This document shows, piece after piece, positions 1 through 64,000 of a stretch of DNA of 64,000 nt. The notes under the pieces are model-generated. The model worked only from the letters and a program-made list of their open reading frames with translations. It did no database searches and was not told the origin of the DNA. Source of the stretch: an uncultured Pelagibacteraceae bacterium. Its GTDB lineage: Bacteria > Pseudomonadota > Alphaproteobacteria > Pelagibacterales > Pelagibacteraceae. Location: positions 1 through 64,000 of the forward strand of contig CACKZH010000003.1 in NCBI GenBank assembly GCA_902604575.1, written 5' to 3'. The position numbers and the translations under genes are program-made. How positions within the stretch are numbered: the stretch's first letter is position 1; every line of letters begins with the position of its first letter.

Positions 1-209
1 TCGCTGCTAAGAAATTTTTAAGCTCTTACTTAGTTAACGAAGGTGTAAATGAAGACAATCTTAACCAAGAACTAATAAAGATTGTTGATGTACGTTATGG
101 AAAACCATACGAAGAAAATACTACAAATGAATGTGATAGTTTTATCTATAAATTAATCCCTAATTCAAAAGATGAAATTGATAAATTAGTTAAATCAGGG
201 ATATACTAA
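1..209 (+). CDS. 3' end of an unidentified protein gene (partial)
   Basis: An open frame (codons starting at base 3) runs from the left edge to a TAA at 207-209, giving about 68 C-terminal residues ending KLVKSGIY. The composition is hydrophilic and lysine/glutamate rich and I recognise no motif. It is followed 18 bases later by the next plus-strand gene, which has its own clear Shine-Dalgarno AAGGAG, so the two may share a transcript. The start lies outside the window, so family and length cannot be judged. It is unlikely to be noise because the frame is continuous and its stop abuts the ribosome site of the next gene. Confidence 0.6.
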   Translation, partial: AAKKFLSSYLVNEGVNEDNLNQELIKIVDVRYGKPYEENTTNECDSFIYKLIPNSKDEIDKLVKSGIY

Positions 210-227
210 GAAAAAAGGAGAAAAAAA

Positions 228-509
228 ATGAAAGATATATTGGTAGTTGGTAAATTAAAAGAAGGTAAGTTCGAAAAAATGATGGGATTTATGCAATCAG
301 ATGAAGGTATGACGGAAAGAAAAAAAATTGCAGATGTTAGTAAAACAATTGCAAGCGTTTCACCTGATAAATCTACTATAATGTTTAAAATCGTAGTTCA
401 TGACATGGCTGCTTTACATTCGTTTATGGATGGATCAAATCCTGTTTCAAAACCTGTGTGGGATGAAGTAATGGAAAGTTATGAAATTTTTGAATTAGGA
501 AAAGTATAG
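228..509 (+). CDS. small conserved-type protein of unknown function (93 aa)
   Basis: This is a 93-residue soluble protein with no signal peptide or membrane segment. A good ribosome site (AAGGAG) lies 8 bases before the ATG, fixing the start. It begins with a beta strand (DILVVGKLK) and alternates strand and helix, which suggests a small alpha/beta-barrel fold like that of its neighbour, but I cannot assign a family. It is followed after 2 bases by the GYD-domain gene, so the two are almost certainly co-translated. The run of small ligand-binding-type proteins downstream suggests a shared metabolic role, which is inference. No catalytic residues are recognisable. Confidence 0.75.
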   Translation: MKDILVVGKLKEGKFEKMMGFMQSDEGMTERKKIADVSKTIASVSPDKSTIMFKIVVHDMAALHSFMDGSNPVSKPVWDEVMESYEIFELGKV

Positions 510-511
510 AG

Positions 512-835
512 ATGTCTAAATTTTATATAATAGGAAAAGCTAGCCCTGAGTTATTAAAAAAAATGCATGCAGATCCTGCAGCTGATAGAGGAGCTGTAAT
601 GAAATCTATGTGTGAAAGCTTAGGTGTTAAAGCAATTAGTTATGAATGGTTAAGGGGGCGTTTTGATGTTTTGTTCTGTGTTGATGGAGATTATGAAAGC
701 GTTCTTGCCATGAAAGTAACAGTACTAAACAGTGGAATGATGTCAGATCTAATGATTCATGAAGTATTTGATTATAACAGTGCATTTAAAAAAGCTTCTG
801 ATGTATCAAAAAGTTATAAAAAACCAGGGGAATAA
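512..835 (+). CDS. GYD domain protein
   Basis: This 107-residue protein matches the GYD family pattern. An N-terminal strand (FYIIGKASPE) is followed by a helix containing RGAVMKSMCESLG, then a G-R-[FY]-D motif (GRFDVLFCVDGDYE) and a final helix/strand. GYD proteins adopt a dimeric alpha/beta-barrel fold of unknown biochemical function. It lies 2 bases after the preceding gene and 15 bases before a SnoaL-like gene, within a tight four-gene unit. No cofactor motif is visible. Family assignment is by pattern recognition only; the substrate is unknown. Confidence 0.75.
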   Translation: MSKFYIIGKASPELLKKMHADPAADRGAVMKSMCESLGVKAISYEWLRGRFDVLFCVDGDYESVLAMKVTVLNSGMMSDLMIHEVFDYNSAFKKASDVSKSYKKPGE

Positions 836-850
836 AAAGAAAGGAAAAAT

Positions 851-1171
851 ATGTCTATATTAGAAAAATACAGTGCTGCTCTTAAAAATAAAGATGAAGC
901 AGCAATGAATGATCTTTTGCATGACGATTTTAAATTTACAATGCATAAGTCAGGAAATGTTTTAACAAAAGGTGATGTCATCAAATGGGCCATGAGTGGT
1001 GATATAAATCAAGATAAGGTTAGAATTGTTTATGAAAATGACGAAGTGGGTATTCATCATGCCTTTGTAACTTTTAATGATGGAAATGTTGAGGCGGTAA
1101 TGGCAGTTTATAAGTATAATAAAGGAAAAATTGTTAGTTTAGAAACTGGTGCTACACCTATACCAAAATAA
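851..1171 (+). CDS. SnoaL/NTF2-like domain protein
   Basis: This 106-residue protein has the NTF2-like layout. A first helix (EKYSAALKNKDEAAMNDLLHDDF) is followed by beta strands, including the typical FT..KSG..LTKGDVIKWA stretch, and a curved sheet ending VMAVYKYNKGKIVSLE. The family forms a conical pocket used by isomerases, cyclases and ligand-binding proteins. No specific catalytic pair can be named. An AAGGAA site precedes the ATG. The stop TAA directly abuts the GTG start of the next gene, so translational coupling is likely. Confidence 0.75.
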   Translation: MSILEKYSAALKNKDEAAMNDLLHDDFKFTMHKSGNVLTKGDVIKWAMSGDINQDKVRIVYENDEVGIHHAFVTFNDGNVEAVMAVYKYNKGKIVSLETGATPIPK

Positions 1172-1762
1172 GTGAGTAAAATTGATTTTTACTTTTCGAT
1201 AGGAAGTACTTACACCTATCTATCCGTAACTAGAATACTTGATGTTGAAAAACAACATCAAGTAAAATTTAATTGGAAACCTTTTTCAGTTAGAGCAATC
1301 ATGAAAGAGATGAACAACATCCCATTTCCAAAAGATAAAATGAATAAAGTTAATTATATGTGGAGAGATATTGAGAGAAGAGCTCAAAGTTACGGTTTTT
1401 TTGCCAAAACACCAGTACCATATCCATTATCAGAATTTGATTTAGCCAACCAAATCGCAATCCTTGGTTTTGAAAAAGGTTGGGGAGAAAAATTTGTTAT
1501 TCTTACTTATAAAAAATGGTTTCAAGAAGGTAAAGAGCCAGCGATTGAACCAAGTATTTCTGAAGCTTGCTCAGAATTAAAATTAAATAAAAATGAAATC
1601 ATCTCTGAAGCAAAATCCTTAGATATAGAGACAAAATACAAAGAGAATACAAACTCAGCTCGTGAAAGTAAAATATTTGGTAGTCCATCTTTTATTGTGA
1701 AAAATGAACTCTTTTGGGGAGACGATCGAATGGAAGATGCAATTAAATGGTCACTTAAATAA
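1172..1762 (+). CDS. DsbA-family / 2-hydroxychromene-2-carboxylate isomerase-like protein
   Basis: This 196-residue protein starts with GTG immediately after the upstream stop. The N-terminus (KIDFYFSIGSTYTYL) matches the kappa-GST/HCCA isomerase branch of the DsbA superfamily, where a Ser replaces the CxxC of thiol oxidoreductases. The C-terminal FGSPSFIVKNELFWGDDR is the family's cis-Pro and glutathione-binding region. Known relatives isomerise aromatic breakdown products or act as glutathione-dependent enzymes. It has no signal peptide, so a cytosolic role is expected. Last gene of the small-protein unit. Substrate unknown. Confidence 0.8.
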   Translation: MSKIDFYFSIGSTYTYLSVTRILDVEKQHQVKFNWKPFSVRAIMKEMNNIPFPKDKMNKVNYMWRDIERRAQSYGFFAKTPVPYPLSEFDLANQIAILGFEKGWGEKFVILTYKKWFQEGKEPAIEPSISEACSELKLNKNEIISEAKSLDIETKYKENTNSARESKIFGSPSFIVKNELFWGDDRMEDAIKWSLK

Positions 1763-1800
1763 TTCTATATATTCAATTGAAATTAATTTAAAGTCTCAAT

Positions 1801-2133
1801 ATGAGTCTTGTAACTTCATATTTATTTTTAGGTGTAGCTGTTTTGCTGGGTGTTACCTCAAATAGTTTTGCAAAAAGTGCAGAAGGCTTTACTCTTCTTT
1901 TCCCAAGTATAATTACTGCAATTACAATTGTACTATGCATGTATGCTCTTTCGTTGGTAATGAAAAATATTCCAATGGGAATTACTTATGCTTCCTTTGC
2001 AGGCTTAACAATTATAGCAACAGTAGTGGTTGGAGTAATTAGATTTAATCAAGTGCCTAATCTATATTCATTAATTGGTTTAGCTTTTATTATTGTTGGT
2101 GTTTTAATGGTCAACCTGTTAGGTAATAGTTAA
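1801..2133 (+). CDS. SMR-type small membrane transporter, paralog 1 (Glu14 absent)
   Basis: A 110-residue, four-helix membrane protein aligns without gaps to the EmrE family through the EGFT anchor and the C-terminal GVLMVNLLG motif. The membrane-embedded glutamate equivalent to EmrE Glu14, which couples drug and proton transport, is Gly here (GVTSNSF), and the conserved Trp63 position is Phe (SFAGL). The protein therefore probably does not work as a standard drug/proton antiporter. It sits 2 bases before a DUF2798 gene and is paired with a second SMR paralog carrying the same change, so a hetero-oligomer is plausible but unproven. Confidence 0.8.
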   Translation: MSLVTSYLFLGVAVLLGVTSNSFAKSAEGFTLLFPSIITAITIVLCMYALSLVMKNIPMGITYASFAGLTIIATVVVGVIRFNQVPNLYSLIGLAFIIVGVLMVNLLGNS

Positions 2134-2135
2134 TT

Positions 2136-2363
2136 ATGATTAATAAAAAATATGCTCAACCCTTATTTATGATTTTAATGTCCTTGGGTATGAGTGTTAT
2201 TATGAGTGGTGTTGTTGTAGCTGTTAATACAGGTGCTTCGGACGGTTTCTTTTTTAGATGGGGATATTCTATAATATTTGCTTATCCAATTGCTTTAATA
2301 GCAGCATTTACACTAGCTCCTTTAATGAGACCTTTAGTTAACAAAATTGCATCAAAAGAATAA
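2136..2363 (+). CDS. DUF2798 family small membrane protein
   Basis: This 75-residue protein has two predicted membrane helices: SLGMSVIMSGVVVAVNTG, and the one through YSIIFAYPIALIAAF. It ends LAPLMRPLV, the recognisable DUF2798 pattern of MS..MS...NTG followed by A.P and P. No function is known for the family. It lies exactly between the two SMR-like genes with 2-base spacers on each side, so the three products are likely made together and may form one membrane complex (inference). Confidence 0.75.
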   Translation: MINKKYAQPLFMILMSLGMSVIMSGVVVAVNTGASDGFFFRWGYSIIFAYPIALIAAFTLAPLMRPLVNKIASKE

Positions 2364-2365
2364 TT

Positions 2366-2701
2366 ATGAAACCTTTATTAGGATATTTATTTTTGGCAAT
2401 AGGTATTTCTTTTGGCATCGCATCAAATAGTTTAGCTAAAATTTCTGAGGGATTTACAAAACTAACACCATCTGTTTTATGTATATTGTTTATGTGTATT
2501 ACAATGTTTTCAATTGCAAAAGCTATGCACGCTCTTCCTGTTGGTTTTGCCTACGCAACATATAGTGGCTTAACAGTAACTGGTGTTGTCCTTTTTGCAG
2601 TATTGAAATTTAATCAAGTACCTAATCTTTATGGAATAATTGGAATTATTTTAATTATTATTGGTGTAATAATGGTTAATTATCTTGGACGATTAAACTG
2701 A
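2366..2701 (+). CDS. SMR-type small membrane transporter, paralog 2 (Glu14 absent)
   Basis: This 111-residue, four-helix protein is clearly paralogous to the gene two positions upstream (shared SNS.AK, SEGFT, FNQVPNLY and GVIMVNYLG). Counting back from SEGFT puts Gly at the EmrE Glu14 position and Tyr at the Trp63 position. The conserved NQVPNLY loop before helix 4 is shared with paralog 1 and is a handy subfamily signature. The 3' end overlaps the convergent DUF952 gene by 22 bases. The transport substrate is unknown; loss of the coupling carboxylate argues against classic multidrug efflux. Confidence 0.8.
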   Translation: MKPLLGYLFLAIGISFGIASNSLAKISEGFTKLTPSVLCILFMCITMFSIAKAMHALPVGFAYATYSGLTVTGVVLFAVLKFNQVPNLYGIIGIILIIIGVIMVNYLGRLN

Positions 2702-3051
2702 TACTTTTTTAAAGTCTCTGGAAGCTCATGTCTTCCGTCTTCATTCAAAGGTAGCTTATATTCATTAACAACTGTGCTGGTATCTAAAGATGAATATAAA
2801 TGAGGATACATATCTCCATTTGATGCCTGCTCCCACAACAAATGTTCAAGCTTAAATGCATTGACTCTTAACAAAACTAGATTTTCTTTTTTAGGATAAT
2901 GTTTATTTAAAGTTTCCTCTACCTGATCTTCTTCTGAAAAGTGAATATATCCATCTTTAAGATCTTTTTCTGACCCACCATAGGTTCCAGATTGTTTGGC
3001 CTTTTGCCACTCATCTTTATCTATAACTTTGAAAATAAATTCTAAATCCAT
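2680..3051 (-). CDS. DUF952 domain protein
   Basis: This 123-residue soluble protein carries the DUF952 pattern: IFKV...EW..AKQSGTYGGSE..DGYIHFS near the N-terminus, then LVLLRVNAFKLEHLLWE and MYPHLYSSLDTSTVV. The family is small and widespread and often mis-annotated as glutathione S-transferase; its biochemical role is unknown. Its 3' end overlaps the convergent SMR gene, and its start lies one base past the DUF924 stop in the transcript, so the two DUF genes form a unit. No signal peptide. Confidence 0.85.
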   Translation of the reverse strand: MDLEFIFKVIDKDEWQKAKQSGTYGGSEKDLKDGYIHFSEEDQVEETLNKHYPKKENLVLLRVNAFKLEHLLWEQASNGDMYPHLYSSLDTSTVVNEYKLPLNEDGRHELPETLKKYQFNRPR

Positions 3052-3052
3052 T

Positions 3053-3616
3053 TTACCAAGAAGAGTTTGGACCTTTTAAGAATTCTATTTCTTCTTCAGT
3101 AGATTCTCTTCCTAAAATTTCATTTCTATGTGGATACCTGTGAAATTGTCTGATTACTTTTGTGTGATCTTGCCAAAATTTTTTAATTTTATTGTAATCT
3201 TCGTGCTCTCTTAAATATTTATTTAATAAATAATATGCCATTTCATGATCACTAATTTCTTCACTATGAATTAATGGTAACAACATAAAAAATCTTTGAT
3301 TTACATTCATTGCTTCTAAATAACCAGAATAAACTGAATCATTTACAATTAATCTAGTTTTTTGATCTCGCGCAAAAGCCTTTTTATCATTTCTAAACAT
3401 GTTTCTTGAAAATTGATCAAATAAAATTACTAACGCCAAACAACTCATAGGATTATCTTGCCAATCATCATACTCATTTTGACAAGCTAATTCATAGTCT
3501 TTTAAAAAATTGTCCCTAATCTTTTGGTCAAACTTTTCATCTTTTCTGAAATGCATTTCTGAAGGTGTTTCTTTAAACCAGAAATCTAAAATTACTTGTG
3601 CTCTTTCCTGCATCAT
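3053..3616 (-). CDS. DUF924 family protein
   Basis: This 187-residue helical protein shows the DUF924 hallmarks: an N-terminal ILDFWF, the ALVILFDQFSRNMFR block near residue 65, and FFMLLPLIHSE later. The family has a TPR-like helical fold and no established activity. The start overlaps the end of the upstream HisN-like gene by 4 bases (ATGA type), and the DUF952 gene follows directly, giving a three-gene minus-strand operon. Confidence in the family is high; the role is unknown. Confidence 0.87.
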   Translation of the reverse strand: MMQERAQVILDFWFKETPSEMHFRKDEKFDQKIRDNFLKDYELACQNEYDDWQDNPMSCLALVILFDQFSRNMFRNDKKAFARDQKTRLIVNDSVYSGYLEAMNVNQRFFMLLPLIHSEEISDHEMAYYLLNKYLREHEDYNKIKKFWQDHTKVIRQFHRYPHRNEILGRESTEEEIEFLKGPNSSW

Positions 3617-4419
3617 TTAGCTAATGGTTTTAATAATTTTAAAATTTTTGTATGATTACTCTTATTATTTGAAACAATAATATTTCCTCCAACTACAGGA
3701 TTTTTATTATCCCATGTGGTTACTATAGCTCCACTTGCTCTCACGATTGGCATAATTGGGTGAATATCCCAAATCTTATTTGCGCACTGTGCAACTATTT
3801 CAAGTCTTCCTTCCGCTAATTGACAATAAGTCAATGCATCAAAACATGGAAACTGCATTCTTTTTATAAATTTTTTAATTTTAGATTGTTGTTTTAAAGT
3901 TAATTGATTGTGAAAAGCGGCGGCTAATTTTGCATTTGTAAAATTTAATTTTGAATTAACTTTAAGTTTTTTTTTTTTATTATTTTCAAAAACATATGCA
4001 GAATTTTTATTTATACTTAAATAATATTTTCTCATTTTAGGAAAATTTGCTAATCCTAAAATTGGTTCTCCATTGTAATTTAATGAAATAAGATTGCTCC
4101 AACTAGGATTTCCTACAACGTATGATCTAGTTCCGTCAATTGGATCTATCACCCAAGAAAAGTCACTCTTGGTATTTTTATGACCATATTCCTCACCTAT
4201 AATTTGGTGATTTGGGAATTTTTTTGAAATTTTAGATCTTATAAATTTTTCAAATGCTCTGTCTGATGTTGTTACAGGATCATAACCTTTGCCTTTCATC
4301 TTATTTGTTATCTTGAATGGCTTATCTAGCTTGGCGTAATAAAACTTGGTTAAATCTTTAGCAAGTTGATTTAAAAAGTTTGCATATAATGGATATTTTT
4401 TTGTATCAAATTTTTTCAC
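3613..4419 (-). CDS. hisN: inositol-monophosphatase family phosphatase, HisN-type histidinol-phosphatase candidate
   Basis: This 268-residue protein has the three metal-site motifs of the IMPase family: GEEYG (about residue 77), DPIDGTRSY (about 92) and WDIHPIMPIVRASGA near the C-terminus. DPIDGTRSY and the WDIHP variant of the C-terminal motif fit the HisN branch, which removes phosphate from L-histidinol phosphate in histidine synthesis. An inositol phosphatase or other small-molecule phosphatase is the alternative. It heads an operon with DUF924 and DUF952 and is divergent from the dioxygenase gene across a 67-base spacer. Confidence 0.75.
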   Translation of the reverse strand: MKKFDTKKYPLYANFLNQLAKDLTKFYYAKLDKPFKITNKMKGKGYDPVTTSDRAFEKFIRSKISKKFPNHQIIGEEYGHKNTKSDFSWVIDPIDGTRSYVVGNPSWSNLISLNYNGEPILGLANFPKMRKYYLSINKNSAYVFENNKKKKLKVNSKLNFTNAKLAAAFHNQLTLKQQSKIKKFIKRMQFPCFDALTYCQLAEGRLEIVAQCANKIWDIHPIMPIVRASGAIVTTWDNKNPVVGGNIIVSNNKSNHTKILKLLKPLAK

Positions 4420-4486
4420 AATGAACTCTTACTATTTAATTTATGTTGATTAAAGTTAAATTTTAAATAATCCTTGGCTTACAGGT

Positions 4487-5590
4487 ATGAAAATCGAGCT
4501 AATTAAAAATAAGGTTTATTTTAATAATGGGTCTAAAAAAAAAGAAATTCACCCATTCTGGTTACGAGAAAGAGTAATTGGTGAGGAATATTTAGATAAA
4601 GGAACCCAGCAAAGACTTTTTGATCCTACAGTCTTAAGTAATGATGTTTCAATAAACAAAGTTAACATTAATGAAAAATATTTAGAAGTTGATTTTAATG
4701 ATGGTGTTAATTCAAAACTAGAAATTGATAAAATTACTTCGGAATTACTTAAGGAAGATATTGTAATTAGATCTACAGAAAAAACTAAATGGGACTCAAC
4801 TTTAAAAAATATAAAAAATTTTAAATACCAAGAAAATTTTTATGAAAGTCGAGAAATGCACGATCTACTTGTTTCTTTTTATAAGTACGGATTTGTTATA
4901 GTGAAAAATATTCCAATATCAAAAAATTATATCGTTGAATTTGCAAATTCTATAGGAAGTGTTCGAAGAACAAATTTTGGTGAATATTTTGACGTAAAAT
5001 CTAAACCTGATCCTAACGATCTTGCTTATACATCATTAGCTTTAGCGCCTCATACTGACAATCCTTATAGAAATCCTGTTCCATGCATTCAACTTTTGCA
5101 TTGTATAGAGAGTAAAGTTTCTGGTGGATTGTCTACTTTAGTAGATGGTTATACAGTAACTGAGGATTTAAAAAAACAATATCCAGAATTTTATAAAATT
5201 TTAACTGAACTAAAAGTTAGATTTAGATTCGTAGATAAAAAAGTTATTTTAGAAACTATTTCTCCTTTGATTGAACTAAATGACGATAAAAGTTTCAAGC
5301 AGGTAAGATTTAGTCCTCGATTAGATTATGTTCCTATTCTGGAAAAAGAAAAATTAGATCTTTACTACCAAGCTAGAAAAAAAATATCTGAAATGTATAA
5401 TTCTGATAAATATAGAATTGAATTTAAACTTGAGCCAAAAGACTTAATAATGATGGATAATCATAGACTTCTCCATGGAAGAACTGCGTATGAGGCAAAT
5501 GAAGGTGAGAGATTTTTACAAGGTTGTTATATTGATTACGACAGTACCGAGGGAAAACTTAGACATCTAAAAAGAAAGTTTAATCTTTAA
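4487..5590 (+). CDS. gamma-butyrobetaine dioxygenase-like Fe(II)/2-oxoglutarate oxygenase
   Basis: This 367-residue protein has two domains as in BBOX1/trimethyllysine dioxygenase. An N-terminal domain contains HPFWLRER (about residue 22), but the usual zinc cysteine is not obvious. The TauD-type barrel has the iron ligands in HTDNPYRNP (His/Asp, about 182) and DNHRLLHGRTAY (distal His, about 325) and the 2OG-binding Arg in that last stretch. Relatives hydroxylate gamma-butyrobetaine to carnitine or act on other trimethylammonium compounds such as 2-trimethylaminoethylphosphonate. In a genome segment rich in betaine enzymes a quaternary amine substrate is likely. Its 3' end overlaps the convergent azoreductase gene by 11 bases. 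Confidence 0.8.
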   Translation: MKIELIKNKVYFNNGSKKKEIHPFWLRERVIGEEYLDKGTQQRLFDPTVLSNDVSINKVNINEKYLEVDFNDGVNSKLEIDKITSELLKEDIVIRSTEKTKWDSTLKNIKNFKYQENFYESREMHDLLVSFYKYGFVIVKNIPISKNYIVEFANSIGSVRRTNFGEYFDVKSKPDPNDLAYTSLALAPHTDNPYRNPVPCIQLLHCIESKVSGGLSTLVDGYTVTEDLKKQYPEFYKILTELKVRFRFVDKKVILETISPLIELNDDKSFKQVRFSPRLDYVPILEKEKLDLYYQARKKISEMYNSDKYRIEFKLEPKDLIMMDNHRLLHGRTAYEANEGERFLQGCYIDYDSTEGKLRHLKRKFNL

Positions 5591-6167
5591 ATAAATTTTC
5601 TATTTGTGCTTCAGCCTCTTTAATTGATTTCTCATAGTCTAGTGCCATTTGGTCTGCACTAATTATATCTACTTTTTCTATACCAAAAAAGTTGAGAATA
5701 AATTTTAACCAAGGAGTTAGAAAATCTTCTGAGCTATTTAGTTTTGTTCCTCCAGAAGTAATAACAAGATACGCATGTTTATTTTTTAATAATCCCTCTC
5801 TTCTACCATTAGGTTTAAATCTAAAAGTTTCACCTATGCGGGCTGCTAAATCCGACCAAGCCTTCAAAGTTGCTGGAGGACCATAATTATAAATTGGTGC
5901 TGATATTATTATGACATCACTCTCTTTCAATTCTTTTACAAGCTTGTTAGAAAGCTCAAACATTTTTTTATGTTCTTCTGTTTGATCTTTTTCATCAATA
6001 TTCATTCCAGATTCTGTAAGCCCACTTACAAAAAGCATCTCATCATCTAAATCTCTATAAATTACTTCATCTTCTGATTTTTTGATTTTTTCTAAAAGTT
6101 TTTTCGCTAAAGCTCTTGAGGTAGAGCCTTTTTTTCTAGCACTAGAGTCAATTTGATAAATCTTCAT
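5580..6167 (-). CDS. azoR: FMN-dependent NADH-azoreductase/quinone reductase (AzoR family)
   Basis: This 195-residue flavodoxin-like protein has the AzoR layout. The FMN phosphate loop is at the N-terminus (DSSARKKGSTSR), with ISAPIYNYGPPATLKAW around residue 90 and ITSGGT around 138. The family reduces quinones and azo dyes with NAD(P)H and probably protects against quinone stress in the cytosol. The gene follows ccdA with a 9-base gap, so it may be co-transcribed. An alternative start is not needed because the phosphate-binding strand begins directly after the Met. Confidence 0.8.
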   Translation of the reverse strand: MKIYQIDSSARKKGSTSRALAKKLLEKIKKSEDEVIYRDLDDEMLFVSGLTESGMNIDEKDQTEEHKKMFELSNKLVKELKESDVIIISAPIYNYGPPATLKAWSDLAARIGETFRFKPNGRREGLLKNKHAYLVITSGGTKLNSSEDFLTPWLKFILNFFGIEKVDIISADQMALDYEKSIKEAEAQIENLFKD

Positions 6168-6176
6168 TAATACTTT

Positions 6177-6884
6177 TTATCCGAATTTTTGCATAAATGG
6201 AAAGATTTCAATTATATAAAACCCTATTGCTTGTAATTGATTGGTTAAAATTAAAATACCAGTAATTAATAGAGTTATTCCACCAATTTTTGAGATTAAA
6301 TTTATCTTTTTCCTAAAATTTTTAGAAAATAATAAAAATCTTTGAATTAAGTATCCAGATAAAACAAAAGGAATAGCAAGACCTAATGAATAAGAAATTA
6401 ACAAGATTACAGCTCTTGATAAAGTTTCTTCAATAGATGCTAAAGCTAAAATTGAACCTAAAATTGGACCAATGCATGGAGTCCAGCCAAAACCAAAAGC
6501 GACACCAATCACATATGGAAAAAGAATATTTCTTGATTCTTTTGCATCTAACCTTTTTTCTAAATTTAAATATGGAATATTAATTAATCCAATTAATTGA
6601 AGAGAAAAAATTATAATAACTATTCCAGCTGAAATTCTTAAAACTTCCGAATTTTGTAATAGAGCCTGTCCTAAAAATGATGCTGATGCACCTAAAATAA
6701 CAAATACAGTTGAGAACCCTAAACAAAATAAAATTAATGGAAAAAAATTTATTTTTTTTTGATTTAAAATTTCTTGTAATGATTGACCAGAGATATAAGA
6801 AATATATCCAGGTATTAAAGGTAAAACACATGGAGACAAAAAACTTATAAGTCCTGCCCCAAAAGCAATTAAGATTTCAAACAT
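6177..6884 (-). CDS. ccdA: CcdA-type cytochrome c biogenesis / thiol-disulfide membrane reductase
   Basis: This 235-residue protein has six predicted membrane helices, matching the DsbD transmembrane domain family. Both redox cysteines are present in their motifs: LSPCVLPLIPGY (Cys19) and GWTPCIGP (Cys137). CcdA passes electrons from cytosolic thioredoxin across the membrane to periplasmic thiol proteins used in cytochrome c maturation. The window carries a c-type cytochrome (c556) that would need this system. It lies directly downstream of ppc on the minus strand with no gap, so it is likely read from the same message. Confidence 0.88.
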   Translation of the reverse strand: MFEILIAFGAGLISFLSPCVLPLIPGYISYISGQSLQEILNQKKINFFPLILFCLGFSTVFVILGASASFLGQALLQNSEVLRISAGIVIIIFSLQLIGLINIPYLNLEKRLDAKESRNILFPYVIGVAFGFGWTPCIGPILGSILALASIEETLSRAVILLISYSLGLAIPFVLSGYLIQRFLLFSKNFRKKINLISKIGGITLLITGILILTNQLQAIGFYIIEIFPFMQKFG

Positions 6885-9575
6885 TTATCCAGTATTTTTC
6901 ATTGCTGCAGAAATACCTGCAATCGATGTCATTAAGGCATCTTCAAGAAATTTTTTATCTAAATTTTTATATTTTTTATTTGTTAATTTATTCATTACAT
7001 TTGCCTGAAGTATATTTAACATCTCTGTATAATTGTTTCTTATAAATAAAGACTTTCTAAATTCTTTTCTCTCTTTTACCACTTCTTTAGGGGTAATTTT
7101 ATTGTGCAATTTGACCAATGCCTCAAATTGAAATCTTAATTTTTTACCAATTCTCTTTAATGAGGCATCAGCTAAATTATTTTCATAAATAACTGATATT
7201 TCTGGATCAACTTTAGAAATTACCATATCCAAAATATCCATAGTTGATACGAAGTAAGGCCAATTTCTCTCCATATCAATCATTGTTCTTTTGAACTTTT
7301 TGATTGAACCATATCTCAATGCCTCAGTTGTCCCAAGCCAAGCAGGTAACATTAATCTAATTTGTGTCCATGCAAAAACCCAGGGGATTGCTCTTAAACT
7401 TTGGATGTTATCAACATTCTTTCTTTTGGTTGGTCTTGAACCAATCGCAAGCTTTCCAAGTGATTTATGAGGTGTAACTGTTTTGAAGTAACGAATAAAA
7501 TCCTCACTTTGATTTAAGTATTTTCTATATGAGGATGTTGAAATTTCTGACATTTTTTGAATCAAATCACGCCAATTTGATTTTGATCTTGGCGGCGGAT
7601 TTAAAGAAGCATCCATTACAGAGCCGATATAACTACAAAGGTTATATTCAGCTAAAGGTTTGTATCCATACTTTTGTTGAATCACCTCACCTTGATCAGT
7701 AATTCTTATTTTGCCATTAACTGTTCCTGAAGGTTGTGATTTTAAAGTAGCCTGAATAGGTCCTCCTCCTCTTCCTGGAGAGCCACCTCTACCATGGAAG
7801 AAAACAAGATCTATTCTATATTTTTTAGCTAAACTTCTAAGCTCCTCTTGAAGTTTATATTGATGCCAACTTGCAGATAATTTTCCAGCATCTTTACTGG
7901 AGTCTGAATATCCAATCATTACTTCCTGCTTTGAATTAATAATTTTTCTATACCATGAAAGTTTGAATAAATTTGTCATTACACCATTAGCATTTTTTAA
8001 ATCATCCAAAGTTTCAAAAAGTGGCACAACTCTTAATAAATTTTTGTTTTGTGCCTGCATTTGTAAAAAATAAACAGATAAAATATCAGATGCTGTTGAG
8101 GTCATTGATATTACATATGCACCTAAACACTCAATTGGTGTTTTCGCTATCTGTTTGAAAGTATTCCAAACTTCTTTATTTTCTTTATCTTTTATTTTTA
8201 TTTTATCTACAAAAAATTTTTTTTCTTTTATAGATTTATTTAATAATTTTACTTTTTCTATTTCATTTAAAGAAGAATATTTTATATTTTTTTTCTTTTT
8301 AAAAATTTCGTTTAAAAGTTTTTCATGTCTATCTGCCTCTTGTCTTATATCTAATCTTGCTAAATTAATTCCAAAGCATCTGACTCTTCTCATTAAATCT
8401 AATAGGTCTGCATTTGCAATATACTCTCCTTTATTTGCTTTTAATGATTTTCTTACTTCTCTTAATGGAAGAGTTATTTCATTTTTATTTTGAATTAATT
8501 TTTTTTCATCTAAATCTGCATCGTTATTTAAATGGTTTTCAATTAATTGATGGGTTAGTCTTACCTTATCCCTAATTGGTCTCAAATAAACTCTATAAGG
8601 TTCATAGCTATTTCCTGTTGCTCTTTTAATTTTTGTAGAGCATTCTTCCATGGATAAATCTTGTATCAATTTAGTAAGTTCTTTCTCATATAATTTTGCA
8701 GCTTGCCATCTAGAAAATAAAATTACCTTTTTTGTAACTTCAGCTGTTACATTAGGATTTCCATCTCTATCTCCACCCATCCATGATCCAAATTGAATTG
8801 GGTTAAAATCACGTGGCAAATCTTTATTCAAATTTTTTCTGAATATGTCGTTAAGTCTTTTATAAACTTTAGGAATAGTATCCCATAAACTATCCTCGAT
8901 AACAGCTAAACCCCACCTCGCTTCATCTAATGGAGATGGTTTAGTCCTTTTAAGTTCATCTGTTTTCCATATTATTGCAATTTCCGCGTAGAGCTTTCTA
9001 TCTAATTCTATAATCTTAGATGGATATTTTTTATAAAGATGTCTTTGCTCCATAATTTCAATTAAATTGACATATTTTTGAATTAAAGTTCTCCTTTTTA
9101 CTTCAGTAGGATGAGCGGTAAGGACAATGCCTATATCAAGTTTTGTGGCTTGTTCGTAAATTTTTTTATCTGGGATTTTTTTATTTTTAAATAAACTTTC
9201 TATTATATCTTCAATGAAAAGATTTTGACTTTTACTTTTAAAATATGGATTTTCAAATTCATTTAACTTTCTAGATGCATCTAATGACTCAGCTAAATTC
9301 ATTAAATTTAAAATATGTGAAAATGCTCTTGTTAATTTAAACGTATTTTTAGGAGAAAGTTTTTTTACTTCTTTCGAAATTTTTGAAAAAATTTTACTTT
9401 TATTTTTATCTGATAAAGTATTTTTTGATAATAATCTAAATTTTTCAACAATTTCAAAAAAGGCCAAACCTTCCTGATCTTTAATTACTCTTCCAAGAAA
9501 AGTTCCTAATAATCTAATATCTTCTCTTAAAAGTTTTGTTGGTATTCGCTCATAGTAAAGATCTCTTTTCTTCAT
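6885..9575 (-). CDS. ppc: phosphoenolpyruvate carboxylase
   Basis: This 896-residue enzyme is full length for bacterial PEPC. The catalytic His motif TAHPTEVKRRT lies near residue 153, GYSDSSKDAG follows, and the glycine-rich FHGRGGSPGRGGGP lies near 592. The C-terminus ends in the conserved NTG needed for activity. It carboxylates PEP to oxaloacetate, an anaplerotic step. The 5' end overlaps the SMP-30-like gene by 26 bases, an unusually long same-strand overlap. The cytosolic location is clear. Confidence 0.95.
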   Translation of the reverse strand: MKKRDLYYERIPTKLLREDIRLLGTFLGRVIKDQEGLAFFEIVEKFRLLSKNTLSDKNKSKIFSKISKEVKKLSPKNTFKLTRAFSHILNLMNLAESLDASRKLNEFENPYFKSKSQNLFIEDIIESLFKNKKIPDKKIYEQATKLDIGIVLTAHPTEVKRRTLIQKYVNLIEIMEQRHLYKKYPSKIIELDRKLYAEIAIIWKTDELKRTKPSPLDEARWGLAVIEDSLWDTIPKVYKRLNDIFRKNLNKDLPRDFNPIQFGSWMGGDRDGNPNVTAEVTKKVILFSRWQAAKLYEKELTKLIQDLSMEECSTKIKRATGNSYEPYRVYLRPIRDKVRLTHQLIENHLNNDADLDEKKLIQNKNEITLPLREVRKSLKANKGEYIANADLLDLMRRVRCFGINLARLDIRQEADRHEKLLNEIFKKKKNIKYSSLNEIEKVKLLNKSIKEKKFFVDKIKIKDKENKEVWNTFKQIAKTPIECLGAYVISMTSTASDILSVYFLQMQAQNKNLLRVVPLFETLDDLKNANGVMTNLFKLSWYRKIINSKQEVMIGYSDSSKDAGKLSASWHQYKLQEELRSLAKKYRIDLVFFHGRGGSPGRGGGPIQATLKSQPSGTVNGKIRITDQGEVIQQKYGYKPLAEYNLCSYIGSVMDASLNPPPRSKSNWRDLIQKMSEISTSSYRKYLNQSEDFIRYFKTVTPHKSLGKLAIGSRPTKRKNVDNIQSLRAIPWVFAWTQIRLMLPAWLGTTEALRYGSIKKFKRTMIDMERNWPYFVSTMDILDMVISKVDPEISVIYENNLADASLKRIGKKLRFQFEALVKLHNKITPKEVVKERKEFRKSLFIRNNYTEMLNILQANVMNKLTNKKYKNLDKKFLEDALMTSIAGISAAMKNTG

Positions 9576-10461
9576 TACTTATAATAAATTTTTTTTGTAA
9601 AACTCCTCTTGCATTTGTTTTTACACTAAAAAAGAATCCTGAATATCTAAATTTTCGCAGATCTGCTTTGCTCATCCCTTTTGTAGCTGTTGAAACATAA
9701 AGTTCTTTAGTATTTTTACCTCCAAATGCACAATTAGTTATATTTTTTGCAGGAAACTGTATTCTGTGAATTAATTTTGCTTTTTTATTAAAAACAGAAA
9801 TACAAGCACCATGGAAATGAGCTACCCATAAATTTTTATTTTTATCTAAAGTCATTCCATCTGGTGAACCTTCATCAGAAGATAATTTTTTAAATATTTT
9901 TTTTCTAACTATTTTATTATTTTTATTTATTTTAATTTTATAGATAGTTTTTTTGGGACTGTCTGTATGATAAAAATTATACTGATCAATAAACGCTGGT
10001 CCATTAGTAATTCTATAATTTTTATCAACTTTTATTAATTTAAAATTTTTATCTAATTTATATAAAGAACCTTTTTCAATTTTTCTTTCCAAGTTATCCA
10101 TGGTGCCAAACCAAAGATTTCCAGCAGGATCTGTTTTACCATCATTAATTCTATTTAGTTTTAAGTTTGGTTCTATCTTTATTGATTTTAAAATTTTTTT
10201 TGATTTTAAATTTTGAATTCTTAATTCTCCCTGGAGACCTAAAATAAAAATATAATCTTTGATGTGAGCGATAAAACCAATTTCTTTATTTACTTTAAAG
10301 ATTTTCTTTTTTTTATTTTTAATATTGAATGAGCAAATTTTCTTTTTTTTAATATCTACAAAATAAATTGAGTTATGTTCACTAACCCATAGCGTTCCTT
10401 CACCTAAAGTACATCTTAATTTCCAAAAAGGTTTTGGTTCTGATGTTTTTATTTTATTCAT
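9550..10461 (-). CDS. SMP-30/gluconolactonase/LRE family lactonase
   Basis: This 303-residue six-bladed propeller-type protein has the family metal-site motifs: LGEGTLW (Glu near residue 20), RINDGKTDPAGNLWFGTMD (Asn about 105) and GSPDGMTLD (Asp about 197). Members open sugar lactones to aldonic or aldaric acids using a divalent metal. It is co-transcribed (8-base overlap) with an enolase-superfamily enzyme resembling galactarolactone cycloisomerase, so its likely substrate is a sugar-acid lactone. The protein is very lysine-rich with many AAA codons, in keeping with the local AT bias. Confidence 0.82.
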   Translation of the reverse strand: MNKIKTSEPKPFWKLRCTLGEGTLWVSEHNSIYFVDIKKKKICSFNIKNKKKKIFKVNKEIGFIAHIKDYIFILGLQGELRIQNLKSKKILKSIKIEPNLKLNRINDGKTDPAGNLWFGTMDNLERKIEKGSLYKLDKNFKLIKVDKNYRITNGPAFIDQYNFYHTDSPKKTIYKIKINKNNKIVRKKIFKKLSSDEGSPDGMTLDKNKNLWVAHFHGACISVFNKKAKLIHRIQFPAKNITNCAFGGKNTKELYVSTATKGMSKADLRKFRYSGFFFSVKTNARGVLQKKFIISNEEKRSLL

Positions 10462-11626
10462 TTACTTCAAACTCTTTAATAAAATCTTCATTTGGGTTTA
10501 TACCAATACCTATATTATCTGTTACTGATGCAAAACCGTTATTGTTTTTAACTTGATCTAAAATTGAAAATTCTTCCTTTGGTAAATCTGTAACAAAAAT
10601 ATTTTTTTCTGTAGTATCGAACTCAAGCATAGATTTTGATGGAAATAACCCGCCAGGCATATCCGGTTGTGCTGTCAACAAATGTAGGTTAATTGCTATA
10701 CTAATTGCAGAGCCCCATACATGATTAATTACTGGGATAAAATTTGCTTGTGCTAATGCTGCGATTTTTAAATACTCCGTAATTCCACCTAGTCCACAAA
10801 CCTCTGGTTGAGCTATATCAATACATTTATTTGATATTAGTTTATTCCATCCATATTTGGTAAATTCAGCTTCTCCCCCTGCAATGCTAGTAGAGATTTT
10901 TTGTTTTAATTCTCTGTAGCCCTCATAATCTTCAGGAGCTACAGGTTCTTCAAACCAATAAATATCTAGTTCATCTAAACCTTTTCCAACATAAAGAGCA
11001 TCTTTCAAATTATAAGCGTGATTTGCATCAACCATTAATTTAAAATCTTTTCCAACAGAGTCTCTTACAGCTTGAACTAACTTTAAATCCTCTTTTGGAC
11101 CTAATCCAACTTTCATTTTCATAGCTTTAAAATTTTTTGATTTTATTTGCTTAGACTCTTCTTTGAACAAGGTGATCAATTCATCAACTGTTTTTTTTTG
11201 TAACATCATTCCATACCCATAAACAGGAATGTCGTTATTACATTTACCACCAACAAGTTGATAAAGAGGAGAGTTTGTCTTCTTTCCAAGAATATCCCAT
11301 AAAGCAATATCTAAACCTGATAATGCTTGAATTGGCATACCTTTTTGACCGCTATCTCTTAAAAGATTGTATACTTTTTGCCAGATATGTTCTTTATTTA
11401 AAGGATCTTCACCAATTACTAAAGGCTGTATAACTTTTTCAATAATAAACTTGTTTGCTAAAGCTATATTTCCAGGACCAAAACATTCACCCCAACCTGT
11501 TATTCCTTCGTCTGTTTGAACTTCAACAAGATGAGCTGTACGATGTTTGTAATATTGTTGTGAATAACCAAGTTCTTTTTCTAACTCATATCTAAGTACA
11601 TGACTTTTAATAGAAGTTATTTTCAC
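10454..11626 (-). CDS. enolase-superfamily enzyme, D-galactarolactone cycloisomerase-like
   Basis: This 390-residue mandelate racemase/muconate lactonizing-type protein contains GWGECFGP (about 45), ALSGLDIALWDI (about 101), KxK bases (Lys170/Lys172), metal ligands Asp200 (DANHAY), Glu226 (WFEEPV) and Glu252 (AGGEAEF), and His302 in NHVWGSAI. Motif wording and length resemble galactarolactone cycloisomerase of the oxidative hexuronate pathway; an acid-sugar dehydratase is the alternative. It lies between an FAH-family and an SMP-30 gene, consistent with hexuronate or aldarate breakdown. The exact substrate is inference. Confidence 0.8.
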   Translation of the reverse strand: MKITSIKSHVLRYELEKELGYSQQYYKHRTAHLVEVQTDEGITGWGECFGPGNIALANKFIIEKVIQPLVIGEDPLNKEHIWQKVYNLLRDSGQKGMPIQALSGLDIALWDILGKKTNSPLYQLVGGKCNNDIPVYGYGMMLQKKTVDELITLFKEESKQIKSKNFKAMKMKVGLGPKEDLKLVQAVRDSVGKDFKLMVDANHAYNLKDALYVGKGLDELDIYWFEEPVAPEDYEGYRELKQKISTSIAGGEAEFTKYGWNKLISNKCIDIAQPEVCGLGGITEYLKIAALAQANFIPVINHVWGSAISIAINLHLLTAQPDMPGGLFPSKSMLEFDTTEKNIFVTDLPKEEFSILDQVKNNNGFASVTDNIGIGINPNEDFIKEFEVNE

Positions 11627-11632
11627 AATTAA

Positions 11633-12475
11633 TTATAAAGCAACTACTTTAGAGTTTTGCTCTCCTAAATTTTCTATTGATAATTTCATAGTATCACCCG
11701 CTTTTAAGAATTGTTGAGGTTTCATTCCCATACCAACTCCTGGAGGTGTTCCTGTTGTAATTATATCACCTGCTTGAAGAGACATATATTTACTTAAATA
11801 AGAGACAATAACATCAACGTTAAATATCATTGTACTTGTATTACCTGTTTGCATTCTTTTTCCATTAACATCTAAACTCATCTTTAAGTTGTTAACATCT
11901 GCAATTTCATCTTTAGTAACAAAGTAAGGGCCGATTGGTCCATAAGTGTCGTGAGATTTTCCTTTAACCCATTGACCCATTTTTTCAATTTGCCATTCTC
12001 TTTCACTTACATCATTAACCAAACAATAACCTAAAATATGATCTTGAGCTTGGCTTTCAGAAATATGTTTTGTTTCTTTTCCTATAATAATTCCAAGTTC
12101 AACTTCCCAGTCTAATTTTTTAGATCCTGAAACTATTTCAACATCATCATTAGGTCCAACTATACAACTAGTAGCTTTCATAAAAACTATCGGTTCAGAA
12201 GGAACATCAGCTCCAGTTTCAGCAGCATGATCAGAATAATTTAATCCAATTGCAACAAATTTACCTGGCTTAGTAATACAAGATCCTATTCGATCACTTG
12301 CAGATAATTCTGGTAAAGAAGATAAATCAGCACTTTGTAATTTCGTAATAGTCTCAAAATTTAAATGATCAGGATTTAAATCTTTAACATGAGAACTAAT
12401 ATCTCTAATTTTACCATCCTCATCTAAAACACCAGGTTTTTCGTTGCCTTTATTTCCTACTCTTAATAATTTCAT
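11633..12475 (-). CDS. fumarylacetoacetate hydrolase family protein (diketo sugar-acid hydrolase or ureidoglycolate lyase-like)
   Basis: This 280-residue protein has the FAH C-terminal fold: GLNYSDHAAE (about 77), the metal ligands in DWEVELGIIIG (two Glu) and VNDVSERE (Asp), and TGTPPGVGMG near 242. Members cleave C-C bonds in beta-diketo acids. In non-phosphorylative fucose/rhamnose routes the same family hydrolyses 2,4-diketo-3-deoxy sugar acids after an SDR oxidises the keto-deoxy acid, and an SDR lies directly upstream here. That pairing is my basis for the sugar-acid assignment; automatic pipelines may call it ureidoglycolate lyase. Confidence 0.78.
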   Translation of the reverse strand: MKLLRVGNKGNEKPGVLDEDGKIRDISSHVKDLNPDHLNFETITKLQSADLSSLPELSASDRIGSCITKPGKFVAIGLNYSDHAAETGADVPSEPIVFMKATSCIVGPNDDVEIVSGSKKLDWEVELGIIIGKETKHISESQAQDHILGYCLVNDVSEREWQIEKMGQWVKGKSHDTYGPIGPYFVTKDEIADVNNLKMSLDVNGKRMQTGNTSTMIFNVDVIVSYLSKYMSLQAGDIITTGTPPGVGMGMKPQQFLKAGDTMKLSIENLGEQNSKVVAL

Positions 12476-12496
12476 ATTTATCCTTTTGTTGTTAAA

Positions 12497-13240
12497 TTAT
12501 ATTGAAATTCCACCATCAACATGAATTGTACTTCCTGTTGTAAATGTTGCATCATCGCTAGCTAAATAAACAGCCACAGCTGCTATTTCTTCTGCCGTAC
12601 CTAATCTTCCCATAGGTTGTCTTGCTATAAAATCTTTTTTTGCTTGAACGGGATCTGGGCTTTGATTTACCCTATCTTGCCAAGAAGGTGAATAAACTGT
12701 ACCTGGCGCAATTGAATTACATCTAATATTTTTTTTAACGAAATCTGCTGCAATCGCTTTTGTTAAACCAATCACCGCACCCTTTGTTGTTCCGTAAACA
12801 AATCTATTTGGAAAACCTTTAAAGCTAGATGCGCATGAAGATATATTAATAATACTTCCACCATTTTGTTTGATCATTAAAGGTAAAATAGCTTTGCACA
12901 TAAAGTACATCGACTTAACATTTACATTTGAAGAAAAATCCCAATCTTTTTCATCACATTCCAATATTGTTCCATGATGAACAAATCCAACAGCATTAAA
13001 TAAAACATCAACTTTATCTAAAGTTTTAGTAAATTCTAAAATTGCATTGTTGTCTGTCGAGTCTAACTTTTGCACTTTTATATCAGGATATTCTTTATTT
13101 AAATCAGCTAAAGTTTTATCATTTAAATCAGTTGCAGTGACATGAGCACCTTCTTTATGGAATGCTATTGCTGTTGCTTTTCCAATACCTTGGCCTGCTG
13201 CTGTTACGAGAATTTTTTTACCTTCTAATCTTCCACTCAT
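12497..13240 (-). CDS. SDR-family NAD(P)-dependent dehydrogenase, sugar-acid type
   Basis: This 247-residue classical short-chain dehydrogenase has the cofactor motif TAAGQGIGKA (about 12), the NAD-selecting Asp in ATDLND, the catalytic Ser in ISSCAS and YxxxK as YGTTK (about 154), and ends in HVDGG. Overall wording resembles 2-keto-3-deoxy-L-fuconate dehydrogenase and mammalian DHRS6/BDH2. It overlaps the HIBADH-type gene by 4 bases and is followed by the FAH-family gene, fitting a step that oxidises a keto-deoxy sugar acid before hydrolytic cleavage (inference). Confidence 0.82.
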   Translation of the reverse strand: MSGRLEGKKILVTAAGQGIGKATAIAFHKEGAHVTATDLNDKTLADLNKEYPDIKVQKLDSTDNNAILEFTKTLDKVDVLFNAVGFVHHGTILECDEKDWDFSSNVNVKSMYFMCKAILPLMIKQNGGSIINISSCASSFKGFPNRFVYGTTKGAVIGLTKAIAADFVKKNIRCNSIAPGTVYSPSWQDRVNQSPDPVQAKKDFIARQPMGRLGTAEEIAAVAVYLASDDATFTTGSTIHVDGGISI

Positions 13241-14106
13241 TTTTTATTTATCCTTTCGATTTCATTATAAAGTGAACTATGATCAGTGTTTCCATGACCA
13301 TTATCGACAAGGGTTTTATACATTTCTTTCACTAAATTTGAAATAGGTAAATGTGTATTATATGAATTTGCACACTCCAAAATGTTATTCATGTCTTTTA
13401 AATGGGTAGATGTTTTACCTTTTGGGGTAAAATCTTTATCTATCATTCTTCTTCCATGGGTTTGTAAAATTTTACTATCTGCCCAACCTCCAGAAAGAGC
13501 TTTAATTAATTTTACTGGGTCAGCTCCAGCTTTTTCACATAAAGTTATTGCCTCCGCAACCGCTCCTATTGTTACTCCTACTATAATTTGATTTGCTAAC
13601 TTTGAAACTTGTCCACTGCCAATTGGTCCAACTAAAGTTGGATTTCCCATAGCTTTTAAAATATTTATAGAGTTATCAAAAATACTTTGTTCTCCTCCAA
13701 CCATTATAGCTAAAGAGGCTTCCTCAGCTCCAATTGTTCCTCCTGACACTGGTGCATCTAAATAGTTTACATTTTTTGATTTTAGACTGTTTCCATATTT
13801 TGTTGCTGTCGTTGGTTTAACAGAACTCATATCAATAACTGTTGATCCAGATTTTAAATTGTCTAATAAATCTGAATTATTCATTATTGTATCAACAGCG
13901 TCATCATCTGTTAACATTGTAATAACAAAGTCATTATCTTTAACAACCTCACCTAATGTTCTTGATATTTCACCTCCAAACTCTTTCAAAGGTTCTGCTT
14001 TATTAATTGAACGATTGAATACTTTAAGTTTAAAACCTGATTTTATTAAATTTTTAGCCATTGGCAGGCCCATAAGACCTGTTCCAATAAAGCCTATTTT
14101 CATCAT
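13237..14106 (-). CDS. beta-hydroxyacid dehydrogenase (GarR/HIBADH family)
   Basis: This 289-residue protein shows the family order: Rossmann GFIGTGLMGLPMAKNL at the N-terminus, substrate motif DAPVSGGTIGAEE (about 118) and the catalytic Lys motif GSGQVSKLANQ (about 170). Family members reduce tartronate semialdehyde to glycerate or oxidise 3-hydroxyisobutyrate. In a sugar-acid operon containing dehydratases, tartronate semialdehyde reductase is the more attractive assignment, but no aldolase that would make this substrate was found in the window. Overlaps dctM-like by 4 bases. Confidence 0.82.
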   Translation of the reverse strand: MMKIGFIGTGLMGLPMAKNLIKSGFKLKVFNRSINKAEPLKEFGGEISRTLGEVVKDNDFVITMLTDDDAVDTIMNNSDLLDNLKSGSTVIDMSSVKPTTATKYGNSLKSKNVNYLDAPVSGGTIGAEEASLAIMVGGEQSIFDNSINILKAMGNPTLVGPIGSGQVSKLANQIIVGVTIGAVAEAITLCEKAGADPVKLIKALSGGWADSKILQTHGRRMIDKDFTPKGKTSTHLKDMNNILECANSYNTHLPISNLVKEMYKTLVDNGHGNTDHSSLYNEIERINKK

Positions 14107-15419
14107 GGTTTCGGTTTAAACTCGTGGAAGTTTTGTGTCATTGCTTCAGGGAAAAACATAACACAAGCTAATACAATTAACTGAATTACTATAAATGGAG
14201 CAAAACCTCTAAATATATCTGTTAATGAAATATGTGGAGGAGCAACTGATTTTAAATAGAAAGCGGCGGGTCCAAATGGTGGACTTAAAAATGAAACTTG
14301 CATGTTTACACAAAATAATATTCCAAACCAAATTGGATCAAATCCAAGAGCTATAACTATTGGTAAAAATACTGGCATTGCTAACAATACGATTCCAACC
14401 CAATCCATAAATGCTCCCATTATTAAGAACATTATCTGCATCATAAAAATTAAATACATTGGTTTTAAATCATAAGCCAAAATAGTTTCTGCTACATATT
14501 TTGGACCACCAGCAAGAGAATAAGCGCCCGCTAAAACTGTTGCACCAAAAGTAATTGTTAAAATAGTTCCTGAAGCTTTAAATGTTCTGGTTAATGCATC
14601 TTTAAACAAGAACCATGTTAATTCTTTTCTAGCAAAAATTATAATTAATGTAGCAACAACACCCATACCAGCAGCTTCTGTAATACCTGTTATTCCTGAA
14701 TAGATTGAACCTAAAACAATTATCACTATTCCAATTGGTGGCAAAAGACCTGGTAGATAAGAAATTTTTTCTTTTAAAGTTAATGGCGGCTCATCACTTA
14801 ATGGTGCAAGATGTGGTTGCAATCTTGTTCTAATTAAAATGTAAGTGATTATCAAACCTGAAATCATCAAACCTGGAACTATTGCTTCTTGAAATAACAT
14901 TGTAATTGAAGTTTCTGTTGTCAATCCATAGATAATTAAAACAATAGAAGGAGGTATCATGGTTCCTAATGAACCTGATGCACAGATAATACCAATCGAC
15001 ATATCTTGATCATATTTTAATCTCAACATTTGAGGAAGAGCAATCAATCCTAATAAAACTATTTCTCCTCCAATAATTCCACTCATAGCAGCCATAATTG
15101 TTGCCATGATGGCAGTTACAACACCTACTCCTCCTCTAGTTTTTCTTAGCCACGCATTCAAGGCATCATATAAATCTCTAGCTATGTTCGAGCGTTCAAG
15201 CAAGGAGGCCATAAATATAAATAATGGCACCGACAAAAAAGAATAAGTAACAACTAAAGAATAATATCTTGAAAGTAAAATCCCTAAAGCATGTTCACCT
15301 ATATATAAAAATACAAGTACTGCCCCCATAAAACCTGAGGCAAAACCCATTGGAACACCAATAGATATGAGAATTAATAACCCAACTATAAGTATTATTG
15401 AAAGTGATCCTATTTCCAT
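14103..15419 (-). CDS. dctM: TRAP transporter large permease (DctM)
   Basis: This 438-residue, multi-helix integral membrane protein has the DctM signature segments: GVPMGFASGFMG near the N-terminus, AAMSGIIGGEI, GSLGTMIPPSIVLIIYG and CVNMQVSFLSPPFGPAAFYL. It forms the ion-coupled channel of a tripartite periplasmic transporter. It follows the small permease with one base between the genes and is followed by the GarR-like gene with a 4-base overlap, tying the transporter to the sugar-acid enzymes. The likely cargo is an organic or sugar acid. Confidence 0.93.
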   Translation of the reverse strand: MEIGSLSIILIVGLLILISIGVPMGFASGFMGAVLVFLYIGEHALGILLSRYYSLVVTYSFLSVPLFIFMASLLERSNIARDLYDALNAWLRKTRGGVGVVTAIMATIMAAMSGIIGGEIVLLGLIALPQMLRLKYDQDMSIGIICASGSLGTMIPPSIVLIIYGLTTETSITMLFQEAIVPGLMISGLIITYILIRTRLQPHLAPLSDEPPLTLKEKISYLPGLLPPIGIVIIVLGSIYSGITGITEAAGMGVVATLIIIFARKELTWFLFKDALTRTFKASGTILTITFGATVLAGAYSLAGGPKYVAETILAYDLKPMYLIFMMQIMFLIMGAFMDWVGIVLLAMPVFLPIVIALGFDPIWFGILFCVNMQVSFLSPPFGPAAFYLKSVAPPHISLTDIFRGFAPFIVIQLIVLACVMFFPEAMTQNFHEFKPKP

Positions 15420-15420
15420 T

Positions 15421-15990
15421 TTATTTTAATTCTTTAGATGGGTCGTATTGTTTTTGCTTAGGATTTCTCCAATCAATTATTAAATTATTTACAGATTGAA
15501 CAGCAATAAGAAATACACATATAAGTGTAAGTGGCTTCATAGTTGCAGGAATTGGTGGATCCCAATAAGTAGCAAATCTTTCCCAATTTATAAATGATCT
15601 GTATGCATCTTCCATACCTCCATAAATCACAGCTGCTGCAAAAAGAACAATAATGATAGTACTTATTAGATCAAAAATTCTTTGTGTTGGTCTACCGACC
15701 CAATCGTATAATAATACTATTCTAATATGGCTTCTTAATCTTGTAGCATATATTCCACCAACTAAGTAACAAACACCAGCTAACCATAAACATAGTTCAT
15801 TTGCCCATAATGTTGGTTTAAAAACAACATACCTCATAAAAATTTCGTACATCATTACAAGTACTATTATTGGGATTAAATATTTTACAGTGTGGCTTAG
15901 AAATAAAGAAACTCTATCAATCCAATTAATTGGGAAATCATCTTTACTTGCAACTTTTTCATTTTGCTCTTGCAATTCTTTATCAAGCAT
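15421..15990 (-). CDS. dctQ: TRAP transporter small permease (DctQ)
   Basis: This 189-residue protein has four predicted membrane helices and the typical DctQ segment WANELCLWLAGVCYLVGGIYA, followed by the short R-rich loop RLRSHIRI. It partners DctM in the membrane. The gene lies between the binding-protein gene and dctM. A 74-base gap on its 5' side carries a perfect GNRA-capped hairpin (see separate entry), which probably sets a lower expression level than for the binding protein. Confidence 0.9.
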   Translation of the reverse strand: MLDKELQEQNEKVASKDDFPINWIDRVSLFLSHTVKYLIPIIVLVMMYEIFMRYVVFKPTLWANELCLWLAGVCYLVGGIYATRLRSHIRIVLLYDWVGRPTQRIFDLISTIIIVLFAAAVIYGGMEDAYRSFINWERFATYWDPPIPATMKPLTLICVFLIAVQSVNNLIIDWRNPKQKQYDPSKELK

Positions 15991-16018
15991 AAGCTAAAAA
16001 ATTCTTTTTATTTTATTA

Positions 16019-16040
16019 GAAGGGCCTTTTCAGGCCCTTC
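16019..16040 (-). promoter_or_regulatory. GNRA-capped intercistronic hairpin between dctP and dctQ
   Basis: A perfect 9-bp inverted repeat, read on the transcribed strand as GAAGGGCCT-GAAA-AGGCCCTTC, begins 24 bases after the dctP stop. The GAAA loop is a GNRA tetraloop in the sense orientation only. No U-run follows, so it is probably an mRNA 3'-end stabiliser or partial terminator that allows more binding protein than permease to be made. A matching arrangement follows the betaine-binding protein gene at 54671. Confidence 0.8.
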
Positions 16041-16064
16041 AAGATTTTATTAAGTGCTTCTTAT

Positions 16065-17081
16065 TTATAGTATACCGTTAGCTTTCATATAAGCTGTATG
16101 TATATCTATAAGAGCAGCAGCTTCAGGAGATTTCTTTTTCCATTCCTGCCAAGCATTAAGTGCAGCATTTCTGAACTTAAGTCTATCTTCTCTAGACCAG
16201 TCGTGAAGAGTAACACCCATTTCATTTAAAGCTTTTACTGCTTCTGCGTTTTTTCTTTCAACTAAACTAGTGATAGTTCTTCCAGCAATTTCTATTCCTG
16301 CTTTCATTGCTCCTCTTTCATGAGGTTTTAGCTTTTTCCATACTTTAGAATTACAAGCTAAGTGGTCAGCTGGCATAGAGTGGAAACCTGGATATGTAGC
16401 ATATTTGTTTTGCTCATAGTGTCCACCTGCGTAGTTAGTTGCTAAAGACGAGTAGTCAGCACCATCAATAAGACCTGTTTGTAATGCAGTTGGAACTTCA
16501 CCAAAGTCCATGACGATTGGCTTAGCACCTAATGCAGTAAAGATCATACTTTCCATTCCTGGAGGTGATCTAAATTTAAAGTCTTTGATAGATGCAACAT
16601 CTGGAATTGGTTTGCTAGAAATTAGAGACTCATGTCCTGGTATCCACCAACCAATTAAAGTCATTCCATATTTGTTGTAAAGTGCATCAACAGCTTCTTG
16701 AGCTCCTGGGAAATTCAAAAATTCATATTGTTGATACGGGTTGTCGTATCCACCCATTACATCACCTGCAAATTGGAACGCCGCATTTTTACCAGTTTGG
16801 TAACCAGCACCAGTCATATCACAATCGATAATTCCAGTTTGTGCAGAGTTAAACACCTCAGCAGATTTTCCTGTTACTGATGATGAGTAGAACATTTCTA
16901 TTTTTAAGCTTCCGCCAGAAAACATTTCTACATTTTTAGCAAATTGAGCCGCAACTTCACCATTAGGTGAACTAGCAGTAAAGTGTGTTTCAATCTTTAA
17001 AGTCTTTGCATTTGCAGAGCCAAATAAAGCAACTGAAACAATAGCTATAGCTGCTATAGTTTTAGATATAAGTTTAAACAT
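16065..17081 (-). CDS. dctP: TRAP transporter substrate-binding protein (DctP family)
   Basis: This 338-residue protein has an N-terminal Sec signal (hydrophobic IAAIAIVSVALFGSANA, cleavage after ANA). The mature protein has the DctP fold, including FKFRSPPGM, whose Arg normally binds the substrate carboxylate, and GLIDGADYSS. It is periplasmic and delivers a carboxylic acid to DctQM. A GAGAGGAAGAT ribosome site precedes the ATG. Aromatic residues around GWWIPGHES suggest a larger acid such as a sugar or keto acid, but the ligand cannot be read from sequence. It has its own upstream region of 125 bases. Confidence 0.93.
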   Translation of the reverse strand: MFKLISKTIAAIAIVSVALFGSANAKTLKIETHFTASSPNGEVAAQFAKNVEMFSGGSLKIEMFYSSSVTGKSAEVFNSAQTGIIDCDMTGAGYQTGKNAAFQFAGDVMGGYDNPYQQYEFLNFPGAQEAVDALYNKYGMTLIGWWIPGHESLISSKPIPDVASIKDFKFRSPPGMESMIFTALGAKPIVMDFGEVPTALQTGLIDGADYSSLATNYAGGHYEQNKYATYPGFHSMPADHLACNSKVWKKLKPHERGAMKAGIEIAGRTITSLVERKNAEAVKALNEMGVTLHDWSREDRLKFRNAALNAWQEWKKKSPEAAALIDIHTAYMKANGIL

Positions 17082-17206
17082 TATCTTCCTCTCGTTTATG
17101 TTTTTTTTGAAAGTTAATCATAAATGGTTTTTGAGATCAATAATTTCGTTTAACTTTTATATATAGAAATTATATATATTCTCTAAACAGACAACTTATA
17201 GTTGTT
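17082..17206 (-). promoter_or_regulatory. promoter/operator region upstream of dctPQM with two inverted repeats
   Basis: This 125-base noncoding stretch separates dctP from the 2-hydroxyacid dehydrogenase gene on the same strand. It contains a perfect 6-3-6 palindrome ACAACT-TAT-AGTTGT at 17191-17205 and an AT palindrome (TATATA...TATATA) near 17158-17179 that overlaps a plausible -10-like region. The first repeat begins one base past the dehydrogenase stop codon and could be an operator for a GntR/LacI-type regulator or a weak hairpin. No regulator gene lies next to it. Confidence 0.4.
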
Positions 17207-18175
17207 CTAAACTACTTCTGAAATAAGTGGTTTTTTACTAAAAAAACAATAAATATTATCAACGGCCATCATACTCATGGCTAATCTTGTCTCGTGTGTT
17301 GCGCTTCCAATATGTGGTAAAATAAAGCAGTTATCTAATTTTAAATATCTTTTATCTAAATTTGGTTCATTATTAAAAACATCTAAACCTGCTGCATAAA
17401 TTTTTTTATTTTCTAATGCATCTATCAATGCATCGTCATCAATAGTTGATCCTCTTGAAGTATTAATAACTACTGCATGCTTTGGTAACAAACTTATTGT
17501 TGATGAATTAAGAATATGTTTGGTCTCAGCTGTTGCAGGTGTGTGTATACTTAAAAAGTCACACTCAGGTATCATAGTTTTAATATCAGAAAAATATTTT
17601 GCCCCATCCTCTAAATCATCAGGGAGTTTATTTCTGTTGTAATAAATTATCTTCATTCCAAAAGCTTTAGCACATTTTGCGGCCATTCTCCCGATACGAC
17701 CCATACCAATGACTCCTAAAGTTTTACCTGTAACAGAATTTCCAATCATAAATTTAGTTAAATCTGGTTTTTGATTTTTCCAGTTATCTGTTCTCACTAA
17801 ATTATAAGCTTCACCAATTCTTCTAGATGCAGCTAAAATTAAAAGTATTGTAGTTTCAGCTACTGCTTCATTTAATACATTTGGAGTATTTGTTACTTTA
17901 ATTTTTTTTTCTTCAGCAGATTTAATTGAAATATTATCATAACCAACACCAACCTGAGCTATAATTTTTAATTTGCCATTTAAATTATTAAAAAAGTTTT
18001 CACTAATTTTATCAAATCCTGTTGAAATCATTCCATCATAATCATTAACAATTTTAATTAATTCACTTTCTGGAATAGGCTCGTCTTTTGGATTTAAAGT
18101 TACTTCAAATTCTTTTTGAAGTTTTTCTTCTGCTAAATCTGAGATTTTTCTAGAAACTAATATTTTTGGCTTCAT
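17207..18175 (-). CDS. D-isomer-specific 2-hydroxyacid dehydrogenase (glyoxylate/hydroxypyruvate reductase-like)
   Basis: The protein is 322 residues from the Met of MKPKILVSRK; the ORF-track start at 18217 would run into the upstream dehydratase and adds a non-family leader, so I use 18175. The NAD motif GVIGMGRIGRMAA (about 150) and the catalytic Arg (NTSRGS), Glu (NNEPNLD) and His (LPHIGSAT) are all present. Relatives (GhrB/GyaR) reduce glyoxylate, hydroxypyruvate or 2-keto sugar acids. It starts one base after the IlvD-type dehydratase stop, so it may reduce a keto product of that pathway. Confidence 0.85.
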   Translation of the reverse strand: MKPKILVSRKISDLAEEKLQKEFEVTLNPKDEPIPESELIKIVNDYDGMISTGFDKISENFFNNLNGKLKIIAQVGVGYDNISIKSAEEKKIKVTNTPNVLNEAVAETTILLILAASRRIGEAYNLVRTDNWKNQKPDLTKFMIGNSVTGKTLGVIGMGRIGRMAAKCAKAFGMKIIYYNRNKLPDDLEDGAKYFSDIKTMIPECDFLSIHTPATAETKHILNSSTISLLPKHAVVINTSRGSTIDDDALIDALENKKIYAAGLDVFNNEPNLDKRYLKLDNCFILPHIGSATHETRLAMSMMAVDNIYCFFSKKPLISEVV

Positions 18176-18176
18176 A

Positions 18177-19961
18177 TTAGTGAGAATCTCTTGGCAAACC
18201 TTTAGTATGTGATACATCTAAATATTTGCCTCGAGAATTAATGCATGCACCATCATCCAATTGACCAACAGTGTTTCTAAATATCTCCTGCCAAGGAGTT
18301 TGATTATTTGGTTTAAATACTTTTTTATTTCTTCTTCGTTTTTTAAACTCAGCTTGAGAAATCAATAAATCAACTCTTCTTTTATTTAAGTCTATTTTTA
18401 TTTTGTCGTAAGTTTTAACAATTCCTAGATCTCCACCTACTGCAGACTCTGGTGAAACATGTAAAATTGATGGACTTTCTGATGTTCCACTTTGTCTTCC
18501 ATCACCCAAAGTTGGTAGATGTCTTATTCCTTTTTTTAATAATCTATCTGGTGGTTGCATGTTAACTACTTCTGCTGATCCAGGATAACCAACAGGTCCA
18601 CAGCCTCTAATAATTAATAAAGAGTTTTCATCTATTTTTAATTTCTTATCATTAAGTCTTTTATGATAATCCTCAGGACCTTCAAAAACTATTGCTTTAC
18701 ATTCAAAAACATTTGGGTGTTTAGGATTTGATAAATATTGACCTCTAAATTCTTTACTGATTACAGATGTTTTCATAATAGCAGATGAGAAAAAGTTACT
18801 TTTCATAACTAAAAAGCCAGCTTTTTCGGTCAATGCATTCTTAAATGTTTTAATTACTTTGTTATCTACATCAACTTTCTTTCTTAAATTTTCTCCTACA
18901 GTTTTTCCTGTAACTGTCTTTATTTTTGTATGAATTTTTTTGTTTTTAATTAATTCTTTCATTACTGCAGGTATTGCTCCAGCTCTGTGAAAACTTTCCA
19001 TTAAGTATTCTCCTGCAGGTTGGCAATTAACCAATAGAGGAATGTTATGCCCAAGTTTTTGCCAATCAGAAAGATCAAATTTAATTCCCATATGTTTTGC
19101 AATAGCACTTAGATGAGCTGTACAATTACTAGATCCACCAATAGCACTTGCAACTACTACTGCGTTTTCAAAAGCTTTACGTGTCATAATTTTTGATGGA
19201 GTTAAATCTTCATGAACCATTCCAACAATTCTTTTTCCTGTTTCGTAAGAAATTTGTTCTCTTTCTCTATAAGGAGCTGGAATAACAGCACCCCCTGGTA
19301 AAGACATACCTAACGCTTCTGCTACAGAGTTCATTGAAGAAGCTGTTCCCATTGTATTACAATGTCCAGCACTCGGTGCAGAAGATGCAACCATATCCAT
19401 AAATTCCTCGTATTTAATTTCTCCTTTGGCTAACATTTTTCTAGCTTCCCAAACTACCATTCCTGAACCAGCTAACTTTCCTTTGTAAACTCCATCTAAC
19501 ATTGGACCACCTGATAAAACTATTGCAGGAATGTTTACCGTTGCAGCAGCCATTAAAGCAGCTGGAGTAGTTTTGTCACATCCTGTTGTTAAGATAACTC
19601 CATCAATTGGATATCCATATAAAACTTCCACTAGTGATAAGTAAGAAAGATTTCTATCCAACATTGCTGTTGGTCTTTTTCCAGTTTCTTGAATTGGGTG
19701 AGTAGGAAATTCCATTGGTATACCTCCTGCTCTTCTTATTCCATCTTTTATTCTTTTACTTAAGGACATAAAATGCCTGTTGCATGGAGAAAGATCACTT
19801 CCAGATTGCGCTATTCCTATAATTGGATTACCAGATTGTAATTCTTTTCTTGTAAGACCATAATTTAAATATCTTTCCAGATATAAAGCAGTCATGTCAG
19901 GGTTTTTTGGATTATTGAACCATTGTTGACTTCGGAAACTCTTTTTTCTTTTTTTAGGCAT
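18177..19961 (-). CDS. IlvD/Edd family sugar-acid dehydratase (arabonate/xylonate dehydratase-like)
   Basis: This 594-residue protein is the right length for pentonate/hexonate dehydratases of this family. The Fe-S cysteines are present: Cys60 (SPCN), Cys128 (TTGCDK, with the adjacent metal-binding Lys130) and Cys201 (GHCNTMGTASSM). The extra C-terminal stretch and the N-terminal QQWFNNPKNPDMTALY fit the arabonate/xylonate group rather than amino-acid-synthesis IlvD. It would dehydrate an aldonic acid to a 2-keto-3-deoxy acid in the cytosol. Divergent from the UxaA-type gene across 46 bases. Confidence 0.87.
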   Translation of the reverse strand: MPKKRKKSFRSQQWFNNPKNPDMTALYLERYLNYGLTRKELQSGNPIIGIAQSGSDLSPCNRHFMSLSKRIKDGIRRAGGIPMEFPTHPIQETGKRPTAMLDRNLSYLSLVEVLYGYPIDGVILTTGCDKTTPAALMAAATVNIPAIVLSGGPMLDGVYKGKLAGSGMVVWEARKMLAKGEIKYEEFMDMVASSAPSAGHCNTMGTASSMNSVAEALGMSLPGGAVIPAPYREREQISYETGKRIVGMVHEDLTPSKIMTRKAFENAVVVASAIGGSSNCTAHLSAIAKHMGIKFDLSDWQKLGHNIPLLVNCQPAGEYLMESFHRAGAIPAVMKELIKNKKIHTKIKTVTGKTVGENLRKKVDVDNKVIKTFKNALTEKAGFLVMKSNFFSSAIMKTSVISKEFRGQYLSNPKHPNVFECKAIVFEGPEDYHKRLNDKKLKIDENSLLIIRGCGPVGYPGSAEVVNMQPPDRLLKKGIRHLPTLGDGRQSGTSESPSILHVSPESAVGGDLGIVKTYDKIKIDLNKRRVDLLISQAEFKKRRRNKKVFKPNNQTPWQEIFRNTVGQLDDGACINSRGKYLDVSHTKGLPRDSH

Positions 19962-20007
19962 AATTAATATAATGGTTTGTTTAAGTTATTGGTTATATAA
20001 TAAATTT

Positions 20008-21513
20008 ATGAATAATCTAATAGTTTTAAACAAGAATGACAATGTGGGCGTTAGCCAATTTATTATTCCAGAAAAAACTAAAATTGAAGGTCATGAGATC
20101 AGTACTATCGATCCAATCCCTTTTGGACACAAAGTTTGTTTAAAAACTATTAAAAAAGGGGATCCAATCATAAAATATGATCAAATTATTGGATTTGCTT
20201 TAGATGATATTAAACCAGGACAACATGTTCATTCTCATAATTTAGAATTTAGAGAATTTAAAAGAGATTTTAAAGTTACAGATAAAAAATATGTTATTGA
20301 TGAAAAAGCAGACACCTTCTTTAATGGAATTTTAAGAGATAATGGACAGGTTGCTACTAGAAATTACATTGGAATTGTAAGTACTGTAAATTGCTCAGCT
20401 ACTGTCACTAAAATGATAGTTGAGAAGATTAAATATTCTGACGTTTTAAAAGATTACCCAAACATTGATGGCATAGTACCAATTACTCACTCAACAGGAT
20501 GTGGAATGAATACTGAAAGTGAAGGAATGCAAATTTTCCAAAGAACTATAGATGGATTTAAAAATCATCCTAATTTTTCTCATGTATTTGTTATTGGTTT
20601 AGGATGTGAATGTGCGCAAGTCAGTTTATTTGATGAATCTCTAAAAAAAAATAACCGAATTCATTTTCTAACAATACAAGATGAAGGTGGAACTAAAAAA
20701 ATAGTAGATAAAGTATTATCTCAAATTAAAAATTTACTCTCTGAAGCTAATAATGTTCAAAGAACTTCACAACCAGTAAGTCATCTAACTTTAGCTCTTC
20801 AATGTGGTGGCTCAGATGGATATTCAGGAATAACTGCAAATCCTGCACTAGGAGTTGCAGCAGATCTTTTAGTTAAAAAAGGTGGAAGTTCAATTTTATC
20901 AGAAACTCCAGAGATTTATGGAGCCGAACATTTATTAATTAATAGAGCGAGCTCACAAGAGACTGCTGATAAACTTATTAAACGAATTGAATGGTGGAAA
21001 CATTATACTTCAATCAATAACAGTTCTATGGATAACAATCCTGCTCCAGGAAACAAAAAAGGTGGTCTAACAACTATATTAGAAAAATCCTTAGGTGCTG
21101 TTGCAAAAGGAGGTAATTCTATTCTTCAAGATGTATTGCACTATGCAGAACCTTTAAAAAACAAAGGTTTTAATTTTATGGATTCTCCAGGTTATGATCC
21201 AGTATCAGTTACAGGTCAAGTTGCATCAGGTGCTAATGTAATTTGTTTTACAACAGGACGAGGATCCTGCTTTGGTTGCAAGCCAGTTCCAAGTTTAAAA
21301 CTTTCTACAAACTCAGTGATGTTTGAAAGAATGTCTGAAGACATGGATATTAACTGTGGGACAATTGCTGAAGGAAAAGAAAAAGTTGAAGAAGTTGGTC
21401 AAAAAATATTTGAATTAGTTGTAAATACTGCTTCAGGAAATAAATCGAAAAGTGAAATCAACGGCTACGGTGACGAGGAGTTTAATCCTTGGCAAGTTGG
21501 CGTTGTAATGTAA
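20008..21513 (+). CDS. uxaA: UxaA-family altronate/galactarate-type dehydratase
   Basis: I take the ATG at 20008 (MNNLIVLNKNDN), since the 12 extra residues in the ORF track overlap the divergent promoter; this gives 501 residues. An N-terminal SAF domain (about residues 10-75) is followed by the UxaA domain with THSTGCGMNTES, FVIGLGCECAQ, LQCGGSDGYSGITANPALG and FTTGRGSCFG. These Cys and acidic residues bind Fe/Mn. Members dehydrate altronate, galactarate or related acids to 2-keto-3-deoxy acids. With an IlvD-type dehydratase divergent to it, the locus can process at least two sugar acids. Confidence 0.87.
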   Translation: MNNLIVLNKNDNVGVSQFIIPEKTKIEGHEISTIDPIPFGHKVCLKTIKKGDPIIKYDQIIGFALDDIKPGQHVHSHNLEFREFKRDFKVTDKKYVIDEKADTFFNGILRDNGQVATRNYIGIVSTVNCSATVTKMIVEKIKYSDVLKDYPNIDGIVPITHSTGCGMNTESEGMQIFQRTIDGFKNHPNFSHVFVIGLGCECAQVSLFDESLKKNNRIHFLTIQDEGGTKKIVDKVLSQIKNLLSEANNVQRTSQPVSHLTLALQCGGSDGYSGITANPALGVAADLLVKKGGSSILSETPEIYGAEHLLINRASSQETADKLIKRIEWWKHYTSINNSSMDNNPAPGNKKGGLTTILEKSLGAVAKGGNSILQDVLHYAEPLKNKGFNFMDSPGYDPVSVTGQVASGANVICFTTGRGSCFGCKPVPSLKLSTNSVMFERMSEDMDINCGTIAEGKEKVEEVGQKIFELVVNTASGNKSKSEINGYGDEEFNPWQVGVVM

Positions 21514-21524
21514 TTTATTTTCCT

Positions 21525-22388
21525 GTGCCTCAACAAACATCACTAATTAACGTAATTTTATTAGCCGCTGGTGGTTTTTTTATGTTCGTTTGTATGGACT
21601 CTACAGCAAAATATCTTGGAACGGTAATGCCAGTTACTCAAGCAATTTGGGGGAGATTTTTTTTTCACTTGGTATCTTTAATTATTTTTTTTTTAATTTT
21701 TAAGCCAAAAGTAAACTTAAAAAAAAATTTTAAAGTACAAATAATTAGATCAATATTAATGGTTACTGCTACTACATTTATGTTCTATTCTTTGCAGAAA
21801 TTTGACTTGGTAGATATTTATGTTGTTTTTTTTACAGCTCCTTTGATCGTTTCATTGCTTTCGGCATACTTTCTAAAAGATATCTTGAGTACAAAGGGTA
21901 TACTTTTAATGTTATTGAGCTTTGGCTCGATTGTTTATTCACTAGGTCCAAGTATGAGAATATTTAGTTTAGATTTAATATTCCCAATTGTTCCTCCAAT
22001 TTGCTGGGCTCTTTATCAATTTTTTACCAAAGTTGTATCAGGCGATAACGATCCATTTGCTGCTATATTTTATACTTCAATTTTAGGAGCAATAATTTTT
22101 AGTATTTTTATATTTTTTAATTGGGTGCCATTAGAGAAAAATATCTTTTGGCTTTATTTGGTAATTCTAGGTGTAGCAGGTTTTGTAAGTCATTCTCTAA
22201 TTATATATGCAATACAACTTTCTAACTTGTCATTTGTAACTAATTTTCAATATTCTCAATTAGTTTGGTCTACAATTATTAATTTCTTAATTTTCGGCGT
22301 ACCTTTTGATTATAATAAAATTGTTGGGGTGATAGGAATTATTGTTTTTGGTATTATGTTCATAAGAACAGAAGGTAAAAAAAGTTAA
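21525..22388 (+). CDS. EamA/DMT-family membrane transporter
   Basis: A ten-helix membrane protein made of two EamA repeats; the first has MDSTAKYLG...QAIWGRFFFHL and the second PPICWALYQFFTKVV. The ORF-track start is a TTG inside uxaA; I prefer GTG at 21525, 11 bases after the uxaA stop, giving 287 residues with the first helix close to the N-terminus, though the start is uncertain because no clear Shine-Dalgarno is present. The context suggests export or uptake of a sugar-acid intermediate, but DMT substrates cannot be read from sequence. Confidence 0.8.
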   Translation: MPQQTSLINVILLAAGGFFMFVCMDSTAKYLGTVMPVTQAIWGRFFFHLVSLIIFFLIFKPKVNLKKNFKVQIIRSILMVTATTFMFYSLQKFDLVDIYVVFFTAPLIVSLLSAYFLKDILSTKGILLMLLSFGSIVYSLGPSMRIFSLDLIFPIVPPICWALYQFFTKVVSGDNDPFAAIFYTSILGAIIFSIFIFFNWVPLEKNIFWLYLVILGVAGFVSHSLIIYAIQLSNLSFVTNFQYSQLVWSTIINFLIFGVPFDYNKIVGVIGIIVFGIMFIRTEGKKS

Positions 22389-22402
22389 ATAGTGAGGTTT
22401 GA

Positions 22403-23260
22403 ATGAAAAATATAGGCTTTATCGGTGTTGGATATATGGGCTATGGAATAGCTAAAAATATTTTAAAACATAAAAATAAACTCTTTGTTATTGCTAATAA
22501 AAATAGAAAACCAATTGAGAAAATTGTTAGCGATGGAGCTGAAGAAGTAAAATCTTTTGAAGATTTTTCCACTAAAAATTTAGATGCGATGTTCATGTGT
22601 GTTACTAATACTCCCATAGCGAAATTAATTTCTGAAAAAATATCTGATATTTTGGATAGTAAAACTTTAATTATTGATATCACTACTCATAATAAAACAG
22701 GATCAATGGAAACAGAGGAAATATTCAAAGCAAAAAAAATTAATTATGTTGAATGTCCTGTAATGGGAGGACCCGTTCAGGCTGAGCAAGGTATACTAGG
22801 GGGTATTGTTGGAGCATCAGATGAAAATTTTAAAATCGCTGAGCCATACTTTAATTTTTTCTGTAAAGAATATTTTCACTTTGGACCTGTTGGAATGGGA
22901 GCAAAATCTAAGCTTTTAAATAATTTTTTATCTCTTGGAAATGCTGCATTAGTTAATCATTTAGCTAAAAGTGCTACAGAAATGGGTTTAGATTTAAAAA
23001 AAGTATTTGACGTTGCAAAACTTGGTTCTGGAAATTCTGCAGCACTTAATAGAGTCTTTGACAATCTGTTAAAAGGTGATTTTACTGGATTTAAATTTAC
23101 GGCAAGTAATTCTGTAAAAGATTTAACTTATATTCAAGATTTATTAAAAGAATTTCCTGAAGCTGAAAAAGTTGCTGAAGTAAATAAAAATTATTTTCAA
23201 AAAGCTGTTGATGACGGTTACGGTGAAAATTTTATTAGTGAATTAATAAATAAAAAATAA
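22403..23260 (+). CDS. HIBADH/GarR-family dehydrogenase, second copy
   Basis: This 285-residue protein has an N-terminal GFIGVGYMGYGIAKNI, substrate motif CPVMGGPVQAEQG (about 121) and a catalytic Lys in GMGAKSKLLNN (about 170). It is clearly a family member but divergent from the copy at 13237. It lies 14 bases after the EamA transporter gene and ends the plus-strand uxaA unit. A role in reducing a semialdehyde or keto acid derived from the UxaA product is an inference. Confidence 0.8.
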   Translation: MKNIGFIGVGYMGYGIAKNILKHKNKLFVIANKNRKPIEKIVSDGAEEVKSFEDFSTKNLDAMFMCVTNTPIAKLISEKISDILDSKTLIIDITTHNKTGSMETEEIFKAKKINYVECPVMGGPVQAEQGILGGIVGASDENFKIAEPYFNFFCKEYFHFGPVGMGAKSKLLNNFLSLGNAALVNHLAKSATEMGLDLKKVFDVAKLGSGNSAALNRVFDNLLKGDFTGFKFTASNSVKDLTYIQDLLKEFPEAEKVAEVNKNYFQKAVDDGYGENFISELINKK

Positions 23261-23379
23261 TTTTGGAAGTAACTTAAGTTAGCGGGAATCTACTAAAGCA
23301 CTAGGTTGTATTCAATAAATATATTTGCTCAAAATTAAAATAAATTAATTGAAATTGTATAAATTATAATTACCTTTTT

Positions 23380-23540
23380 TATAGAAGGAGGTTTATGTTA
23401 ATACTTTCACCACCTGATACTTAGCTGAACAGCTTTTCATTTGAAAAATATAACGAAAATAAATTCCTCTCGGGATTATAATGCCAAAGAGGCGATACAA
23501 GGGAGCTCTTTAGGTATACACTTAAAGAGCGAACCCTTTA
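23380..23540 (+). ncRNA. candidate leader peptide plus structured RNA (orphan)
   Basis: In a 283-base gene-free stretch, AAGGAGG at 23385-23391 precedes an ATG at 23395 opening a 9-codon ORF, MLILSPPDT, ending TAG at 23424. The peptide contains PPD, a strong ribosome-stalling tripeptide type. ACCACCT inside the ORF can pair with the AGGAGGT ribosome site (one A.A mismatch). Downstream are a CCTCT/AGAGG stem (23466-23492) and a two-part hairpin AAGGG..GCTCTTTA/TAAAGAGC..CCCTT (23499-23538). No plus-strand gene follows for 1 kb, so what it controls is unclear. Bases 23261-23379 are AT-rich with nothing assignable. Confidence 0.4.
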
Positions 23541-23543
23541 AAA

Positions 23544-24071
23544 CTAATTTACTGATTTTAATATTTCTAGTGGAAGTGGAGCTTCTGGGTATTTTTTTTG
23601 ACACAACTTTTCATAGTTTTCACAAAAACTCATAATAGTTTTTTGAACTTCTTTTATGTTTTTATTTGAAAAATTAAGCTCTTTAATTAATTCACTGCAA
23701 TTTTTTTCTAATTCTATTATTTGCTCTCCTGAAAAAAATTCTCCTGTTTCTATTTCCCAATAAGTGTCCTCAAGCTCATCATCGCTTAAATCATTAAGTT
23801 TTTTCTGTAATAATTTTATGGTCTCATCCTCAGTTTTCTTGTCTCTCATGGGAGAATTCTTAAGTTTTCCAAGGCATTTATCTCTTAATCCATCAATGAA
23901 ATGAAAATAAGGTTTACCTTCTGAAAAATCTCTAAAGTGATTTGTGTTAAAATATTTATCAATAGCTGTTTCTGTTGAAACCTTCTCTTTGCCCTTAATT
24001 ATAGCTACCTGAACATAAACTTCCTGGCTAATATATTCTTCAATATGATCTTTAACTTTTTGAGGTACCAT
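23544..24071 (-). CDS. hypothetical soluble protein (175 aa)
   Basis: I do not recognise this 175-residue protein. It is hydrophilic and strongly helical, with no signal peptide or membrane helix. The second half (from about residue 88, LQKKLNDLSDDELEDTYWEIETGE) looks like a helical bundle or coiled coil, and three Cys are scattered near the C-terminus. It follows the cytochrome c556 gene by 13 bases on the same strand and may be co-transcribed. The 3' end abuts the structured RNA region. Coding potential is supported by length and by the operon-like spacing. Confidence 0.7.
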   Translation of the reverse strand: MVPQKVKDHIEEYISQEVYVQVAIIKGKEKVSTETAIDKYFNTNHFRDFSEGKPYFHFIDGLRDKCLGKLKNSPMRDKKTEDETIKLLQKKLNDLSDDELEDTYWEIETGEFFSGEQIIELEKNCSELIKELNFSNKNIKEVQKTIMSFCENYEKLCQKKYPEAPLPLEILKSVN

Positions 24072-24084
24072 TCTTACTTAATAA

Positions 24085-24552
24085 CTAATGTTCCTCTCTG
24101 TACCTGCTGTGACAAGCCTTACAATTACTCCACATGAATTTAGTTAGTGTGCCTCGAATATCATCTGCATCCTCAATTACTGATGCAAGATTTATCATAT
24201 CATCAGAGGCTTTTTGCATTAATGCATTGAAGTCGTCTTTTTCATCCCAAATGGTTAGTAAAGCTTCAGTGTCAAAACCCTCTTGTGAATTTTCGGGAAA
24301 TAGATCTATCAAAACTTTATAATTTTCACTCATTTCATTCATCAATAATATAGCGTCTTCAAAATCAAGATTTGAGGCCAGCGATTGAACTTTTTTAGCA
24401 GTTCTATAATTTTTACTGAATAGCGCTTGTCTACTTTTAATGATTTCTTCAACTGTTAACTCAGCATTACTAGATGAGACGAAAAATACGCTTAAAACTG
24501 ATAATAAAATAATTTTAATAAATTTAGTAATGTGGTTTAATAAATCATGCAT
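24085..24552 (-). CDS. class II cytochrome c (c'/c556 type)
   Basis: I start at the Met of MHDLLNHITKF (24552), giving 155 residues with a Sec signal ending near SSSNA. The mature part is a four-helix bundle with a C-terminal haem motif CKACH, the usual place for class II cytochromes c. It would act as a periplasmic electron carrier and needs the CcdA-type pathway seen at 6177 for maturation. The start codon overlaps the divergent cytochrome b561 start (ATGCAT), so both promoters must lie within the other gene. A redox partnership between the two is likely. Confidence 0.82.
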   Translation of the reverse strand: MHDLLNHITKFIKIILLSVLSVFFVSSSNAELTVEEIIKSRQALFSKNYRTAKKVQSLASNLDFEDAILLMNEMSENYKVLIDLFPENSQEGFDTEALLTIWDEKDDFNALMQKASDDMINLASVIEDADDIRGTLTKFMWSNCKACHSRYREEH

Positions 24553-25074
24553 GTAACAAACACCATAACTCAATATGGCATTATCTCAAAGGTGTTACAT
24601 TGGCTCAGCGCAATTATTCTTTTTATACAAATACCTTTGGGGTTTTATCTGGTGGATTTAGATTTTGGTGAACAACGAATAACCATAGAAGATATACACG
24701 TTACATTAGGTTTAACTATTTTTTATATAATAATAATAAGATTAATAAATAATATACTTAATCCAACTCCAAAATTAGATCCAAGTATTTTTAAAGGACA
24801 AAGGTTTCTTGCAAAGATGAATCATGTACTTTTATATATTGCTATTTTATCAATAACAATTTCAGGAATATTAAAAAAATTATTTAATGGGGAAACATTA
24901 ACAATAATTTTTAGAGAAATTCAAATTAAGGAAAATTTTGATTTAGCAGATCAGTTTTATGAAATTCATATTCTTTCAAATTATACTCTTATAGGTTTAA
25001 TTATAATTCATATAAGTGCTGTTATTATTCACAAACTATTTTTTGGAGACAATTTATTAAAGAGAATTCTTTAA
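24547..25074 (+). CDS. cybB: cytochrome b561-family membrane protein
   Basis: This 175-residue protein has four predicted membrane helices. Likely haem-ligand histidines lie in VLHWLSA (helix 1), IEDIHVTLGL (helix 2), MNHVLLYIAI (helix 3) and IIIHISAVIIH (helix 4). The family moves electrons between the quinone pool and periplasmic acceptors. It is head-to-head with a cytochrome c556 gene, an obvious electron acceptor. No ribosome site is possible upstream except inside the divergent gene, so it may be translated from a leaderless or near-leaderless message. Confidence 0.83.
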   Translation: MHVTNTITQYGIISKVLHWLSAIILFIQIPLGFYLVDLDFGEQRITIEDIHVTLGLTIFYIIIIRLINNILNPTPKLDPSIFKGQRFLAKMNHVLLYIAILSITISGILKKLFNGETLTIIFREIQIKENFDLADQFYEIHILSNYTLIGLIIIHISAVIIHKLFFGDNLLKRIL

Positions 25075-25076
25075 TC

Positions 25077-25514
25077 TTAATGACAAGCAATTCCAAATTT
25101 TTTTAATCTCCAATAATTATAAGGCCAAGGAGTTAAAAAACCTACAATCAACATTATTGGCACCACCCACCACGTTAAAATTGCACCTCCAGTTAACACA
25201 TAGTCAGTCAAGTTCATCATGATTTCCATGCTGATCATTGATATTAAGCTCATACCACAAGCTGTTTTGAATGCGTTAACAAAATTAAAATTTTGTGTCA
25301 TTAAAATTATTGTCTCTAAAATAATACTTGTGATCAATCCGTTAATGATTGCTAAAATCATTATTCCTAAAACTGGAAAAGGAATTTGAGTTAATTGAAA
25401 AAATAATATTGTTCCAAAATCTCCAATTGCACAACCAATTACACACCAAGCTGTATTTTTTGCGCTTCTTTTCCAGGTATGTCTACAAGACCAATGAAAT
25501 GTAGAGGTATTCAT
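25077..25514 (-). CDS. DUF4396 membrane protein
   Basis: This 145-residue, four-helix membrane protein matches DUF4396. It has an N-terminal FHWSCRHTWKRSAKNTAWC followed by VIGCAIGDFGTI, a conserved MSLISMISMEIMMNL segment, and WWVVPIMLIVGFLTPWPYNYWRLKKFG at the C-terminus. Cys and His residues near the first helix could bind a metal such as copper, which is inference. It is convergent with the b561 gene (2-base gap) and divergent from the ETHE1-like gene, so it shares redox/sulfur neighbours. Confidence 0.78.
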   Translation of the reverse strand: MNTSTFHWSCRHTWKRSAKNTAWCVIGCAIGDFGTILFFQLTQIPFPVLGIMILAIINGLITSIILETIILMTQNFNFVNAFKTACGMSLISMISMEIMMNLTDYVLTGGAILTWWVVPIMLIVGFLTPWPYNYWRLKKFGIACH

Positions 25515-25536
25515 TATAATTTGATATTAATAATAA

Positions 25537-26220
25537 ATGATTTTTAGGCAAGTATTCGATAATAAATCGTCGACATACACTTATTTAATTGCATCGGCAA
25601 AAGGTCGCGAGGCAGTCATAATTGATCCAGTAATTGAGAATGTTGAAAGCTACATTAAGTTACTTCAAGAATTAGATTTAAAACTAGTTAAGGTAATAGA
25701 TACTCATATTCATGCTGATCATGTAACTGGTGCAAGTAAACTAAAGCAGGTAACAAATTGCTCTACACTTATGGGAGAACACACACCTGCTGATGCTGTT
25801 GAAATTAAAGTAAAAGATGATGAAATAATAAAAATTGACCAAATAGAAATCAAAGCGATGTATACACCTGGTCATACCTCTGACAGTTATAGTTTCTTAA
25901 TGAAGAACTATTTATTTTCAGGAGATACTCTTTTAATTAATGGCACCGGTAGAACAGATTTTCAAAACGGAAGTTCAAAAGATGCTTATAATTCAATCTT
26001 TAATAGATTGTTAAAATTACCTGAGAACACCATTTTATATCCTGGTCATGATTATAACGGCAAAGAATCTAGTACAATTGGTAATGAAAAAAAATTTAAC
26101 CCAAGATTGCAGGTTAAAAATGTTGATGAATATGTTGAGCTTATGTCAAATCTTAATTTAGCAAAACCACAATTAATAGATATCAATGTAAGTAGAAATA
26201 TTAAGTTAGGTGCTAACTAA
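25537..26220 (+). CDS. ETHE1-like persulfide dioxygenase (MBL fold)
   Basis: This 227-residue metallo-beta-lactamase-fold protein has the iron-site motif THIHADHVTG (about 56), TPGHTSDSY (about 109), SGDTLLINGTGRTDFQNG (about 127) and YPGHDYNG (about 168). GTGRTDFQNG and the His/Asp set are characteristic of ETHE1/Blh sulfur dioxygenases, which oxidise glutathione persulfide to sulfite. It would detoxify sulfide arising from organosulfur use. No rhodanese domain is fused. The 3' end overlaps the convergent azlD by 8 bases. Confidence 0.85.
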   Translation: MIFRQVFDNKSSTYTYLIASAKGREAVIIDPVIENVESYIKLLQELDLKLVKVIDTHIHADHVTGASKLKQVTNCSTLMGEHTPADAVEIKVKDDEIIKIDQIEIKAMYTPGHTSDSYSFLMKNYLFSGDTLLINGTGRTDFQNGSSKDAYNSIFNRLLKLPENTILYPGHDYNGKESSTIGNEKKFNPRLQVKNVDEYVELMSNLNLAKPQLIDINVSRNIKLGAN

Positions 26221-26530
26221 AGACAAAAAATATTAAAAACCAATAAGAAACTAATCCAGCTGAAATTGTTGCAATAATATTTTTTGAAAAATAACCTACA
26301 ATTACAGCAACTAATGCTCCAAATATTTTGGGATCATTCATTTCTATAAAAGTTCCAAAATCATTTATAAATATTCCTGGAAATATTATTGCTGGGAATA
26401 CTGCAGAAGGAACATATTCCAACACTGCTTTAATTTTATCTCCTAGCATATCTCTACTTATTAAAGCGATCATAGTCATTCTAGTAAAGTAAGTTAATAT
26501 TCCAGCAAAAATTATTGCAGTAAGGGTCAT
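26213..26530 (-). CDS. azlD: AzlD branched-chain amino-acid exporter small subunit
   Basis: This 105-residue protein has four hydrophobic segments and the AzlD layout: an N-terminal helix, a short TRMTMIALISR loop, then EYVPSAVFPAIIFPGIF and AVIVGYFSKNIIATISAGLVSYW. It pairs with AzlC, encoded directly upstream with a 4-base ATGA overlap. The AzlCD family exports branched-chain amino acids or their analogues. Nothing in the sequence shows how it is regulated. Confidence 0.87.
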   Translation of the reverse strand: MTLTAIIFAGILTYFTRMTMIALISRDMLGDKIKAVLEYVPSAVFPAIIFPGIFINDFGTFIEMNDPKIFGALVAVIVGYFSKNIIATISAGLVSYWFLIFFVFS

Positions 26531-27213
26531 TTTTTTAACCTCAACAATAGTGCAGCTACAAATAAAGCAATTATTGGTGAAATAATTATGTAAGATTTAA
26601 ATGGAGCATCAAAAAATAACAGTGAACTTAAACCACAAGTAATCATTACAATTACATGATCTAATTTTTTTAAATCCTGAACAACAATTGCTATAAACGT
26701 TAGAGGAATTGCAAATTTTAATCCAAGTTCCTCTGGAACAAATGATCCTAACACAATGCCTGATAATGTTGCTATCTGCCAACAAACCCACATTGTACAA
26801 CCTGTGCCAATTAAATGATAATGTAAAAATTCTTCACTTCTATTTTTTTTGAAAAACTTATTAGACTCTGCAAAGCCTTGATCTACAACAACATAAGAAA
26901 TTAATAATTTTTTTATAAAAGATAATTTTTCTAAATATTCAGATAAAACAGCTCCATATAATAGATGTCTAGAATTTATAATTCCAACAGATGCAACGGC
27001 AACTAAACTAGATGCACCTCCTGATAACAACTGCAAAAATACTATCTGTGAAGCTCCGCCAAAAATTATGAAAGACATTGCATAGACCAAATATGGGTGG
27101 AATCCAAGTTCAACACCGATTGCTCCACAAATTATTCCAAATGGAATTACTGAAAGCATATGTGGAGAAATATCTAACATCCCTCGAGTGAATAATTGTT
27201 TTTTAGTAAGCAT
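26527..27213 (-). CDS. azlC: AzlC branched-chain amino-acid permease large subunit
   Basis: This 228-residue membrane protein shows the AzlC signatures: IPFGIICGAIGVELG near the N-terminus, MSFIIFGGASQIVFLQLLSGGAS (about 46) and NSRHLLYGAVLSEYL (about 82). It forms a two-component exporter with AzlD. It lies 12 bases downstream of the iron-transport ATPase gene on the same strand, so it could be at the tail of the iron operon by read-through, although a functional link to iron is not evident. Confidence 0.9.
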   Translation of the reverse strand: MLTKKQLFTRGMLDISPHMLSVIPFGIICGAIGVELGFHPYLVYAMSFIIFGGASQIVFLQLLSGGASSLVAVASVGIINSRHLLYGAVLSEYLEKLSFIKKLLISYVVVDQGFAESNKFFKKNRSEEFLHYHLIGTGCTMWVCWQIATLSGIVLGSFVPEELGLKFAIPLTFIAIVVQDLKKLDHVIVMITCGLSSLLFFDAPFKSYIIISPIIALFVAALLLRLKK

Positions 27214-27225
27214 TTGCTTGTTTTA

Positions 27226-28287
27226 TTAAAAACAAACTATGTGATCAATATGAATCGGTCTTTTAATTCCAAACTTTTCGTCAGCTTCATGTTGATGTTC
27301 ATGATGAGAATGAACAAATACTGGTATTAATAAATCGCTACTAGTTTTTAAGGTATAAATAAAGTTGGTTCCTCTAAATTTTCTATCAACTACCTCTAAT
27401 TTTAGATTGCTTTTATCATCGTGCTCAAGATCCTCTGGCTGTAATAATAATTGTACATTTGATCCTTTTGGATAATGCTTTATAAAATTCCCATTAATTG
27501 TTCCAAGATCTTTATTTTCTAATGAATTTTCTCCAGTTACTTTTGCTGGAATTAAAATTCCACGATTTAAAAAATTTACTACTTCGACGGAGTTTGGAAA
27601 ATGATAGACATTATAAGGATCGTCAAACTGTTTTATTTGACCATCTAATATAATTGCGCATTTATGACCTAAATAAAAAGCTTCGTATGAGTCATGAGTT
27701 ACGATTATTGTTGTAATCTTTAATTTGTTTAATATTTTTTTTAATCTTACTTGAATTTCTTCTTTAAAACTTTGATCGACATTCGATAACGGTTCATCTA
27801 ACAACAAAAGATCAGGTTGTGTAAGTAAAGATCTTGCAAGAGAGGCTCTTTGTGCTTCTCCAGCGCTTATTTCATGCGGATATTTTTTAAGTATTTTTGA
27901 AATATCAAGTAAATCAACGATCTCTTTAAAAGTTAGTTTTTTTGTCTTTTTTGTTTTATTTCTCTCAGCGCCTAACAATATATTCTTTTCAACTGTGTAA
28001 TGAGGAAATAAGCTATTATCTTGAAAAGCTAAAGATACATTTCTATCTTCAGGCTCAACATGTTTATCTTTAGAAGATATTAATTTTCCATTTAATTTAA
28101 TTAAACCCTTCTCAACATTCTCCAAGCCAGCAATTGTTCTTAAGATTGTTGTTTTTCCAATTCCTGAAGGACCTAAAATACACAAAGTTTCTCCTTCATT
28201 TTCAATTGTAAATGAAGCGTTTTTAACTTTGGTTTTTCCACCAATTGTGAAATCAACACCTGTAATCTCAAAAAAATTATTTTTCAT
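27226..28287 (-). CDS. fbpC: Fe(III) ABC transporter ATP-binding protein (FbpC-like)
   Basis: This 353-residue ATPase has Walker A GPSGIGKTT (about 38), a degenerate signature EISAGEAQRASLAR, Walker B LLLLDEPLSN and the switch His in IIVTHDSYEAF, followed by a C-terminal TOBE-like regulatory domain. The Cys/His-rich tail (HSHHEHQHEADEKF) is unusual and may bind metal. The start overlaps the permease by 4 bases. It energises iron uptake with the FbpA/FbpB proteins of the same unit. Although the family includes spermidine and molybdate systems, the FbpA partner makes iron most likely. Confidence 0.88.
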   Translation of the reverse strand: MKNNFFEITGVDFTIGGKTKVKNASFTIENEGETLCILGPSGIGKTTILRTIAGLENVEKGLIKLNGKLISSKDKHVEPEDRNVSLAFQDNSLFPHYTVEKNILLGAERNKTKKTKKLTFKEIVDLLDISKILKKYPHEISAGEAQRASLARSLLTQPDLLLLDEPLSNVDQSFKEEIQVRLKKILNKLKITTIIVTHDSYEAFYLGHKCAIILDGQIKQFDDPYNVYHFPNSVEVVNFLNRGILIPAKVTGENSLENKDLGTINGNFIKHYPKGSNVQLLLQPEDLEHDDKSNLKLEVVDRKFRGTNFIYTLKTSSDLLIPVFVHSHHEHQHEADEKFGIKRPIHIDHIVCF

Positions 28288-29903
28288 TTTTCTCTTAGAA
28301 TATATTTAGATGTAAACATAATAAATATAGTTGCAATTAAAATTAAAAACAATGATGGAACTGCTGCAGCTTCTAACAAATCTTCAGATGCAGATATATA
28401 AGCTGTTGTTGCAAAAGTTTCAAAATTAAATGGTCTTAAAATAAGGGTTATTGGTAACTCTCTTATTATTTCTAAAGAAATCAATATAGCTACAAATAAA
28501 AGAGAATTTCTTAAAAAAGGAACGTGAATATTCATAAAGGTTTTCTTTTTAGAGTAACCAAGTAGATAAGAACTTTCATCAACTGAAATATTTATTTTTT
28601 CATAGCCTGACTTAATTCCATTAAATGCTAATGAATAAAATCTTACAAAATAAACTAAAACAAGACCAAAAACAGAACCAATAAAGATTTTTTTAATAGA
28701 CAAAAATCCTAGTGTTTTAACAATGTTATCATCAAACCAAGCAATAAAAGTAATAAATGCTACAGCTAAAATAACACCTGGTATAGCATAACCTGATATG
28801 GATATAGTTGATAAAAAATTTAAAATCTTGTTTCTAGAAACTCTATTTCCATAATTTGAAATTAAAGAAAAAAAAATCAAGACTATGCTAGACAAAATCA
28901 CCAAATAAATTGTATTTAAAGTAAGTGAAATCACATCAATATCAAAAAGATTTTCTGGAAATTTAATTGTCCAATATAACATTTGGCTTAAAGGAAATAA
29001 AAAACTTAAAAAGAAAATAATAAAACAAAACAAAAATGCAAAAAAAGATTTTTTTCCAGTCAGTGTAATTTTTTCTTTTTGTTTAAATCCACCTCTTGAA
29101 TTAAAATGGTATTTAGCTTTTTTTCTAGAAAAATTCTCAATTATAAAACATGCAAATATAAATATTAGTAAGAAAAAGGACAATCTATTTGAAAAAGCCA
29201 AGTCATCAAATGTAATCCATGAATTATAAATTCCAGTGGTTAAGGTGTTTATTGAAAAAAAATCAACTGCACCAAATTCTGCTAATGTTTCCATCGCAAC
29301 AAGAGATAATCCAGCGACTATAGCTGGCCTAGCAGCTGGTAATATCAATGAATATAAAGACTTAAATTTTGAAAAACCTAAACTTCTTCCTAAATCAATT
29401 AAGTTTTGAGATTGATATAAAAATGATGCTCTAGAGAGAATATATACATAAGCGTATAATGAAAATGAAAGCGAAAGTACTGCTCCAAGAAGACCATCAA
29501 ATTTTGGAATATGTTTATTGTATTCCCCTTCTCCAAATAAATTTGTCAAGATTGTAAAGGCTGTCCCATAATTTTCAAAAAAGGCTGTTAAAGAATATGC
29601 ATAAATATACGGAGGAACAGCGAAAGAAAGTATAAGGCCCCATCTAAAGAAATCACTTAAAGGAAATTTGTAAAAAGAAACCAAGTATGCAGAAGCAGTA
29701 CCTACTATAAATGTTAAGATTAAGACAGAGAATAGTAGTGTGAAAGAATTAAAAATATATTCAAATAAAAAAGTATCTTTTAATACTTGGTAATAATTTG
29801 AGGTCTCTTCAAAAAAACTAAAAAAAACTGTAACGATTGGAATTAATACGCCTATAGACACCAATAAAGAGGATAGAAACCAGATATTTAAATTCTTTAA
29901 CAT
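28284..29903 (-). CDS. fbpB: Fe(III) ABC transporter permease, fused double-domain (FbpB-like)
   Basis: This 539-residue protein has about twelve membrane helices and two BPD-transporter permease repeats. Each has an EAA-type loop: LGRSLGFSKFKSLYSLILPAARPAI (about 168) and SSYLLGYSKKKTFMNIHVPFLRN (about 443). Two-repeat permeases are typical of FbpB/SfuB ferric systems. It lies 40 bases after the peroxiredoxin gene and overlaps fbpC. The short upstream gap contains an A7T7-like stretch but no convincing hairpin terminator. Confidence 0.9.
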   Translation of the reverse strand: MLKNLNIWFLSSLLVSIGVLIPIVTVFFSFFEETSNYYQVLKDTFLFEYIFNSFTLLFSVLILTFIVGTASAYLVSFYKFPLSDFFRWGLILSFAVPPYIYAYSLTAFFENYGTAFTILTNLFGEGEYNKHIPKFDGLLGAVLSLSFSLYAYVYILSRASFLYQSQNLIDLGRSLGFSKFKSLYSLILPAARPAIVAGLSLVAMETLAEFGAVDFFSINTLTTGIYNSWITFDDLAFSNRLSFFLLIFIFACFIIENFSRKKAKYHFNSRGGFKQKEKITLTGKKSFFAFLFCFIIFFLSFLFPLSQMLYWTIKFPENLFDIDVISLTLNTIYLVILSSIVLIFFSLISNYGNRVSRNKILNFLSTISISGYAIPGVILAVAFITFIAWFDDNIVKTLGFLSIKKIFIGSVFGLVLVYFVRFYSLAFNGIKSGYEKINISVDESSYLLGYSKKKTFMNIHVPFLRNSLLFVAILISLEIIRELPITLILRPFNFETFATTAYISASEDLLEAAAVPSLFLILIATIFIMFTSKYILREK

Positions 29904-29943
29904 TAAGGGTCTTATAATATAAAAAAATTTTTTTAATATGATT

Positions 29944-30489
29944 TTACTTTGATGCAGAAAGGTATTTTAGTGTATTTTCTGGTGTTGTTTCTATATACGG
30001 GTCATCATCTGAGCCTGAATTATTAATTCCAGGCTCTTGCCACCATTTTTCAACAATACCGTCATTAATAACTGCCATATATCTCCAACTTCTTTGGCCA
30101 AATCCATCATGGTCTTTGGAGATTAACATTCCCATATATTTTGTAAAAAGTCCTGATCCATCTGGTATTACTTTAACATTAGAAATACCCATTTTTTTTG
30201 CCCAAGCATTCATAACGTATGAGTCATTTACTGAACAACAATAAATTTCGTCAATGCCAAGTTTTTTTAATTCATCAGCATTTTTTTCAAATCCAGGTAA
30301 TTGTTGAGAGGAGCATGTTGGTGTAAATGCACCAGGTAAACTAAATAAAATTACTTTTTTATTTTTAAAAAAATCATCAGTGGATTTATTTGTCCACTTC
30401 CCACCAATTGCACATGCAATTTCATTATCCGAAGTATCACCTTCTCTAATTCTAAAAGTTACTTGAGGTATTTTAAATCCTTCAATCAT
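29944..30489 (-). CDS. peroxiredoxin (Prx5 type)
   Basis: This 181-residue peroxiredoxin has the peroxidatic Cys in PGAFTPTCSSQQLPGFE (Cys59) and a late RSWRYMAVINDG strand, as in AhpE/Prx5-like enzymes. It reduces peroxides using glutathione/glutaredoxin or thioredoxin. It is encoded inside the ferric ABC operon, between the binding protein and permease genes, so peroxide defence appears tied to iron import, a sensible way to limit Fenton chemistry. A two-level hairpin lies 11 bases upstream of its start, and no Shine-Dalgarno is visible. Confidence 0.9.
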   Translation of the reverse strand: MIEGFKIPQVTFRIREGDTSDNEIACAIGGKWTNKSTDDFFKNKKVILFSLPGAFTPTCSSQQLPGFEKNADELKKLGIDEIYCCSVNDSYVMNAWAKKMGISNVKVIPDGSGLFTKYMGMLISKDHDGFGQRSWRYMAVINDGIVEKWWQEPGINNSGSDDDPYIETTPENTLKYLSASK

Positions 30490-30500
30490 ATTTTTTTAAT

Positions 30501-30554
30501 GCCCACGACAATTTTTAGGAAAGGGTAAAGATCCTAAAGGAGAGTGACGTGGGC
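30501..30554 (-). promoter_or_regulatory. two-level stem-loop in the 5' leader of the peroxiredoxin gene
   Basis: Read on the transcribed strand, GCCCACG pairs perfectly with CGTGGGC (7 bp, 30548-30554 with 30501-30507). Inside it TTTAGGA pairs perfectly with TCCTAAA (7 bp), leaving asymmetric internal loops of 9 and 6 bases and an 11-base apical loop. The element ends 11 bases before the prx ATG and lacks a U-run, so it is not an ordinary terminator. Two perfect coaxial stems joined by conserved-size loops are compatible with a cis-regulatory or mRNA-processing RNA. Confidence 0.6.
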
Positions 30555-30577
30555 ACCGTCTAAAAAGAAATATATCA

Positions 30578-30763
30578 TCATTTAAAAGGAGTGAGGATGT
30601 CTAGAGCCTCGTCTTTTTGAATCTCAGATAATTTTCTATTATTTATTTTTCTTTTAATCTTTTCACACTCTGATGAGCATGGTTCACATGTTATCTGACC
30701 CTCAAGTGAACCGCTCATGACAGAAGAATTACTTAAATCAAAATTAAATAAATTCTTTTTCAC
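30578..30763 (-). CDS. small Cys-containing protein in the iron operon (61 aa)
   Basis: I do not recognise this 61-residue protein. It is soluble and charged, with three Cys clustered as CEPCSSEC around residues 26-33, and a helical C-terminal half (CEKIKRKINNRKLSEIQKDEALDIL). The cluster could bind iron, zinc or another thiophilic metal. It starts 6 bases after the ferric-binding protein stop and precedes the peroxiredoxin leader, so it is very probably iron-regulated with them. An iron-handling or sensing role is inference. Confidence 0.65.
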   Translation of the reverse strand: MKKNLFNFDLSNSSVMSGSLEGQITCEPCSSECEKIKRKINNRKLSEIQKDEALDILTPFK

Positions 30764-30769
30764 TATGTA

Positions 30770-31798
30770 TTACTTCCAACCAGCAGCTGTCATAACTTCT
30801 AATGCAGCAGCTTGATTTTTTCCATAAGTTGAAACTTTGGTTGCTAAATCTTGTTTAAAATCTAACCCTAAATTATTCACAACTAGTGGACTTGGAGAAA
30901 CACCATCAATCATTGGAAACTCAAACGTATTATTCGTAAAGTGTTCCTGAGACTCTGGTGATAATAAAAAGTCAACAAGTGCAATCGCGTTTGCTTTATT
31001 AGGTGCACCTTTAACTAAAGCAGCACAACTAATATTCATGTGTGTTCCTCTACCTTGCTGGTTAGGGAAAAACGCTTTAACTTTTTTTGCAGCTGCTTGT
31101 TGTTCAGCACCTTTTTTACCTGAAAGCATAAGTGCTAAATAATAAGTGTTAGCTACTGCAATATCAGCTTCGCCAGCTGCTACTGCCATAATTTGAGCTC
31201 TATCGTTTCCTTTAGAGTCTCTAGCCATGTTAGCAACAACACCTTTTGCCCATTCAGCTGTAGCTTTTTTTCCATTATTTGCAATTAATGAAGCTACAAG
31301 AGATTTGTTATAAATATTGCTAGATTTTCTTATTACCAATCTACCTTTCCATTTTGGATCAGCTAAACCTTCATAAGTCATACCTGATAACTCAGCTCCA
31401 CTAACTCTCTCTGGTGAGTAATAAATAATTCTTGCTCTTTTTGCTACTCCAACCCACTTATTAGTTCTAAAGTTTTTTGGAACAGAAGCTTTGATTGTTG
31501 CAGATGATAATCCACCCTGAAGCAAACCTTTAGCATCCATTGCGCCACATCTTCCAGCATCCGCAGTAATATAAAGATCGGCTGAAGAATCTGCTCCTTC
31601 TTCAGCTATTCTTTTTTCTAATGCTCCTGATTTTCCATTAATTAAATTTACTTTAATTCCTGTAGCTGCTGTAAATTTTCCATACATTTCAGCATCAGCC
31701 TTATAATGCCTTGCATTAAATACATTTACTTCATTCGCTATCGCAAAAGTTGATACAAATAAAGATGTAATTAACGCTAAAATTGATAATTTTCTCAT
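30770..31798 (-). CDS. fbpA: Fe(III) ABC transporter substrate-binding protein (FbpA-like)
   Basis: This 342-residue periplasmic protein has a signal peptide (ILALITSLFVSTFAIA, cleavage after AIA). The adjacent tyrosines in ANTYYLALML (about 211) match the Tyr-Tyr iron-ligand pair of FbpA/FutA proteins, and NVFNARHYKADAEMY at the mature N-terminus provides the usual HY motif. A TAAGGAG site precedes the start. Two tandem Fur-like palindromes lie 34-64 bases upstream. It captures ferric iron for the FbpBC permease encoded downstream. Confidence 0.93.
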   Translation of the reverse strand: MRKLSILALITSLFVSTFAIANEVNVFNARHYKADAEMYGKFTAATGIKVNLINGKSGALEKRIAEEGADSSADLYITADAGRCGAMDAKGLLQGGLSSATIKASVPKNFRTNKWVGVAKRARIIYYSPERVSGAELSGMTYEGLADPKWKGRLVIRKSSNIYNKSLVASLIANNGKKATAEWAKGVVANMARDSKGNDRAQIMAVAAGEADIAVANTYYLALMLSGKKGAEQQAAAKKVKAFFPNQQGRGTHMNISCAALVKGAPNKANAIALVDFLLSPESQEHFTNNTFEFPMIDGVSPSPLVVNNLGLDFKQDLATKVSTYGKNQAAALEVMTAAGWK

Positions 31799-31831
31799 TA
31801 AACTCCTTAATTATTACGTTATTTTTGAGAA

Positions 31832-31862
31832 TGAGAACTATTCTCAATGAGAATGATTATCA
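31832..31862 (-). promoter_or_regulatory. tandem Fur-like iron boxes upstream of fbpA
   Basis: Two adjacent 7-1-7 inverted repeats are separated by one base: TGAGAAC-T-ATTCTCA (31832-31846) and TGAGAAT-G-ATTATCA (31848-31862). A further half-site TGAGAAT lies at 31826-31832. They resemble the Fur consensus GATAATGATAATCATTATC and also fit the TGA-N9-TCA form described for alphaproteobacterial iron regulators such as RirA. The location just upstream of an iron-uptake operon supports iron-dependent repression. Which regulator binds cannot be told from sequence. Confidence 0.85.
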
Positions 31863-31922
31863 ATCGCAATAGTGTCGCAGTTTAAAATTTATTAATAATT
31901 TAGGGGGTTTTGGCTATTTTTT

Positions 31923-32810
31923 CTATTTCCAGTCGCCAATTTTACTGAATAGAAAATTTCTGAAAGCTTGAACTCTAGCTGTATTTTTTAAGGATTGTGG
32001 GTAGACAAAATGAGCTTCTGTTATTGGTCCTTCTACTTTTGGAAGTACTTTAATTACGTTATTAGAATTTGATACTAAATATTCTGGAAGAGCTGCTAAT
32101 CCCACACCTGACTCAACAGCTAACAATAATCCCATTACACTATTTACCTTCATTATTGTTTTTCTTTTCTTTCCATCATGCATTCCAATTTTTAACGCCC
32201 AATCAGGGTTATAAACTGGAGAAGGAGCACCCTTTCCAAAAGAAATAAATTTATGTTTATTTAAGTCTCCTATTGTTTTTGGCATCCCACTTTTTTCTAA
32301 GTACTTATTTGATCCATAAATATAGTACTTAATATCAACTAATTTTTTTTGAATATAATTAAGCTGTTTTGGTCTTCTCATGAAAATTCCAATATCAGCT
32401 TGTCGAGTACTTAAATCTAATTCTTTGTCATCAAAAACTAATTCGATTTCAATTTCAGGGTTAAGTCTCATAAATTCTTGAATTCTTGGTGTTAACCAGT
32501 GAGTTCCAAAACTTCTTACAGTAGTAATTGTTAATTTACCTGTTGGTTTATTTTTTTGGTCTCCTAATGAAGTTTCAACTTCTTTTAATTTACTTATTAC
32601 TTCATGGGCTGTTTTAAAGACATATTCACCATTTTCTGTAAGTGTTAATCCTCTTGCGTGTCTTTCGAACAATTGAACTTTTAAATCTTGTTCTAATGAT
32701 TGAATTTGTCTGCTAATTGCTGATTGACTAAGATTTAAGTTAACAGTAGCGTTTGTAAAGCTACCTGCTTCTGCTACGGCATGAAAAATTTTTAATTTAT
32801 CCCAATCCAT
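31923..32810 (-). CDS. LysR-family transcriptional regulator
   Basis: This 295-residue protein has an N-terminal winged helix-turn-helix (DWDKLKIFHAVAEAGSFT, then SQSAISRQIQSLEQ) followed by the periplasmic-binding-protein-like effector domain. It overlaps the stop of the acuI-like gene by one base, so it is encoded downstream of acuI in one unit. It might control acuI and respond to acrylate or a related acid, an inference from position only. It is not obviously linked to the iron operon, which starts after it with its own Fur-type promoter. Confidence 0.9.
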   Translation of the reverse strand: MDWDKLKIFHAVAEAGSFTNATVNLNLSQSAISRQIQSLEQDLKVQLFERHARGLTLTENGEYVFKTAHEVISKLKEVETSLGDQKNKPTGKLTITTVRSFGTHWLTPRIQEFMRLNPEIEIELVFDDKELDLSTRQADIGIFMRRPKQLNYIQKKLVDIKYYIYGSNKYLEKSGMPKTIGDLNKHKFISFGKGAPSPVYNPDWALKIGMHDGKKRKTIMKVNSVMGLLLAVESGVGLAALPEYLVSNSNNVIKVLPKVEGPITEAHFVYPQSLKNTARVQAFRNFLFSKIGDWK

Positions 32811-33811
32811 TATTTATTTAAATCAACTAATACTCTTCCAGCAATTTCACCTTTTAAAATTTTAGGATAAGTTTCAACTAATTCCTCCAAACTAACAGTT
32901 AAAACTGATTTTTCAATTAAATCAAAATCAATTAATTTAGATGCCTCAGCCCAAATAAATTCTCTTCTTTTTATGCTGCAATTAGCGGAGTCCATTCCCC
33001 AAACTTTAATTCCTCTTAACATAAACGGAAGTAAATTTGTGTTAAGCTCATTACTATTTGCATTTCCACAAACTGCTATGATTCCATTTGATTTTGTTTG
33101 AGCTATTGCGTTTGCCAAAATTTTTCCGCCTACAGTATCAACTACTCCATCCCATAAACCCTTATCTATTGGTCTTGGATCTTTATCAAATTCAGCCCTA
33201 TTTATAATGTTTTTAGCGCCTAATGATTTTAAATAGTCTGACTTAGAATCTTTTCCTGTCACTGCAGTAACGTTGTAACCTAATTTAGTTAAAGCCATAA
33301 CTGCTAAACTACCAACTCCACCTGTTGCACCAGTTACCAAAACATCATTAACTTTTTCTCCTAATAAAATACTTTCTCTTGCTTGAATAGCAAATGCACT
33401 CATTAGAGAAGTTAAACCAGCTGTTCCTAAAATCATGGCTTGTTTGCTAGTCAAACTATCTGGTTTTTTTACTAAAAAATCTCCACTTACTTTTGCAATT
33501 TGTGAAAACCCTCCAAAAAAAACTTCTCCAACTCTAAAACCAGTAAGAATTACTTCATCACCTTCTTTAAATTTTGGATTGTCACTTCCAATAACAGTTC
33601 CAGAAAAATCTATTCCTGGAATATGAGGATATTCTTTAACTAATCTTCCCCCATTCTTTAGAATCATTCCATCTTTAAAGTTTAAGTCCGAATAATCTAC
33701 TTTTACAGTTACATCTCCGTGTTTTAAGAAACTCTTATCTAAAGATTTTACTTCACGCGAAAAGTTTTCGCCTTCTTGGTTAAGGACTATTGCTTTGAAT
33801 TGATCCGACAC
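32810..33811 (-). CDS. acuI: acrylyl-CoA reductase (NADPH), AcuI/YhdH family
   Basis: This 333-residue zinc-free medium-chain oxidoreductase starts with GTG. Signature stretches are DYSDLNFKDGMIL (about 39), PHIPGIDFSGTV (about 62) and the cofactor loop VTGATGGVGSLAV (about 159). AcuI reduces toxic acryloyl-CoA, produced when acrylate from DMSP cleavage is activated, to propionyl-CoA. A DddP-type DMSP lyase is encoded at 46874, so the window holds both ends of the acrylate branch. YhdH-like quinone reductase is the wider-family alternative. Confidence 0.88.
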   Translation of the reverse strand: MSDQFKAIVLNQEGENFSREVKSLDKSFLKHGDVTVKVDYSDLNFKDGMILKNGGRLVKEYPHIPGIDFSGTVIGSDNPKFKEGDEVILTGFRVGEVFFGGFSQIAKVSGDFLVKKPDSLTSKQAMILGTAGLTSLMSAFAIQARESILLGEKVNDVLVTGATGGVGSLAVMALTKLGYNVTAVTGKDSKSDYLKSLGAKNIINRAEFDKDPRPIDKGLWDGVVDTVGGKILANAIAQTKSNGIIAVCGNANSNELNTNLLPFMLRGIKVWGMDSANCSIKRREFIWAEASKLIDFDLIEKSVLTVSLEELVETYPKILKGEIAGRVLVDLNK

Positions 33812-33812
33812 A

Positions 33813-34433
33813 CTAATCTTTTAACGTAGTGCTGATAAATCGTAAATATCTATTTTGATAACTTAAATCTTCTTTGAATTGACCTAAGTAAAAATTAGTC
33901 ACTGTCGTTGCTTGTTCTTTTTTAATACCTCTCATAGTCATACACTGATGAGTTGAATCTATGGTTACTGCTACACCTTTTGCATCTAGAGCTTCCATTA
34001 AAGTATTTGCTATCTGAACAGTTAATCTTTCTTGTGTCTGTAATCTTTTTGAAAATATTTCGACAACTCTTGCAATTTTACTTAATCCTACAACTCTTTC
34101 ATTTGGTATATAGGCAACATGAGCTTTTCCTATAATTGGAGCCATATGGTGTTCACAGTGACTTTGCACCGAAATATTTTTTTGAACAACCATGTCGCTG
34201 TAACCTTCAACATCACCGAAAGTTTTATCTAATACTTTTTTTGCATCCTCACTGTAACCTTGAAAATATTCTTTAAAAGCTTTTACAACTCTCTTAGGAG
34301 TTTCTAGCAACCCTTCTCTTTTAGGGTCCTCTCCCATCCATGATAAAATAGTTCTAATTGCTTCTTCAGCTTCTTTATCCGAAACCTTTTTAATGTCTAA
34401 ATTTTTGTCGTCTGTGTCTTTTACTAATTTCAT
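33813..34433 (-). CDS. folE: GTP cyclohydrolase I
   Basis: This 206-residue enzyme is the usual length. Zinc and active-site motifs are SHCEHHMAPIIGKAHVAY (about 110) and STHQCMTMRGI (about 173), with LSKIARVVEIFSKRLQTQERL between them. It converts GTP to dihydroneopterin triphosphate, the entry to folate. Folate is central to the C1 chemistry of the surrounding locus. It is followed by acuI after one base, so the two share a transcript, and it is divergent from hisI across 77 bases. Confidence 0.96.
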   Translation of the reverse strand: MKLVKDTDDKNLDIKKVSDKEAEEAIRTILSWMGEDPKREGLLETPKRVVKAFKEYFQGYSEDAKKVLDKTFGDVEGYSDMVVQKNISVQSHCEHHMAPIIGKAHVAYIPNERVVGLSKIARVVEIFSKRLQTQERLTVQIANTLMEALDAKGVAVTIDSTHQCMTMRGIKKEQATTVTNFYLGQFKEDLSYQNRYLRFISTTLKD

Positions 34434-34510
34434 AGCGCCTTTTTATACAGTAAATACCTTAATTTAAAAATATTTAATATATTTAGATATGTGCTACATA
34501 ATCACCCCGT

Positions 34511-34978
34511 ATGTTCAAAAAAAGAGAAAATATCTATGATATTGAAGAAGGAAATCTTCTTTCACCTAAATTTGATAATGATGGATTGATTCCAGTAATT
34601 ACCATGTGCTCAAAGACTAAGGATATTTTAATGCATGGATATATGAATGTGGAAGCTCTTAAAAAGACAATTGAAACTAAAGAGGCACACTATTTTAGTA
34701 GATCAAGAAAAGCTATCTGGCACAAAGGTAAGACAAGTGGTTTTACACAAAAGGTTACTGAAATAAGAATTGATGATGATCAAGACTCAATATGGTTAAC
34801 AGTTGATATTGGCGACGGAGCTAGTTGTCATGTTGGTTATAGGTCATGTTTTTATAGATCAGTTCCTATGGGACCAATAGAAAATGGAAGAAAAGTTGAA
34901 ATGGAATTTCTTGAAAAAGAAAAAAAATTTGATCCTGAAGAAGTTTATAAAGGTCAACCAAATCCTACAAAAATTTAA
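34511..34978 (+). CDS. hisI: phosphoribosyl-AMP cyclohydrolase
   Basis: This 155-residue HisI has the canonical HGYMNVEALKKTIET (about 47), HYFSRSRKAIWHKGKTSG (about 68) and the zinc/magnesium site DIGDGASCHVGYRSCFYR (about 104). It performs the third step of histidine synthesis. No fused HisE domain is present. The stop is followed directly by the DUF2237 start, so the two are translationally coupled. Other his genes are absent except the HisN candidate at 3613. Confidence 0.95.
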   Translation: MFKKRENIYDIEEGNLLSPKFDNDGLIPVITMCSKTKDILMHGYMNVEALKKTIETKEAHYFSRSRKAIWHKGKTSGFTQKVTEIRIDDDQDSIWLTVDIGDGASCHVGYRSCFYRSVPMGPIENGRKVEMEFLEKEKKFDPEEVYKGQPNPTKI

Positions 34979-35353
34979 ATGAGTGAGAAACAAAAAAATG
35001 TTCTAGGTGAAGATCTAGAAGAATGTTCAAATGACCCTTTAACAGGTTGGTTTCGTGATGGTTGTTGTAACACTGACGAGAACGATCATGGACTTCATAC
35101 AGTTTGTGCCAAAGTTACTACCGAATGCTTAGAGTGGATGAAAGAAGCAGGTAACGATTTAATAACTCCACATCCTGAATTTGGGTTTCCAGGTTTAAAA
35201 GATGGAGATGGATGGTGTTTGTGTGCTAGTTGGTATGCAAAAGCAGTTGAAGCCGGTAAAGGATGTCCAATATTTTTGAAAAGAACCCACGAAAACACTC
35301 TTAAATATGTATCTATTGAAACTTTAAAAAAGTTTGCAATAGACTTGTCCTAA
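34979..35353 (+). CDS. DUF2237 family protein
   Basis: This 124-residue protein matches DUF2237 nearly end to end: NVLGEDLEECSNDPLTGWFRDGCC, HTVCAKVTTECLEW, GNDLITPHPEFGFPGLKDGDGWCLCA and the C-terminal THENTLKYV. The conserved cysteines and acidic residues suggest metal binding, but no function is established. It follows hisI with no spacing and is convergent with the ETF-QO gene, which ends one base away. Confidence 0.9.
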   Translation: MSEKQKNVLGEDLEECSNDPLTGWFRDGCCNTDENDHGLHTVCAKVTTECLEWMKEAGNDLITPHPEFGFPGLKDGDGWCLCASWYAKAVEAGKGCPIFLKRTHENTLKYVSIETLKKFAIDLS

Positions 35354-35354
35354 T

Positions 35355-36974
35355 TTACATATTTCCATATCTTGGACCACCACTACCCTCTGGAGTAACC
35401 CAAGTTATATTTTGAGAAGGTTCTTTAATATCACAAGTTTTACAATGAATACAATTTTGAGAATTGATCACAAATTTATTTACATCATTTTCTTTTTGAA
35501 CTTCATACACACCTGCGGGACAATATCTTTGAGCAGGTTCATCAAATTTTTCTAAAGTATAATTTATTGGTAAATCAGGATCTTTAAGTTTAAGATGAAC
35601 TGGTTGATTATCTGCATGATTGGTTCCTGTTAAATACACTGAACTTGTTTTGTCAAAAGTTATAACATTATCATATTTTGGATAATCTATTTTTGGCATT
35701 TGATTTGCAGGTTTTAATGTTTCATGATCAGCATGTTTATGTTTAAGTGTAAAAGGAAGTTTTCCTCTAAATAAAATTTGATCGATACCTGTGAAAATTA
35801 TCCCTAAAATTAATCCCCAACTAAAACTAGGTTTCACGTTCCGAGCTTCATAAAGCTCTTTATATAACCAGCTATTTTTAAATTTATCTTCATAAATAGA
35901 TAAATCTTTGTTTTCTTTTAAGTGATCATTAATAGTTTCAGCTGCAATAATTCCACTTTTCATTGCAGTATGTGAACCTTTGATTTTCGGCATATTCAAA
36001 GTTCCAGCATCACAGCCAACCAACAAAGCTCCGGGCATAAACATTTTTGGCAAACTTTGAAATCCACCTTCAATTAAAGCCCTTGCACCGTAAGAAATTC
36101 TTTTTCCACCTTCTATAATTTTTTTTATTGCTGGATGTGTTTTAAACCTCTGAAATTCATCATAAGGTGATAAATGTGGATTTTTGTAATCTAGACCAAT
36201 TACATAGCCCAGAAAAACTTGTTTATTTTCTGCATGATACATAAAACTACCACCATATGTATTGTTATCTAATGGCCATCCAGCTGTATGCATAACTAAG
36301 CCTTCTTCGTGATTTTTATCCTCTATTTCCCATATTTCTTTAAAACCAATTCCATATTGTTGAGGATCTTTACCTTTATTTAATTCAAATTTTTCAATCA
36401 ATTGTTTTCCTAAATGACCTCTACACCCTTCGGCAAAAACAGTTACTTTACCTAAAAGCTCAATACCTGGTTCAAAACTATCTTTTTTATTACCATCTTT
36501 ATCTATACCCATATCTTGAGTTGCAACACCTTTAACAGATCCATCTTCGTTATATAAAATTTCACTTGCTGGAAATCCTGGAAAAATCTCTACACCTAGC
36601 TTCTCAGCTTGTTCTGCAAGCCATCTACACAGATTTGCTAAACTGATAATATAATTTTTATGATTTTGTTGCACCGCAGGTAGTAGCCAGGTTGGCCAAC
36701 TTAAAGATTTGGTTTTTCCTAAAAATAAAAATTTTTCTTTAGTTACTTTTGTTTTGATTGGAGAATTTAATTCTCTCCAATTTGGTAGTAATTCATCTAG
36801 AGCACGCGTTTCAAATACATTTCCACTTAAAATATGAGCTCCAATCTCTGATGCTTTTTCTAATAAACAAACATTTAGATTTGGATCTAATTGTTTTAAC
36901 TTTATTGCAGTTGATAATCCTGATGGTCCTCCACCAATGATTACAACATCATATTTCATTGATTCTCTAGACAT
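35355..36974 (-). CDS. etfD: electron transfer flavoprotein-ubiquinone oxidoreductase
   Basis: This 539-residue protein has an N-terminal FAD motif (VVIIGGGPSGLSTAIKL), ubiquinone-binding and membrane-anchoring central regions, and a C-terminal 4Fe-4S site with Cys in RYCPAGVYEV and QNCIHCKTCDIKEPSQNI, ending PRYGNM. It passes electrons from ETF to the quinone pool. It lies 23 bases downstream of etfA and so belongs with the DMGDH-like/etfBA unit, giving a full electron path from methylamine oxidation to respiration. Confidence 0.95.
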   Translation of the reverse strand: MSRESMKYDVVIIGGGPSGLSTAIKLKQLDPNLNVCLLEKASEIGAHILSGNVFETRALDELLPNWRELNSPIKTKVTKEKFLFLGKTKSLSWPTWLLPAVQQNHKNYIISLANLCRWLAEQAEKLGVEIFPGFPASEILYNEDGSVKGVATQDMGIDKDGNKKDSFEPGIELLGKVTVFAEGCRGHLGKQLIEKFELNKGKDPQQYGIGFKEIWEIEDKNHEEGLVMHTAGWPLDNNTYGGSFMYHAENKQVFLGYVIGLDYKNPHLSPYDEFQRFKTHPAIKKIIEGGKRISYGARALIEGGFQSLPKMFMPGALLVGCDAGTLNMPKIKGSHTAMKSGIIAAETINDHLKENKDLSIYEDKFKNSWLYKELYEARNVKPSFSWGLILGIIFTGIDQILFRGKLPFTLKHKHADHETLKPANQMPKIDYPKYDNVITFDKTSSVYLTGTNHADNQPVHLKLKDPDLPINYTLEKFDEPAQRYCPAGVYEVQKENDVNKFVINSQNCIHCKTCDIKEPSQNITWVTPEGSGGPRYGNM

Positions 36975-36997
36975 ACTCTAGTTTTTAACTGTAAGGA

Positions 36998-37951
36998 TTA
37001 TTTTTGTATAGTGTTTAATTTGTTCAGCTCTTCCATAAACTGAGGCAGTGCCTCAAATAAATCAGCTTCAAGTCCATAATCTGCAACACTGAAAATTGGA
37101 GCTTCACCATCTTTATTAATTGCAACTATAACTTTACTCTCCTTCATTCCTGCTAAATGTTGAATAGCACCTGAAATTCCAACAGCGATATATAAATCTG
37201 GTACTACCACTTTTCCTGTTTGGCCTACTTGATGATCATTACTTATGTATCCAGCATCTACTGCTGCTCTTGATGCTCCAATTGCTGCACCTAGTTTGTC
37301 AGCAATTTCTGTAATTAATTTAAAATTGTCCCCACTTTGCATTCCTCTGCCACCTGATACAACAATTCTTGCTGTTCCAAGTTCAGGTCGATCAGATTTA
37401 ATTTCTTCTCTTTTTATAAATTTTGTATTTGAAAACTCTTCACTAGCATCCACTTTTTCAATTGGGGCTGATCCACCTGTACTCTCACATGGATCGAAAG
37501 AAGTGGGTCTGATTGTAACGCACTTTTTAGCATCATTACTCTTAATGGTTGCAAAAGCGTTACCGGCATAAATTGGTCTTAAAAAAGTATCTGGTGATAT
37601 TACTTTAATGATGTCACTTACTTGCGATGTGTCAAGATGAGCAGCAATTCGTGGCATTAAATTTTTTCCAAATGTATTTGCCGAACAAACAATGTGAGAA
37701 TAATTTTCTGCAAGTTTAACAATCACTGGAGCAAAATTTTCTGCTGTGAAGTTTTCATAGTGAGCTCCTTCTACACTCAATACCTTTTTAACTACTGGAA
37801 GTTCAGATAATTGTTTTGCAGCATCTGCAGAGTTTTGACCAATAATTACAGCATGTAAATCTGAATCTATTTGAGATGCTGCTGTAGCTGCATTAAGAGT
37901 AAATGGTCTTAACTCTTTATTATTATGTTCTGCTATAAGTAAGACTGCCAT
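36998..37951 (-). CDS. etfA: electron transfer flavoprotein alpha subunit
   Basis: This 317-residue ETF-alpha has the C-terminal FAD domain with [31 protein letters not shown] and [23 protein letters not shown]. It forms the ETF heterodimer with EtfB, encoded upstream with a one-base overlap. In this position it would accept electrons from the dimethylglycine dehydrogenase-like enzyme at 38700 and hand them to ETF-QO. Confidence 0.96.
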
Positions 37952-38700
37952 TAAATTACCTTCGCTTCATTTTTTAACTTTTGAACTAATTCAGCAACAT
38001 TTGCTACTTTTATACCTGCTTTTCTTTTTGGAGGTTCCTCTACTTTTGTTTGTTCTAATCTTGGTGATACATCTACACCTAAATCAGAAGCAGCAATTTC
38101 CTCGATAGGTTTTTTCTTAGCCTTCATTATATTTGGTAGTGATGCATATCTTGGTTCATTCAGCCTAAGATCACAAGTCACAATAGCTGGAATATTTATT
38201 TCAATTGTTTCAAGACCTTCGTCTATTTCTCTAGTTACTTCTAATTTATTATCTTTTACATCGATCTTTGAGGCAAATGTTGCTTGTGGCCAATTTAATA
38301 AAGCACTCAACATTTGACCTGTTTGATTACAATCATCATCAATTGCTTGTTTGCCCATAAATACTAAATCTGGTTTTTCTTTATCTACTATTTTTTGCAA
38401 AATTTTTGAAACAGCGAGTGGTTCTAAAATTCCATCGACTTTCACATGAATACCTCTGTCCGCACCAACTGCTAAAGCTTTTCTAACAGTTTCTTGAGCT
38501 TTTTCTTCACCGACAGTTACAGCTACTACTTCTGTAGCTTTGCCTGCCTCTTTAATTTTTACAGCCTCCTCTATTGCATTATCATCAGGGGGGTTGGTTG
38601 ACATTTTAACGTTGTCAGTAACTACACCCGTTCCGTCTTCTTTAACTCTTATTTGAACGTTGTAATCAATAACCCTTTTTACAGCTACTAAAATTTTCAT
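37951..38700 (-). CDS. etfB: electron transfer flavoprotein beta subunit
   Basis: This 249-residue ETF-beta has the AMP-binding family motifs: an N-terminal [14 protein letters not shown], the central [23 protein letters not shown] (about 114) and the C-terminal [17 protein letters not shown] recognition loop that docks partner dehydrogenases. The start overlaps the stop of the DMGDH-like gene by one base, strong evidence that that enzyme is its physiological partner. Confidence 0.96.
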
Positions 38701-41132
38701 TAAGCTCTCAATAAATTATTTTCTGAATCGTATGGACTCTCATCTAAGACAGTAGCGTCGTATATTTCACCCAATATATCAACTTGTAATTTGTCGCCCA
38801 CATTTGAACAATCTGGCTTAACCATTGCTAGAGCTATTGATTTATCTAATCTAAATCCAAATTCACCTCCGGTTGCTCTTCCAACAACTTTTCCATCTTT
38901 AAAAATTGGGTTATTTCCAAGTACATCTGCATCTTTAGTATTGTGAACCTCTAAAGTGACCAATTTATTATCAAAACCTTTTTCTCTCCATTTATTAAGT
39001 GCTTCTAACCCAATAAAGTTTCCTTTATTTGGGTGAACAAATCTATCAAGACCAGATTCATATGGCGAGTATTCAATTGATAATTCTGTACCAACTAGCT
39101 TGTAAGATTTTTCAACTCTTAAACTATTCATTGCTCTAATTCCAAAAGGTTTAATTCCTAAATCTTTTCCCGCTTCCATTAATTTATCAAAAATATGGTT
39201 TTGATATTCAATTGGATGATGTAATTCCCAACCAAGCTCACCAACAAAGTTTACTCTCATTGCATTTACTGGAGCGTATCCAACATTTACATTTTTTGCA
39301 GTTAGCCATTTAAAATTTTCATTTGAAAAATCATCTGTTGAAACCTTTTGCATTAACTCTCTAGCTTTAGGTCCTGCTACTACCAGAACTCCTGTACTAT
39401 TAGTTAGATCTTCAAAAATTACTGATCCATCATCTGGCATCCATTTTTGTATCCAGTCATGATCTAACCTTAAATTTGCTCCAGCAGAAACTAAATAGTA
39501 ACTATTCTCTGCTTCTTTCATTATTGTAAATTCTGAATGCACCCCACCTTTAGTATTTAAAGCGTGACACAAATTTATCCTTCCAATTTTTTTTGGAAGT
39601 TTGTTTGCAACTAAATAATCTAAAAATTCCTCTGCTTTAGGCCCTTTAATTCTACATTTTGCAAATGCAGTCATATCTAAAAGACCCACGTTTTCTTTTA
39701 CATTTTGACATTCTTTTTTAATAGCATCAAACCATTTCGATCTTCTGAATGACCAATCATCTTTTTGTTCCATTCCATCTGTTGCAAAGAAATTAGGTCT
39801 TTCCCATCCAAACTTCTGACCAAACACAGCACCTAAATTTTTCATTCGCTCATAACAAGGAGCTGTTCTTAGAGGTCTTGCTGCTGGTCTTTCTTCATCT
39901 GGATAATGGACAATAAATACATGACTGTATGCTTCTTCATTTTTTGCTTTCAAATAAGATTTAGTTGCATAATTACCGTAACGTCTTGGTTCAACACCTA
40001 ACATATCAATTGTAGGTTCACCATCAACAATCCACTCTGCTAATTGCCAGCCTGCACCACCTGCTGCTGTTATTCCAAAACTATGTCCTTCATTAATCCA
40101 AAAATTTTTAAGTCCCCAAGCTGGTCCAACAATTGGATTTCCATCAGGAGTATAACAGATTGCTCCATTATAAACTTTCTTCACTCCAACTTCTCCAAAC
40201 GCGGGTACTCTATGAATTGCTCCTTCAATGTGTGGAGCTAATCTGTCTAAGTCTTCTTGAAATAATTCATATTCAGAATTTTTTGATGGCCCCTCTACAT
40301 AACAAGCTGGTGCACCATCTTCATAAGGGCCTAAAATTAATCCTCCAGCTTCTTCTCTCATATACCATCTGCTATCACTATCTCTTAAGACTCCCATTTC
40401 TGGTAATCCATCTTTTTTTCTTTTTTGAATTGCAGGATGCGGTTCTGTAACAATGTATTGATGTTCAACAGGTATTACTGGAATATCTAATCCTACCATT
40501 TCACCTGTTTGTCTTGCAAAATTTCCAGAACAAGAAATAACATGTTCGCACTCTATTGATCCCTTATCTGTTTCCACAATCCATCCATCTTTAGTTTGCC
40601 TCATTGATAGGACAGTTGTGTTTCTATAAATTTCTGCACCTCTATTTCTTGCACCTGTTGCTAATGCTTGTGTTAAATCTGCTGGTTGAATATATCCATC
40701 TTCAGGGTGTTGTATTGCACCAACTAAATCATCTGTATGACACAATGGCCAAATTTCTTTTACTTGTTCTGGTTTCAAAAATTTAACATCTACTCCAATA
40801 GTTCGAGCAACACCTGCGTATTGATGGTATTCATCCATTCTATCTTTTGTACTTGCTAAACGAATATTTGAAACAACACTAAAGCCAACATTTTTTCCAG
40901 TTTCTTCCTCTAATGTTTTATAAAGATTAACTGCATATTTATGAAGTTGTCCAACTGAATAACTCATATTAAATAAAGGCAACAAACCTGCGGCATGCCA
41001 AGTAGATCCTGATGTTAATTCTTTTCTTTCAACTAGAACAACATCAGACCAGCCCTTTTTTGCTAAATGATAAAGGGCGCTTACCCCTACAACTCCTCCA
41101 CCAACTACTACAACTTTAGTTTTTGTTTTCAT
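38700..41132 (-). CDS. dimethylglycine/sarcosine dehydrogenase-family flavoprotein, paralog 1
   Basis: This 810-residue cytosolic protein has an N-terminal DAO-type FAD domain ([20 protein letters not shown]) with GSTWHAAG, whose His is the covalent FAD site in DMGDH, then FAO-M and C-terminal GcvT-like folate domains (from about residue 440; [11 protein letters not shown]). Family enzymes remove a methyl group from dimethylglycine or sarcosine, giving 5,10-methylene-THF and feeding electrons to ETF. It heads the etfBA-etfD unit. The precise substrate versus paralog 2 (48732) cannot be told by eye. Confidence 0.88.
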
Positions 41133-41189
41133 TCAGGGATTCCTACTAAATTTTTAATTGTTACGAAACAAAAATGTATATGTAGACAA

Positions 41190-41666
41190 TCAAATTGAGC
41201 TTCCAAGAGGGATTGGACTCGATACCATTGTCGTCAACCAACAGTCTTTCAAAGTTCCCTCAGAGGTGTATTTTTCAACTTGCCAATTGAATTTGTGATA
41301 AATTTTGTCTTTATCGAGAATGATAACTTCAAATTGAGCCCATTTGTCACTACTTCCAAGTTCAGTTATTGTATGACTTAGGTGGTTAATCATCATCCCA
41401 TAAGAGTCGCTTTTTATCATCATCTTAAAATTGCTTAATGGTCCTGTTACTCTCTTATTATTTGGATGAGCAAATTTCCAAGTTTGTTCTATACCACTAT
41501 CTTTATATTCAAGATCATTTTGTTGAAGCCCACTCAATTGAATTTTAATAACTTCTTTGGGGCTTATAGTGCTATTTGGGTTTAATAATTCAGCGTAAGA
41601 AAATGAAATAAAGAAAAAAAATAAAATTACAGCTTTAAAGATTATTAGCAGTTTTTCTAACATCAT
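41190..41666 (-). CDS. DUF4864 secreted protein
   Basis: This 158-residue protein has an N-terminal hydrophobic signal (AVILFFFFISFSYA) and a mature part resembling DUF4864: PKEVIKIQLSGLQQND, then WKFAHPNNKRVTGPLSNFKMMIK and a C-terminal GTLKDCWLTT. Members are small periplasmic proteins of unknown role. It overlaps the NAD(P)H oxidoreductase gene by 32 bases, so the start may be slightly later (the second Met). It ends the long minus-strand betaine operon; 57 bases without any clear terminator separate it from the DMGDH-like gene. Confidence 0.75.
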   Translation of the reverse strand: MMLEKLLIIFKAVILFFFFISFSYAELLNPNSTISPKEVIKIQLSGLQQNDLEYKDSGIEQTWKFAHPNNKRVTGPLSNFKMMIKSDSYGMMINHLSHTITELGSSDKWAQFEVIILDKDKIYHKFNWQVEKYTSEGTLKDCWLTTMVSSPIPLGSSI

Positions 41667-42204
41667 TTAAAAACTCTTGTCTCTTTGCATCACTAACAAA
41701 TGGTACTGCAAAATATCTTCTATAGACAATGTTATATATGCCACACATATGAAATACTCCTCTTTTTAATCTTCTAATTGGTAAGTTTAAAAAAAAAGTT
41801 GTAATTGCTAATCTTGGTGAACCATATGTGCAGAATATTATAGCTTTTTTATCTCTTAAGTTTCCAATTGGATAACCATAGTTTCCAACCAACTGTTTAA
41901 ATCTAAACGCCCAAGGTGGGGCTAAAACTTTATCTATCCAACCCTCAACTATCGCTGGCATCCTAAAATTCCAAATTGGAGCAATTAAAACAATTGTATC
42001 ACTTTCTTCGATTCTTTTTCTATAATCTAAAACTTCTTGATCAGGTTCCTCTCCAGCAAAAACAGGATCAAATTTCTCTTTATATAAATCTACAACATCA
42101 ACTTGATTTCCATTTACTTTTGATTGTTTAACAAATTCATCTCGAATTGCTGCATTAAATGAATTGTCGTTATAGTGTCCATACACTAAGAAAATTTTTT
42201 TCAT
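41635..42204 (-). CDS. NAD(P)H-dependent flavin oxidoreductase (flavodoxin-like, KefF/MdaB type)
   Basis: This 189-residue flavodoxin-fold protein has LVYGHYNDNSFNAAI at the FMN phosphate site, IVLIAPIWNFRMPAIVEGWIDKVL (about 72) and IFCTYGSPR (about 123), the standard landmarks of the NQO1/KefF family. It would reduce quinones or act as an NADPH flavin reductase. It lies 12 bases after the BT1-like transporter gene. It could supply electrons to an oxygenase of the operon, but that is speculation. Confidence 0.78.
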   Translation of the reverse strand: MKKIFLVYGHYNDNSFNAAIRDEFVKQSKVNGNQVDVVDLYKEKFDPVFAGEEPDQEVLDYRKRIEESDTIVLIAPIWNFRMPAIVEGWIDKVLAPPWAFRFKQLVGNYGYPIGNLRDKKAIIFCTYGSPRLAITTFFLNLPIRRLKRGVFHMCGIYNIVYRRYFAVPFVSDAKRQEFLNDVRKTANNL

Positions 42205-42216
42205 TTTATAAAATTT

Positions 42217-43827
42217 TTATTCAGTAGTTTTGTATTTACTATTATTAATTATAAATACAAATACAATTGGAAGAATTAAAGTTAAAAGGGTTACGAAAAT
42301 TAACAATATTCCAAGTTCAGAATAATCTGCTGTGGTTTGTATTTCGCCAGAAACCTTATCCTTAACTTCCCTTGTTACAGTAAATATTTCATTTAAATAT
42401 TTTGTTCCTAATGCACTCGCTGATAATGCTAGATTTGTAAAAGATGCAAAAACCGCAAAAAAAGTTGCTTTTAAATGAGCTGGAGCATTTTTTGCTATCC
42501 AAGCTAGTAGAGGTATCATTGATACTTGGCCAAGTGGAGACTCTAATGCGGTATTAATTAATGCAATAAACTTAGCATCAACTACTCCGCCAGTTAACGA
42601 AGCTGTCCAATTATGAAAACCATAATACATTCCAACACTTGGTAAAAACAAAATTGCACCCGCAATACTTAAAACAACAATTATTTTTGCTATTGAATTA
42701 TTTGCCATAAACGGTCTTAATAAAACAATACCAACTAATGTTAAAATTGATGCAAGTAGTGATAGAATTGAAAAAAACTGTTCATTAAATCCTAGTTCAT
42801 CAATTTCGAACCATGTTAAACCAGGGCCAGGACCTGGCATGGCTCTAAATACAAAAATAATTACTGCTGTACCTACAATTGTTAATCGTAGTTCCTGAGG
42901 TAATTCCTTAATAAGTTTAAACATTAAAAACAAAATGATTATAACTGAGCCTATAAAAACAATTTCTTGTGCAAACGGAACTTTAAAGGAACCAATAGAT
43001 AATGTGAAAATAACAAAAACCAAACTTCCTCCTAATATCCACCAGTTTATTTTTGTTTTTTCGTTACCTCTTTCATCTTTAAATTCTATACCTTTAGATT
43101 TTAAAGTTTGTATTTTTTTATGTCTTAAATAATTGGCTAAAATTACACCTAGTATAGAAACTAAAGGTATTACAAGAGCATAAATGTAGATAGTTCCGTA
43201 TAAACCTATCTTATCGGCCTGCTGTAGGTTTTCCACGTCCCTAAATAAAATTACGTTAACTAATGCAACAAGTACTGTACCACCAATAATGGCAAACCTT
43301 CCAAGTGTCTGCATTGTTGTGTGCATTATTTTTATTTGATCTTTAGAATAATCATTTCCTGTTTCATCAACCAAAGGAACTGCCTCAACTGTCATAGCGT
43401 CAGCTACAACGTCCTGAACCACATAACCAACTGGAGCTAAAATCACACTTATCACAAACCATGTTTCTACCGAAAATACCTGGGACATATCTTCAGTATG
43501 AATAATCAATCCATACATAATTAGTAAACTAAGAGCTATCAACGAAGCTCCAAAGTAGACCATATAATTTTTTCTCTCCCAGATAAGATCTACTAAATGT
43601 CCTAATGGCATTTTTAATGCCCAAGGAATTCCAGCCCAAAAACCTAGGCCTGCTAAAAATGCTGCTGATAAATTTAAATAATCTTTAACAAAAAATGTAC
43701 CAACAATACCTGTTAAACCAGAAATACCTGCAGCCATATAAACCATTAATGGAGGTAGATAAGTCCATTTAAATTGACGACCCAAATCTAAAAATGTGCT
43801 GTCTAAAAATTTAATTATTTTGCTCAT
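42217..43827 (-). CDS. MFS/folate-biopterin (BT1)-type membrane transporter
   Basis: This 536-residue protein has about twelve membrane helices. GIPWALKMPLGHLVDLIWERKNYMVYFG and GYVVQDVVADAMTVEA recall the loop motifs of BT1/FBT-family transporters, distant MFS members that carry folate, biopterin or SAM. In an operon full of folate-dependent enzymes a folate-related cargo is attractive but not demonstrated. The start overlaps the CoA-binding gene stop by one base. Confidence 0.7.
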   Translation of the reverse strand: MSKIIKFLDSTFLDLGRQFKWTYLPPLMVYMAAGISGLTGIVGTFFVKDYLNLSAAFLAGLGFWAGIPWALKMPLGHLVDLIWERKNYMVYFGASLIALSLLIMYGLIIHTEDMSQVFSVETWFVISVILAPVGYVVQDVVADAMTVEAVPLVDETGNDYSKDQIKIMHTTMQTLGRFAIIGGTVLVALVNVILFRDVENLQQADKIGLYGTIYIYALVIPLVSILGVILANYLRHKKIQTLKSKGIEFKDERGNEKTKINWWILGGSLVFVIFTLSIGSFKVPFAQEIVFIGSVIIILFLMFKLIKELPQELRLTIVGTAVIIFVFRAMPGPGPGLTWFEIDELGFNEQFFSILSLLASILTLVGIVLLRPFMANNSIAKIIVVLSIAGAILFLPSVGMYYGFHNWTASLTGGVVDAKFIALINTALESPLGQVSMIPLLAWIAKNAPAHLKATFFAVFASFTNLALSASALGTKYLNEIFTVTREVKDKVSGEIQTTADYSELGILLIFVTLLTLILPIVFVFIINNSKYKTTE

Positions 43828-44261
43828 TAGTCACTTAAAACTGGAAAAGCTTGTCTAACTTTTAAAAAATATTTTTGATATTCCATTTTAGTACATTTGT
43901 TTTCAACATATTCCATTTTATTTTCTTCAACTAATTTTTTTGCCTTTTGATCTCGAATACCAAGTTGAAGCCATAAAACTTTCGCACCTATTTTTACAGC
44001 ATCTTCTGCGATCCCATATGCCTCACTAGACGGTCTAAATACATCTACTATATCTACATTTTTATTAATATCTGTAACTTTAGCATAAACTTCTTCACCC
44101 AATATTTTTTCCCCTTTTGCGCTTGGGTTTACTGGGTAAACTTTAAAACCATAATCTTGCATATATCTCATAACAATAGTTGATGTTTTTTTAGGATCCT
44201 TGCTAACTCCTACCATTGCAATAGATTTATATTTAGAGAGAATATTTTTTATTTCGCTCAT
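43827..44261 (-). CDS. CoA-binding domain protein (YccU family)
   Basis: This 144-residue Rossmann-like protein has the family pattern: MVGVSKDPKKTSTIVMRYM (about 17), VYPVNPSAKGEKILGEEVYA, VDIVDVFRPS, VLWLQLGIRD and the C-terminal NKCTKMEY. YccU-type proteins bind CoA or acyl-CoA; their role is unknown. It lies between a small membrane protein gene and the BT1-like transporter in the betaine operon. Confidence 0.88.
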   Translation of the reverse strand: MSEIKNILSKYKSIAMVGVSKDPKKTSTIVMRYMQDYGFKVYPVNPSAKGEKILGEEVYAKVTDINKNVDIVDVFRPSSEAYGIAEDAVKIGAKVLWLQLGIRDQKAKKLVEENKMEYVENKCTKMEYQKYFLKVRQAFPVLSD

Positions 44262-44266
44262 ATGAT

Positions 44267-44458
44267 TTATTTGTCTTTTGAATTTATTTTTTCCTCACAG
44301 AATTTTTGAGCTTCCTTAATGGTCATTGGTTGATCTAATTTTTGACTTCCTGCAACACAAGCATCTACTGCTCTTTTAGAATTATGATCTCTAAGATCAA
44401 TAACTACATAAAGTCCAAATAAAATAAAAATTATTAAAATTATATTCTTTAATTTCAT
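44267..44458 (-). CDS. small membrane-anchored protein (63 aa)
   Basis: I place the start at the ATG 44458 because it makes a classical 4-base ATGA overlap with the upstream ECH-like gene, instead of the longer ORF-track start. The product has one N-terminal hydrophobic helix (IILIIFILFGLYVVI) and a charged periplasmic tail with two Cys (DACVAGSQ...KFCEE). It is either a membrane-anchored peptide or has an uncleaved signal. I recognise no family. Co-expression with the betaine operon is certain from its spacing. Confidence 0.7.
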   Translation of the reverse strand: MKLKNIILIIFILFGLYVVIDLRDHNSKRAVDACVAGSQKLDQPMTIKEAQKFCEEKINSKDK

Positions 44459-45234
44459 TTGTTTTTCCACTTAGGTTTTCTTTTTTCAAGAAAAGCTGAA
44501 ATACCTTCTTTAGCGTCCATTGCCATCATGTTAAGTGTCATCATTTTACTTGTATAAGCGTAAGCTTTACTTAATGGCATTTCTAATTGTTTGTAAAACG
44601 CTTGCTTTCCAATTTTTATTGTTAAATTAGATTTAGAGGCAATTTTACTAGCTACTTTAAAAACTTCATTGTTTAGTTTGGCTTTTGAAAAATTATCATT
44701 TATCAACCCTATTTCTTTTGCATAATTTGCATTGATAGGTTCTCCGGTTAACAACATTTTCATCATTGGTTTTCGACTTATCTTTCTACTAACGGCAACC
44801 ATAGGTGTACTACAAAACAAACCAATATTTACACCAGGAGTAGCAAACAACGCTTCTTTAGTACTATAAGCTAAGTCACAACTTGCAACTAATTGACACC
44901 CAGCAGCAAATGCTGCTCCATGAACTTTGGCAATTACAGGTTTTCTACCTTCAACAATTTGAAGCATTACTTTTGAACAAAGATTAAATAATTTTAAATA
45001 TTTTTCTCTTTTTTTTAAACCTCTTACTTCTTTCAAATTGTGTCCTGCACTAAATCCTTTCCCAGCACCCTCTAATATTATGACTTTTACTTTTTTATCA
45101 GAATCTAGCTTTTTAAATGCTTTCAATAAATCAGAAAGGTTTTTAAATGATAAAGAATTATAAGTTTTTGGTTCATCGATAATAATTGATGAAATTTCTT
45201 TATTAATTTTTTTAATTTTTATATTGCTTGTCAT
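44455..45234 (-). CDS. enoyl-CoA hydratase/isomerase family protein lacking the usual catalytic Glu
   Basis: This 259-residue crotonase-fold protein has GKGFSAGHNLKEV (oxyanion region, about 57) and HGAAFAAGCQLVASCDL (about 104). Where hydratases have PE with the second catalytic Glu, this protein reads ATPGVNIGLFCST, as in ECHDC3-like proteins, so hydratase activity is doubtful. It lies in the operon with a DddP-type DMSP lyase, where an acryloyl-CoA or other acyl-CoA role would fit. It abuts the 2OG-oxygenase gene with no spacer. Confidence 0.82.
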   Translation of the reverse strand: MTSNIKIKKINKEISSIIIDEPKTYNSLSFKNLSDLLKAFKKLDSDKKVKVIILEGAGKGFSAGHNLKEVRGLKKREKYLKLFNLCSKVMLQIVEGRKPVIAKVHGAAFAAGCQLVASCDLAYSTKEALFATPGVNIGLFCSTPMVAVSRKISRKPMMKMLLTGEPINANYAKEIGLINDNFSKAKLNNEVFKVASKIASKSNLTIKIGKQAFYKQLEMPLSKAYAYTSKMMTLNMMAMDAKEGISAFLEKRKPKWKNK

Positions 45235-46086
45235 TTAATCAGTTAATCCGTCAGATCTAGCCTGATTTCTTTCTATATGAATTGGTAAAACTTTGCCATA
45301 AATAGCTTTGGAATGTTCTGGTGTATTTACTCTCCATGGATCCAAAACATAAGCAGGAATACACATATATCTTGATTTTTGACCTTCAACTTTTGTTACT
45401 CTATGCAAAGTAAATCTTCCTTTAAATATTTGTAAATCTCCTGGCTCTAACTTTAATTGTCTTACTCTAGTTCTATCTCCTGCTATAACTTTTTGAACTT
45501 CTTCGAAATTTTCATTTCCAGGTTCTCTAATATTTGGACAGTACTCAAATACACCCCCCTTCTCAGGTTTTTGTATCATTAAACTAAGTGTAAATTCACA
45601 ACTGTCAAAATGCCATGGGAGCACTCCATTTGGTTTCATAACATTATACGCATGACATGCTAAAGGATCTGCCCATCTGTAAATAGGTGAAACGCCTAAA
45701 CAAGCAGATACAAATTTTAATAGTTCTTCGGTTTCGTATAGATATTTCATCTCGGAATCTTTTGGAAAACAATCTGAATTTAAATATCCATTGTATCTAT
45801 TCATAAAAGTTCTTTTTGGATGATCTTTTGGTAATGAAGGATCGTCCTTTGCATACAAGTAAGCATTTATACTCTCTTTAGACATATAAACTTCGTCTAA
45901 TTGTTTTTCTAACTCAGAATTCATTACCTTAAGTGATTTGGGTAAAATAAAATTTGGAATTGTTGAACAACTATATCGATCAAGTTCTTCTTTACATTTT
46001 TTAACTAGATTTTGAATTATTGGTGAATTTAATTCATGTATTGGATATTTTTCTAAATCTACAATAGTCTTAAGTCTATCGTTCAT
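45235..46086 (-). CDS. putative 2OG-Fe(II) oxygenase
   Basis: This 283-residue protein carries a likely iron site HFD (in NGVLPWHFDSCEFTLSLMI, about 173) and a distal His in FTLHRVTKVEG (about 243), with an Arg shortly after (SRYMC) that could bind 2-oxoglutarate. LEPGDLQIFKGR before the distal His is typical of this oxygenase fold. The family is not one I can name; the substrate is unknown. It lies 6 bases after a small nucleotidyltransferase gene in the betaine operon. Confidence 0.72.
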   Translation of the reverse strand: MNDRLKTIVDLEKYPIHELNSPIIQNLVKKCKEELDRYSCSTIPNFILPKSLKVMNSELEKQLDEVYMSKESINAYLYAKDDPSLPKDHPKRTFMNRYNGYLNSDCFPKDSEMKYLYETEELLKFVSACLGVSPIYRWADPLACHAYNVMKPNGVLPWHFDSCEFTLSLMIQKPEKGGVFEYCPNIREPGNENFEEVQKVIAGDRTRVRQLKLEPGDLQIFKGRFTLHRVTKVEGQKSRYMCIPAYVLDPWRVNTPEHSKAIYGKVLPIHIERNQARSDGLTD

Positions 46087-46092
46087 TTAATT

Positions 46093-46467
46093 TTATTTTA
46101 ACTTTCCCTCTTCTCTCATTTTTGCTCTTATTTTAGTAGCTGATATTTTTTGAGTTTCTTCGTCCAAAACTATTTCCTCAATCTTATATCCAACTCCCCT
46201 ACCATAACAAATATTTGTAATATTAGGTACTAACATTATTTTAAATTGTCCTTCAAACTCAGGATTTAATCTTTCTTCAATGTTTTTTTTTACTGTTTCA
46301 AAATCAAAAGGATTATCATCTACACCTTGTACATCTCTAATTTGAATACAAACTTGTCCAGTTTTTTTAATAATTTCTTTAAACAAAGTATAATGTCCAT
46401 CGTGAAAAGGTTGCCATCTCCCTAGCATTTGTGCTGTTGGTTTTTTGTTATCCCATTGATGTGTCAT
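46093..46467 (-). CDS. cytidylyltransferase-like nucleotidyltransferase (HxGH family, 124 aa)
   Basis: I use the ATG at 46467 because it overlaps the upstream kinase stop as ATGA; the ORF-track start adds 11 residues. GRWQPFHDGHYTLF contains the HxGH nucleotide-binding motif, and ISATKIRAKM near the C-terminus is the matching ISxTxIR signature. Such enzymes attach CMP or AMP to a phosphorylated small molecule. Its partner directly upstream is an APS-kinase-like P-loop kinase, so a two-step activation of an unknown metabolite is likely (inference). Confidence 0.78.
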   Translation of the reverse strand: MTHQWDNKKPTAQMLGRWQPFHDGHYTLFKEIIKKTGQVCIQIRDVQGVDDNPFDFETVKKNIEERLNPEFEGQFKIMLVPNITNICYGRGVGYKIEEIVLDEETQKISATKIRAKMREEGKLK

Positions 46468-46874
46468 TTTTTTATCTCCTCTATTATTTTTGGTGCCCAA
46501 TTTTTTGCATCCTGAGTTGTTACATGAAAATCAAAATTCTTAGGATTAACAAACATTTGATTTGTGTCTTCAAATCTTCCTTCTTTAATTGTATCGACCC
46601 ACACCCTAAAATCTGCTGGAAACAAGCTTCTTGCTTCAGGGGTTGGTGCAATGAAATCAGCAATTACATAATGACCTTCTGCTTTTACTTTTAAAGCTGC
46701 TTCAGCCATTCTTTTTGCTTGTCTTACCCTTCCTTCTTCTGAAAAATCCCAATCATTTGCAGCCCTTCTTACTTCGTCAGCATTTAATCTTTTTGCATTT
46801 AAGTGTGGTGCCATTTCATTTGCTAGAGTTGTTTTACCAGCTCCAGGCAAACCCATTACTAAAATAATTTTCAT
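46464..46874 (-). CDS. APS-kinase-like P-loop kinase (136 aa)
   Basis: This 136-residue protein has Walker A GLPGAGKTTLA (residues 8-18), NADEVRRAANDW and VIADFIAPTPEAR, which parallel the adenylyl-sulfate kinase loops, but it is shorter than standard APS kinase (about 200). No ATP sulfurylase or sulfate reduction genes are in view, and SAR11 are known for lacking assimilatory sulfate reduction, so another phosphoacceptor is likely. It overlaps dddP by one base and the nucleotidyltransferase by 4. Confidence 0.75.
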   Translation of the reverse strand: MKIILVMGLPGAGKTTLANEMAPHLNAKRLNADEVRRAANDWDFSEEGRVRQAKRMAEAALKVKAEGHYVIADFIAPTPEARSLFPADFRVWVDTIKEGRFEDTNQMFVNPKNFDFHVTTQDAKNWAPKIIEEIKK

Positions 46875-48109
46875 TAAATATCTTCTAACGGATGATGGGA
46901 CATTAATTCAAGTCCATTTTCACCAACAAGATACTGTTGTTCAAGTTTTACACCCTCTTTACCACCAACTTTACCAATATAACTCTCAAGTGTAATTGTC
47001 ATGTTCTTCTCAAAAGTTCCACCCTCTTCTCCACCATCGGTTGGATATCTTATTTGAGGCCACTCATCACACAAACCAATTCCATGAACCATACATGAAT
47101 ACCTATTTCCAAAATATTCATCAGGCAAAACCCAAGATTTTTTAACAAATTCTTTAAAACTCATTCCTGGTTTAATTAATCTAAAATTTTGATCAATTTG
47201 ATTTTTAGCCATTGAATATAGTTTTTTTTGCTCATCATTAAATTTATGTCCAACTACAAAGGCTCTTGATATGTCAGCACAGTATCCATAGGGACCGACC
47301 ATATCTGTATCAAAAGCAACAATTTCTCCCTGTTGCATAACTTTATTACTACTCTCTTGCATCCATGGATTTGTTCTTTCACCAGAAGATAAAATCCTAC
47401 ACTCAATCCATTCACCTCCATTTTCAATATTTGTTTTATGTAAAATTGACCACAATTCATCTTCTGTCATTCCTGGTTTAAGATCTGATCTCATTTTAGA
47501 CACACCTTTTTCTGCAACTTCTATTGCTGCTTTCATACAAATTAATTCATTAGATGATTTTATTACCCTTGCTTGTTCTAAAATCAATTTTGCATCCACG
47601 ACTTCAATACCTTCTTTATTTAAAGCTGCAACCGCAGGACCATTTAGAACATCGATTGCAATTTTTTTTGATTTAAAATAATTCTTTGATAAATCTTTAA
47701 CTTCATTTATCCATTTTGATAATTGTAGATTTGCTTGGTCTCCATTACTAAAATAATCCCATGTGATCGCAGGTCTTATTTCGTCAATTAGATTTAAATG
47801 CTTTGATAATATTTCACAATTAAAATACTCATAAAGGATTGTTGGTCCATTGACTGGAACAAAACAATATCTTGTTAAATTATGCATATTGTAGACACTC
47901 ATGTTAACAGTATCTAATGCATAACGAACATTAACTGGATCAAATAAAATACAGGCCTCTAAATTGTTTTTTACTAATTCTTTTCTAACCCTATCTAAAC
48001 GATAAGATCTTAACTTATCAAAATCAATCTCATCTTCTTTTAATCTTTTTTTAGTAATAAAATTTTGTCTTGGTTTTATCTCGGGGGCTATTTTTCTACT
48101 AAACCTCAT
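46874..48109 (-). CDS. dddP: DddP-family DMSP lyase (M24 peptidase fold)
   Basis: This 411-residue protein has the M24 creatinase fold with every metal and catalytic residue of characterised DddP enzymes: Asp267 and Asp269 (FDTDMVG), Asp279 (CADISR), His342 and Asp348 (HGIGLCDEWP), Glu375 and Glu390. GGEWIECRILSSGERTNPW and YALDTVNM are also DddP-like rather than Xaa-Pro peptidase-like. DddP cleaves DMSP to DMS and acrylate. It sits in the betaine operon between a methyltransferase and a kinase. A creatinase-like hydrolase acting on another methylated compound is the main alternative. Confidence 0.82.
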   Translation of the reverse strand: MRFSRKIAPEIKPRQNFITKKRLKEDEIDFDKLRSYRLDRVRKELVKNNLEACILFDPVNVRYALDTVNMSVYNMHNLTRYCFVPVNGPTILYEYFNCEILSKHLNLIDEIRPAITWDYFSNGDQANLQLSKWINEVKDLSKNYFKSKKIAIDVLNGPAVAALNKEGIEVVDAKLILEQARVIKSSNELICMKAAIEVAEKGVSKMRSDLKPGMTEDELWSILHKTNIENGGEWIECRILSSGERTNPWMQESSNKVMQQGEIVAFDTDMVGPYGYCADISRAFVVGHKFNDEQKKLYSMAKNQIDQNFRLIKPGMSFKEFVKKSWVLPDEYFGNRYSCMVHGIGLCDEWPQIRYPTDGGEEGGTFEKNMTITLESYIGKVGGKEGVKLEQQYLVGENGLELMSHHPLEDI

Positions 48110-48732
48110 AATACCCTATACAACCCTAACCATGCATTAACATCTTTACTTGCAATATAATCAGATTTAAAAAATTCTACTTCTTCCCACTTCTTGCTGT
48201 TTTTTAGTATATCAATTTTTTTATCAAAACCATACTCCTCATGAATGCCTTCATTAATTGTGAAACAAATTAATCCACCTGGTTTTGTTATTCTTATAAA
48301 CTCATCTAATGCATTTGGCTTTACATGCCCAAAAGTAAATGTTCCAACACACATAACTCCACCATAAAAGTTATCCTCAACTTCTATTGGTTTATTTAAA
48401 TCAACCTTTACTAATTTTTGATAAAGATCTTTTGGTACAGTATCTAATAAAGTTTGAGATAAATCGGCTCCATGAAAATTTTTAAAACTATATTTTTTAA
48501 GTTCCAATCCAACCAAACCTGTTCCACATCCAGCATCAAAAATTAAAGTATCTTTATTTTTCTCATATTTGTTAAACGTTTCTGCGGTTTCTTTAGGTCC
48601 TGTATAGTTCCAATCAACCATGTCTTTATTGTATTTATCTTTGTCTCCCCACTCATCGTAGTATTTCATAACTTCATCTGTAGTTTTAAGCTTATAAATT
48701 GGAATTTTGTTTCCTACGTTTTTTTGAGCCAT
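48106..48732 (-). CDS. class I SAM-dependent methyltransferase
   Basis: This 208-residue methyltransferase has motif I IFDAGCGTGLVG (about 66), the post-I acidic end GADLSQ, and KPGGLICFTINEG later. The N-terminal YYDEWGDKDKYNKDMVDWNY resembles the METTL27/WBSCR27 group. The acceptor is unknown. It overlaps dddP by 4 bases and the second DMGDH-like gene by one base. SAM regeneration by the upstream BhmT would support it, an inference from context. Confidence 0.85.
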   Translation of the reverse strand: MAQKNVGNKIPIYKLKTTDEVMKYYDEWGDKDKYNKDMVDWNYTGPKETAETFNKYEKNKDTLIFDAGCGTGLVGLELKKYSFKNFHGADLSQTLLDTVPKDLYQKLVKVDLNKPIEVEDNFYGGVMCVGTFTFGHVKPNALDEFIRITKPGGLICFTINEGIHEEYGFDKKIDILKNSKKWEEVEFFKSDYIASKDVNAWLGLYRVL

Positions 48733-51137
48733 TAGCTTCTCATTTTTTGACCGCTTGGATCATAAAGTGGTTCTTTAATTATTGAACAATTAAATAAATC
48801 TCCATTAATCTCTACTTGAATTTTATTTTCAGATTTAATGTTTTTGTGATCAACGAAAGTAAACGCTACACTTTTGTTTACAAAATGAGCAAACCCACCT
48901 GAAGTTACATAGCCAATACTTTGATCTCCATTCAAGACGGCTTCATTATTTGTTACATCAATTTCATTTGTTTCAACAATTAATGGTATAAGTTTATTTG
49001 AAGAATTTTCCATTTGTGCACTTTCTTTACCAATAAACTCTTTGTCCCAATTTATAAAAGCATCTAAGCCTGTCTCTTTTGCTGTAAAATCTGGTCTATA
49101 ATCTAAAGTCCAGGCTCCCCAATTTTTCTCTAACCTCATTGACATTAATGCTCTTCCACCAAATGGTTTAATATTAAACTCTTTTCCAGCTTCCAGTAAT
49201 TCTTCATAAAGTTTTAATTGGTAGTGAGGTGCTACATAAATTTCATAACCAAGTTCACCTGTAAATGAAATTCTATTTATTATTGCTGGAACTCCCCCAA
49301 CAAACATTCTTCTAGAATCTCTAAATTTAAATTTTTCATTTGAAACATCTTCTCTTACAATTTTTTCTAAAACTTTCCTTGAGTTAGGTCCCGCAATAGA
49401 TAATCCATGATACTCGTCAGATCTATTAGAATAACTTAAATTAAATTTATCTAAATGACTCTCAAACCAACGTCTATGCATTTCTTGAACAGCTCCAGAA
49501 CCAAACACCATGAATTCATTTTCATCTAAACAAGCCACAGTTAAATCACCACATAACTTTCCTCTATACGACAACATTGGGGATAAAGATATTCTTCCTG
49601 GCTTTGGAAGTCTTCCAGCCATTATATGATCTAAAAATTTTCTAGCATCAGGACCTTTGAATTCATGTTTTGAAAAGTTGGCAACTTCGATTAAACCAAC
49701 ATTTTCTCTTACATTAATAACTTCTTTTGAAACATAGTCATGTGATCTTGATCTTTTAATAGTAGGCTCTTCATGAGCATCTTTTTTATTATTTGCAAAC
49801 CACAAAACATTTTCTAATCCAAAACTATCTCCCATCACAGCACCTTGATTTACAAAACGATCATACAGCGCAGTAGTTTTTTGTTTTCTTCCTTTTGGTA
49901 AAGTTTCGTTTGGAAATGTCATAATAAACCTTCGCTCATAATTTTCTGAAGATTTTATTGTTCCATATTGAGGTGATGCATAATCTCCAAATCTTGCAAC
50001 ATCCATTGCCCAAACATCAATAGAGGGTTCTCCATCAATAATCCATTCAGCAATGCATTTTCCAACACCACCACCTTGGCAAAATCCAGCCATAACACCA
50101 ACAGCAACCCAATAATTTTTCATACCTGGAACAGGTCCAATCAAAGGACTTCCATCTGGACCAAAAGTAAACGGACCATTAACTATATTTTTTATACCTG
50201 CACGCTCTAGTGCTGGCATTCTTTCAAAACCAATTGCCAATCTATCTTCAATATTATCTAACTTTGGCTCAAGTAACTCATGACCAAAATTCATCGGTGT
50301 ACCTTCTACTTTCCAAGGTGTTGATTTTGGCTCATAGGTTCCAAGCAACATTCCTTTACCTTCTTGTCTAAAGTAAATATTTCCCTCAAAATCTGTTCCA
50401 ATTGGCAATCTTTGGTCACCCATTGCCTCAATTTCTGGAATAGGTTCGGTGATTAAATAATGGTGCTCCATTGGTTGTACAGGAAGATTTAATCCGGCTA
50501 ATTGTCCAACTTCTCTTGCCCAAAGTCCTCCTGCATTAATAACAATTTCTGCATTAATGTTTCCTTTGTCTGTAAACACTTCCCATGAACCATCTTTTTT
50601 TTGTTTCGTGTCTTTAACAACTGTGTGAGTGTAATATTTTCCACCATGAACTTTTGCCGCTTTTGCAAAAGCGTACGTAACTCCTGATGGATCAACTTCA
50701 CCATCAATAGGGTCCCATAAAGCTAACAAGTATCGAGATGGATCAATTAAAGGATGTTTCTTTTTCACTTCCTCTAGAGAAATAAATTCTTGATCAAGTC
50801 CCATGTATCTTGCTTTTGATCTTTCTCTTTTTAAATAATCAGCCCAGACTTCATTTGATGCCAAGTAAAATCCTCCACTTGGTTTAAATCCAACAGAATG
50901 ACCAGACTCTTTTTCAATCTCTTTATATAAACCTATTGTATAAGCCATCATCCTTGAAATATTTGGATCAGATGAAATTACATGAACATTTCCTGCTGCA
51001 TGCCAAGATGAACCAGAAGTAAGCTCATTTCTTTCAAGCAAGATACAATCCTTTAATCCAAATTTAGATAAATGATAAAGAATAGAGCACCCTACTACAC
51101 CACCTCCTATAATTACTACCTTCGCATGCTTTTCCAT
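48732..51137 (-). CDS. dimethylglycine/sarcosine dehydrogenase-family flavoprotein, paralog 2
   Basis: This 801-residue paralog of the enzyme at 38700 has the same order: FAD domain (VIIGGGVVGCSILYHLSKFG), covalent-FAD site GSSWHAAGN, FAO-M, then a GcvT-type folate domain (FTGELGYEIYVAPHY). It is encoded directly after bhmT (one-base overlap), which makes dimethylglycine from betaine, so dimethylglycine is the most likely substrate of this copy and sarcosine of the other. Which copy uses which substrate needs assays. Confidence 0.88.
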   Translation of the reverse strand: MEKHAKVVIIGGGVVGCSILYHLSKFGLKDCILLERNELTSGSSWHAAGNVHVISSDPNISRMMAYTIGLYKEIEKESGHSVGFKPSGGFYLASNEVWADYLKRERSKARYMGLDQEFISLEEVKKKHPLIDPSRYLLALWDPIDGEVDPSGVTYAFAKAAKVHGGKYYTHTVVKDTKQKKDGSWEVFTDKGNINAEIVINAGGLWAREVGQLAGLNLPVQPMEHHYLITEPIPEIEAMGDQRLPIGTDFEGNIYFRQEGKGMLLGTYEPKSTPWKVEGTPMNFGHELLEPKLDNIEDRLAIGFERMPALERAGIKNIVNGPFTFGPDGSPLIGPVPGMKNYWVAVGVMAGFCQGGGVGKCIAEWIIDGEPSIDVWAMDVARFGDYASPQYGTIKSSENYERRFIMTFPNETLPKGRKQKTTALYDRFVNQGAVMGDSFGLENVLWFANNKKDAHEEPTIKRSRSHDYVSKEVINVRENVGLIEVANFSKHEFKGPDARKFLDHIMAGRLPKPGRISLSPMLSYRGKLCGDLTVACLDENEFMVFGSGAVQEMHRRWFESHLDKFNLSYSNRSDEYHGLSIAGPNSRKVLEKIVREDVSNEKFKFRDSRRMFVGGVPAIINRISFTGELGYEIYVAPHYQLKLYEELLEAGKEFNIKPFGGRALMSMRLEKNWGAWTLDYRPDFTAKETGLDAFINWDKEFIGKESAQMENSSNKLIPLIVETNEIDVTNNEAVLNGDQSIGYVTSGGFAHFVNKSVAFTFVDHKNIKSENKIQVEINGDLFNCSIIKEPLYDPSGQKMRS

Positions 51138-52177
51138 TAGTATTTAATTTCCTTATTCACTTTTTTTAGAGATTTATCTGTACCATGATGGAAATGTTTG
51201 CTCATATCAGGCATATATTTCATTGAAATTGGTTTTTTTCCAATTGCAACTGACATTTCTCTTACGTGATGTGCTTCTGCTCCACAACATATACCAATAA
51301 AATTTATTTTATTCTGAACACAATCTTTTGCAAACTCTGCCATTTCAAATCTGTTACAAAACAAATTATCTAAAGCTACTGGAAAAGCATTACCACCAGG
51401 AATGCAATCACAACCTTGGTCTGTAATATTTAGAAAACCAGGTTCTTCCTCTGTTGTTCTGTATGGCACTGGAAGTCCAGCAACATGACATGAAACTTTT
51501 TCTCTAACTTTTTTTAATAGTTTCATTGTCATTTCAGGTCCTCGATAACAATTTAAACCAACTACATCTGCACCTAAATCTTCCATCATTTTGCAAGCAT
51601 CTTCAGCAGTATGGCCTTCTCTAGTTTTGTCTCCTCTAGGAATAGCAAAATTACAAACTGCAATAAGACCTGCATCCTTGATAGCTTTTAATGCTATCTT
51701 CATTTCTTCTGTCCAATTTATGGTTTCTGCAATTACAAAATCTACACCAGCTTCTTTCGCCCAAGCTATCTGTTCTTCATACATTTGTTGACATTGTTTA
51801 TGAGTATTAGCATCACCAGGATCAAATACGTTTGTATTAGCTACATCTCCACAAACCATTAAATCTAAATCTTTAAATTCATTCGCAGCATCTTTTGCAA
51901 TTTTAAGTGCATTTTTTTGCATTGGTTCTAACAAGTGTTCTTTACCAATTATTCTAAGCTTTTCTCTATGACCATAGTAAGTAAATGCTTGAACAACATC
52001 TGTACCCGCTCTAATAAATTCTCTATGTAACTGAGTTACTACTTCTGGGTGTTCCAAAACAACTTCAGGAACAAATGGACCAGCTGAAAGATAACCTCTT
52101 CTTTCCATCGCGAAAAGATAGCCTTCAGCACACATTATTGGACCTTCATTTAATCTGGTAATAAGATTTTTTTTCAT
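51137..52177 (-). CDS. bhmT: betaine-homocysteine S-methyltransferase
   Basis: This 346-residue homocysteine methyltransferase has the zinc ligands GLNC (about 213) and GICCGAEAHH (about 301) and the N-terminal EGPIMCAEGYLFAMERRGY of the SAR11-type BHMT. It transfers a methyl from glycine betaine to homocysteine, yielding methionine and dimethylglycine. It lies 11 bases after a Rieske oxygenase gene and directly before the second DMGDH-like gene. DMSP-dependent homocysteine methylation is a known side activity of such enzymes. Confidence 0.88.
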   Translation of the reverse strand: MKKNLITRLNEGPIMCAEGYLFAMERRGYLSAGPFVPEVVLEHPEVVTQLHREFIRAGTDVVQAFTYYGHREKLRIIGKEHLLEPMQKNALKIAKDAANEFKDLDLMVCGDVANTNVFDPGDANTHKQCQQMYEEQIAWAKEAGVDFVIAETINWTEEMKIALKAIKDAGLIAVCNFAIPRGDKTREGHTAEDACKMMEDLGADVVGLNCYRGPEMTMKLLKKVREKVSCHVAGLPVPYRTTEEEPGFLNITDQGCDCIPGGNAFPVALDNLFCNRFEMAEFAKDCVQNKINFIGICCGAEAHHVREMSVAIGKKPISMKYMPDMSKHFHHGTDKSLKKVNKEIKY

Positions 52178-52188
52178 AATTTACCCTC

Positions 52189-53376
52189 TCATTTTGTTAA
52201 GTTGGTTGCAACCCACTTATGAAACATCAAAGTAGGAGTATCCATTACAGGTGAAAAATTTCCACCATTGTAAGCTGGAGAACTTCGCCCGTTTTGCATT
52301 CCTTCTATTGCAGTTACATCCTCGTTCATAACTTCTCGCCAAAATGCAAAATTTTTTTTTCTTATATCCTTAAACTCATCACTAGAGGCACTTTCATCTC
52401 CAACATAATATAGTTCAAAATGTTCTTTTGTTTGATTGTTAGAAATTGGCTCTAACCAAAATGCATAAAAATGATCAATATGTATTCCTAACATTACATT
52501 CGGATATAATGATACATATTCAGATTTTTCAGAAAGTTCAGTTGGCCAGTTGGGAAAGCATTTAAATTTAATATTTCCATCGAACTGTTGTGAATATTTA
52601 TTACTGCCTTGTCCTGAAAAATTAAAATTCTCATCCTCAATATGATAGTGATCTGAAATATTTGAAACTTTATTTAGCTCTGGGTGTATCCAAGGCAAAT
52701 GATAGCTTTCACAATAATTCTCAATTGCAAATTTCCAATTACTATTCACTGTCATATTAAAATATCCGTTATCAGATGAATGTCTTATTAATTTTTGATC
52801 TTTTTTAGTAATAAACTTAGACCATCTGTCTTCTAGGGGTTTAATAAAATCTTCAAATGCATTGGCATTAGAATTTATATTGATAAAAATTAAATCCATC
52901 CAAATATTTGATTTAATTTCTTTTAAATTACTATTGTTTTTATCAAATCCCTCAACCTCATGTTTGCCTAGTCCTCCTATATGCGGGGTAACAGTTAATT
53001 TACCATTAAAATCATATGACCAAGAATGATAAGGGCATCTTATCACATTTTTTAATTTACATTCTTCATCAACTAATTTGAAACCTCTATGACTACACAC
53101 ATTATGAAAAACTTTTACTTCGTTATCTTTGTTTCTAACTATTAAAATTGGTATCCCTAAAAGATTAAAAGGTTTTGCATCGCCTGGATTTGGTATGGAG
53201 CTTGCAACCCCAATCATTGTCCAATTATTTTTAAATATTTTTTCTTTCTCAAACTCTAAATAATCATCATTTAAATAACATTCATTGGGTAACCCATGGG
53301 CTTTATCTATAGGATTTTTAACAACTTCTATTTTTTGGGGATCTAAGATTTTTGATAATTTTTTATTTAAATTCAT
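52189..53376 (-). CDS. Rieske-type oxygenase alpha subunit, quaternary-amine group (GbcA/CntA-like)
   Basis: This 395-residue protein has the Rieske 2Fe-2S site CSHRG (Cys94, His96) and CPYHSW (Cys114, His117), then the mononuclear iron site ENYCESYHLPWIH (His226, His231). The residue linking the two sites is Glu223, where most ring hydroxylases have Asp; Glu is typical of CntA/GbcA enzymes acting on carnitine or betaine. It could thus demethylate betaine or open a related onium compound. No reductase partner is encoded nearby. AAGGAGG lies 3 bases before the ATG. Confidence 0.83.
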   Translation of the reverse strand: MNLNKKLSKILDPQKIEVVKNPIDKAHGLPNECYLNDDYLEFEKEKIFKNNWTMIGVASSIPNPGDAKPFNLLGIPILIVRNKDNEVKVFHNVCSHRGFKLVDEECKLKNVIRCPYHSWSYDFNGKLTVTPHIGGLGKHEVEGFDKNNSNLKEIKSNIWMDLIFININSNANAFEDFIKPLEDRWSKFITKKDQKLIRHSSDNGYFNMTVNSNWKFAIENYCESYHLPWIHPELNKVSNISDHYHIEDENFNFSGQGSNKYSQQFDGNIKFKCFPNWPTELSEKSEYVSLYPNVMLGIHIDHFYAFWLEPISNNQTKEHFELYYVGDESASSDEFKDIRKKNFAFWREVMNEDVTAIEGMQNGRSSPAYNGGNFSPVMDTPTLMFHKWVATNLTK

Positions 53377-53643
53377 AAACCTCCTTTTTTTAATTAATTA
53401 AAAAATTAATCGAGGCTTAAAATTATCTCTCTCTAATTATAATTTGTTGAAAAACAGTTTTGCAATTTAAAATATAAACAAATTCTTTGAAAAAAAAATT
53501 TGCAGAGAACGTCATATTAAAACTTTATCCCTAATTTAAATGATGATAAAGACAAATTAACTTCAATCTACAGTTGAAAGTAATTTGCAATTTTCTAAGG
53601 GTTGTGTTCTTATATTCCAATTAACAATCATTGGGAGAAATAA
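53377..53643. promoter_or_regulatory. divergent promoter region between the betaine catabolic operon and the betaine ABC genes
   Basis: This 267-base AT-rich gap separates two divergent units. On the minus strand, GCCTC (53412-53416) can pair with the GAGG of the Rieske-gene ribosome site across an ATTAATT/AATTAAT hairpin, which could hide the site. A CAAATT...AATTTG inverted repeat lies near 53479-53502. On the plus strand the binding-protein gene has only TGGGAGAAATAA as a ribosome site. A shared regulator is likely but no known operator is recognisable. SAM-class riboswitches are known in SAR11 methionine genes, but I could not match one here. Confidence 0.45.
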
Positions 53644-54654
53644 ATGAAAATTAAAAGAATACTAATTTCATTAGCTGTTATACTTGGACTAACTTCTTTC
53701 GGAAGTGTGGCCAATGCTGCTTGTGGAAAAATAACAATTGCTAATATGAACTGGGCTTCTGCGAACTTTATGGCAGAAGTAGATAAAGTAATATTAGAAA
53801 AAGGATACGGATGTTCTGTAGAATTGGTTCCTGGTTCAACAATGCCAACTTTTACTTCAATGCAAGAAAAAGGTGAGCCAGATATCGCGCCTGAGTTTTG
53901 GGCAAATGCTGCTAAATTAGAATTAGAAGCAGCAGTTGCTGAGGGAAAATTACATTCAATTAACAAAGCTCCAATCACTGGTTTAGGTGAAGGTTGGTGG
54001 GTATTACCTGCAACTTTAGAAAAGCATCCAGAATTAACAACTGCAGATGCAATTTTAAAAAGACCTGACCTATTTCCACATCCAGAAGATCCTTCAAAAG
54101 GTGGATTTCACATTTGTCCTCCAGGATGGAACTGTGAATTAAGTAACAGAAATCATTTTAGAGCTTGGGAAATGGAAGCTAAAGGGTGGATGATAGTTGA
54201 AACAGGTTCTGCTGCAGGATTAGATGGTTCTATAGCAAAAGCTGCTGAAAGAGGTGAAAACTGGTTTGGTTACTATTGGTCTCCAACAGCAATTATTGGA
54301 AAATATAATATGCAAGCTGTAGATATGGGTGAATATGCAGGAAAAGATAATTGGGACAACTGTTTGTCAAAGCCAGAGCAAGAATGTGCGAATCCATTGA
54401 AATCTTCATGGGTAAAATCTGAAGTTTACTCAGTTGCTACTGATAATTACAAAAAAACAGCTGGAAAAGAGGGAATGAGTTATTTAGAAAAAAGAACTTA
54501 CCCGGGTCCAGTAATGAATGGAATGTTAGTTTGGATGGGAGAAAACCAAGCTGAAGGTGCAGATGCTGCAATTGAATTCTTAAAAACACAAGAAGACGTG
54601 TGGACTAAGTGGGTTACAAAATCAGCTGCCAAAAAAATTAAAGCAGGTCTTTAA
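53644..54654 (+). CDS. glycine betaine/onium ABC transporter substrate-binding protein (OpuAC/ProX family)
   Basis: This 336-residue periplasmic protein has a signal peptide ending SVANA. The mature chain has the OpuAC fold with IANMNWASANFM near its N-terminus, GEGWWVLPA and WFGYYWSPTAI, whose Trp/Tyr residues are candidates for the aromatic cage that holds trimethylammonium or dimethylsulfonium groups. Cargo may be glycine betaine, DMSP or similar. It is followed by a GNRA hairpin and the permease gene. No ATP-binding subunit gene lies nearby. Confidence 0.88.
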   Translation: MKIKRILISLAVILGLTSFGSVANAACGKITIANMNWASANFMAEVDKVILEKGYGCSVELVPGSTMPTFTSMQEKGEPDIAPEFWANAAKLELEAAVAEGKLHSINKAPITGLGEGWWVLPATLEKHPELTTADAILKRPDLFPHPEDPSKGGFHICPPGWNCELSNRNHFRAWEMEAKGWMIVETGSAAGLDGSIAKAAERGENWFGYYWSPTAIIGKYNMQAVDMGEYAGKDNWDNCLSKPEQECANPLKSSWVKSEVYSVATDNYKKTAGKEGMSYLEKRTYPGPVMNGMLVWMGENQAEGADAAIEFLKTQEDVWTKWVTKSAAKKIKAGL

Positions 54655-54670
54655 TTTAAAATAAAATTAT

Positions 54671-54694
54671 CGAACCCGTTGTAAAACGGGTTCG
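54671..54694 (+). promoter_or_regulatory. GNRA-capped intercistronic hairpin after the betaine-binding protein gene
   Basis: A perfect 10-bp stem, CGAACCCGTT-GTAA-AACGGGTTCG, begins 17 bases after the stop codon. The loop GUAA is a GNRA tetraloop. No U-run follows, so the message can continue into the permease gene 19 bases later. It probably stabilises the abundant binding-protein mRNA or partially terminates, the same plan as in the dctP-dctQ gap. Confidence 0.8.
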
Positions 54695-54713
54695 ATTAAA
54701 TTAAAAGAGATTT

Positions 54714-55601
54714 ATGGAATTCTTTAGCAAAATCCCTGTAATGGATAGAACAGCTTTAAGGGAGTTAAAGAAAAGTATTGATTTTAGTTTTAAAGAGTTT
54801 TCAAGAGCTTATGGTGATGCAATAGAAAGTTTTTTTGACCCTCTCCTATATTTTTTAATCTGGTTAGAAAAATTATTAGTAAGCAGTCCATGGCCTATAG
54901 TCATAGGGGTTTTTGCATTGCTTGCATGGATTGGTTCTAGAAGTGTTAAACTTGTAATTGGAACAATAGCATGCTTCCTTGTAATTGGATACTTTGGAAT
55001 GTGGAAAAATTGTATGGCTACAGTAGCCATAATTTCTGTTTCTACTTTGGTGTGTATAGTGGTTGGAATTCCAATTGGTGTTTTAATGTCAAAATCAGCA
55101 AGAGCAGAAAAAACAATTTTACCTGTTTTAGATATGATGCAAACTATTCCTAGTTTCGTTTATCTTATACCTATAATTATGCTCCTAGGTATTGGTAAAG
55201 TTCCAGGTTTATTAGCTGTGTGTATTTATGCTTTACCTCCTATTGTAAGATTGACAAATCTTGGAATAAGGGAGGTCGATAAAGAGACTTTAGAGGCAAG
55301 TGAAGCCTTTGGTGCAACAGCAATGCAAAAGTTAAAATCTGTTCAAATTCCTCTTTCCCTTCCAACAATTTTTGCAGGAATTAACCAGACAATAATGATG
55401 GCTTTGGCTATGGTGGTTATTGCCTCTATGATTGGAGTTAGAGGGCTAGGAGTGCCAATTTTACAAGCCATTTCTAACCAATATTTAGCTCTTGGAATGA
55501 TGAATGGTTTGGCAATAGTAGCGCTGGCAATTATCTTTGATAGGGTTACTCAGCAGTATGGACAACGAATTCAAAAGCACAGAGGCCAGCTGAAAAAGTA
55601 A
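54714..55601 (+). CDS. glycine betaine ABC transporter permease (ProW/OpuAB family)
   Basis: This 295-residue protein has an N-terminal cytosolic stretch, then about six membrane helices. The permease EAA loop EASEAFGATAMQKLKSVQIPLSLP (about 197) and GVRGLGVPILQAISNQ (about 241) are clearly ProW-like. The segment MQTIPSFVYLIPIIMLLGIGKVPG matches the conserved substrate-channel region. It needs a ProV-type ATPase encoded outside this window. The MetF-like gene follows after 60 bases. Confidence 0.9.
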   Translation: MEFFSKIPVMDRTALRELKKSIDFSFKEFSRAYGDAIESFFDPLLYFLIWLEKLLVSSPWPIVIGVFALLAWIGSRSVKLVIGTIACFLVIGYFGMWKNCMATVAIISVSTLVCIVVGIPIGVLMSKSARAEKTILPVLDMMQTIPSFVYLIPIIMLLGIGKVPGLLAVCIYALPPIVRLTNLGIREVDKETLEASEAFGATAMQKLKSVQIPLSLPTIFAGINQTIMMALAMVVIASMIGVRGLGVPILQAISNQYLALGMMNGLAIVALAIIFDRVTQQYGQRIQKHRGQLKK

Positions 55602-55661
55602 ATTTACCTCAATCGAATTTTCTAGACTCGCATTTTAAAATAAATAAAGATCCAGAAAAAA

Positions 55662-56390
55662 ATGAATTTTTCATTAGAAATAGGACCTAAAACTGACATC
55701 GAAACAGTCCCTGCTGTAAGCGATGTTTATATTACAATGCTGCCTGGTGGTGACTATAAAGAAACAGCTGAAAAAGCTATTGAGCTAGTAAATAAAGGTT
55801 TTAATCCTGTGCCTCACTTTCCAGCGAGATCGATGCAGGATGAAAAGGAACTTAAAGATTATGTTTCAAGATGTAAGGATGGTGGAGTTAAGCAAGCTTT
55901 AATTATAGGCGGCGGAAGAGAACCTGCGGGTAAATTTGACAGTTCTTTTCAACTTTTAGAAACAGGTTATTTTGAAAAAATGAAAATAGGAATTGCTGGA
56001 CACCCGGAGGGGAGTCCTGATATATCCGACTCAGAATTAGAAAAAGCTATGATAGATAAAAAGCCTTACGCTGATTATATAGTAACTCAATGGTTGCTTA
56101 ATCCTCAGCCTATTATAGATTTTATTTCTAAGCAAAGCGTACCAGTGCATGTGGGAATTACTGGGCCATTAAAAATATCTAGCTTAATTAAATTTGCTAA
56201 TATTGTTGGGGCAAAAAATTCCTTAAACTTTCTTAAATCTAATTTTACTAAGGCATTAGATTTATTGAAACCTAAAGACCCTAATGATTTAATTGGGAAA
56301 GTTAAATCGCACACTGATAACTTCCACATTTATACATTCGGCGGCTTGAAGGAAACTAACAAGTGGTTGAAGGAGAATAGTTATGTCTAA
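55662..56390 (+). CDS. MetF-like methylenetetrahydrofolate reductase family protein (short form)
   Basis: This 242-residue protein is shorter than standard MetF (about 290) but keeps its order of motifs: VPHFPARSM (about 46), ALIIGGGREPAG (about 79), GIAGHPEGSPD (about 110) and DYIVTQWLLNPQPIIDFI (about 133), followed by VPVHVGITGP. MetF links 5-methyl-THF and 5,10-methylene-THF with FAD. Its 8-base overlap with the DmdA-like gene suggests it oxidises the methyl-THF that enzyme would release, running opposite to biosynthetic MetF (inference). Confidence 0.8.
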   Translation: MNFSLEIGPKTDIETVPAVSDVYITMLPGGDYKETAEKAIELVNKGFNPVPHFPARSMQDEKELKDYVSRCKDGGVKQALIIGGGREPAGKFDSSFQLLETGYFEKMKIGIAGHPEGSPDISDSELEKAMIDKKPYADYIVTQWLLNPQPIIDFISKQSVPVHVGITGPLKISSLIKFANIVGAKNSLNFLKSNFTKALDLLKPKDPNDLIGKVKSHTDNFHIYTFGGLKETNKWLKENSYV

Positions 56391-57741
56391 TGAATTTGAC
56401 TATACTAAATTAAAACATGTTACTTCTGTTGATCAATCAGATAGAGAAGTGCCATACAATTTAAGACAAAGTGGGCCAACAAAAGTTGAAATGTTAATTT
56501 CAACAAGGGTAAGAAAGTCACCTTATTGGCATTTATCAATGCAGGCAGGTTGTTGGAGAGCAACTGTATACAATCGTATTTATCATCCAAGAGGTTACGT
56601 AAAACCTGAAGATGGTGGAGCTATGGTTGAATACGATGCCATCGTAAACCATGTAACAATGTGGAACGTTGCTGTTGAAAGACAAATAAGAGTTAAAGGT
56701 CCTGATGCAGAAAAATTTACTGACTACGTTATAACTAGAGATGCAACAAAAATTTCTCCTATGAGAGCAAGATATGTAATCTTGTGTAATGCTTACGGAG
56801 GAGTTTTAAATGATCCAATTCTTTTAAGAATTTCAGAGGATGAATTTTGGTTTTCTTTATCAGACTCTGATATTGGAATGTATTTACAAGGTGTTAATGC
56901 TGATGGAAGATTCAATTGTACTATAGAAGAAATTGATGTCAGTCCTGTTCAAATACAAGGACCTAAATCAAAAGGATTAATGAAAGATCTTTGTGGCGAT
57001 CAAGTTGATTTTGATAATATGCCTTTCTACGGCTTAGCAGCTGCTAAAATTGGAGGAAGAGATGTTGTTATTTCTCAGTCTGGTTTCTCAGGTGAAGCTG
57101 GTTATGAGATTTATTTAAAAAATTCAACTTTGTATGCTGAAGATATGTGGAATGCTGTGCTTGCAGCTGGGAAAAAACATAGCTTGATGGTTATTGCTCC
57201 TGCTCACCATAGAAGAATTCAAGCAGGTATTCTTTCTTGGGGACAAGACATGGATCAACAACACAATCCATTCCAATGTAATTTAGGTTATCAAGTTTCT
57301 TTGTCTGGAAAAGGTGAGTGGAACAAAAAAGCTGATTATGTTGGTAAAGCCGCCCTTGAGAAAATGAAAGCAGATATCAAAGCAGGTCAAAAACCATATA
57401 AACTTCAATTAGTTGGTATGGAACTAGGTGGTAAACCTATTGATAATTATGCGCCTGACTTTTGGTTGGTATCACCTGAAGGTGGTAAAGATCCTGTTGG
57501 ATTTCTTACTTCACCTTGGTGGCATCCTGAAAAGAAAACAAATATTGCTATGGGATATGTTCCTTTCGATGGAACGTTAAATGCAAATGGTTTTCCAAAA
57601 GGAAAAGTGGGAACCAAATATAAAGTTCATCTACCTGAACAATATTCAGAAACTCCAGGAACACCTGTAGATGCTGTTGTGGTAGATATTCCATTCAAAG
57701 AGTCTTTCAACGCAAATACAAGAGAAGTTGTAAAAGGCTAA
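56383..57741 (+). CDS. DmdA-like GcvT-family THF-dependent demethylase/methyltransferase (452 aa)
   Basis: This GcvT-fold protein shares many landmarks with SAR11 DMSP demethylase DmdA: VTMWNVAVERQIRVKG (about 88), VITRDATKI, GGVLNDPILLRI, FWFSLSDSDIG, VQIQGPKS and NPFQCNL. It differs by being about 80 residues longer than the characterised 369-residue DmdA and by SGFSGEAGYEIY where, as I recall it, that DmdA has SGWSKQGGYEVY. Coupling to a MetF-like gene and a betaine/onium importer suggests THF-dependent demethylation of DMSP, glycine betaine or a relative. Pipelines may call it DmdA or aminomethyltransferase; I rate the family high and the substrate open. Confidence 0.8.
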   Translation: MSNEFDYTKLKHVTSVDQSDREVPYNLRQSGPTKVEMLISTRVRKSPYWHLSMQAGCWRATVYNRIYHPRGYVKPEDGGAMVEYDAIVNHVTMWNVAVERQIRVKGPDAEKFTDYVITRDATKISPMRARYVILCNAYGGVLNDPILLRISEDEFWFSLSDSDIGMYLQGVNADGRFNCTIEEIDVSPVQIQGPKSKGLMKDLCGDQVDFDNMPFYGLAAAKIGGRDVVISQSGFSGEAGYEIYLKNSTLYAEDMWNAVLAAGKKHSLMVIAPAHHRRIQAGILSWGQDMDQQHNPFQCNLGYQVSLSGKGEWNKKADYVGKAALEKMKADIKAGQKPYKLQLVGMELGGKPIDNYAPDFWLVSPEGGKDPVGFLTSPWWHPEKKTNIAMGYVPFDGTLNANGFPKGKVGTKYKVHLPEQYSETPGTPVDAVVVDIPFKESFNANTREVVKG

Positions 57742-57749
57742 AATTTACT

Positions 57750-57778
57750 AAGGGGGAGCTAATTTCAGCTCCCCTTTT
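57750..57778 (+). terminator. rho-independent terminator after the DmdA-like gene
   Basis: The stem GGGGAGCT-AATTTC-AGCTCCCC (8 perfect pairs, extended by G-U and two A-U pairs) is followed by TTTT, starting 9 bases after the stop codon. It is the clearest intrinsic terminator in the window and ends the onium-transporter/MetF/DmdA-like transcript. Confidence 0.88.
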
Positions 57779-57786
57779 CAATTCTA

Positions 57787-57897
57787 ATGATCAAAAGTTT
57801 TCTAATAGCAGTTTGCATTATCATTGCTATTGCTTTAATAATATTTCCATTAATTGTTTCTTATAAAGCTCAAAAAAATAAAAATAAAAAAAATTAA
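57787..57897 (+). CDS. 36-residue single-helix membrane protein
   Basis: This gene is too short for the ORF track. The ATG at 57787 opens a 36-codon frame, MIKSFLIAVCIIIAIALIIF..., ending TAA at 57895-57897, whose last base is the first base of the next gene's ATG (TAATG coupling). The product has one hydrophobic helix followed by a lysine/asparagine tail (KAQKNKNKKN). The coupling to the Yip1 gene is the main support for its being real. Function unknown. Confidence 0.65.
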   Translation: MIKSFLIAVCIIIAIALIIFPLIVSYKAQKNKNKKN

Positions 57898-58442
57898 TGT
57901 TTGCTGAATTTTTAAATATAATTTTTAAGTCAATAAAATTAGACAAAACTCTTTATTCGGATAATAAAAATTTTGGAGAAGCATCAATATATTTTGCTGG
58001 TATTATAATGATCCTAGACGGTATCGCTGGAGCAGTAGCAGCTAATACCATTATTAAAACAGCTATTGCAATGTCTGGTCTAACTGCAATAGTTACTTGG
58101 CTAATATGGGCGATTTTTATTTTTGTAATTGGAGTTAAATTATTTCCTGATAAGCAAACCAAAGTTTCGTTCAAAAAAGTTTTAACAGCTGTTGGGTTTG
58201 CACATGCCCCTGGTTTATTAAGATTTTTTGCAGTCACACCAGATTTAATGATACCAATAATTTTTCTAACTCAGTTCTGGATTTTTGCAGGTTTAATAAT
58301 TTCAACTAAACAAATATTGAGTTTAAAATCTAATTTTAAATCTTTTGGGATTGTACTTTTATCCTTTTTAATTATTGCATTTTTATCCATCTCATTTGTG
58401 ATGAGTAGAATGAATATGCTTCCAGTTAGTCAAATCAGTTAA
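57897..58442 (+). CDS. Yip1-domain membrane protein
   Basis: This 181-residue protein has about five membrane helices and the YIP1-like pattern: an N-terminal cytosolic stretch, AGIIMILDGIAGAVAAN, the VGFAHAPGLLRFFAV segment (about 98) and a C-terminal helix. The bacterial role of the family is unknown; membrane organisation or transport has been suggested. It is coupled to the 36-residue membrane protein gene and its 3' end overlaps the convergent zinc-ribbon gene by 4 bases. Confidence 0.78.
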   Translation: MFAEFLNIIFKSIKLDKTLYSDNKNFGEASIYFAGIIMILDGIAGAVAANTIIKTAIAMSGLTAIVTWLIWAIFIFVIGVKLFPDKQTKVSFKKVLTAVGFAHAPGLLRFFAVTPDLMIPIIFLTQFWIFAGLIISTKQILSLKSNFKSFGIVLLSFLIIAFLSISFVMSRMNMLPVSQIS

Positions 58443-58606
58443 AGTGGAAATATAGTCTTAGATACTCTACAAGATTTACATAATTTAAAACCAGTAAGAA
58501 TTAAATTTTGAGTAACACTCTCATCTTCCTCTTTGCATTCATCACAAATATTGTTTAATTCTTCAGCTTCTAACTTTAGATTTTTTTCATCAATTTTATC
58601 AATCAT
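58439..58606 (-). CDS. 55-residue zinc-ribbon-like protein
   Basis: This gene is absent from the ORF track because of its size. The frame starts at the ATG 58606 and ends TAA at 58439, giving MIDKIDEKNLKLEAEELNN... with two CxxC pairs, CDEC (residues 21-24) and CKSC (43-46), the pattern of a small zinc ribbon. The start lies 8 bases inside the 3' end of the DUF3726 gene, so it is translationally coupled to it. It may be a small metal-binding or rubredoxin-like partner of that operon. Function is unknown. Confidence 0.65.
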   Translation of the reverse strand: MIDKIDEKNLKLEAEELNNICDECKEEDESVTQNLILTGFKLCKSCRVSKTIFPL

Positions 58607-59210
58607 TATCTGTCAAACCAGCACCTGCCGCACCCTCTTTTAAACTGTCACTCTCTTCAACAAAAGTTTCTTCAGATAACTTGTATAAATTATTCCATTC
58701 ATCGTCTGTAAAGTTATCTTCATTTTCAAGTAGATTGACCTCAATTGCATTCGCTATCTTCGGAAATTTTTGATCAATAAAATTTGAACTAATATTTACA
58801 TTTAAATTTAGTAACATTTTTTTTTCATCTATTTTTACAGAAATTTTTTTTCCAATAATTTCTGATGAACGACTTATAAAGGAAATAAAAATTATTGGAT
58901 AAGCAACTTTTTTAAATTCAATTTTTTTTAAATTTTCTAAAACATTTATTTGATCTAAAAAACTAACACCTAAAGTAATTGGACAGTAAGGATTGTTTGA
59001 TGAAGAGTTATTTTCACTTATTAAATTTAAATTTTCAAATTTACTTTTATTTTTTTCATTAAAATATTCATTAAGATGCTTAACACCCGGTAAACTGAAT
59101 AGCTCTAACAACCTTATACTTTTTCCTGTTTCCTCTGAAACTCCCCAAGAATATCCCGCTGCTTTTGAAGCTCTTTTAACAGTAGTTTCAATTTCACTCA
59201 GTGATTTCAT
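58599..59210 (-). CDS. DUF3726 family protein
   Basis: This 203-residue protein has the DUF3726 marks: an N-terminal SLSEIETTVKRASKAAGYSWGVSEETGKSIR and a C-terminal ESDSLKEGAAGAGLTDND. The middle is variable. The family has no known function and occurs in marine alphaproteobacteria. It is 2 bases downstream of the unknown large protein and is followed by the zinc-ribbon gene, in a unit headed by a divergent M19 peptidase. Confidence 0.8.
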   Translation of the reverse strand: MKSLSEIETTVKRASKAAGYSWGVSEETGKSIRLLELFSLPGVKHLNEYFNEKNKSKFENLNLISENNSSSNNPYCPITLGVSFLDQINVLENLKKIEFKKVAYPIIFISFISRSSEIIGKKISVKIDEKKMLLNLNVNISSNFIDQKFPKIANAIEVNLLENEDNFTDDEWNNLYKLSEETFVEESDSLKEGAAGAGLTDND

Positions 59211-59212
59211 TA

Positions 59213-59812
59213 TTAAATATTGGTTTTATATACCCACTGCTCGTCATAACTTTTTAACTCATTTGGAAGTGGAGCTCCCTGGAACATACAAATTCTTAAC
59301 CATTTGTCAGATCGTGGATCAAATTTTAATGCCCCAAAAAAAGATAATTTTAGTCTTAGCATATCAATTGGCATTAAATTTTTACCAATTGTATTATCTT
59401 GTATTTCTGAATAAGGAAATTTTTCTACAATGAACGCTCTCCTTACAACATGTCTTAACTCAGAATTTGATGTTAAAAACTCAGCAATAGTTAAACTATT
59501 TTTTGAGACTAATAATTTGTTATAAAGTTTTTTTATATCTCTTGCTATTGCTAAAGGCTGTTCTAATTCTGATCCATGCTCTTCAAAACGATCTGCCAAT
59601 CTTGGCTCTTCTTTATTTTTTGAAATAAACCAAAAGTTTTTATTATTTTCTTTCTCTTCAAAATTAATATCTAAAATATTTGGATACTTTGCTTCAATGA
59701 TATTGCGCAATTCTTCAACTTTTCTATAAGTTGGGATATTAAAATATTTTTCTTCATCTGAGCTCATCTCTTTTACCAAGGGATTTACAATATTGTTATA
59801 GGGTTCCATCAT
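59213..59812 (-). CDS. C-terminal part of an unknown protein, apparently split by a frameshift
   Basis: The ORF track starts at 59812, but the same frame stays open upstream to 60019 with protein-like content (for example FNRIYQWLEENTGDECIEYI) and no ATG, GTG or TTG start. The stop ending that opening lies at an A8 tract (60014-60021) inside the 3' end of the upstream gene. Removing one A joins both into a single 553-residue ORF. So this is probably the C-terminal part of that protein. I do not recognise the family; conserved-looking stretches are NKEEPRLADRFEEHG and RHVVRRAFIVEKFPYSE. Confidence 0.65.
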   Translation of the reverse strand: MMEPYNNIVNPLVKEMSSDEEKYFNIPTYRKVEELRNIIEAKYPNILDINFEEKENNKNFWFISKNKEEPRLADRFEEHGSELEQPLAIARDIKKLYNKLLVSKNSLTIAEFLTSNSELRHVVRRAFIVEKFPYSEIQDNTIGKNLMPIDMLRLKLSFFGALKFDPRSDKWLRICMFQGAPLPNELKSYDEQWVYKTNI

Positions 59813-59981
59813 TATTGAAACAATGTATTCAATACACTCGTCACCAGTATTCTCTTCTAACCATTGATATATTCTGTTAAAAAGATGTTCGGTCTCAAAA
59901 TTAAAATCTTTGTCTATAAAGTTTAAGAATTTTTCAACATCCTTTAATAATGAAGAAATTTTTTTTTGCTGATATTCACTA

Positions 59982-60875
59982 TCAGTATTCCAACTTGAAA
60001 TGTTTCTTAATGATTTTTTTTACACAATCTATAAATAAATCACTATCTTGACTTTTTACTTCTTTGATTTCTCTAATTTTTTTAAGGGCTTTTTCTCTAC
60101 TTAAAATCCAGTTATTTAGTAGAGTTGGGTGATTGACTATAAATGGAGCCATACCTAAGCCTGTAGAATTACCAATTCCCAAGTTTTTACAAATATTATC
60201 ATCTAACTTAACAGCTCTTTTTGGATTTTTATGATAAGCTACATGATTGACTTGATCAAAAGTAAATTGTCTTACCAAATAGACCAACATCATTTCCAAT
60301 CTAAATGGGCCATTAATTTCTTCTCGATTTTTAATTCTAAATCGATCTGCAAGGCCAAATTTACCTGACCCATATACTGCTGTAGTCCTGTATAAATAGC
60401 CTACTTTCGATAACAAATTTAAATCTGGTTGCTTGCCGTTACTTAAATTTTCAACTACGTGATTATAAATTCTTACTGACTTGTTTGCTCTCGATAAAGT
60501 TAATTCTTTATACGAAAGTCTGCCAACTTCCTGTTTTGGAACTTCATTTTTTAGTCTTTCAATGTCTTTCTTTGTTGGAACTCCATCGTGTAATGTAAAA
60601 GCAGCATCCCATTTTGTTGCAATAACTCTATCTGATCTTTCATCATCCTTGATTTCATTTGCAAAACAAACTAAAGAATAAATTCTTTTTTTTTTTTTAA
60701 ATGAATAAACGGCTTCTCCAAAACCATTTTCATTTAAATTAAATAAATCTCTTTTATATTCCCACTCTTTAAATTCATTAAGAAAACTTCTTAAAAAGGA
60801 TAATTTTGATTGATGAAAAGATCCTAGTCTTGATAATTTCATTATCTTATTTGGGTCTCTTAATTCAACTTTCAT
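59982..60875 (-). CDS. unknown protein, N-terminal part (probable frameshift partner of the next gene)
   Basis: This 297-residue soluble protein is unrecognised. It starts with MKVELRDPNKIMKLSRLGSFHQSKLSFLR and contains AVYGSGKFGLADRFRI (about 168) and LGIGNSTGLGMAPFIVNHP (about 235), which look like conserved functional loops. It lies 2 bases after the M19-type peptidase gene. Near its end, after FIDCVKK, an A8 tract precedes a second frame that continues for about 265 residues into the downstream ORF. A single-base change would fuse them. Either a real split, slippage, or sequence error is possible. Confidence 0.75.
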   Translation of the reverse strand: MKVELRDPNKIMKLSRLGSFHQSKLSFLRSFLNEFKEWEYKRDLFNLNENGFGEAVYSFKKKKRIYSLVCFANEIKDDERSDRVIATKWDAAFTLHDGVPTKKDIERLKNEVPKQEVGRLSYKELTLSRANKSVRIYNHVVENLSNGKQPDLNLLSKVGYLYRTTAVYGSGKFGLADRFRIKNREEINGPFRLEMMLVYLVRQFTFDQVNHVAYHKNPKRAVKLDDNICKNLGIGNSTGLGMAPFIVNHPTLLNNWILSREKALKKIREIKEVKSQDSDLFIDCVKKIIKKHFKLEY

Positions 60876-60877
60876 AA

Positions 60878-61843
60878 TTAAATAGATTTGTAAAAATTGT
60901 ACCAGTTATTTCCAAGTATTCCATGTGTCTCGGTGTCTGAAAAACCTGCTTTTTTTAGACCTTTTTCAATATTTGAGAACCCTCTTGCATCAAGAAACCA
61001 ATCAGGTTGTTTTGGAAAACCTGGTTTATTTTTCGAACCTTCACCAAAATTTTTACTTTTAGACCAAGAACCATTTCTCATCCATTCAACAACAGTATCT
61101 GGATGCTCTAAACAAAGATCTGATCCTATTCCTATTTTTTTTACATCCATTATTTCAGCTGTTTTTGCCACCATTTCACAAAAACTATCTAGAGAACACT
61201 TTGTATTATCTTTTAAATGATGAGGATATAATGACAAACCCAACATGCCGCCACTATCACTTAAAATTTTCAATAAATCTGAAGATTTGTTTCTTTTAGC
61301 TGGATGCCAAAAAGAGGGATTGGCGTGAGTAATTGCAATTGGTTTTTCACTTATCTCAATTGCATCTATAGTACTTTTTTCTGCAGAATGTGACATATCA
61401 ACAACAACACCAACCCTATTCATCTCTCTAATAACCTCACGTCCAAAATTTGTAACACCACTATCTACTTTTTCATAACAACCTGTAGCTAGTAAAGATT
61501 GGTTATTATAAGTCAGCTGCATAAATCTACATCCTAATTGATGAACCTTTTCAACTAAATTTATGTCATCTTCAATTGGCGAACAATTTTGAAAACCAAA
61601 AAATATTACAGTTTTATTTTCTTTATTAGCTTTATCAATATCTTGAAAATTCTCACCAGGAAAAATTAAATCAGAATTTTCATGAAATAATTTGTCCCAT
61701 TTTTTTATTTCAAGCTGTAATTCATCAAAATCTTCATGGTAAACAATAGTAACATGGACAGCATCTAATCCAGCAGATCTGTTAATCTCAAAGATTTTTC
61801 TAGACCAATTGCAATATTGAAGATTATCGATTTTATAATTCAT
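60878..61843 (-). CDS. divergent M19 (membrane dipeptidase) family protein
   Basis: I use the ATG at 61843 (MNYKIDNLQYCNW) rather than the TTG of the ORF track, giving 321 residues. The TIM-barrel landmarks VVVDMSHSAEKST (about 152), PIAITHANPS (about 176) and KIGIGSDLCLEHP (about 251) are M19-like. The usual N-terminal His-x-Asp metal pair is replaced (DNLQYC) and the bridging Glu position reads GFQNCSP, so the binuclear site is altered. Activity may be non-peptidic or single-metal. It heads the unknown/DUF3726/zinc-ribbon operon. Confidence 0.8.
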   Translation of the reverse strand: MNYKIDNLQYCNWSRKIFEINRSAGLDAVHVTIVYHEDFDELQLEIKKWDKLFHENSDLIFPGENFQDIDKANKENKTVIFFGFQNCSPIEDDINLVEKVHQLGCRFMQLTYNNQSLLATGCYEKVDSGVTNFGREVIREMNRVGVVVDMSHSAEKSTIDAIEISEKPIAITHANPSFWHPAKRNKSSDLLKILSDSGGMLGLSLYPHHLKDNTKCSLDSFCEMVAKTAEIMDVKKIGIGSDLCLEHPDTVVEWMRNGSWSKSKNFGEGSKNKPGFPKQPDWFLDARGFSNIEKGLKKAGFSDTETHGILGNNWYNFYKSI

Positions 61844-61937
61844 AGTATATTCAACTTTAATCAATCTGTATTTTAAATACTATTAATTTTATTGAAATTT
61901 TAAGCTAATTTTGAAATAAACAGGTTGATCAATTTTC

Positions 61938-62429
61938 ATGAAAAAAAATACCAAAATAAAAGTTTCAATTGTTATGGGCAGTCAATCCGACTATAAAATA
62001 ATGAAATTAGCCGAAAAAACCCTAAAAAAAATTGGAGTTTCATTTGAAACAAAAATTATATCTGCTCACAGAACTCCGCAAAGAATGTACGAGTACGCCT
62101 CAAAAGTTGAGCAAAATCATATAGGGGTAATAATTGCTGGCGCTGGAGGATCTGCTCATCTTCCAGGTATGATATCAGCACTCACACATGTACCTGTACT
62201 TGGTGTTCCTGTTGAAAGTAAAAAACTCAAAGGTTTAGATAGTTTGTTATCAATTGCACAAATGCCTAAAGGAATACCTGTAGGAACCCTTGCAATAGGG
62301 GAGGATGGCGCCATTAATGCTGCTTTATTAGCTGCAGCAATAATTGCTAATAATAATTTAAATGTTCGAAAGAAACTTAAAAATTTTAGAACATCTCAAA
62401 CTAAATCTGTAAAGAAATCTCCAAAATAA
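61938..62429 (+). CDS. purE: 5-(carboxyamino)imidazole ribonucleotide mutase
   Basis: This 163-residue class I PurE has the substrate-binding MGSQSDYKIM (about 13), ISAHRTPQRMYEYA (about 41, with the catalytic His) and AGAGGSAHLPGMISA (about 76). It converts N5-CAIR to CAIR in purine synthesis. The gene is divergent from the M19-type gene (94 bases, nothing notable in it) and is followed by purK after one base. Confidence 0.95.
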   Translation: MKKNTKIKVSIVMGSQSDYKIMKLAEKTLKKIGVSFETKIISAHRTPQRMYEYASKVEQNHIGVIIAGAGGSAHLPGMISALTHVPVLGVPVESKKLKGLDSLLSIAQMPKGIPVGTLAIGEDGAINAALLAAAIIANNNLNVRKKLKNFRTSQTKSVKKSPK

Positions 62430-62430
62430 A

Positions 62431-63477
62431 ATGTCTGAAATTACTCTTGGTATCATTGGGGGTGGTCAACTTGGAAGTATGCTTGCAATAGCAGCTAAAA
62501 AATTAAATGTTAAAACTGCTGTTTTTTGTGACGACATAGATGCCCCAGCACAAAATTTTTGTAATCAATTTGTTACTGGAGGTTATGATAATAAAGAAAA
62601 AATTTCAGAATTTATAAATCAGGTTGATATGGTAACTTATGAATTTGAAAATATTCCATTTGAAACATTAAATGAAATAAACAAATTTAAACCTGTTTTG
62701 CCAAAGCCTTCAGTTAACAGATTAATTCAACATCGATTGGCTGAAAAAGATTTTGTAAATAAATTAAATATTAGAACAACCAGATATGTTTCGATTGAAA
62801 AAAAATCTGACATAGATGCTTTAGAAGATTTTTTACCAGGAATATTAAAAACAACTACACTTGGTTATGATGGCAAAGGTCAATATCCAATTAAATCAAG
62901 CAATGATCTTAATTCATTAAATATTGATTTTTCAAAAGGATATGTTCTTGAAAAACTTGTTAAATTAAAAAAAGAGATTTCAATTATAATTACAAGGTTT
63001 AGTAATAATAAATATGAAATTTATGAACCAATTGAAAATACACATGAAGATCAAATTTTGAAATATTCAAAAATTCCTGCAGAAATAAATGAAAAAATTT
63101 TTAATCAATCTAAAGATTGGTCTATGCTAATTGCAGAAGAACTTAAATATGTCGGAACTTTATGTGTAGAATTTTTTATTGACAGAAATGATAATCTTTA
63201 TGTTAATGAAATTGCACCTAGGGTGCATAATTCAGGACATCTAACAATAAATGCTTTTAATGTGAGTCAATTTGAAAATCATGTAAGAGCCGTGTGTGGT
63301 TTAGAACAAATTCCTTTAAAAAAAATATCTAATGCTAAAATGATGAATTTGCTTGGTAATCAAATCACTCATTATAGAAACATTCAAAAGTTAAATGATA
63401 ACGAATTTTTTTTTGATTATTTAAAAAAAGATATAAAAGAAAAAAGAAAAATGGGTCATATCACAACTTTAGTATAA
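62431..63477 (+). CDS. purK: 5-(carboxyamino)imidazole ribonucleotide synthase
   Basis: This 348-residue ATP-grasp enzyme starts with LGIIGGGQLGSMLAIAA. The ATP-grasp core includes ILKTTTLGYDGKGQY (about 139) and metal-site residues in VNEIAPRVHNSGHLT (about 253), with NPH/NLLG-type C-terminal MMNLLGNQI. It makes N5-CAIR from AIR, ATP and bicarbonate for PurE. Tightly spaced between purE and the acetyltransferase gene. Confidence 0.95.
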   Translation: MSEITLGIIGGGQLGSMLAIAAKKLNVKTAVFCDDIDAPAQNFCNQFVTGGYDNKEKISEFINQVDMVTYEFENIPFETLNEINKFKPVLPKPSVNRLIQHRLAEKDFVNKLNIRTTRYVSIEKKSDIDALEDFLPGILKTTTLGYDGKGQYPIKSSNDLNSLNIDFSKGYVLEKLVKLKKEISIIITRFSNNKYEIYEPIENTHEDQILKYSKIPAEINEKIFNQSKDWSMLIAEELKYVGTLCVEFFIDRNDNLYVNEIAPRVHNSGHLTINAFNVSQFENHVRAVCGLEQIPLKKISNAKMMNLLGNQITHYRNIQKLNDNEFFFDYLKKDIKEKRKMGHITTLV

Positions 63478-63945
63478 ATGTTAAAATCAATAGAAGGCAA
63501 TTTTGATAATCCAGAAGTAGATGAGCTTCTAACCAAACATTTTGTTGAGCTTAGAGCTGCTTCTCCAGAAGGAAGTGCTCACGTCCTAGATATTCCTGGT
63601 TTAAAAGTACCATCAATTAAATTTTGGAGTTTGTGGAATGATGAAAAACTGATTGGTTGTGGTGCTTTAAAATTTTTAGATAAAGAACATGGAGAATTTA
63701 AATCTATAAGAATTCACGATAGTTATAGAAATCAAGGCCAAGGGATTAATGTAATCAATCATTTAATAAATGAAGCTAAAAAACTTAAAATAAAAAGATT
63801 GAGTATCGAAACTGGTGCAGGAGATTTTTTTAAACCGGCAAGAAAACTTTTCAAAAAAACTGGTTTCACTGTGTGCGAACCTTTTGCGCACTACAAAGAA
63901 GACGTCAATTCTGTTTATTTAACTATGCTTATTGATAATATTTAA
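63478..63945 (+). CDS. GNAT-family N-acetyltransferase
   Basis: This 155-residue GNAT protein has the acetyl-CoA loop RNQGQGINVINHL (motif A, about 85), IGCGALKFLDKEHGEFKSIRI before it, and RLSIETGAGDFFKPARKLFKKTGF after it (motif B). It starts at the base after the purK stop. The substrate may be an amino acid, polyamine or antibiotic; nothing narrows it down. The last 55 bases of the window follow and hold no gene I can support. Confidence 0.85.
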   Translation: MLKSIEGNFDNPEVDELLTKHFVELRAASPEGSAHVLDIPGLKVPSIKFWSLWNDEKLIGCGALKFLDKEHGEFKSIRIHDSYRNQGQGINVINHLINEAKKLKIKRLSIETGAGDFFKPARKLFKKTGFTVCEPFAHYKEDVNSVYLTMLIDNI

Positions 63946-64000
63946 AAAATTATTTTAATAGTTCATCTATTTTGTTGACAAAACCCAATAAAATCTAAAG

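Follow-up and report, generated by a model that had tools for sequence, protein, structure and literature searches.

The gap between two genes at positions 30490-30577 of the window, a stretch of 64,000 nucleotides from an uncultured Pelagibacteraceae bacterium, holds a real two-level RNA hairpin on its minus strand. The hairpin is a copy of potC RNA, an RNA known since 2010 without a function. SAR11 bacteria have a hairpin between most of their ABC binding-protein genes and the gene that follows, which is usually a permease gene, and this one is the example from an iron operon. Judged from sequence comparison, it probably serves as a 3'-end hairpin of the fbpA transcript, holding the ferric-binding protein above the peroxiredoxin and the permease. 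The element itself is not new, given its full-length match to Rfam family RF01751. What is added here is a wider positional family, the finding that it goes with the upstream gene, and its repeated occurrence downstream of other binding-protein genes.

The operon is read from the minus strand in the order fbpA, small ORF, prx, fbpB, fbpC, and azlCD. Its first gene (30770-31798) encodes an FbpA/FutA/SfuC-like ferric-iron-binding periplasmic protein. The best PDB matches of this protein are ferric-binding proteins (FutA/FbpA, best E 4e-88), which bears out the ferric ABC setting proposed in the original prediction. Directly upstream of the RNA is a conserved small ORF of 61 codons (30578-30763) with a GTG start, a C-x-x-C...C motif, and the terminal residues ILTPFK. 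Unannotated homologues of about 50-61 codons are found in most SAR11 fbpA loci, with the motifs C-x-P-C-x-x-E-C and K-I-N-x-R-K-L-S-E-I and a conserved C-terminal end. The window ORF has no Pfam or NCBIfam match, and its product is possibly an iron- or thiol-related small protein. Downstream of the RNA are a Prx5-like peroxiredoxin gene, prx (29944-30489; Pfam Redoxin, 2.6e-24; PDB HI0572 and Prx5), the ferric ABC permease gene fbpB (28284-29903; BPD_transp_1), and the ABC ATPase gene fbpC (27226-28287; ABC_tran, 4.7e-31). Close behind fbpC, at 26213-27213 on the same strand, are azlC and azlD, which are of the branched-chain amino-acid exporter type; azlC is also iron-responsive in P. ubique (PMC2864753).

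The gap extends exactly from the stop of the 61-codon ORF to the prx ATG at 30489, and the hairpin forms on the transcribed strand. The outer stem, P1, pairs TGCCCACG (30555-30548) with CGTGGGCA (30507-30500) through eight perfect Watson-Crick pairs, to which two G-U pairs are added. Its 5' arm is thus GGTGCCCACG at 30548-30557, seen by direct reading and covariation, and its 3' arm is CGTGGGCATT at 30498-30507, seen by direct reading, covariation, and folding against shuffles. The inner stem, P2, joins TTTAGGA (30532-30538) to TCCTAAA (30514-30520) in seven perfect pairs, and its variants in relatives still pair (CTAGGA/TCCTAG, ATTAGATG/CATCTAAT, AGGTA/TACCT). At the top is the apical loop TCTTTACCCTT, read as UCUUUACCCUU (30521-30531), with the core TTTACCC at 30523-30529. 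The internal loops are asymmetric, at 9 nt and 6 nt, as had been described in advance, and no Shine-Dalgarno sequence is visible in the window ahead of the prx start, also as described. The perfect 7-bp inner stem of that description stands, whereas the 7-bp outer stem was drawn slightly short; likewise, the hairpin does end near the prx start, but at a spacing of 8-10 nt instead of 11. Folding of 30485-30590 on the minus strand gives a z of -3.55, with as stable a fold in 0 of 200 shuffles. This value, the covariation in relatives, and a cmscan E-value of 2.6e-19 for the whole window indicate that the hairpin is more than chance and, with the direct reading, confirm the two-level stem-loop.

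The match to potC RNA (RF01751) spans 30493-30562 on the minus strand, covers model positions 1-70 of 70, and scores 93.8 bits against a gathering threshold of 44. It is the sole Rfam match at the gathering threshold in the 64-kb window. Weinberg et al. (2010) listed potC as a probable RNA and probable cis-regulator of unknown riboswitch status, from marine sources only (PMC2864571), and Rfam classes it as cis-regulatory (RF01751). A literature search found no functional study of potC RNA. Among 397 genomes of the order, Rfam matches occur in 28, one per genome and all but one in the window's genus, and 27 of the 28 matches lie in the gap between fbpA and prx or fbpB. The other one, a weak, sub-threshold match (L028), is antisense to coding sequence and was rejected as a potC copy. 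A model of the outer stem and loop (R1) gives strong matches at the fbp gap only, where checked; six weak matches examined at other genomic sites (L226-L228, L231-L233) fall inside ORFs and are taken as chance. Like potC RNA as described, the window copy is marine, with its closest relatives in Pelagibacteraceae/Ca. Pelagibacter, and adjoins transporter and peroxiredoxin genes, prx and then fbpB following it. Unlike the earlier description, the present one gives the full operon context, behind fbpA and the small ORF, and the evidence suggests that the hairpin serves the upstream gene. The name potC misleads, because the transporter here is ferric.

Covariation was measured in 23 varied sequences that had been picked for the UUACCC loop, so loop invariance in that alignment is not counted, while the stem is unbiased. 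In the outer stem, 100% of cells are standard pairs, compensatory changes are seen at seven of nine pairs, and covariation scores 0.513, compared with 0.192 +/- 0.025 for shuffles and at most 0.132 for slid partners. For the wider survey, gaps downstream of fbpA were taken from 144 distinct SAR11 loci, of which 119 gaps follow the small ORF and have a length of at least 40 nt. A stem of score at least 17 is present in 117 of the 119, and a score of 20 is reached by 96% of gaps compared with 4.7% of dinucleotide shuffles. The arms vary by clade yet pair (GUGCCC/GGGCAC, GUGUCC/GGACAC, GUGCUC/GAGCAC, GUGAAC/GUUCAC, GUACUC/GGGUAC), and the apical part differs in kind among loci, being a UUUACCC loop, a GGGG tetraloop, UCUCCUU, or tandem hairpins. 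Since both arms and apical classes differ at one site, potC RNA is one sequence class of a wider hairpin set. Covariation among SAR11 gaps, which the original prediction had named as its check, is found, and absence from close relatives, which it had named as contrary evidence, is not seen (33 of 34 have the hairpin).

Within these loci, the hairpin keeps its place relative to the gene before it. The stem lies at a nearly constant distance from the upstream stop (median 14 nt, sd 5.2), whereas its distance to the next start scatters widely (median 32, sd 51). The hairpin adjoins the small ORF whether or not prx follows; prx is next in 38 of the 144 fbpA loci, and fbpB is directly next in most others. 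No stem of score at least 20 is found in the 35 prx-fbpB gaps. In some deep lineages without the small ORF, such as L151, L152, and L155, the hairpin is directly behind fbpA, and others have gaps of just 5-41 nt with no hairpin. On an FbpB tree, which is a quick FastTree with many weak branches and is meant only for contrasting numbers of changes, parsimony gives about 11 changes for prx coming and going between the hairpin and fbpB, about 30 for the apical class, and about eight for hairpin presence. The tight upstream spacing, the place kept with or without prx, and the cases in which the hairpin follows fbpA directly all argue that the element goes with the upstream gene.

The same arrangement extends beyond iron. 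The survey of other binding-protein genes (Pfam SBP_bac_8 and SBP_bac_3) covered 46 in nine genomes, and in 45 cases the next gene is codirectional; representative next genes were judged to be permeases by eye and not by a profile search. A stem of score at least 20 is found in 39 of these 45 gaps, and in 11 of 13 ortholog groups formed at 45% identity, the latter figure being safer because orthologs are not independent. The background, drawn from one complete relative genome sampled in ten 20-kb stretches, has a hairpin in 8 of 142 codirectional pairs, or in 8 of 35 when gaps of 40-300 nt are considered. Binding-protein gaps differ from this background by a rank test on gap-matched sets (p = 3.5e-9) and by Fisher's test (p = 7e-26). 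Four loci of one genome (G003; L219, L221, L223, L225) and their orthologs have strong hairpins, many with a U-tract, behind polyamine, sugar/glycerol-phosphate-type, and amino-acid binding-protein genes. Hairpins with a U-tract include those behind potD and a 346-aa SBP_bac_3 gene.

These results bear on what the original prediction had offered as a cis-regulatory RNA or a processing site. A structured, covarying RNA is there, and the suggestion that it sets prx and permease apart from fbpA is the best-supported reading. A role mainly as a prx leader is not supported: the hairpin holds its place relative to the upstream gene, most loci lack prx, and hairpins are again found in this position behind binding-protein genes of unrelated kinds.

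The proposed role in the window would work as follows. Downstream processing or partial termination would leave the hairpin at the 3' end of an mRNA carrying fbpA and the small ORF, and the hairpin would shield that mRNA from 3' exonucleases. The cell would then make an excess of the iron-binding periplasmic protein relative to Prx, FbpB, and FbpC. For the window copy, the A-rich tail, which lacks a U-tract, favors a stabilizer or processing barrier over a terminator; the stabilization is what we infer. With such a role, potC RNA, carried without a function in lists since 2010, would gain a simple and testable job. The arrangement suggests how one of the most abundant ocean bacteria, which has few regulators, may keep binding proteins in large excess over pumps. 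It also serves as a warning that lineage-limited RNA families found ahead of transporter genes may belong, as 3' elements, to the gene before them.

In enterobacteria, REP/BIME hairpins between binding-protein and permease genes, such as malE-malF and hisJ-hisQ, protect the upstream mRNA. The SAR11 hairpins are likewise intercistronic and behind binding-protein genes. However, REPs are dispersed repeats, whereas the SAR11 hairpins are single-copy and have their own sequence in each binding-protein group.

In Clostridia, stem-loops behind binding-protein genes raise upstream over downstream transcripts (Wu et al. 2022, PMC9045158). Where a U-tract follows the stem, the route there is partial termination; folding energy bears on stability, and the same stem-loop arrangement was predicted for E. 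coli (PMC9045158). The pattern in SAR11 is consistent with this known type of device. The stem-loops of Ruminiclostridium lie between binding-protein and translocator genes in most such operons (PMC9045158), and the window also has a stable hairpin between a binding-protein gene and codirectional translocator genes. In contrast to the clostridial case, the window copy lacks a U-tract and carries a conserved apical loop, and the SAR11 role is a proposed one. A Clostridia stem-loop that lacked its U-tract gave no termination (PMC9045158), which together with the A-rich tail makes the termination route unlikely here.

Expression in Ca. P. ubique is in line with an excess of binding protein. Under iron limitation, mRNA induction is 16x for sfuC (periplasmic protein), 10.4x for sfuB (permease), 5.0x for sfuA (ATPase), and 2.1x for azlC, and only the binding protein is clearly up in both mRNA and protein (PMC2864753). 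This gradient, which consists of inductions and not levels, agrees with the model and does not test it.

One feature counts against the preferred reading, namely that the almost unchanging UUUACCC loop shows far more conservation than a plain barrier would call for. Close relatives (FbpA at least 93.5% identical), picked regardless of loop, supply 33 hairpins, in which the UUUACCC core differs in 0.9% of pairwise comparisons, against 26% at fbpA fourfold sites. Other unpaired loop bases differ in about 10% and internal loops in 10-17%. A core nearly invariant in the window's clade could be a recognition site that controls the operon by pairing with the next gene's start region or with an RNA or protein in trans. 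In several deep lineages, the loop's UUACCC is exactly complementary to a GGGUAA at the fbpB start, which lies before the start codon in L027, L098, L144, L159, and L170 and over it in L150 and L152; L230 is a further loop/GGGUAA case. However, the counted match is small (seven of nine exact) and the loci are related. GGGUAA is not found near the prx or fbpB start in the window's clade, nor anywhere in the 3-4 kb locus around the window copy, and the GGGG or UCUCC loops of other clades do not follow the same start sequence. As a general mechanism, a pseudoknot between the loop and a Shine-Dalgarno sequence was rejected, as it fits about nine loci but accounts for neither the window's class nor the GGGG-loop class. 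Recognition by the loop is unlikely overall, and this holds too for its more specific form, in which UUUACCC would be a module for ancestral pairing with the fbpB start, kept in the window's clade for a trans partner (RNA or protein). If it were true, a stoichiometry hairpin would have been turned into an iron- or stress-responsive switch.

At two loci from another genus of the family (L151, L155), the hairpin is AATTTAGTCCCTGG/CCGGGGACTAAATT with a CCTCCT or CTCC loop. This hairpin lies directly before AAGGAGGAG or AGGAGGAG and the TTG start of fbpB, its loop possibly being an anti-Shine-Dalgarno loop facing its Shine-Dalgarno sequence.

The loop core can also be viewed as that of a riboswitch or leader that senses a metabolite or iron and masks the start region to govern prx or fbpB translation, in keeping with the Rfam class and the 2010 listing as a probable cis-regulator. 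The outer stem is 8 nt before a prx start without a Shine-Dalgarno sequence, and the stem ends 7-9 nt before the prx start in many prx-bearing loci, so there may be an effect on translation. However, the next start is at very different distances among loci, and the gene that follows may be prx or fbpB. The apical core conserved in the window's clade is replaced in other clades, the apical part turning over far more often than the hairpin on the FbpB tree, and the internal loops vary far more than the core. The same position is also used behind unrelated transporters. A prx leader or riboswitch is accordingly less supported than a site separating fbpA from prx and the permease, and we regard it as quite improbable.

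Least probable is a partial intrinsic terminator between the binding-protein gene and the downstream genes: internal terminators of this sort have been shown in Clostridia (PMC9045158), and a U-tract follows 23 of the 39 other binding-protein hairpins and 27 of 117 at the fbp site, but it follows only 3 of 57 in the UUACCC class, and the window tail, UUAAAAAAAUAUG, is A-rich. A terminator scan lists no site at 30490-30577, where the 3' side reads TTAAAAAAATATG, and an intrinsic terminator, which calls for a GC stem and a U-tract, was rejected for the window copy because no U-tract follows the stem. The hairpin had been said not to have a terminator shape, and this description holds.

A second, tandem hairpin occurs in the gap between fbpA and prx or fbpB at seven loci (L064, L066, L072, L073, L171, L176, L181). 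It has a long conserved stem, which reads TTCTGTTCAAAGAGTGTTC / GAACACTCTTTGAACAGAA in several of them, with a AAGTTGTCTCCTTAATTAT-like inner part, and it is common to loci with and without prx.

Follow-up and report, generated by a model that had tools for sequence, protein, structure and literature searches.

We analyzed a window of 64,000 nucleotides from an uncultured Pelagibacteraceae bacterium (contig CACKZH010000003.1), whose closest named relatives are all Pelagibacteraceae. Two open reading frames (ORFs) on its forward strand form an overlapping pair. The first (55662-56390, +; 242 codons) encodes a short MetF-like protein, apparently of the S6MTHFR type. The second (56383-57741, +; 452 codons) encodes a protein of the GcvT/DmdA superfamily, here labeled DMDAL, which we characterized by ORF call, family searches, a tree, and a table of alignment columns. 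The ORF coordinates give the two genes eight shared bases (56383-56390, +). DMDAL has a GCV_T domain (Pfam, 135 bits), and its closest solved relative is the SAR11 DmdA (3TFH, 1e-41). At 452 residues, it is 83 residues longer than the DmdA of HTCC1062 (369 residues). The alignment reveals an N-terminal extension that is missing in DmdA (residues 16-53; 56428-56541, +). This extension is aromatic-rich and near-invariant across the clade, with the pattern V-x-x-x-x-R-x-V-P-x-N-L-R-Q-S-G ... L-I-S-T-R ... W-H-L-S. The column table places the motif S233-G-F235-S-G-E-x-G-Y-E242-x-Y244 at 57079-57114 (+), with SGF at residues 233-235 corresponding to SGW at residues 195-197 of DmdA. A preliminary description of this DNA had already reported the GcvT fold with DmdA landmarks, a length excess over SAR11 DmdA of about 80 residues, the SGF/SGW change at the active site, and the 8-base overlap with a short MetF; all four hold. 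An AlphaFold model of DMDAL, built from 27 near-identical SAR11 rows, had a mean pLDDT of 45 and was left out of fold searches. The window has a single Rfam match, a potC RNA motif (RF01751; 30493-30562, -; 93.8 bits); at the MetF-DMDAL locus, the Rfam search gave no regulatory RNA.

The gene pair had been noticed before. The DMDAL of HTCC1062 is 92% identical to the window protein and also overlaps MetF, at about 1.20 Mb. The genome taken as HTCC1062 (G026) encodes a DmdA that is 100% identical to 3TFH over the 276 residues searched. From the gene order in PMC3160333 (beside metF and ~36 kb before a Tdm-like gene taken as SAR11_1303), we assigned the pair to SAR11_1264 and SAR11_1265, of which the window MetF and DMDAL are the respective orthologs. 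Sun et al. recorded the pair in 2011, together with its metF neighbor and its closeness to dmdA, and speculated that SAR11_1265 is an MMPA demethylase (PMC3160333); that proposal made no use of the gene neighborhoods outside SAR11, which favor glycine betaine. In sulfur-limitation data, SAR11_1264 and SAR11_1265 shift together, down to 0.1-0.2-fold in some conditions, and bhmT rises strongly (PMC5069961). The literature searched assigned no function to SAR11_1265 and described no THF-dependent glycine betaine demethylase.

We find that the pair is broadly conserved within SAR11. DMDAL orthologs occur in 112 of 197 Pelagibacteraceae genomes, and the short MetF lies directly upstream at every Pelagibacteraceae locus with enough upstream sequence (95/95). 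Thus, the pair is not a chance arrangement. By extrapolation, 78 of these 95 loci have the same 8-base overlap. Two genomes of the Pelagibacteraceae genus g9 (G009 and G022) carry neither DMDAL nor the short MetF and have a canonical MetF instead (E about 1e-88).

In the window, the pair follows genes for an OpuAC-type substrate-binding protein (53644-54654, +) and, by domain and family match, a ProW/ChoW-type ABC permease (54714-55601, +); no ABC ATPase gene adjoins the two in the window. The preliminary description had the importer preceding the pair, which is correct for the window, but these genes are facultative neighbors. Among 84 Pelagibacteraceae loci, genes within 5.5 kb of DMDAL include OpuAC and ProW at 41, a BhmT-like gene at 37, and a Rieske gene at 59. 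The importer is also missing at the HTCC1062 locus. The functional unit is therefore the MetF-DMDAL pair rather than the importer, whose weight as evidence of the substrate is lowered because it is kept at only 41 of the 84 loci. The best solved relative of the binding protein is DmpX (7YLE, 2.5e-62), a DMSP binder (PMC10030565). DMDAL might then be a second DMSP demethylase, passing the methyl group of DMSP or an analog to THF and serving a DmpX-like importer. With such a binding protein next door, DmdA as the closest characterized relative of DMDAL, and DMSP and glycine betaine being analogs, this is a live alternative in SAR11, even though the importer is missing at half of the loci. DMDAL and DmdA also co-occur widely in SAR11, but both are common there, so that their co-occurrence does not discriminate between substrates; genomes outside SAR11 do.

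To place DMDAL, we used a maximum-likelihood tree of 65 sequences, with 25 DMDAL rows and 12 DmdA-clade rows. DMDAL forms one clade (support 99/98) that is separate from the DmdA clade (100/100), and beside it stands a clade holding DmdA and a further paralog group. Together, DMDAL, DmdA, and the paralogs make up a methyl-to-THF superclade that is split with full support from the domains of GcvT, Tdm, DMGDH, and SoxA. DMDAL scores 233 bits against the DmdA equivalog NF009133, for which the cutoff is 410 and the control, HTCC1062 DmdA, scores 637.5. It also falls below the curated cutoffs for GcvT (144.7 versus 300 and 128.6 versus 235.9 bits), LigM (35 versus 580), DesA (42 versus 800), and Tdm (149 versus 1100). 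Tdm, the TMAO demethylase, shares a GcvT-type domain with DMDAL; however, it is a fusion of ~780 aa that the tree places on the side of GcvT, whereas DMDAL is a single GcvT-type protein with no fusion. The further paralogs are DmdA-like proteins of ~380 aa that share 45% identity with DmdA in SAR11, keep the Trp of the W197 column, and score 399 bits against the cutoff of 410. Members include a protein of the window genome itself (G000:C37:1206-2345; L002, L241), L187, L191, L265-L268, and a protein on the conjugative Phaeobacter plasmid pP88_b (36899-38041; L210), where the neighboring genes encode OsmC, an enoyl-CoA hydratase, and an acyl-CoA synthetase.

DmdA (SAR11_0246, PDB 3TFH) has in common with DMDAL the GcvT fold, the folate contacts, the N107-D108-P109 motif, and, as we propose for DMDAL, methyl transfer to THF. 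The two differ in that they are about 30-32% identical, fall in separate clades, and have other gene neighbors; DMDAL has both extra N-terminal and extra C-terminal segments. The DmdA folate contacts Y95, S122, E204, and Y206 correspond to Y131, S158, E242, and Y244 of DMDAL and are kept in all 25 rows. The same 25 rows have the N-D of the superclade motif N-D-P where GcvT has D-D at its catalytic site. PMC7487153, from which the roles of the DmdA folate-contact residues are partly taken, also proposes a Trp as a DMSP-specific residue (W171 in the alignment numbering of that paper); we mapped it to W197 by its spacing to the folate residues. In nearly all DMDAL rows, W197-S-K199-Q200 of DmdA is replaced by F-S-G-E (SGWSKQ to SGFSGE). 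The W197 column holds Phe in 24 of 25 DMDAL rows, and Tyr in five and Phe in one of the 12 DmdA-clade rows. Given the Tyr and Phe residues in part of the DmdA clade, the Trp change alone is not decisive against DMSP, and we regard it as suggestive, not conclusive, of another substrate. A position inside the characterized DmdA clade with the DMSP contacts kept had been named beforehand as an outcome that would contradict the interpretation; instead, DMDAL lies outside that clade, and the Trp has become Phe.

The MetF partner, the 242-aa protein, scores 21 bits against the Pfam MTHFR model, which is below the cutoff. Its closest match in the PDB is 7XG9 (5,10-MTHFR; E = 9.6e-32); the next canonical MTHFR is at 6e-4. 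The MetF-like proteins beside DMDAL in one haloarchaeon, one gammaproteobacterium, and one alphaproteobacterium also match 7XG9 far above canonical MetF. From its chain name and PMC12585457, we take 7XG9 to be S6MTHFR. PMC12585457 describes S6MTHFR as oxidizing 5-methyl-THF in tandem with the GcvT-related LigM. The LigM and S6MTHFR of Sphingobium SYK-6 would thus offer a precedent for a GcvT-related THF demethylase working with a MetF homolog as 5-methyl-THF oxidase, although LigM, unlike what we propose for DMDAL, acts on aromatic O-methyl substrates. Judged by closeness, the 242-aa MetF is probably of the oxidative S6MTHFR type, and we propose that it acts as a 5-methyl-THF oxidase. Neither the window genome nor any of the seven further SAR11 genomes of its genus with a match has a second MTHFR-family match; in HTCC1062 and G078, the Pfam MTHFR model missed even the short MetF. 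SAR11 lacks both MetE and MetH (PMC5069961, PMC12478193). 5-Methyl-THF consequently has no known biosynthetic outlet in SAR11, and we strongly infer that it must be oxidized.

The pair could also run in reverse, with MetF making 5-methyl-THF and DMDAL methylating an acceptor, for example to make betaine or methionine. In formal terms, methyl transfer can go either way, and MetF enzymes mostly act as reductases. No result here favors this direction, however, and both the apparently oxidative S6MTHFR type of the MetF and the catabolic genes in the clusters described below (serine dehydratase, DMGDH-type proteins, and formate dehydrogenase) run counter to it. We consider it extremely improbable.

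Other enzymes of methylated amine metabolism are encoded elsewhere in the window. The best match of a dimethylglycine dehydrogenase (DMGDH; 38700-41132, -) is the solved mammalian DMGDH (1.8e-195), and its homologs adjoin DMDAL in several alphaproteobacteria. Downstream of DMGDH are genes for ETF beta, ETF alpha, and ETF-ubiquinone oxidoreductase (ETFQO; 35355-38700, -), the proposed electron outlet for dimethylglycine demethylation. Family and domain matches and the tree identify a second FAD and GcvT fusion of the DMGDH/sarcosine dehydrogenase family (48732-51137, -). A BhmT-like protein (PF02574; 51137-52177, -) scores 100 bits against the curated BHMT cutoff of 338, and a Rieske oxygenase (52189-53376, -) scores 125 bits against the GbcA cutoff of 670. 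Of the BhmT, Rieske, and DMGDH enzymes that the preliminary description placed nearby, the first two score far below the cutoffs for BHMT and GbcA. The BhmT-like protein is a possible parallel route of glycine betaine demethylation to methionine. The Rieske oxygenase, whose gene in Pelagibacteraceae is often located upstream of the pair and is also found in HTCC1062 (L243, 7050-8243), may act on another methylated amine. A 411-aa M24-family protein (46874-48109, -) resembles the DMSP lyase DddP (348 bits versus a cutoff of 600); its gene adjoins those of a small methyltransferase and the DMGDH-like and BhmT-like proteins.

DMDAL extends beyond SAR11, though sparsely. It was detected in 20 of 386 genomes across the class, including three own-genus SAR11 genomes, and in 6 of 398 genomes across the phylum. 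Haloarchaeal megaplasmids also carry DMDAL, at 51-57% identity. In the tree, the haloarchaeal sequences are nested within alphaproteobacterial ones, which suggests transfer.

The genes that surround DMDAL in these organisms are the main evidence for its substrate. Three genomes (G635, G689, and G711), which we take to be gammaproteobacteria because they belong to the phylum yet lie outside the class and have a Pseudomonas-type GbdR, share a cluster of DMDAL, a MetF-like gene (called as an ORF of its own in two of them), formate-THF ligase, GbdR (498-512 bits; cutoff 480), L-serine ammonia-lyase, and a dimethylglycine-oxidase-like protein. Because they belong to the same genus, these three genomes are not independent. 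In alphaproteobacteria, the neighbors of DMDAL are DMGDH, the sarcosine oxidase SoxB/SoxA, or MetF together with formate-THF ligase, and in one family it adjoins DMGDH-EtfB-EtfA-ETFQO. MetF is within 14 kb of DMDAL in eight of nine haloarchaeal islands inspected. Most haloarchaeal islands also encode one or two dimethylglycine-oxidase-like proteins and a threonine/serine dehydratase (IlvA), and several encode SHMT, a BCCT transporter (517 bits, below the curated glycine betaine cutoff of 650), formate-THF ligase (Fhs), FolD, formate dehydrogenase, or folate-synthesis genes. One has an MTTB-family gene. Some of the haloarchaeal islands (L206-L209, L275-L278) are apparently complete for glycine betaine catabolism, and several carry folate-cycle genes of their own (dihydrofolate reductase, folP, pabB, FolD, and Fhs). 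Other contexts were uninformative (L083-L085, L092, L093, and L279); the neighbor scans at L083, L085, L089, and L092 returned mostly unrelated genes beyond a DMGDH at L089.

Outside SAR11, DMDAL shares clusters with genes for the later steps of glycine betaine catabolism and for a regulator of this pathway (GbdR, DMGDH-type proteins, SoxBA, serine dehydratase, and BCCT). As a pathway, these clusters would take up betaine, turn dimethylglycine via sarcosine, glycine, and serine into pyruvate, and oxidize methyl groups in a THF-linked manner. The only step for which the clusters appear to encode no other enzyme is that from glycine betaine to dimethylglycine. Furthermore, 8 of 20 near-complete non-Pelagibacteraceae DMDAL genomes (G302, G261, G424, G451, G339, G635, G689, and G711) have no GbcA above cutoff and no MTTB-family (MtgB) or BHMT-like protein.

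The same genomes bear on the organosulfur substrates. In 9 of the 20, there is no DmdA-like protein other than DMDAL. Combined with a position outside the DmdA clade and with haloarchaeal and GbdR clusters that resemble glycine betaine catabolism, this makes DMSP an unlikely main substrate. The 2011 speculation (PMC3160333), whereby DMDAL would convert MMPA to mercaptopropionate, gains from the relationship to DmdA and the presence of both proteins in SAR11 genomes. Yet DMDAL occurs in these nine genomes on its own, no DMSP gene is listed in the haloarchaeal plasmid islands, and the clusters show no organosulfur link, all of which leaves MMPA with very little probability. Gene context cannot separate close analogs of glycine betaine, and the GbdR, BCCT, and OpuA families handle a number of onium compounds. 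Both points would suit demethylation, by the same chemistry, of another quaternary or tertiary amine such as proline betaine, carnitine, choline, beta-alanine betaine, dimethylglycine, or sarcosine. Against this, the clusters already provide for dimethylglycine and sarcosine through DMGDH/dimethylglycine-oxidase-like proteins and SoxBA, and genes for carnitine or proline betaine did not turn up in them; we rate another amine about as doubtful as DMSP. Homarine was considered as a substrate and dropped for lack of support.

Glycine betaine thus emerges as the likeliest substrate, narrowing an earlier list that comprised betaine, DMSP, and other onium compounds. We conclude, with reasonable confidence from comparative sequence evidence, that DMDAL is probably a THF-dependent demethylase whose main substrate is glycine betaine and whose product is oxidized by the coupled MetF. 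Points that weigh against glycine betaine include the BhmT-like protein in SAR11, the resemblance of the binding protein in the adjoining importer to a DMSP binder, the below-cutoff score of the BCCT transporter, and the MTTB-family gene of one haloarchaeal island. In the proposed reaction, glycine betaine and THF would yield dimethylglycine and 5-methyl-THF by direct methyl transfer without cobalamin. N5 of THF would attack a methyl of the trimethylammonium group in a cationic pocket, and dimethylglycine would be released. The invariant N-terminal aromatics W49, W58, Y63, Y67, and Y72 might, together with F235, cage this group. The overlapping 242-aa MetF would convert 5-methyl-THF to 5,10-methylene-THF, and FolD, Fhs, and formate dehydrogenase would take the methyl group to CO2, yielding reducing power and ATP. 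Dimethylglycine would pass through DMGDH, with ETF, to sarcosine, glycine, and serine. The core of the preliminary interpretation, a THF-linked demethylase with MetF oxidation, is well supported; its importer link is weaker.

BHMT, GbcAB, and MtgBCD likewise convert glycine betaine to dimethylglycine as a first step (PMC12478193). DMDAL is unrelated to these enzymes and would need no homocysteine, O2, or cobalamin. Anaerobes achieve the same net reaction via cobalamin, with MtgB and a methylcobalamin:THF methyltransferase (PMC12478193). Carried out by one enzyme and without B12, the reaction would resemble that of DmdA.

As an osmolyte, glycine betaine is abundant in the sea. SAR11 oxidizes its methyl groups to CO2 (PMC3160333), and in the current view Bhmt alone demethylates glycine betaine in SAR11 (PMC12478193). 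Such a scheme ties each demethylation to methionine synthesis, and thus methyl oxidation for energy is not readily explained. If our proposal is correct, a THF-linked demethylase with an oxidative MetF explains this oxidation without cobalamin, homocysteine, or O2, and SAR11 would divide the labor between Bhmt for methionine and DMDAL for dissimilation. Although the gene pair has been known since 2011, the function and the B12-free step that we propose are undescribed in the literature searched. The MetF-DMDAL pair is present in most SAR11 genomes examined, and the family extends to other bacteria and to salt-loving archaea. We think it rather likely, if somewhat less so than the enzymatic function itself, that a cobalamin-free, single-enzyme glycine betaine:THF methyltransferase with an oxidative MetF is the dissimilatory route in SAR11, and also the first catabolic step in some Alpha- and Gammaproteobacteria and in haloarchaea, the latter apparently by acquisition from alphaproteobacteria. 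This would provide a function for the long-open SAR11_1265 and a candidate first step for haloarchaeal glycine betaine degradation.
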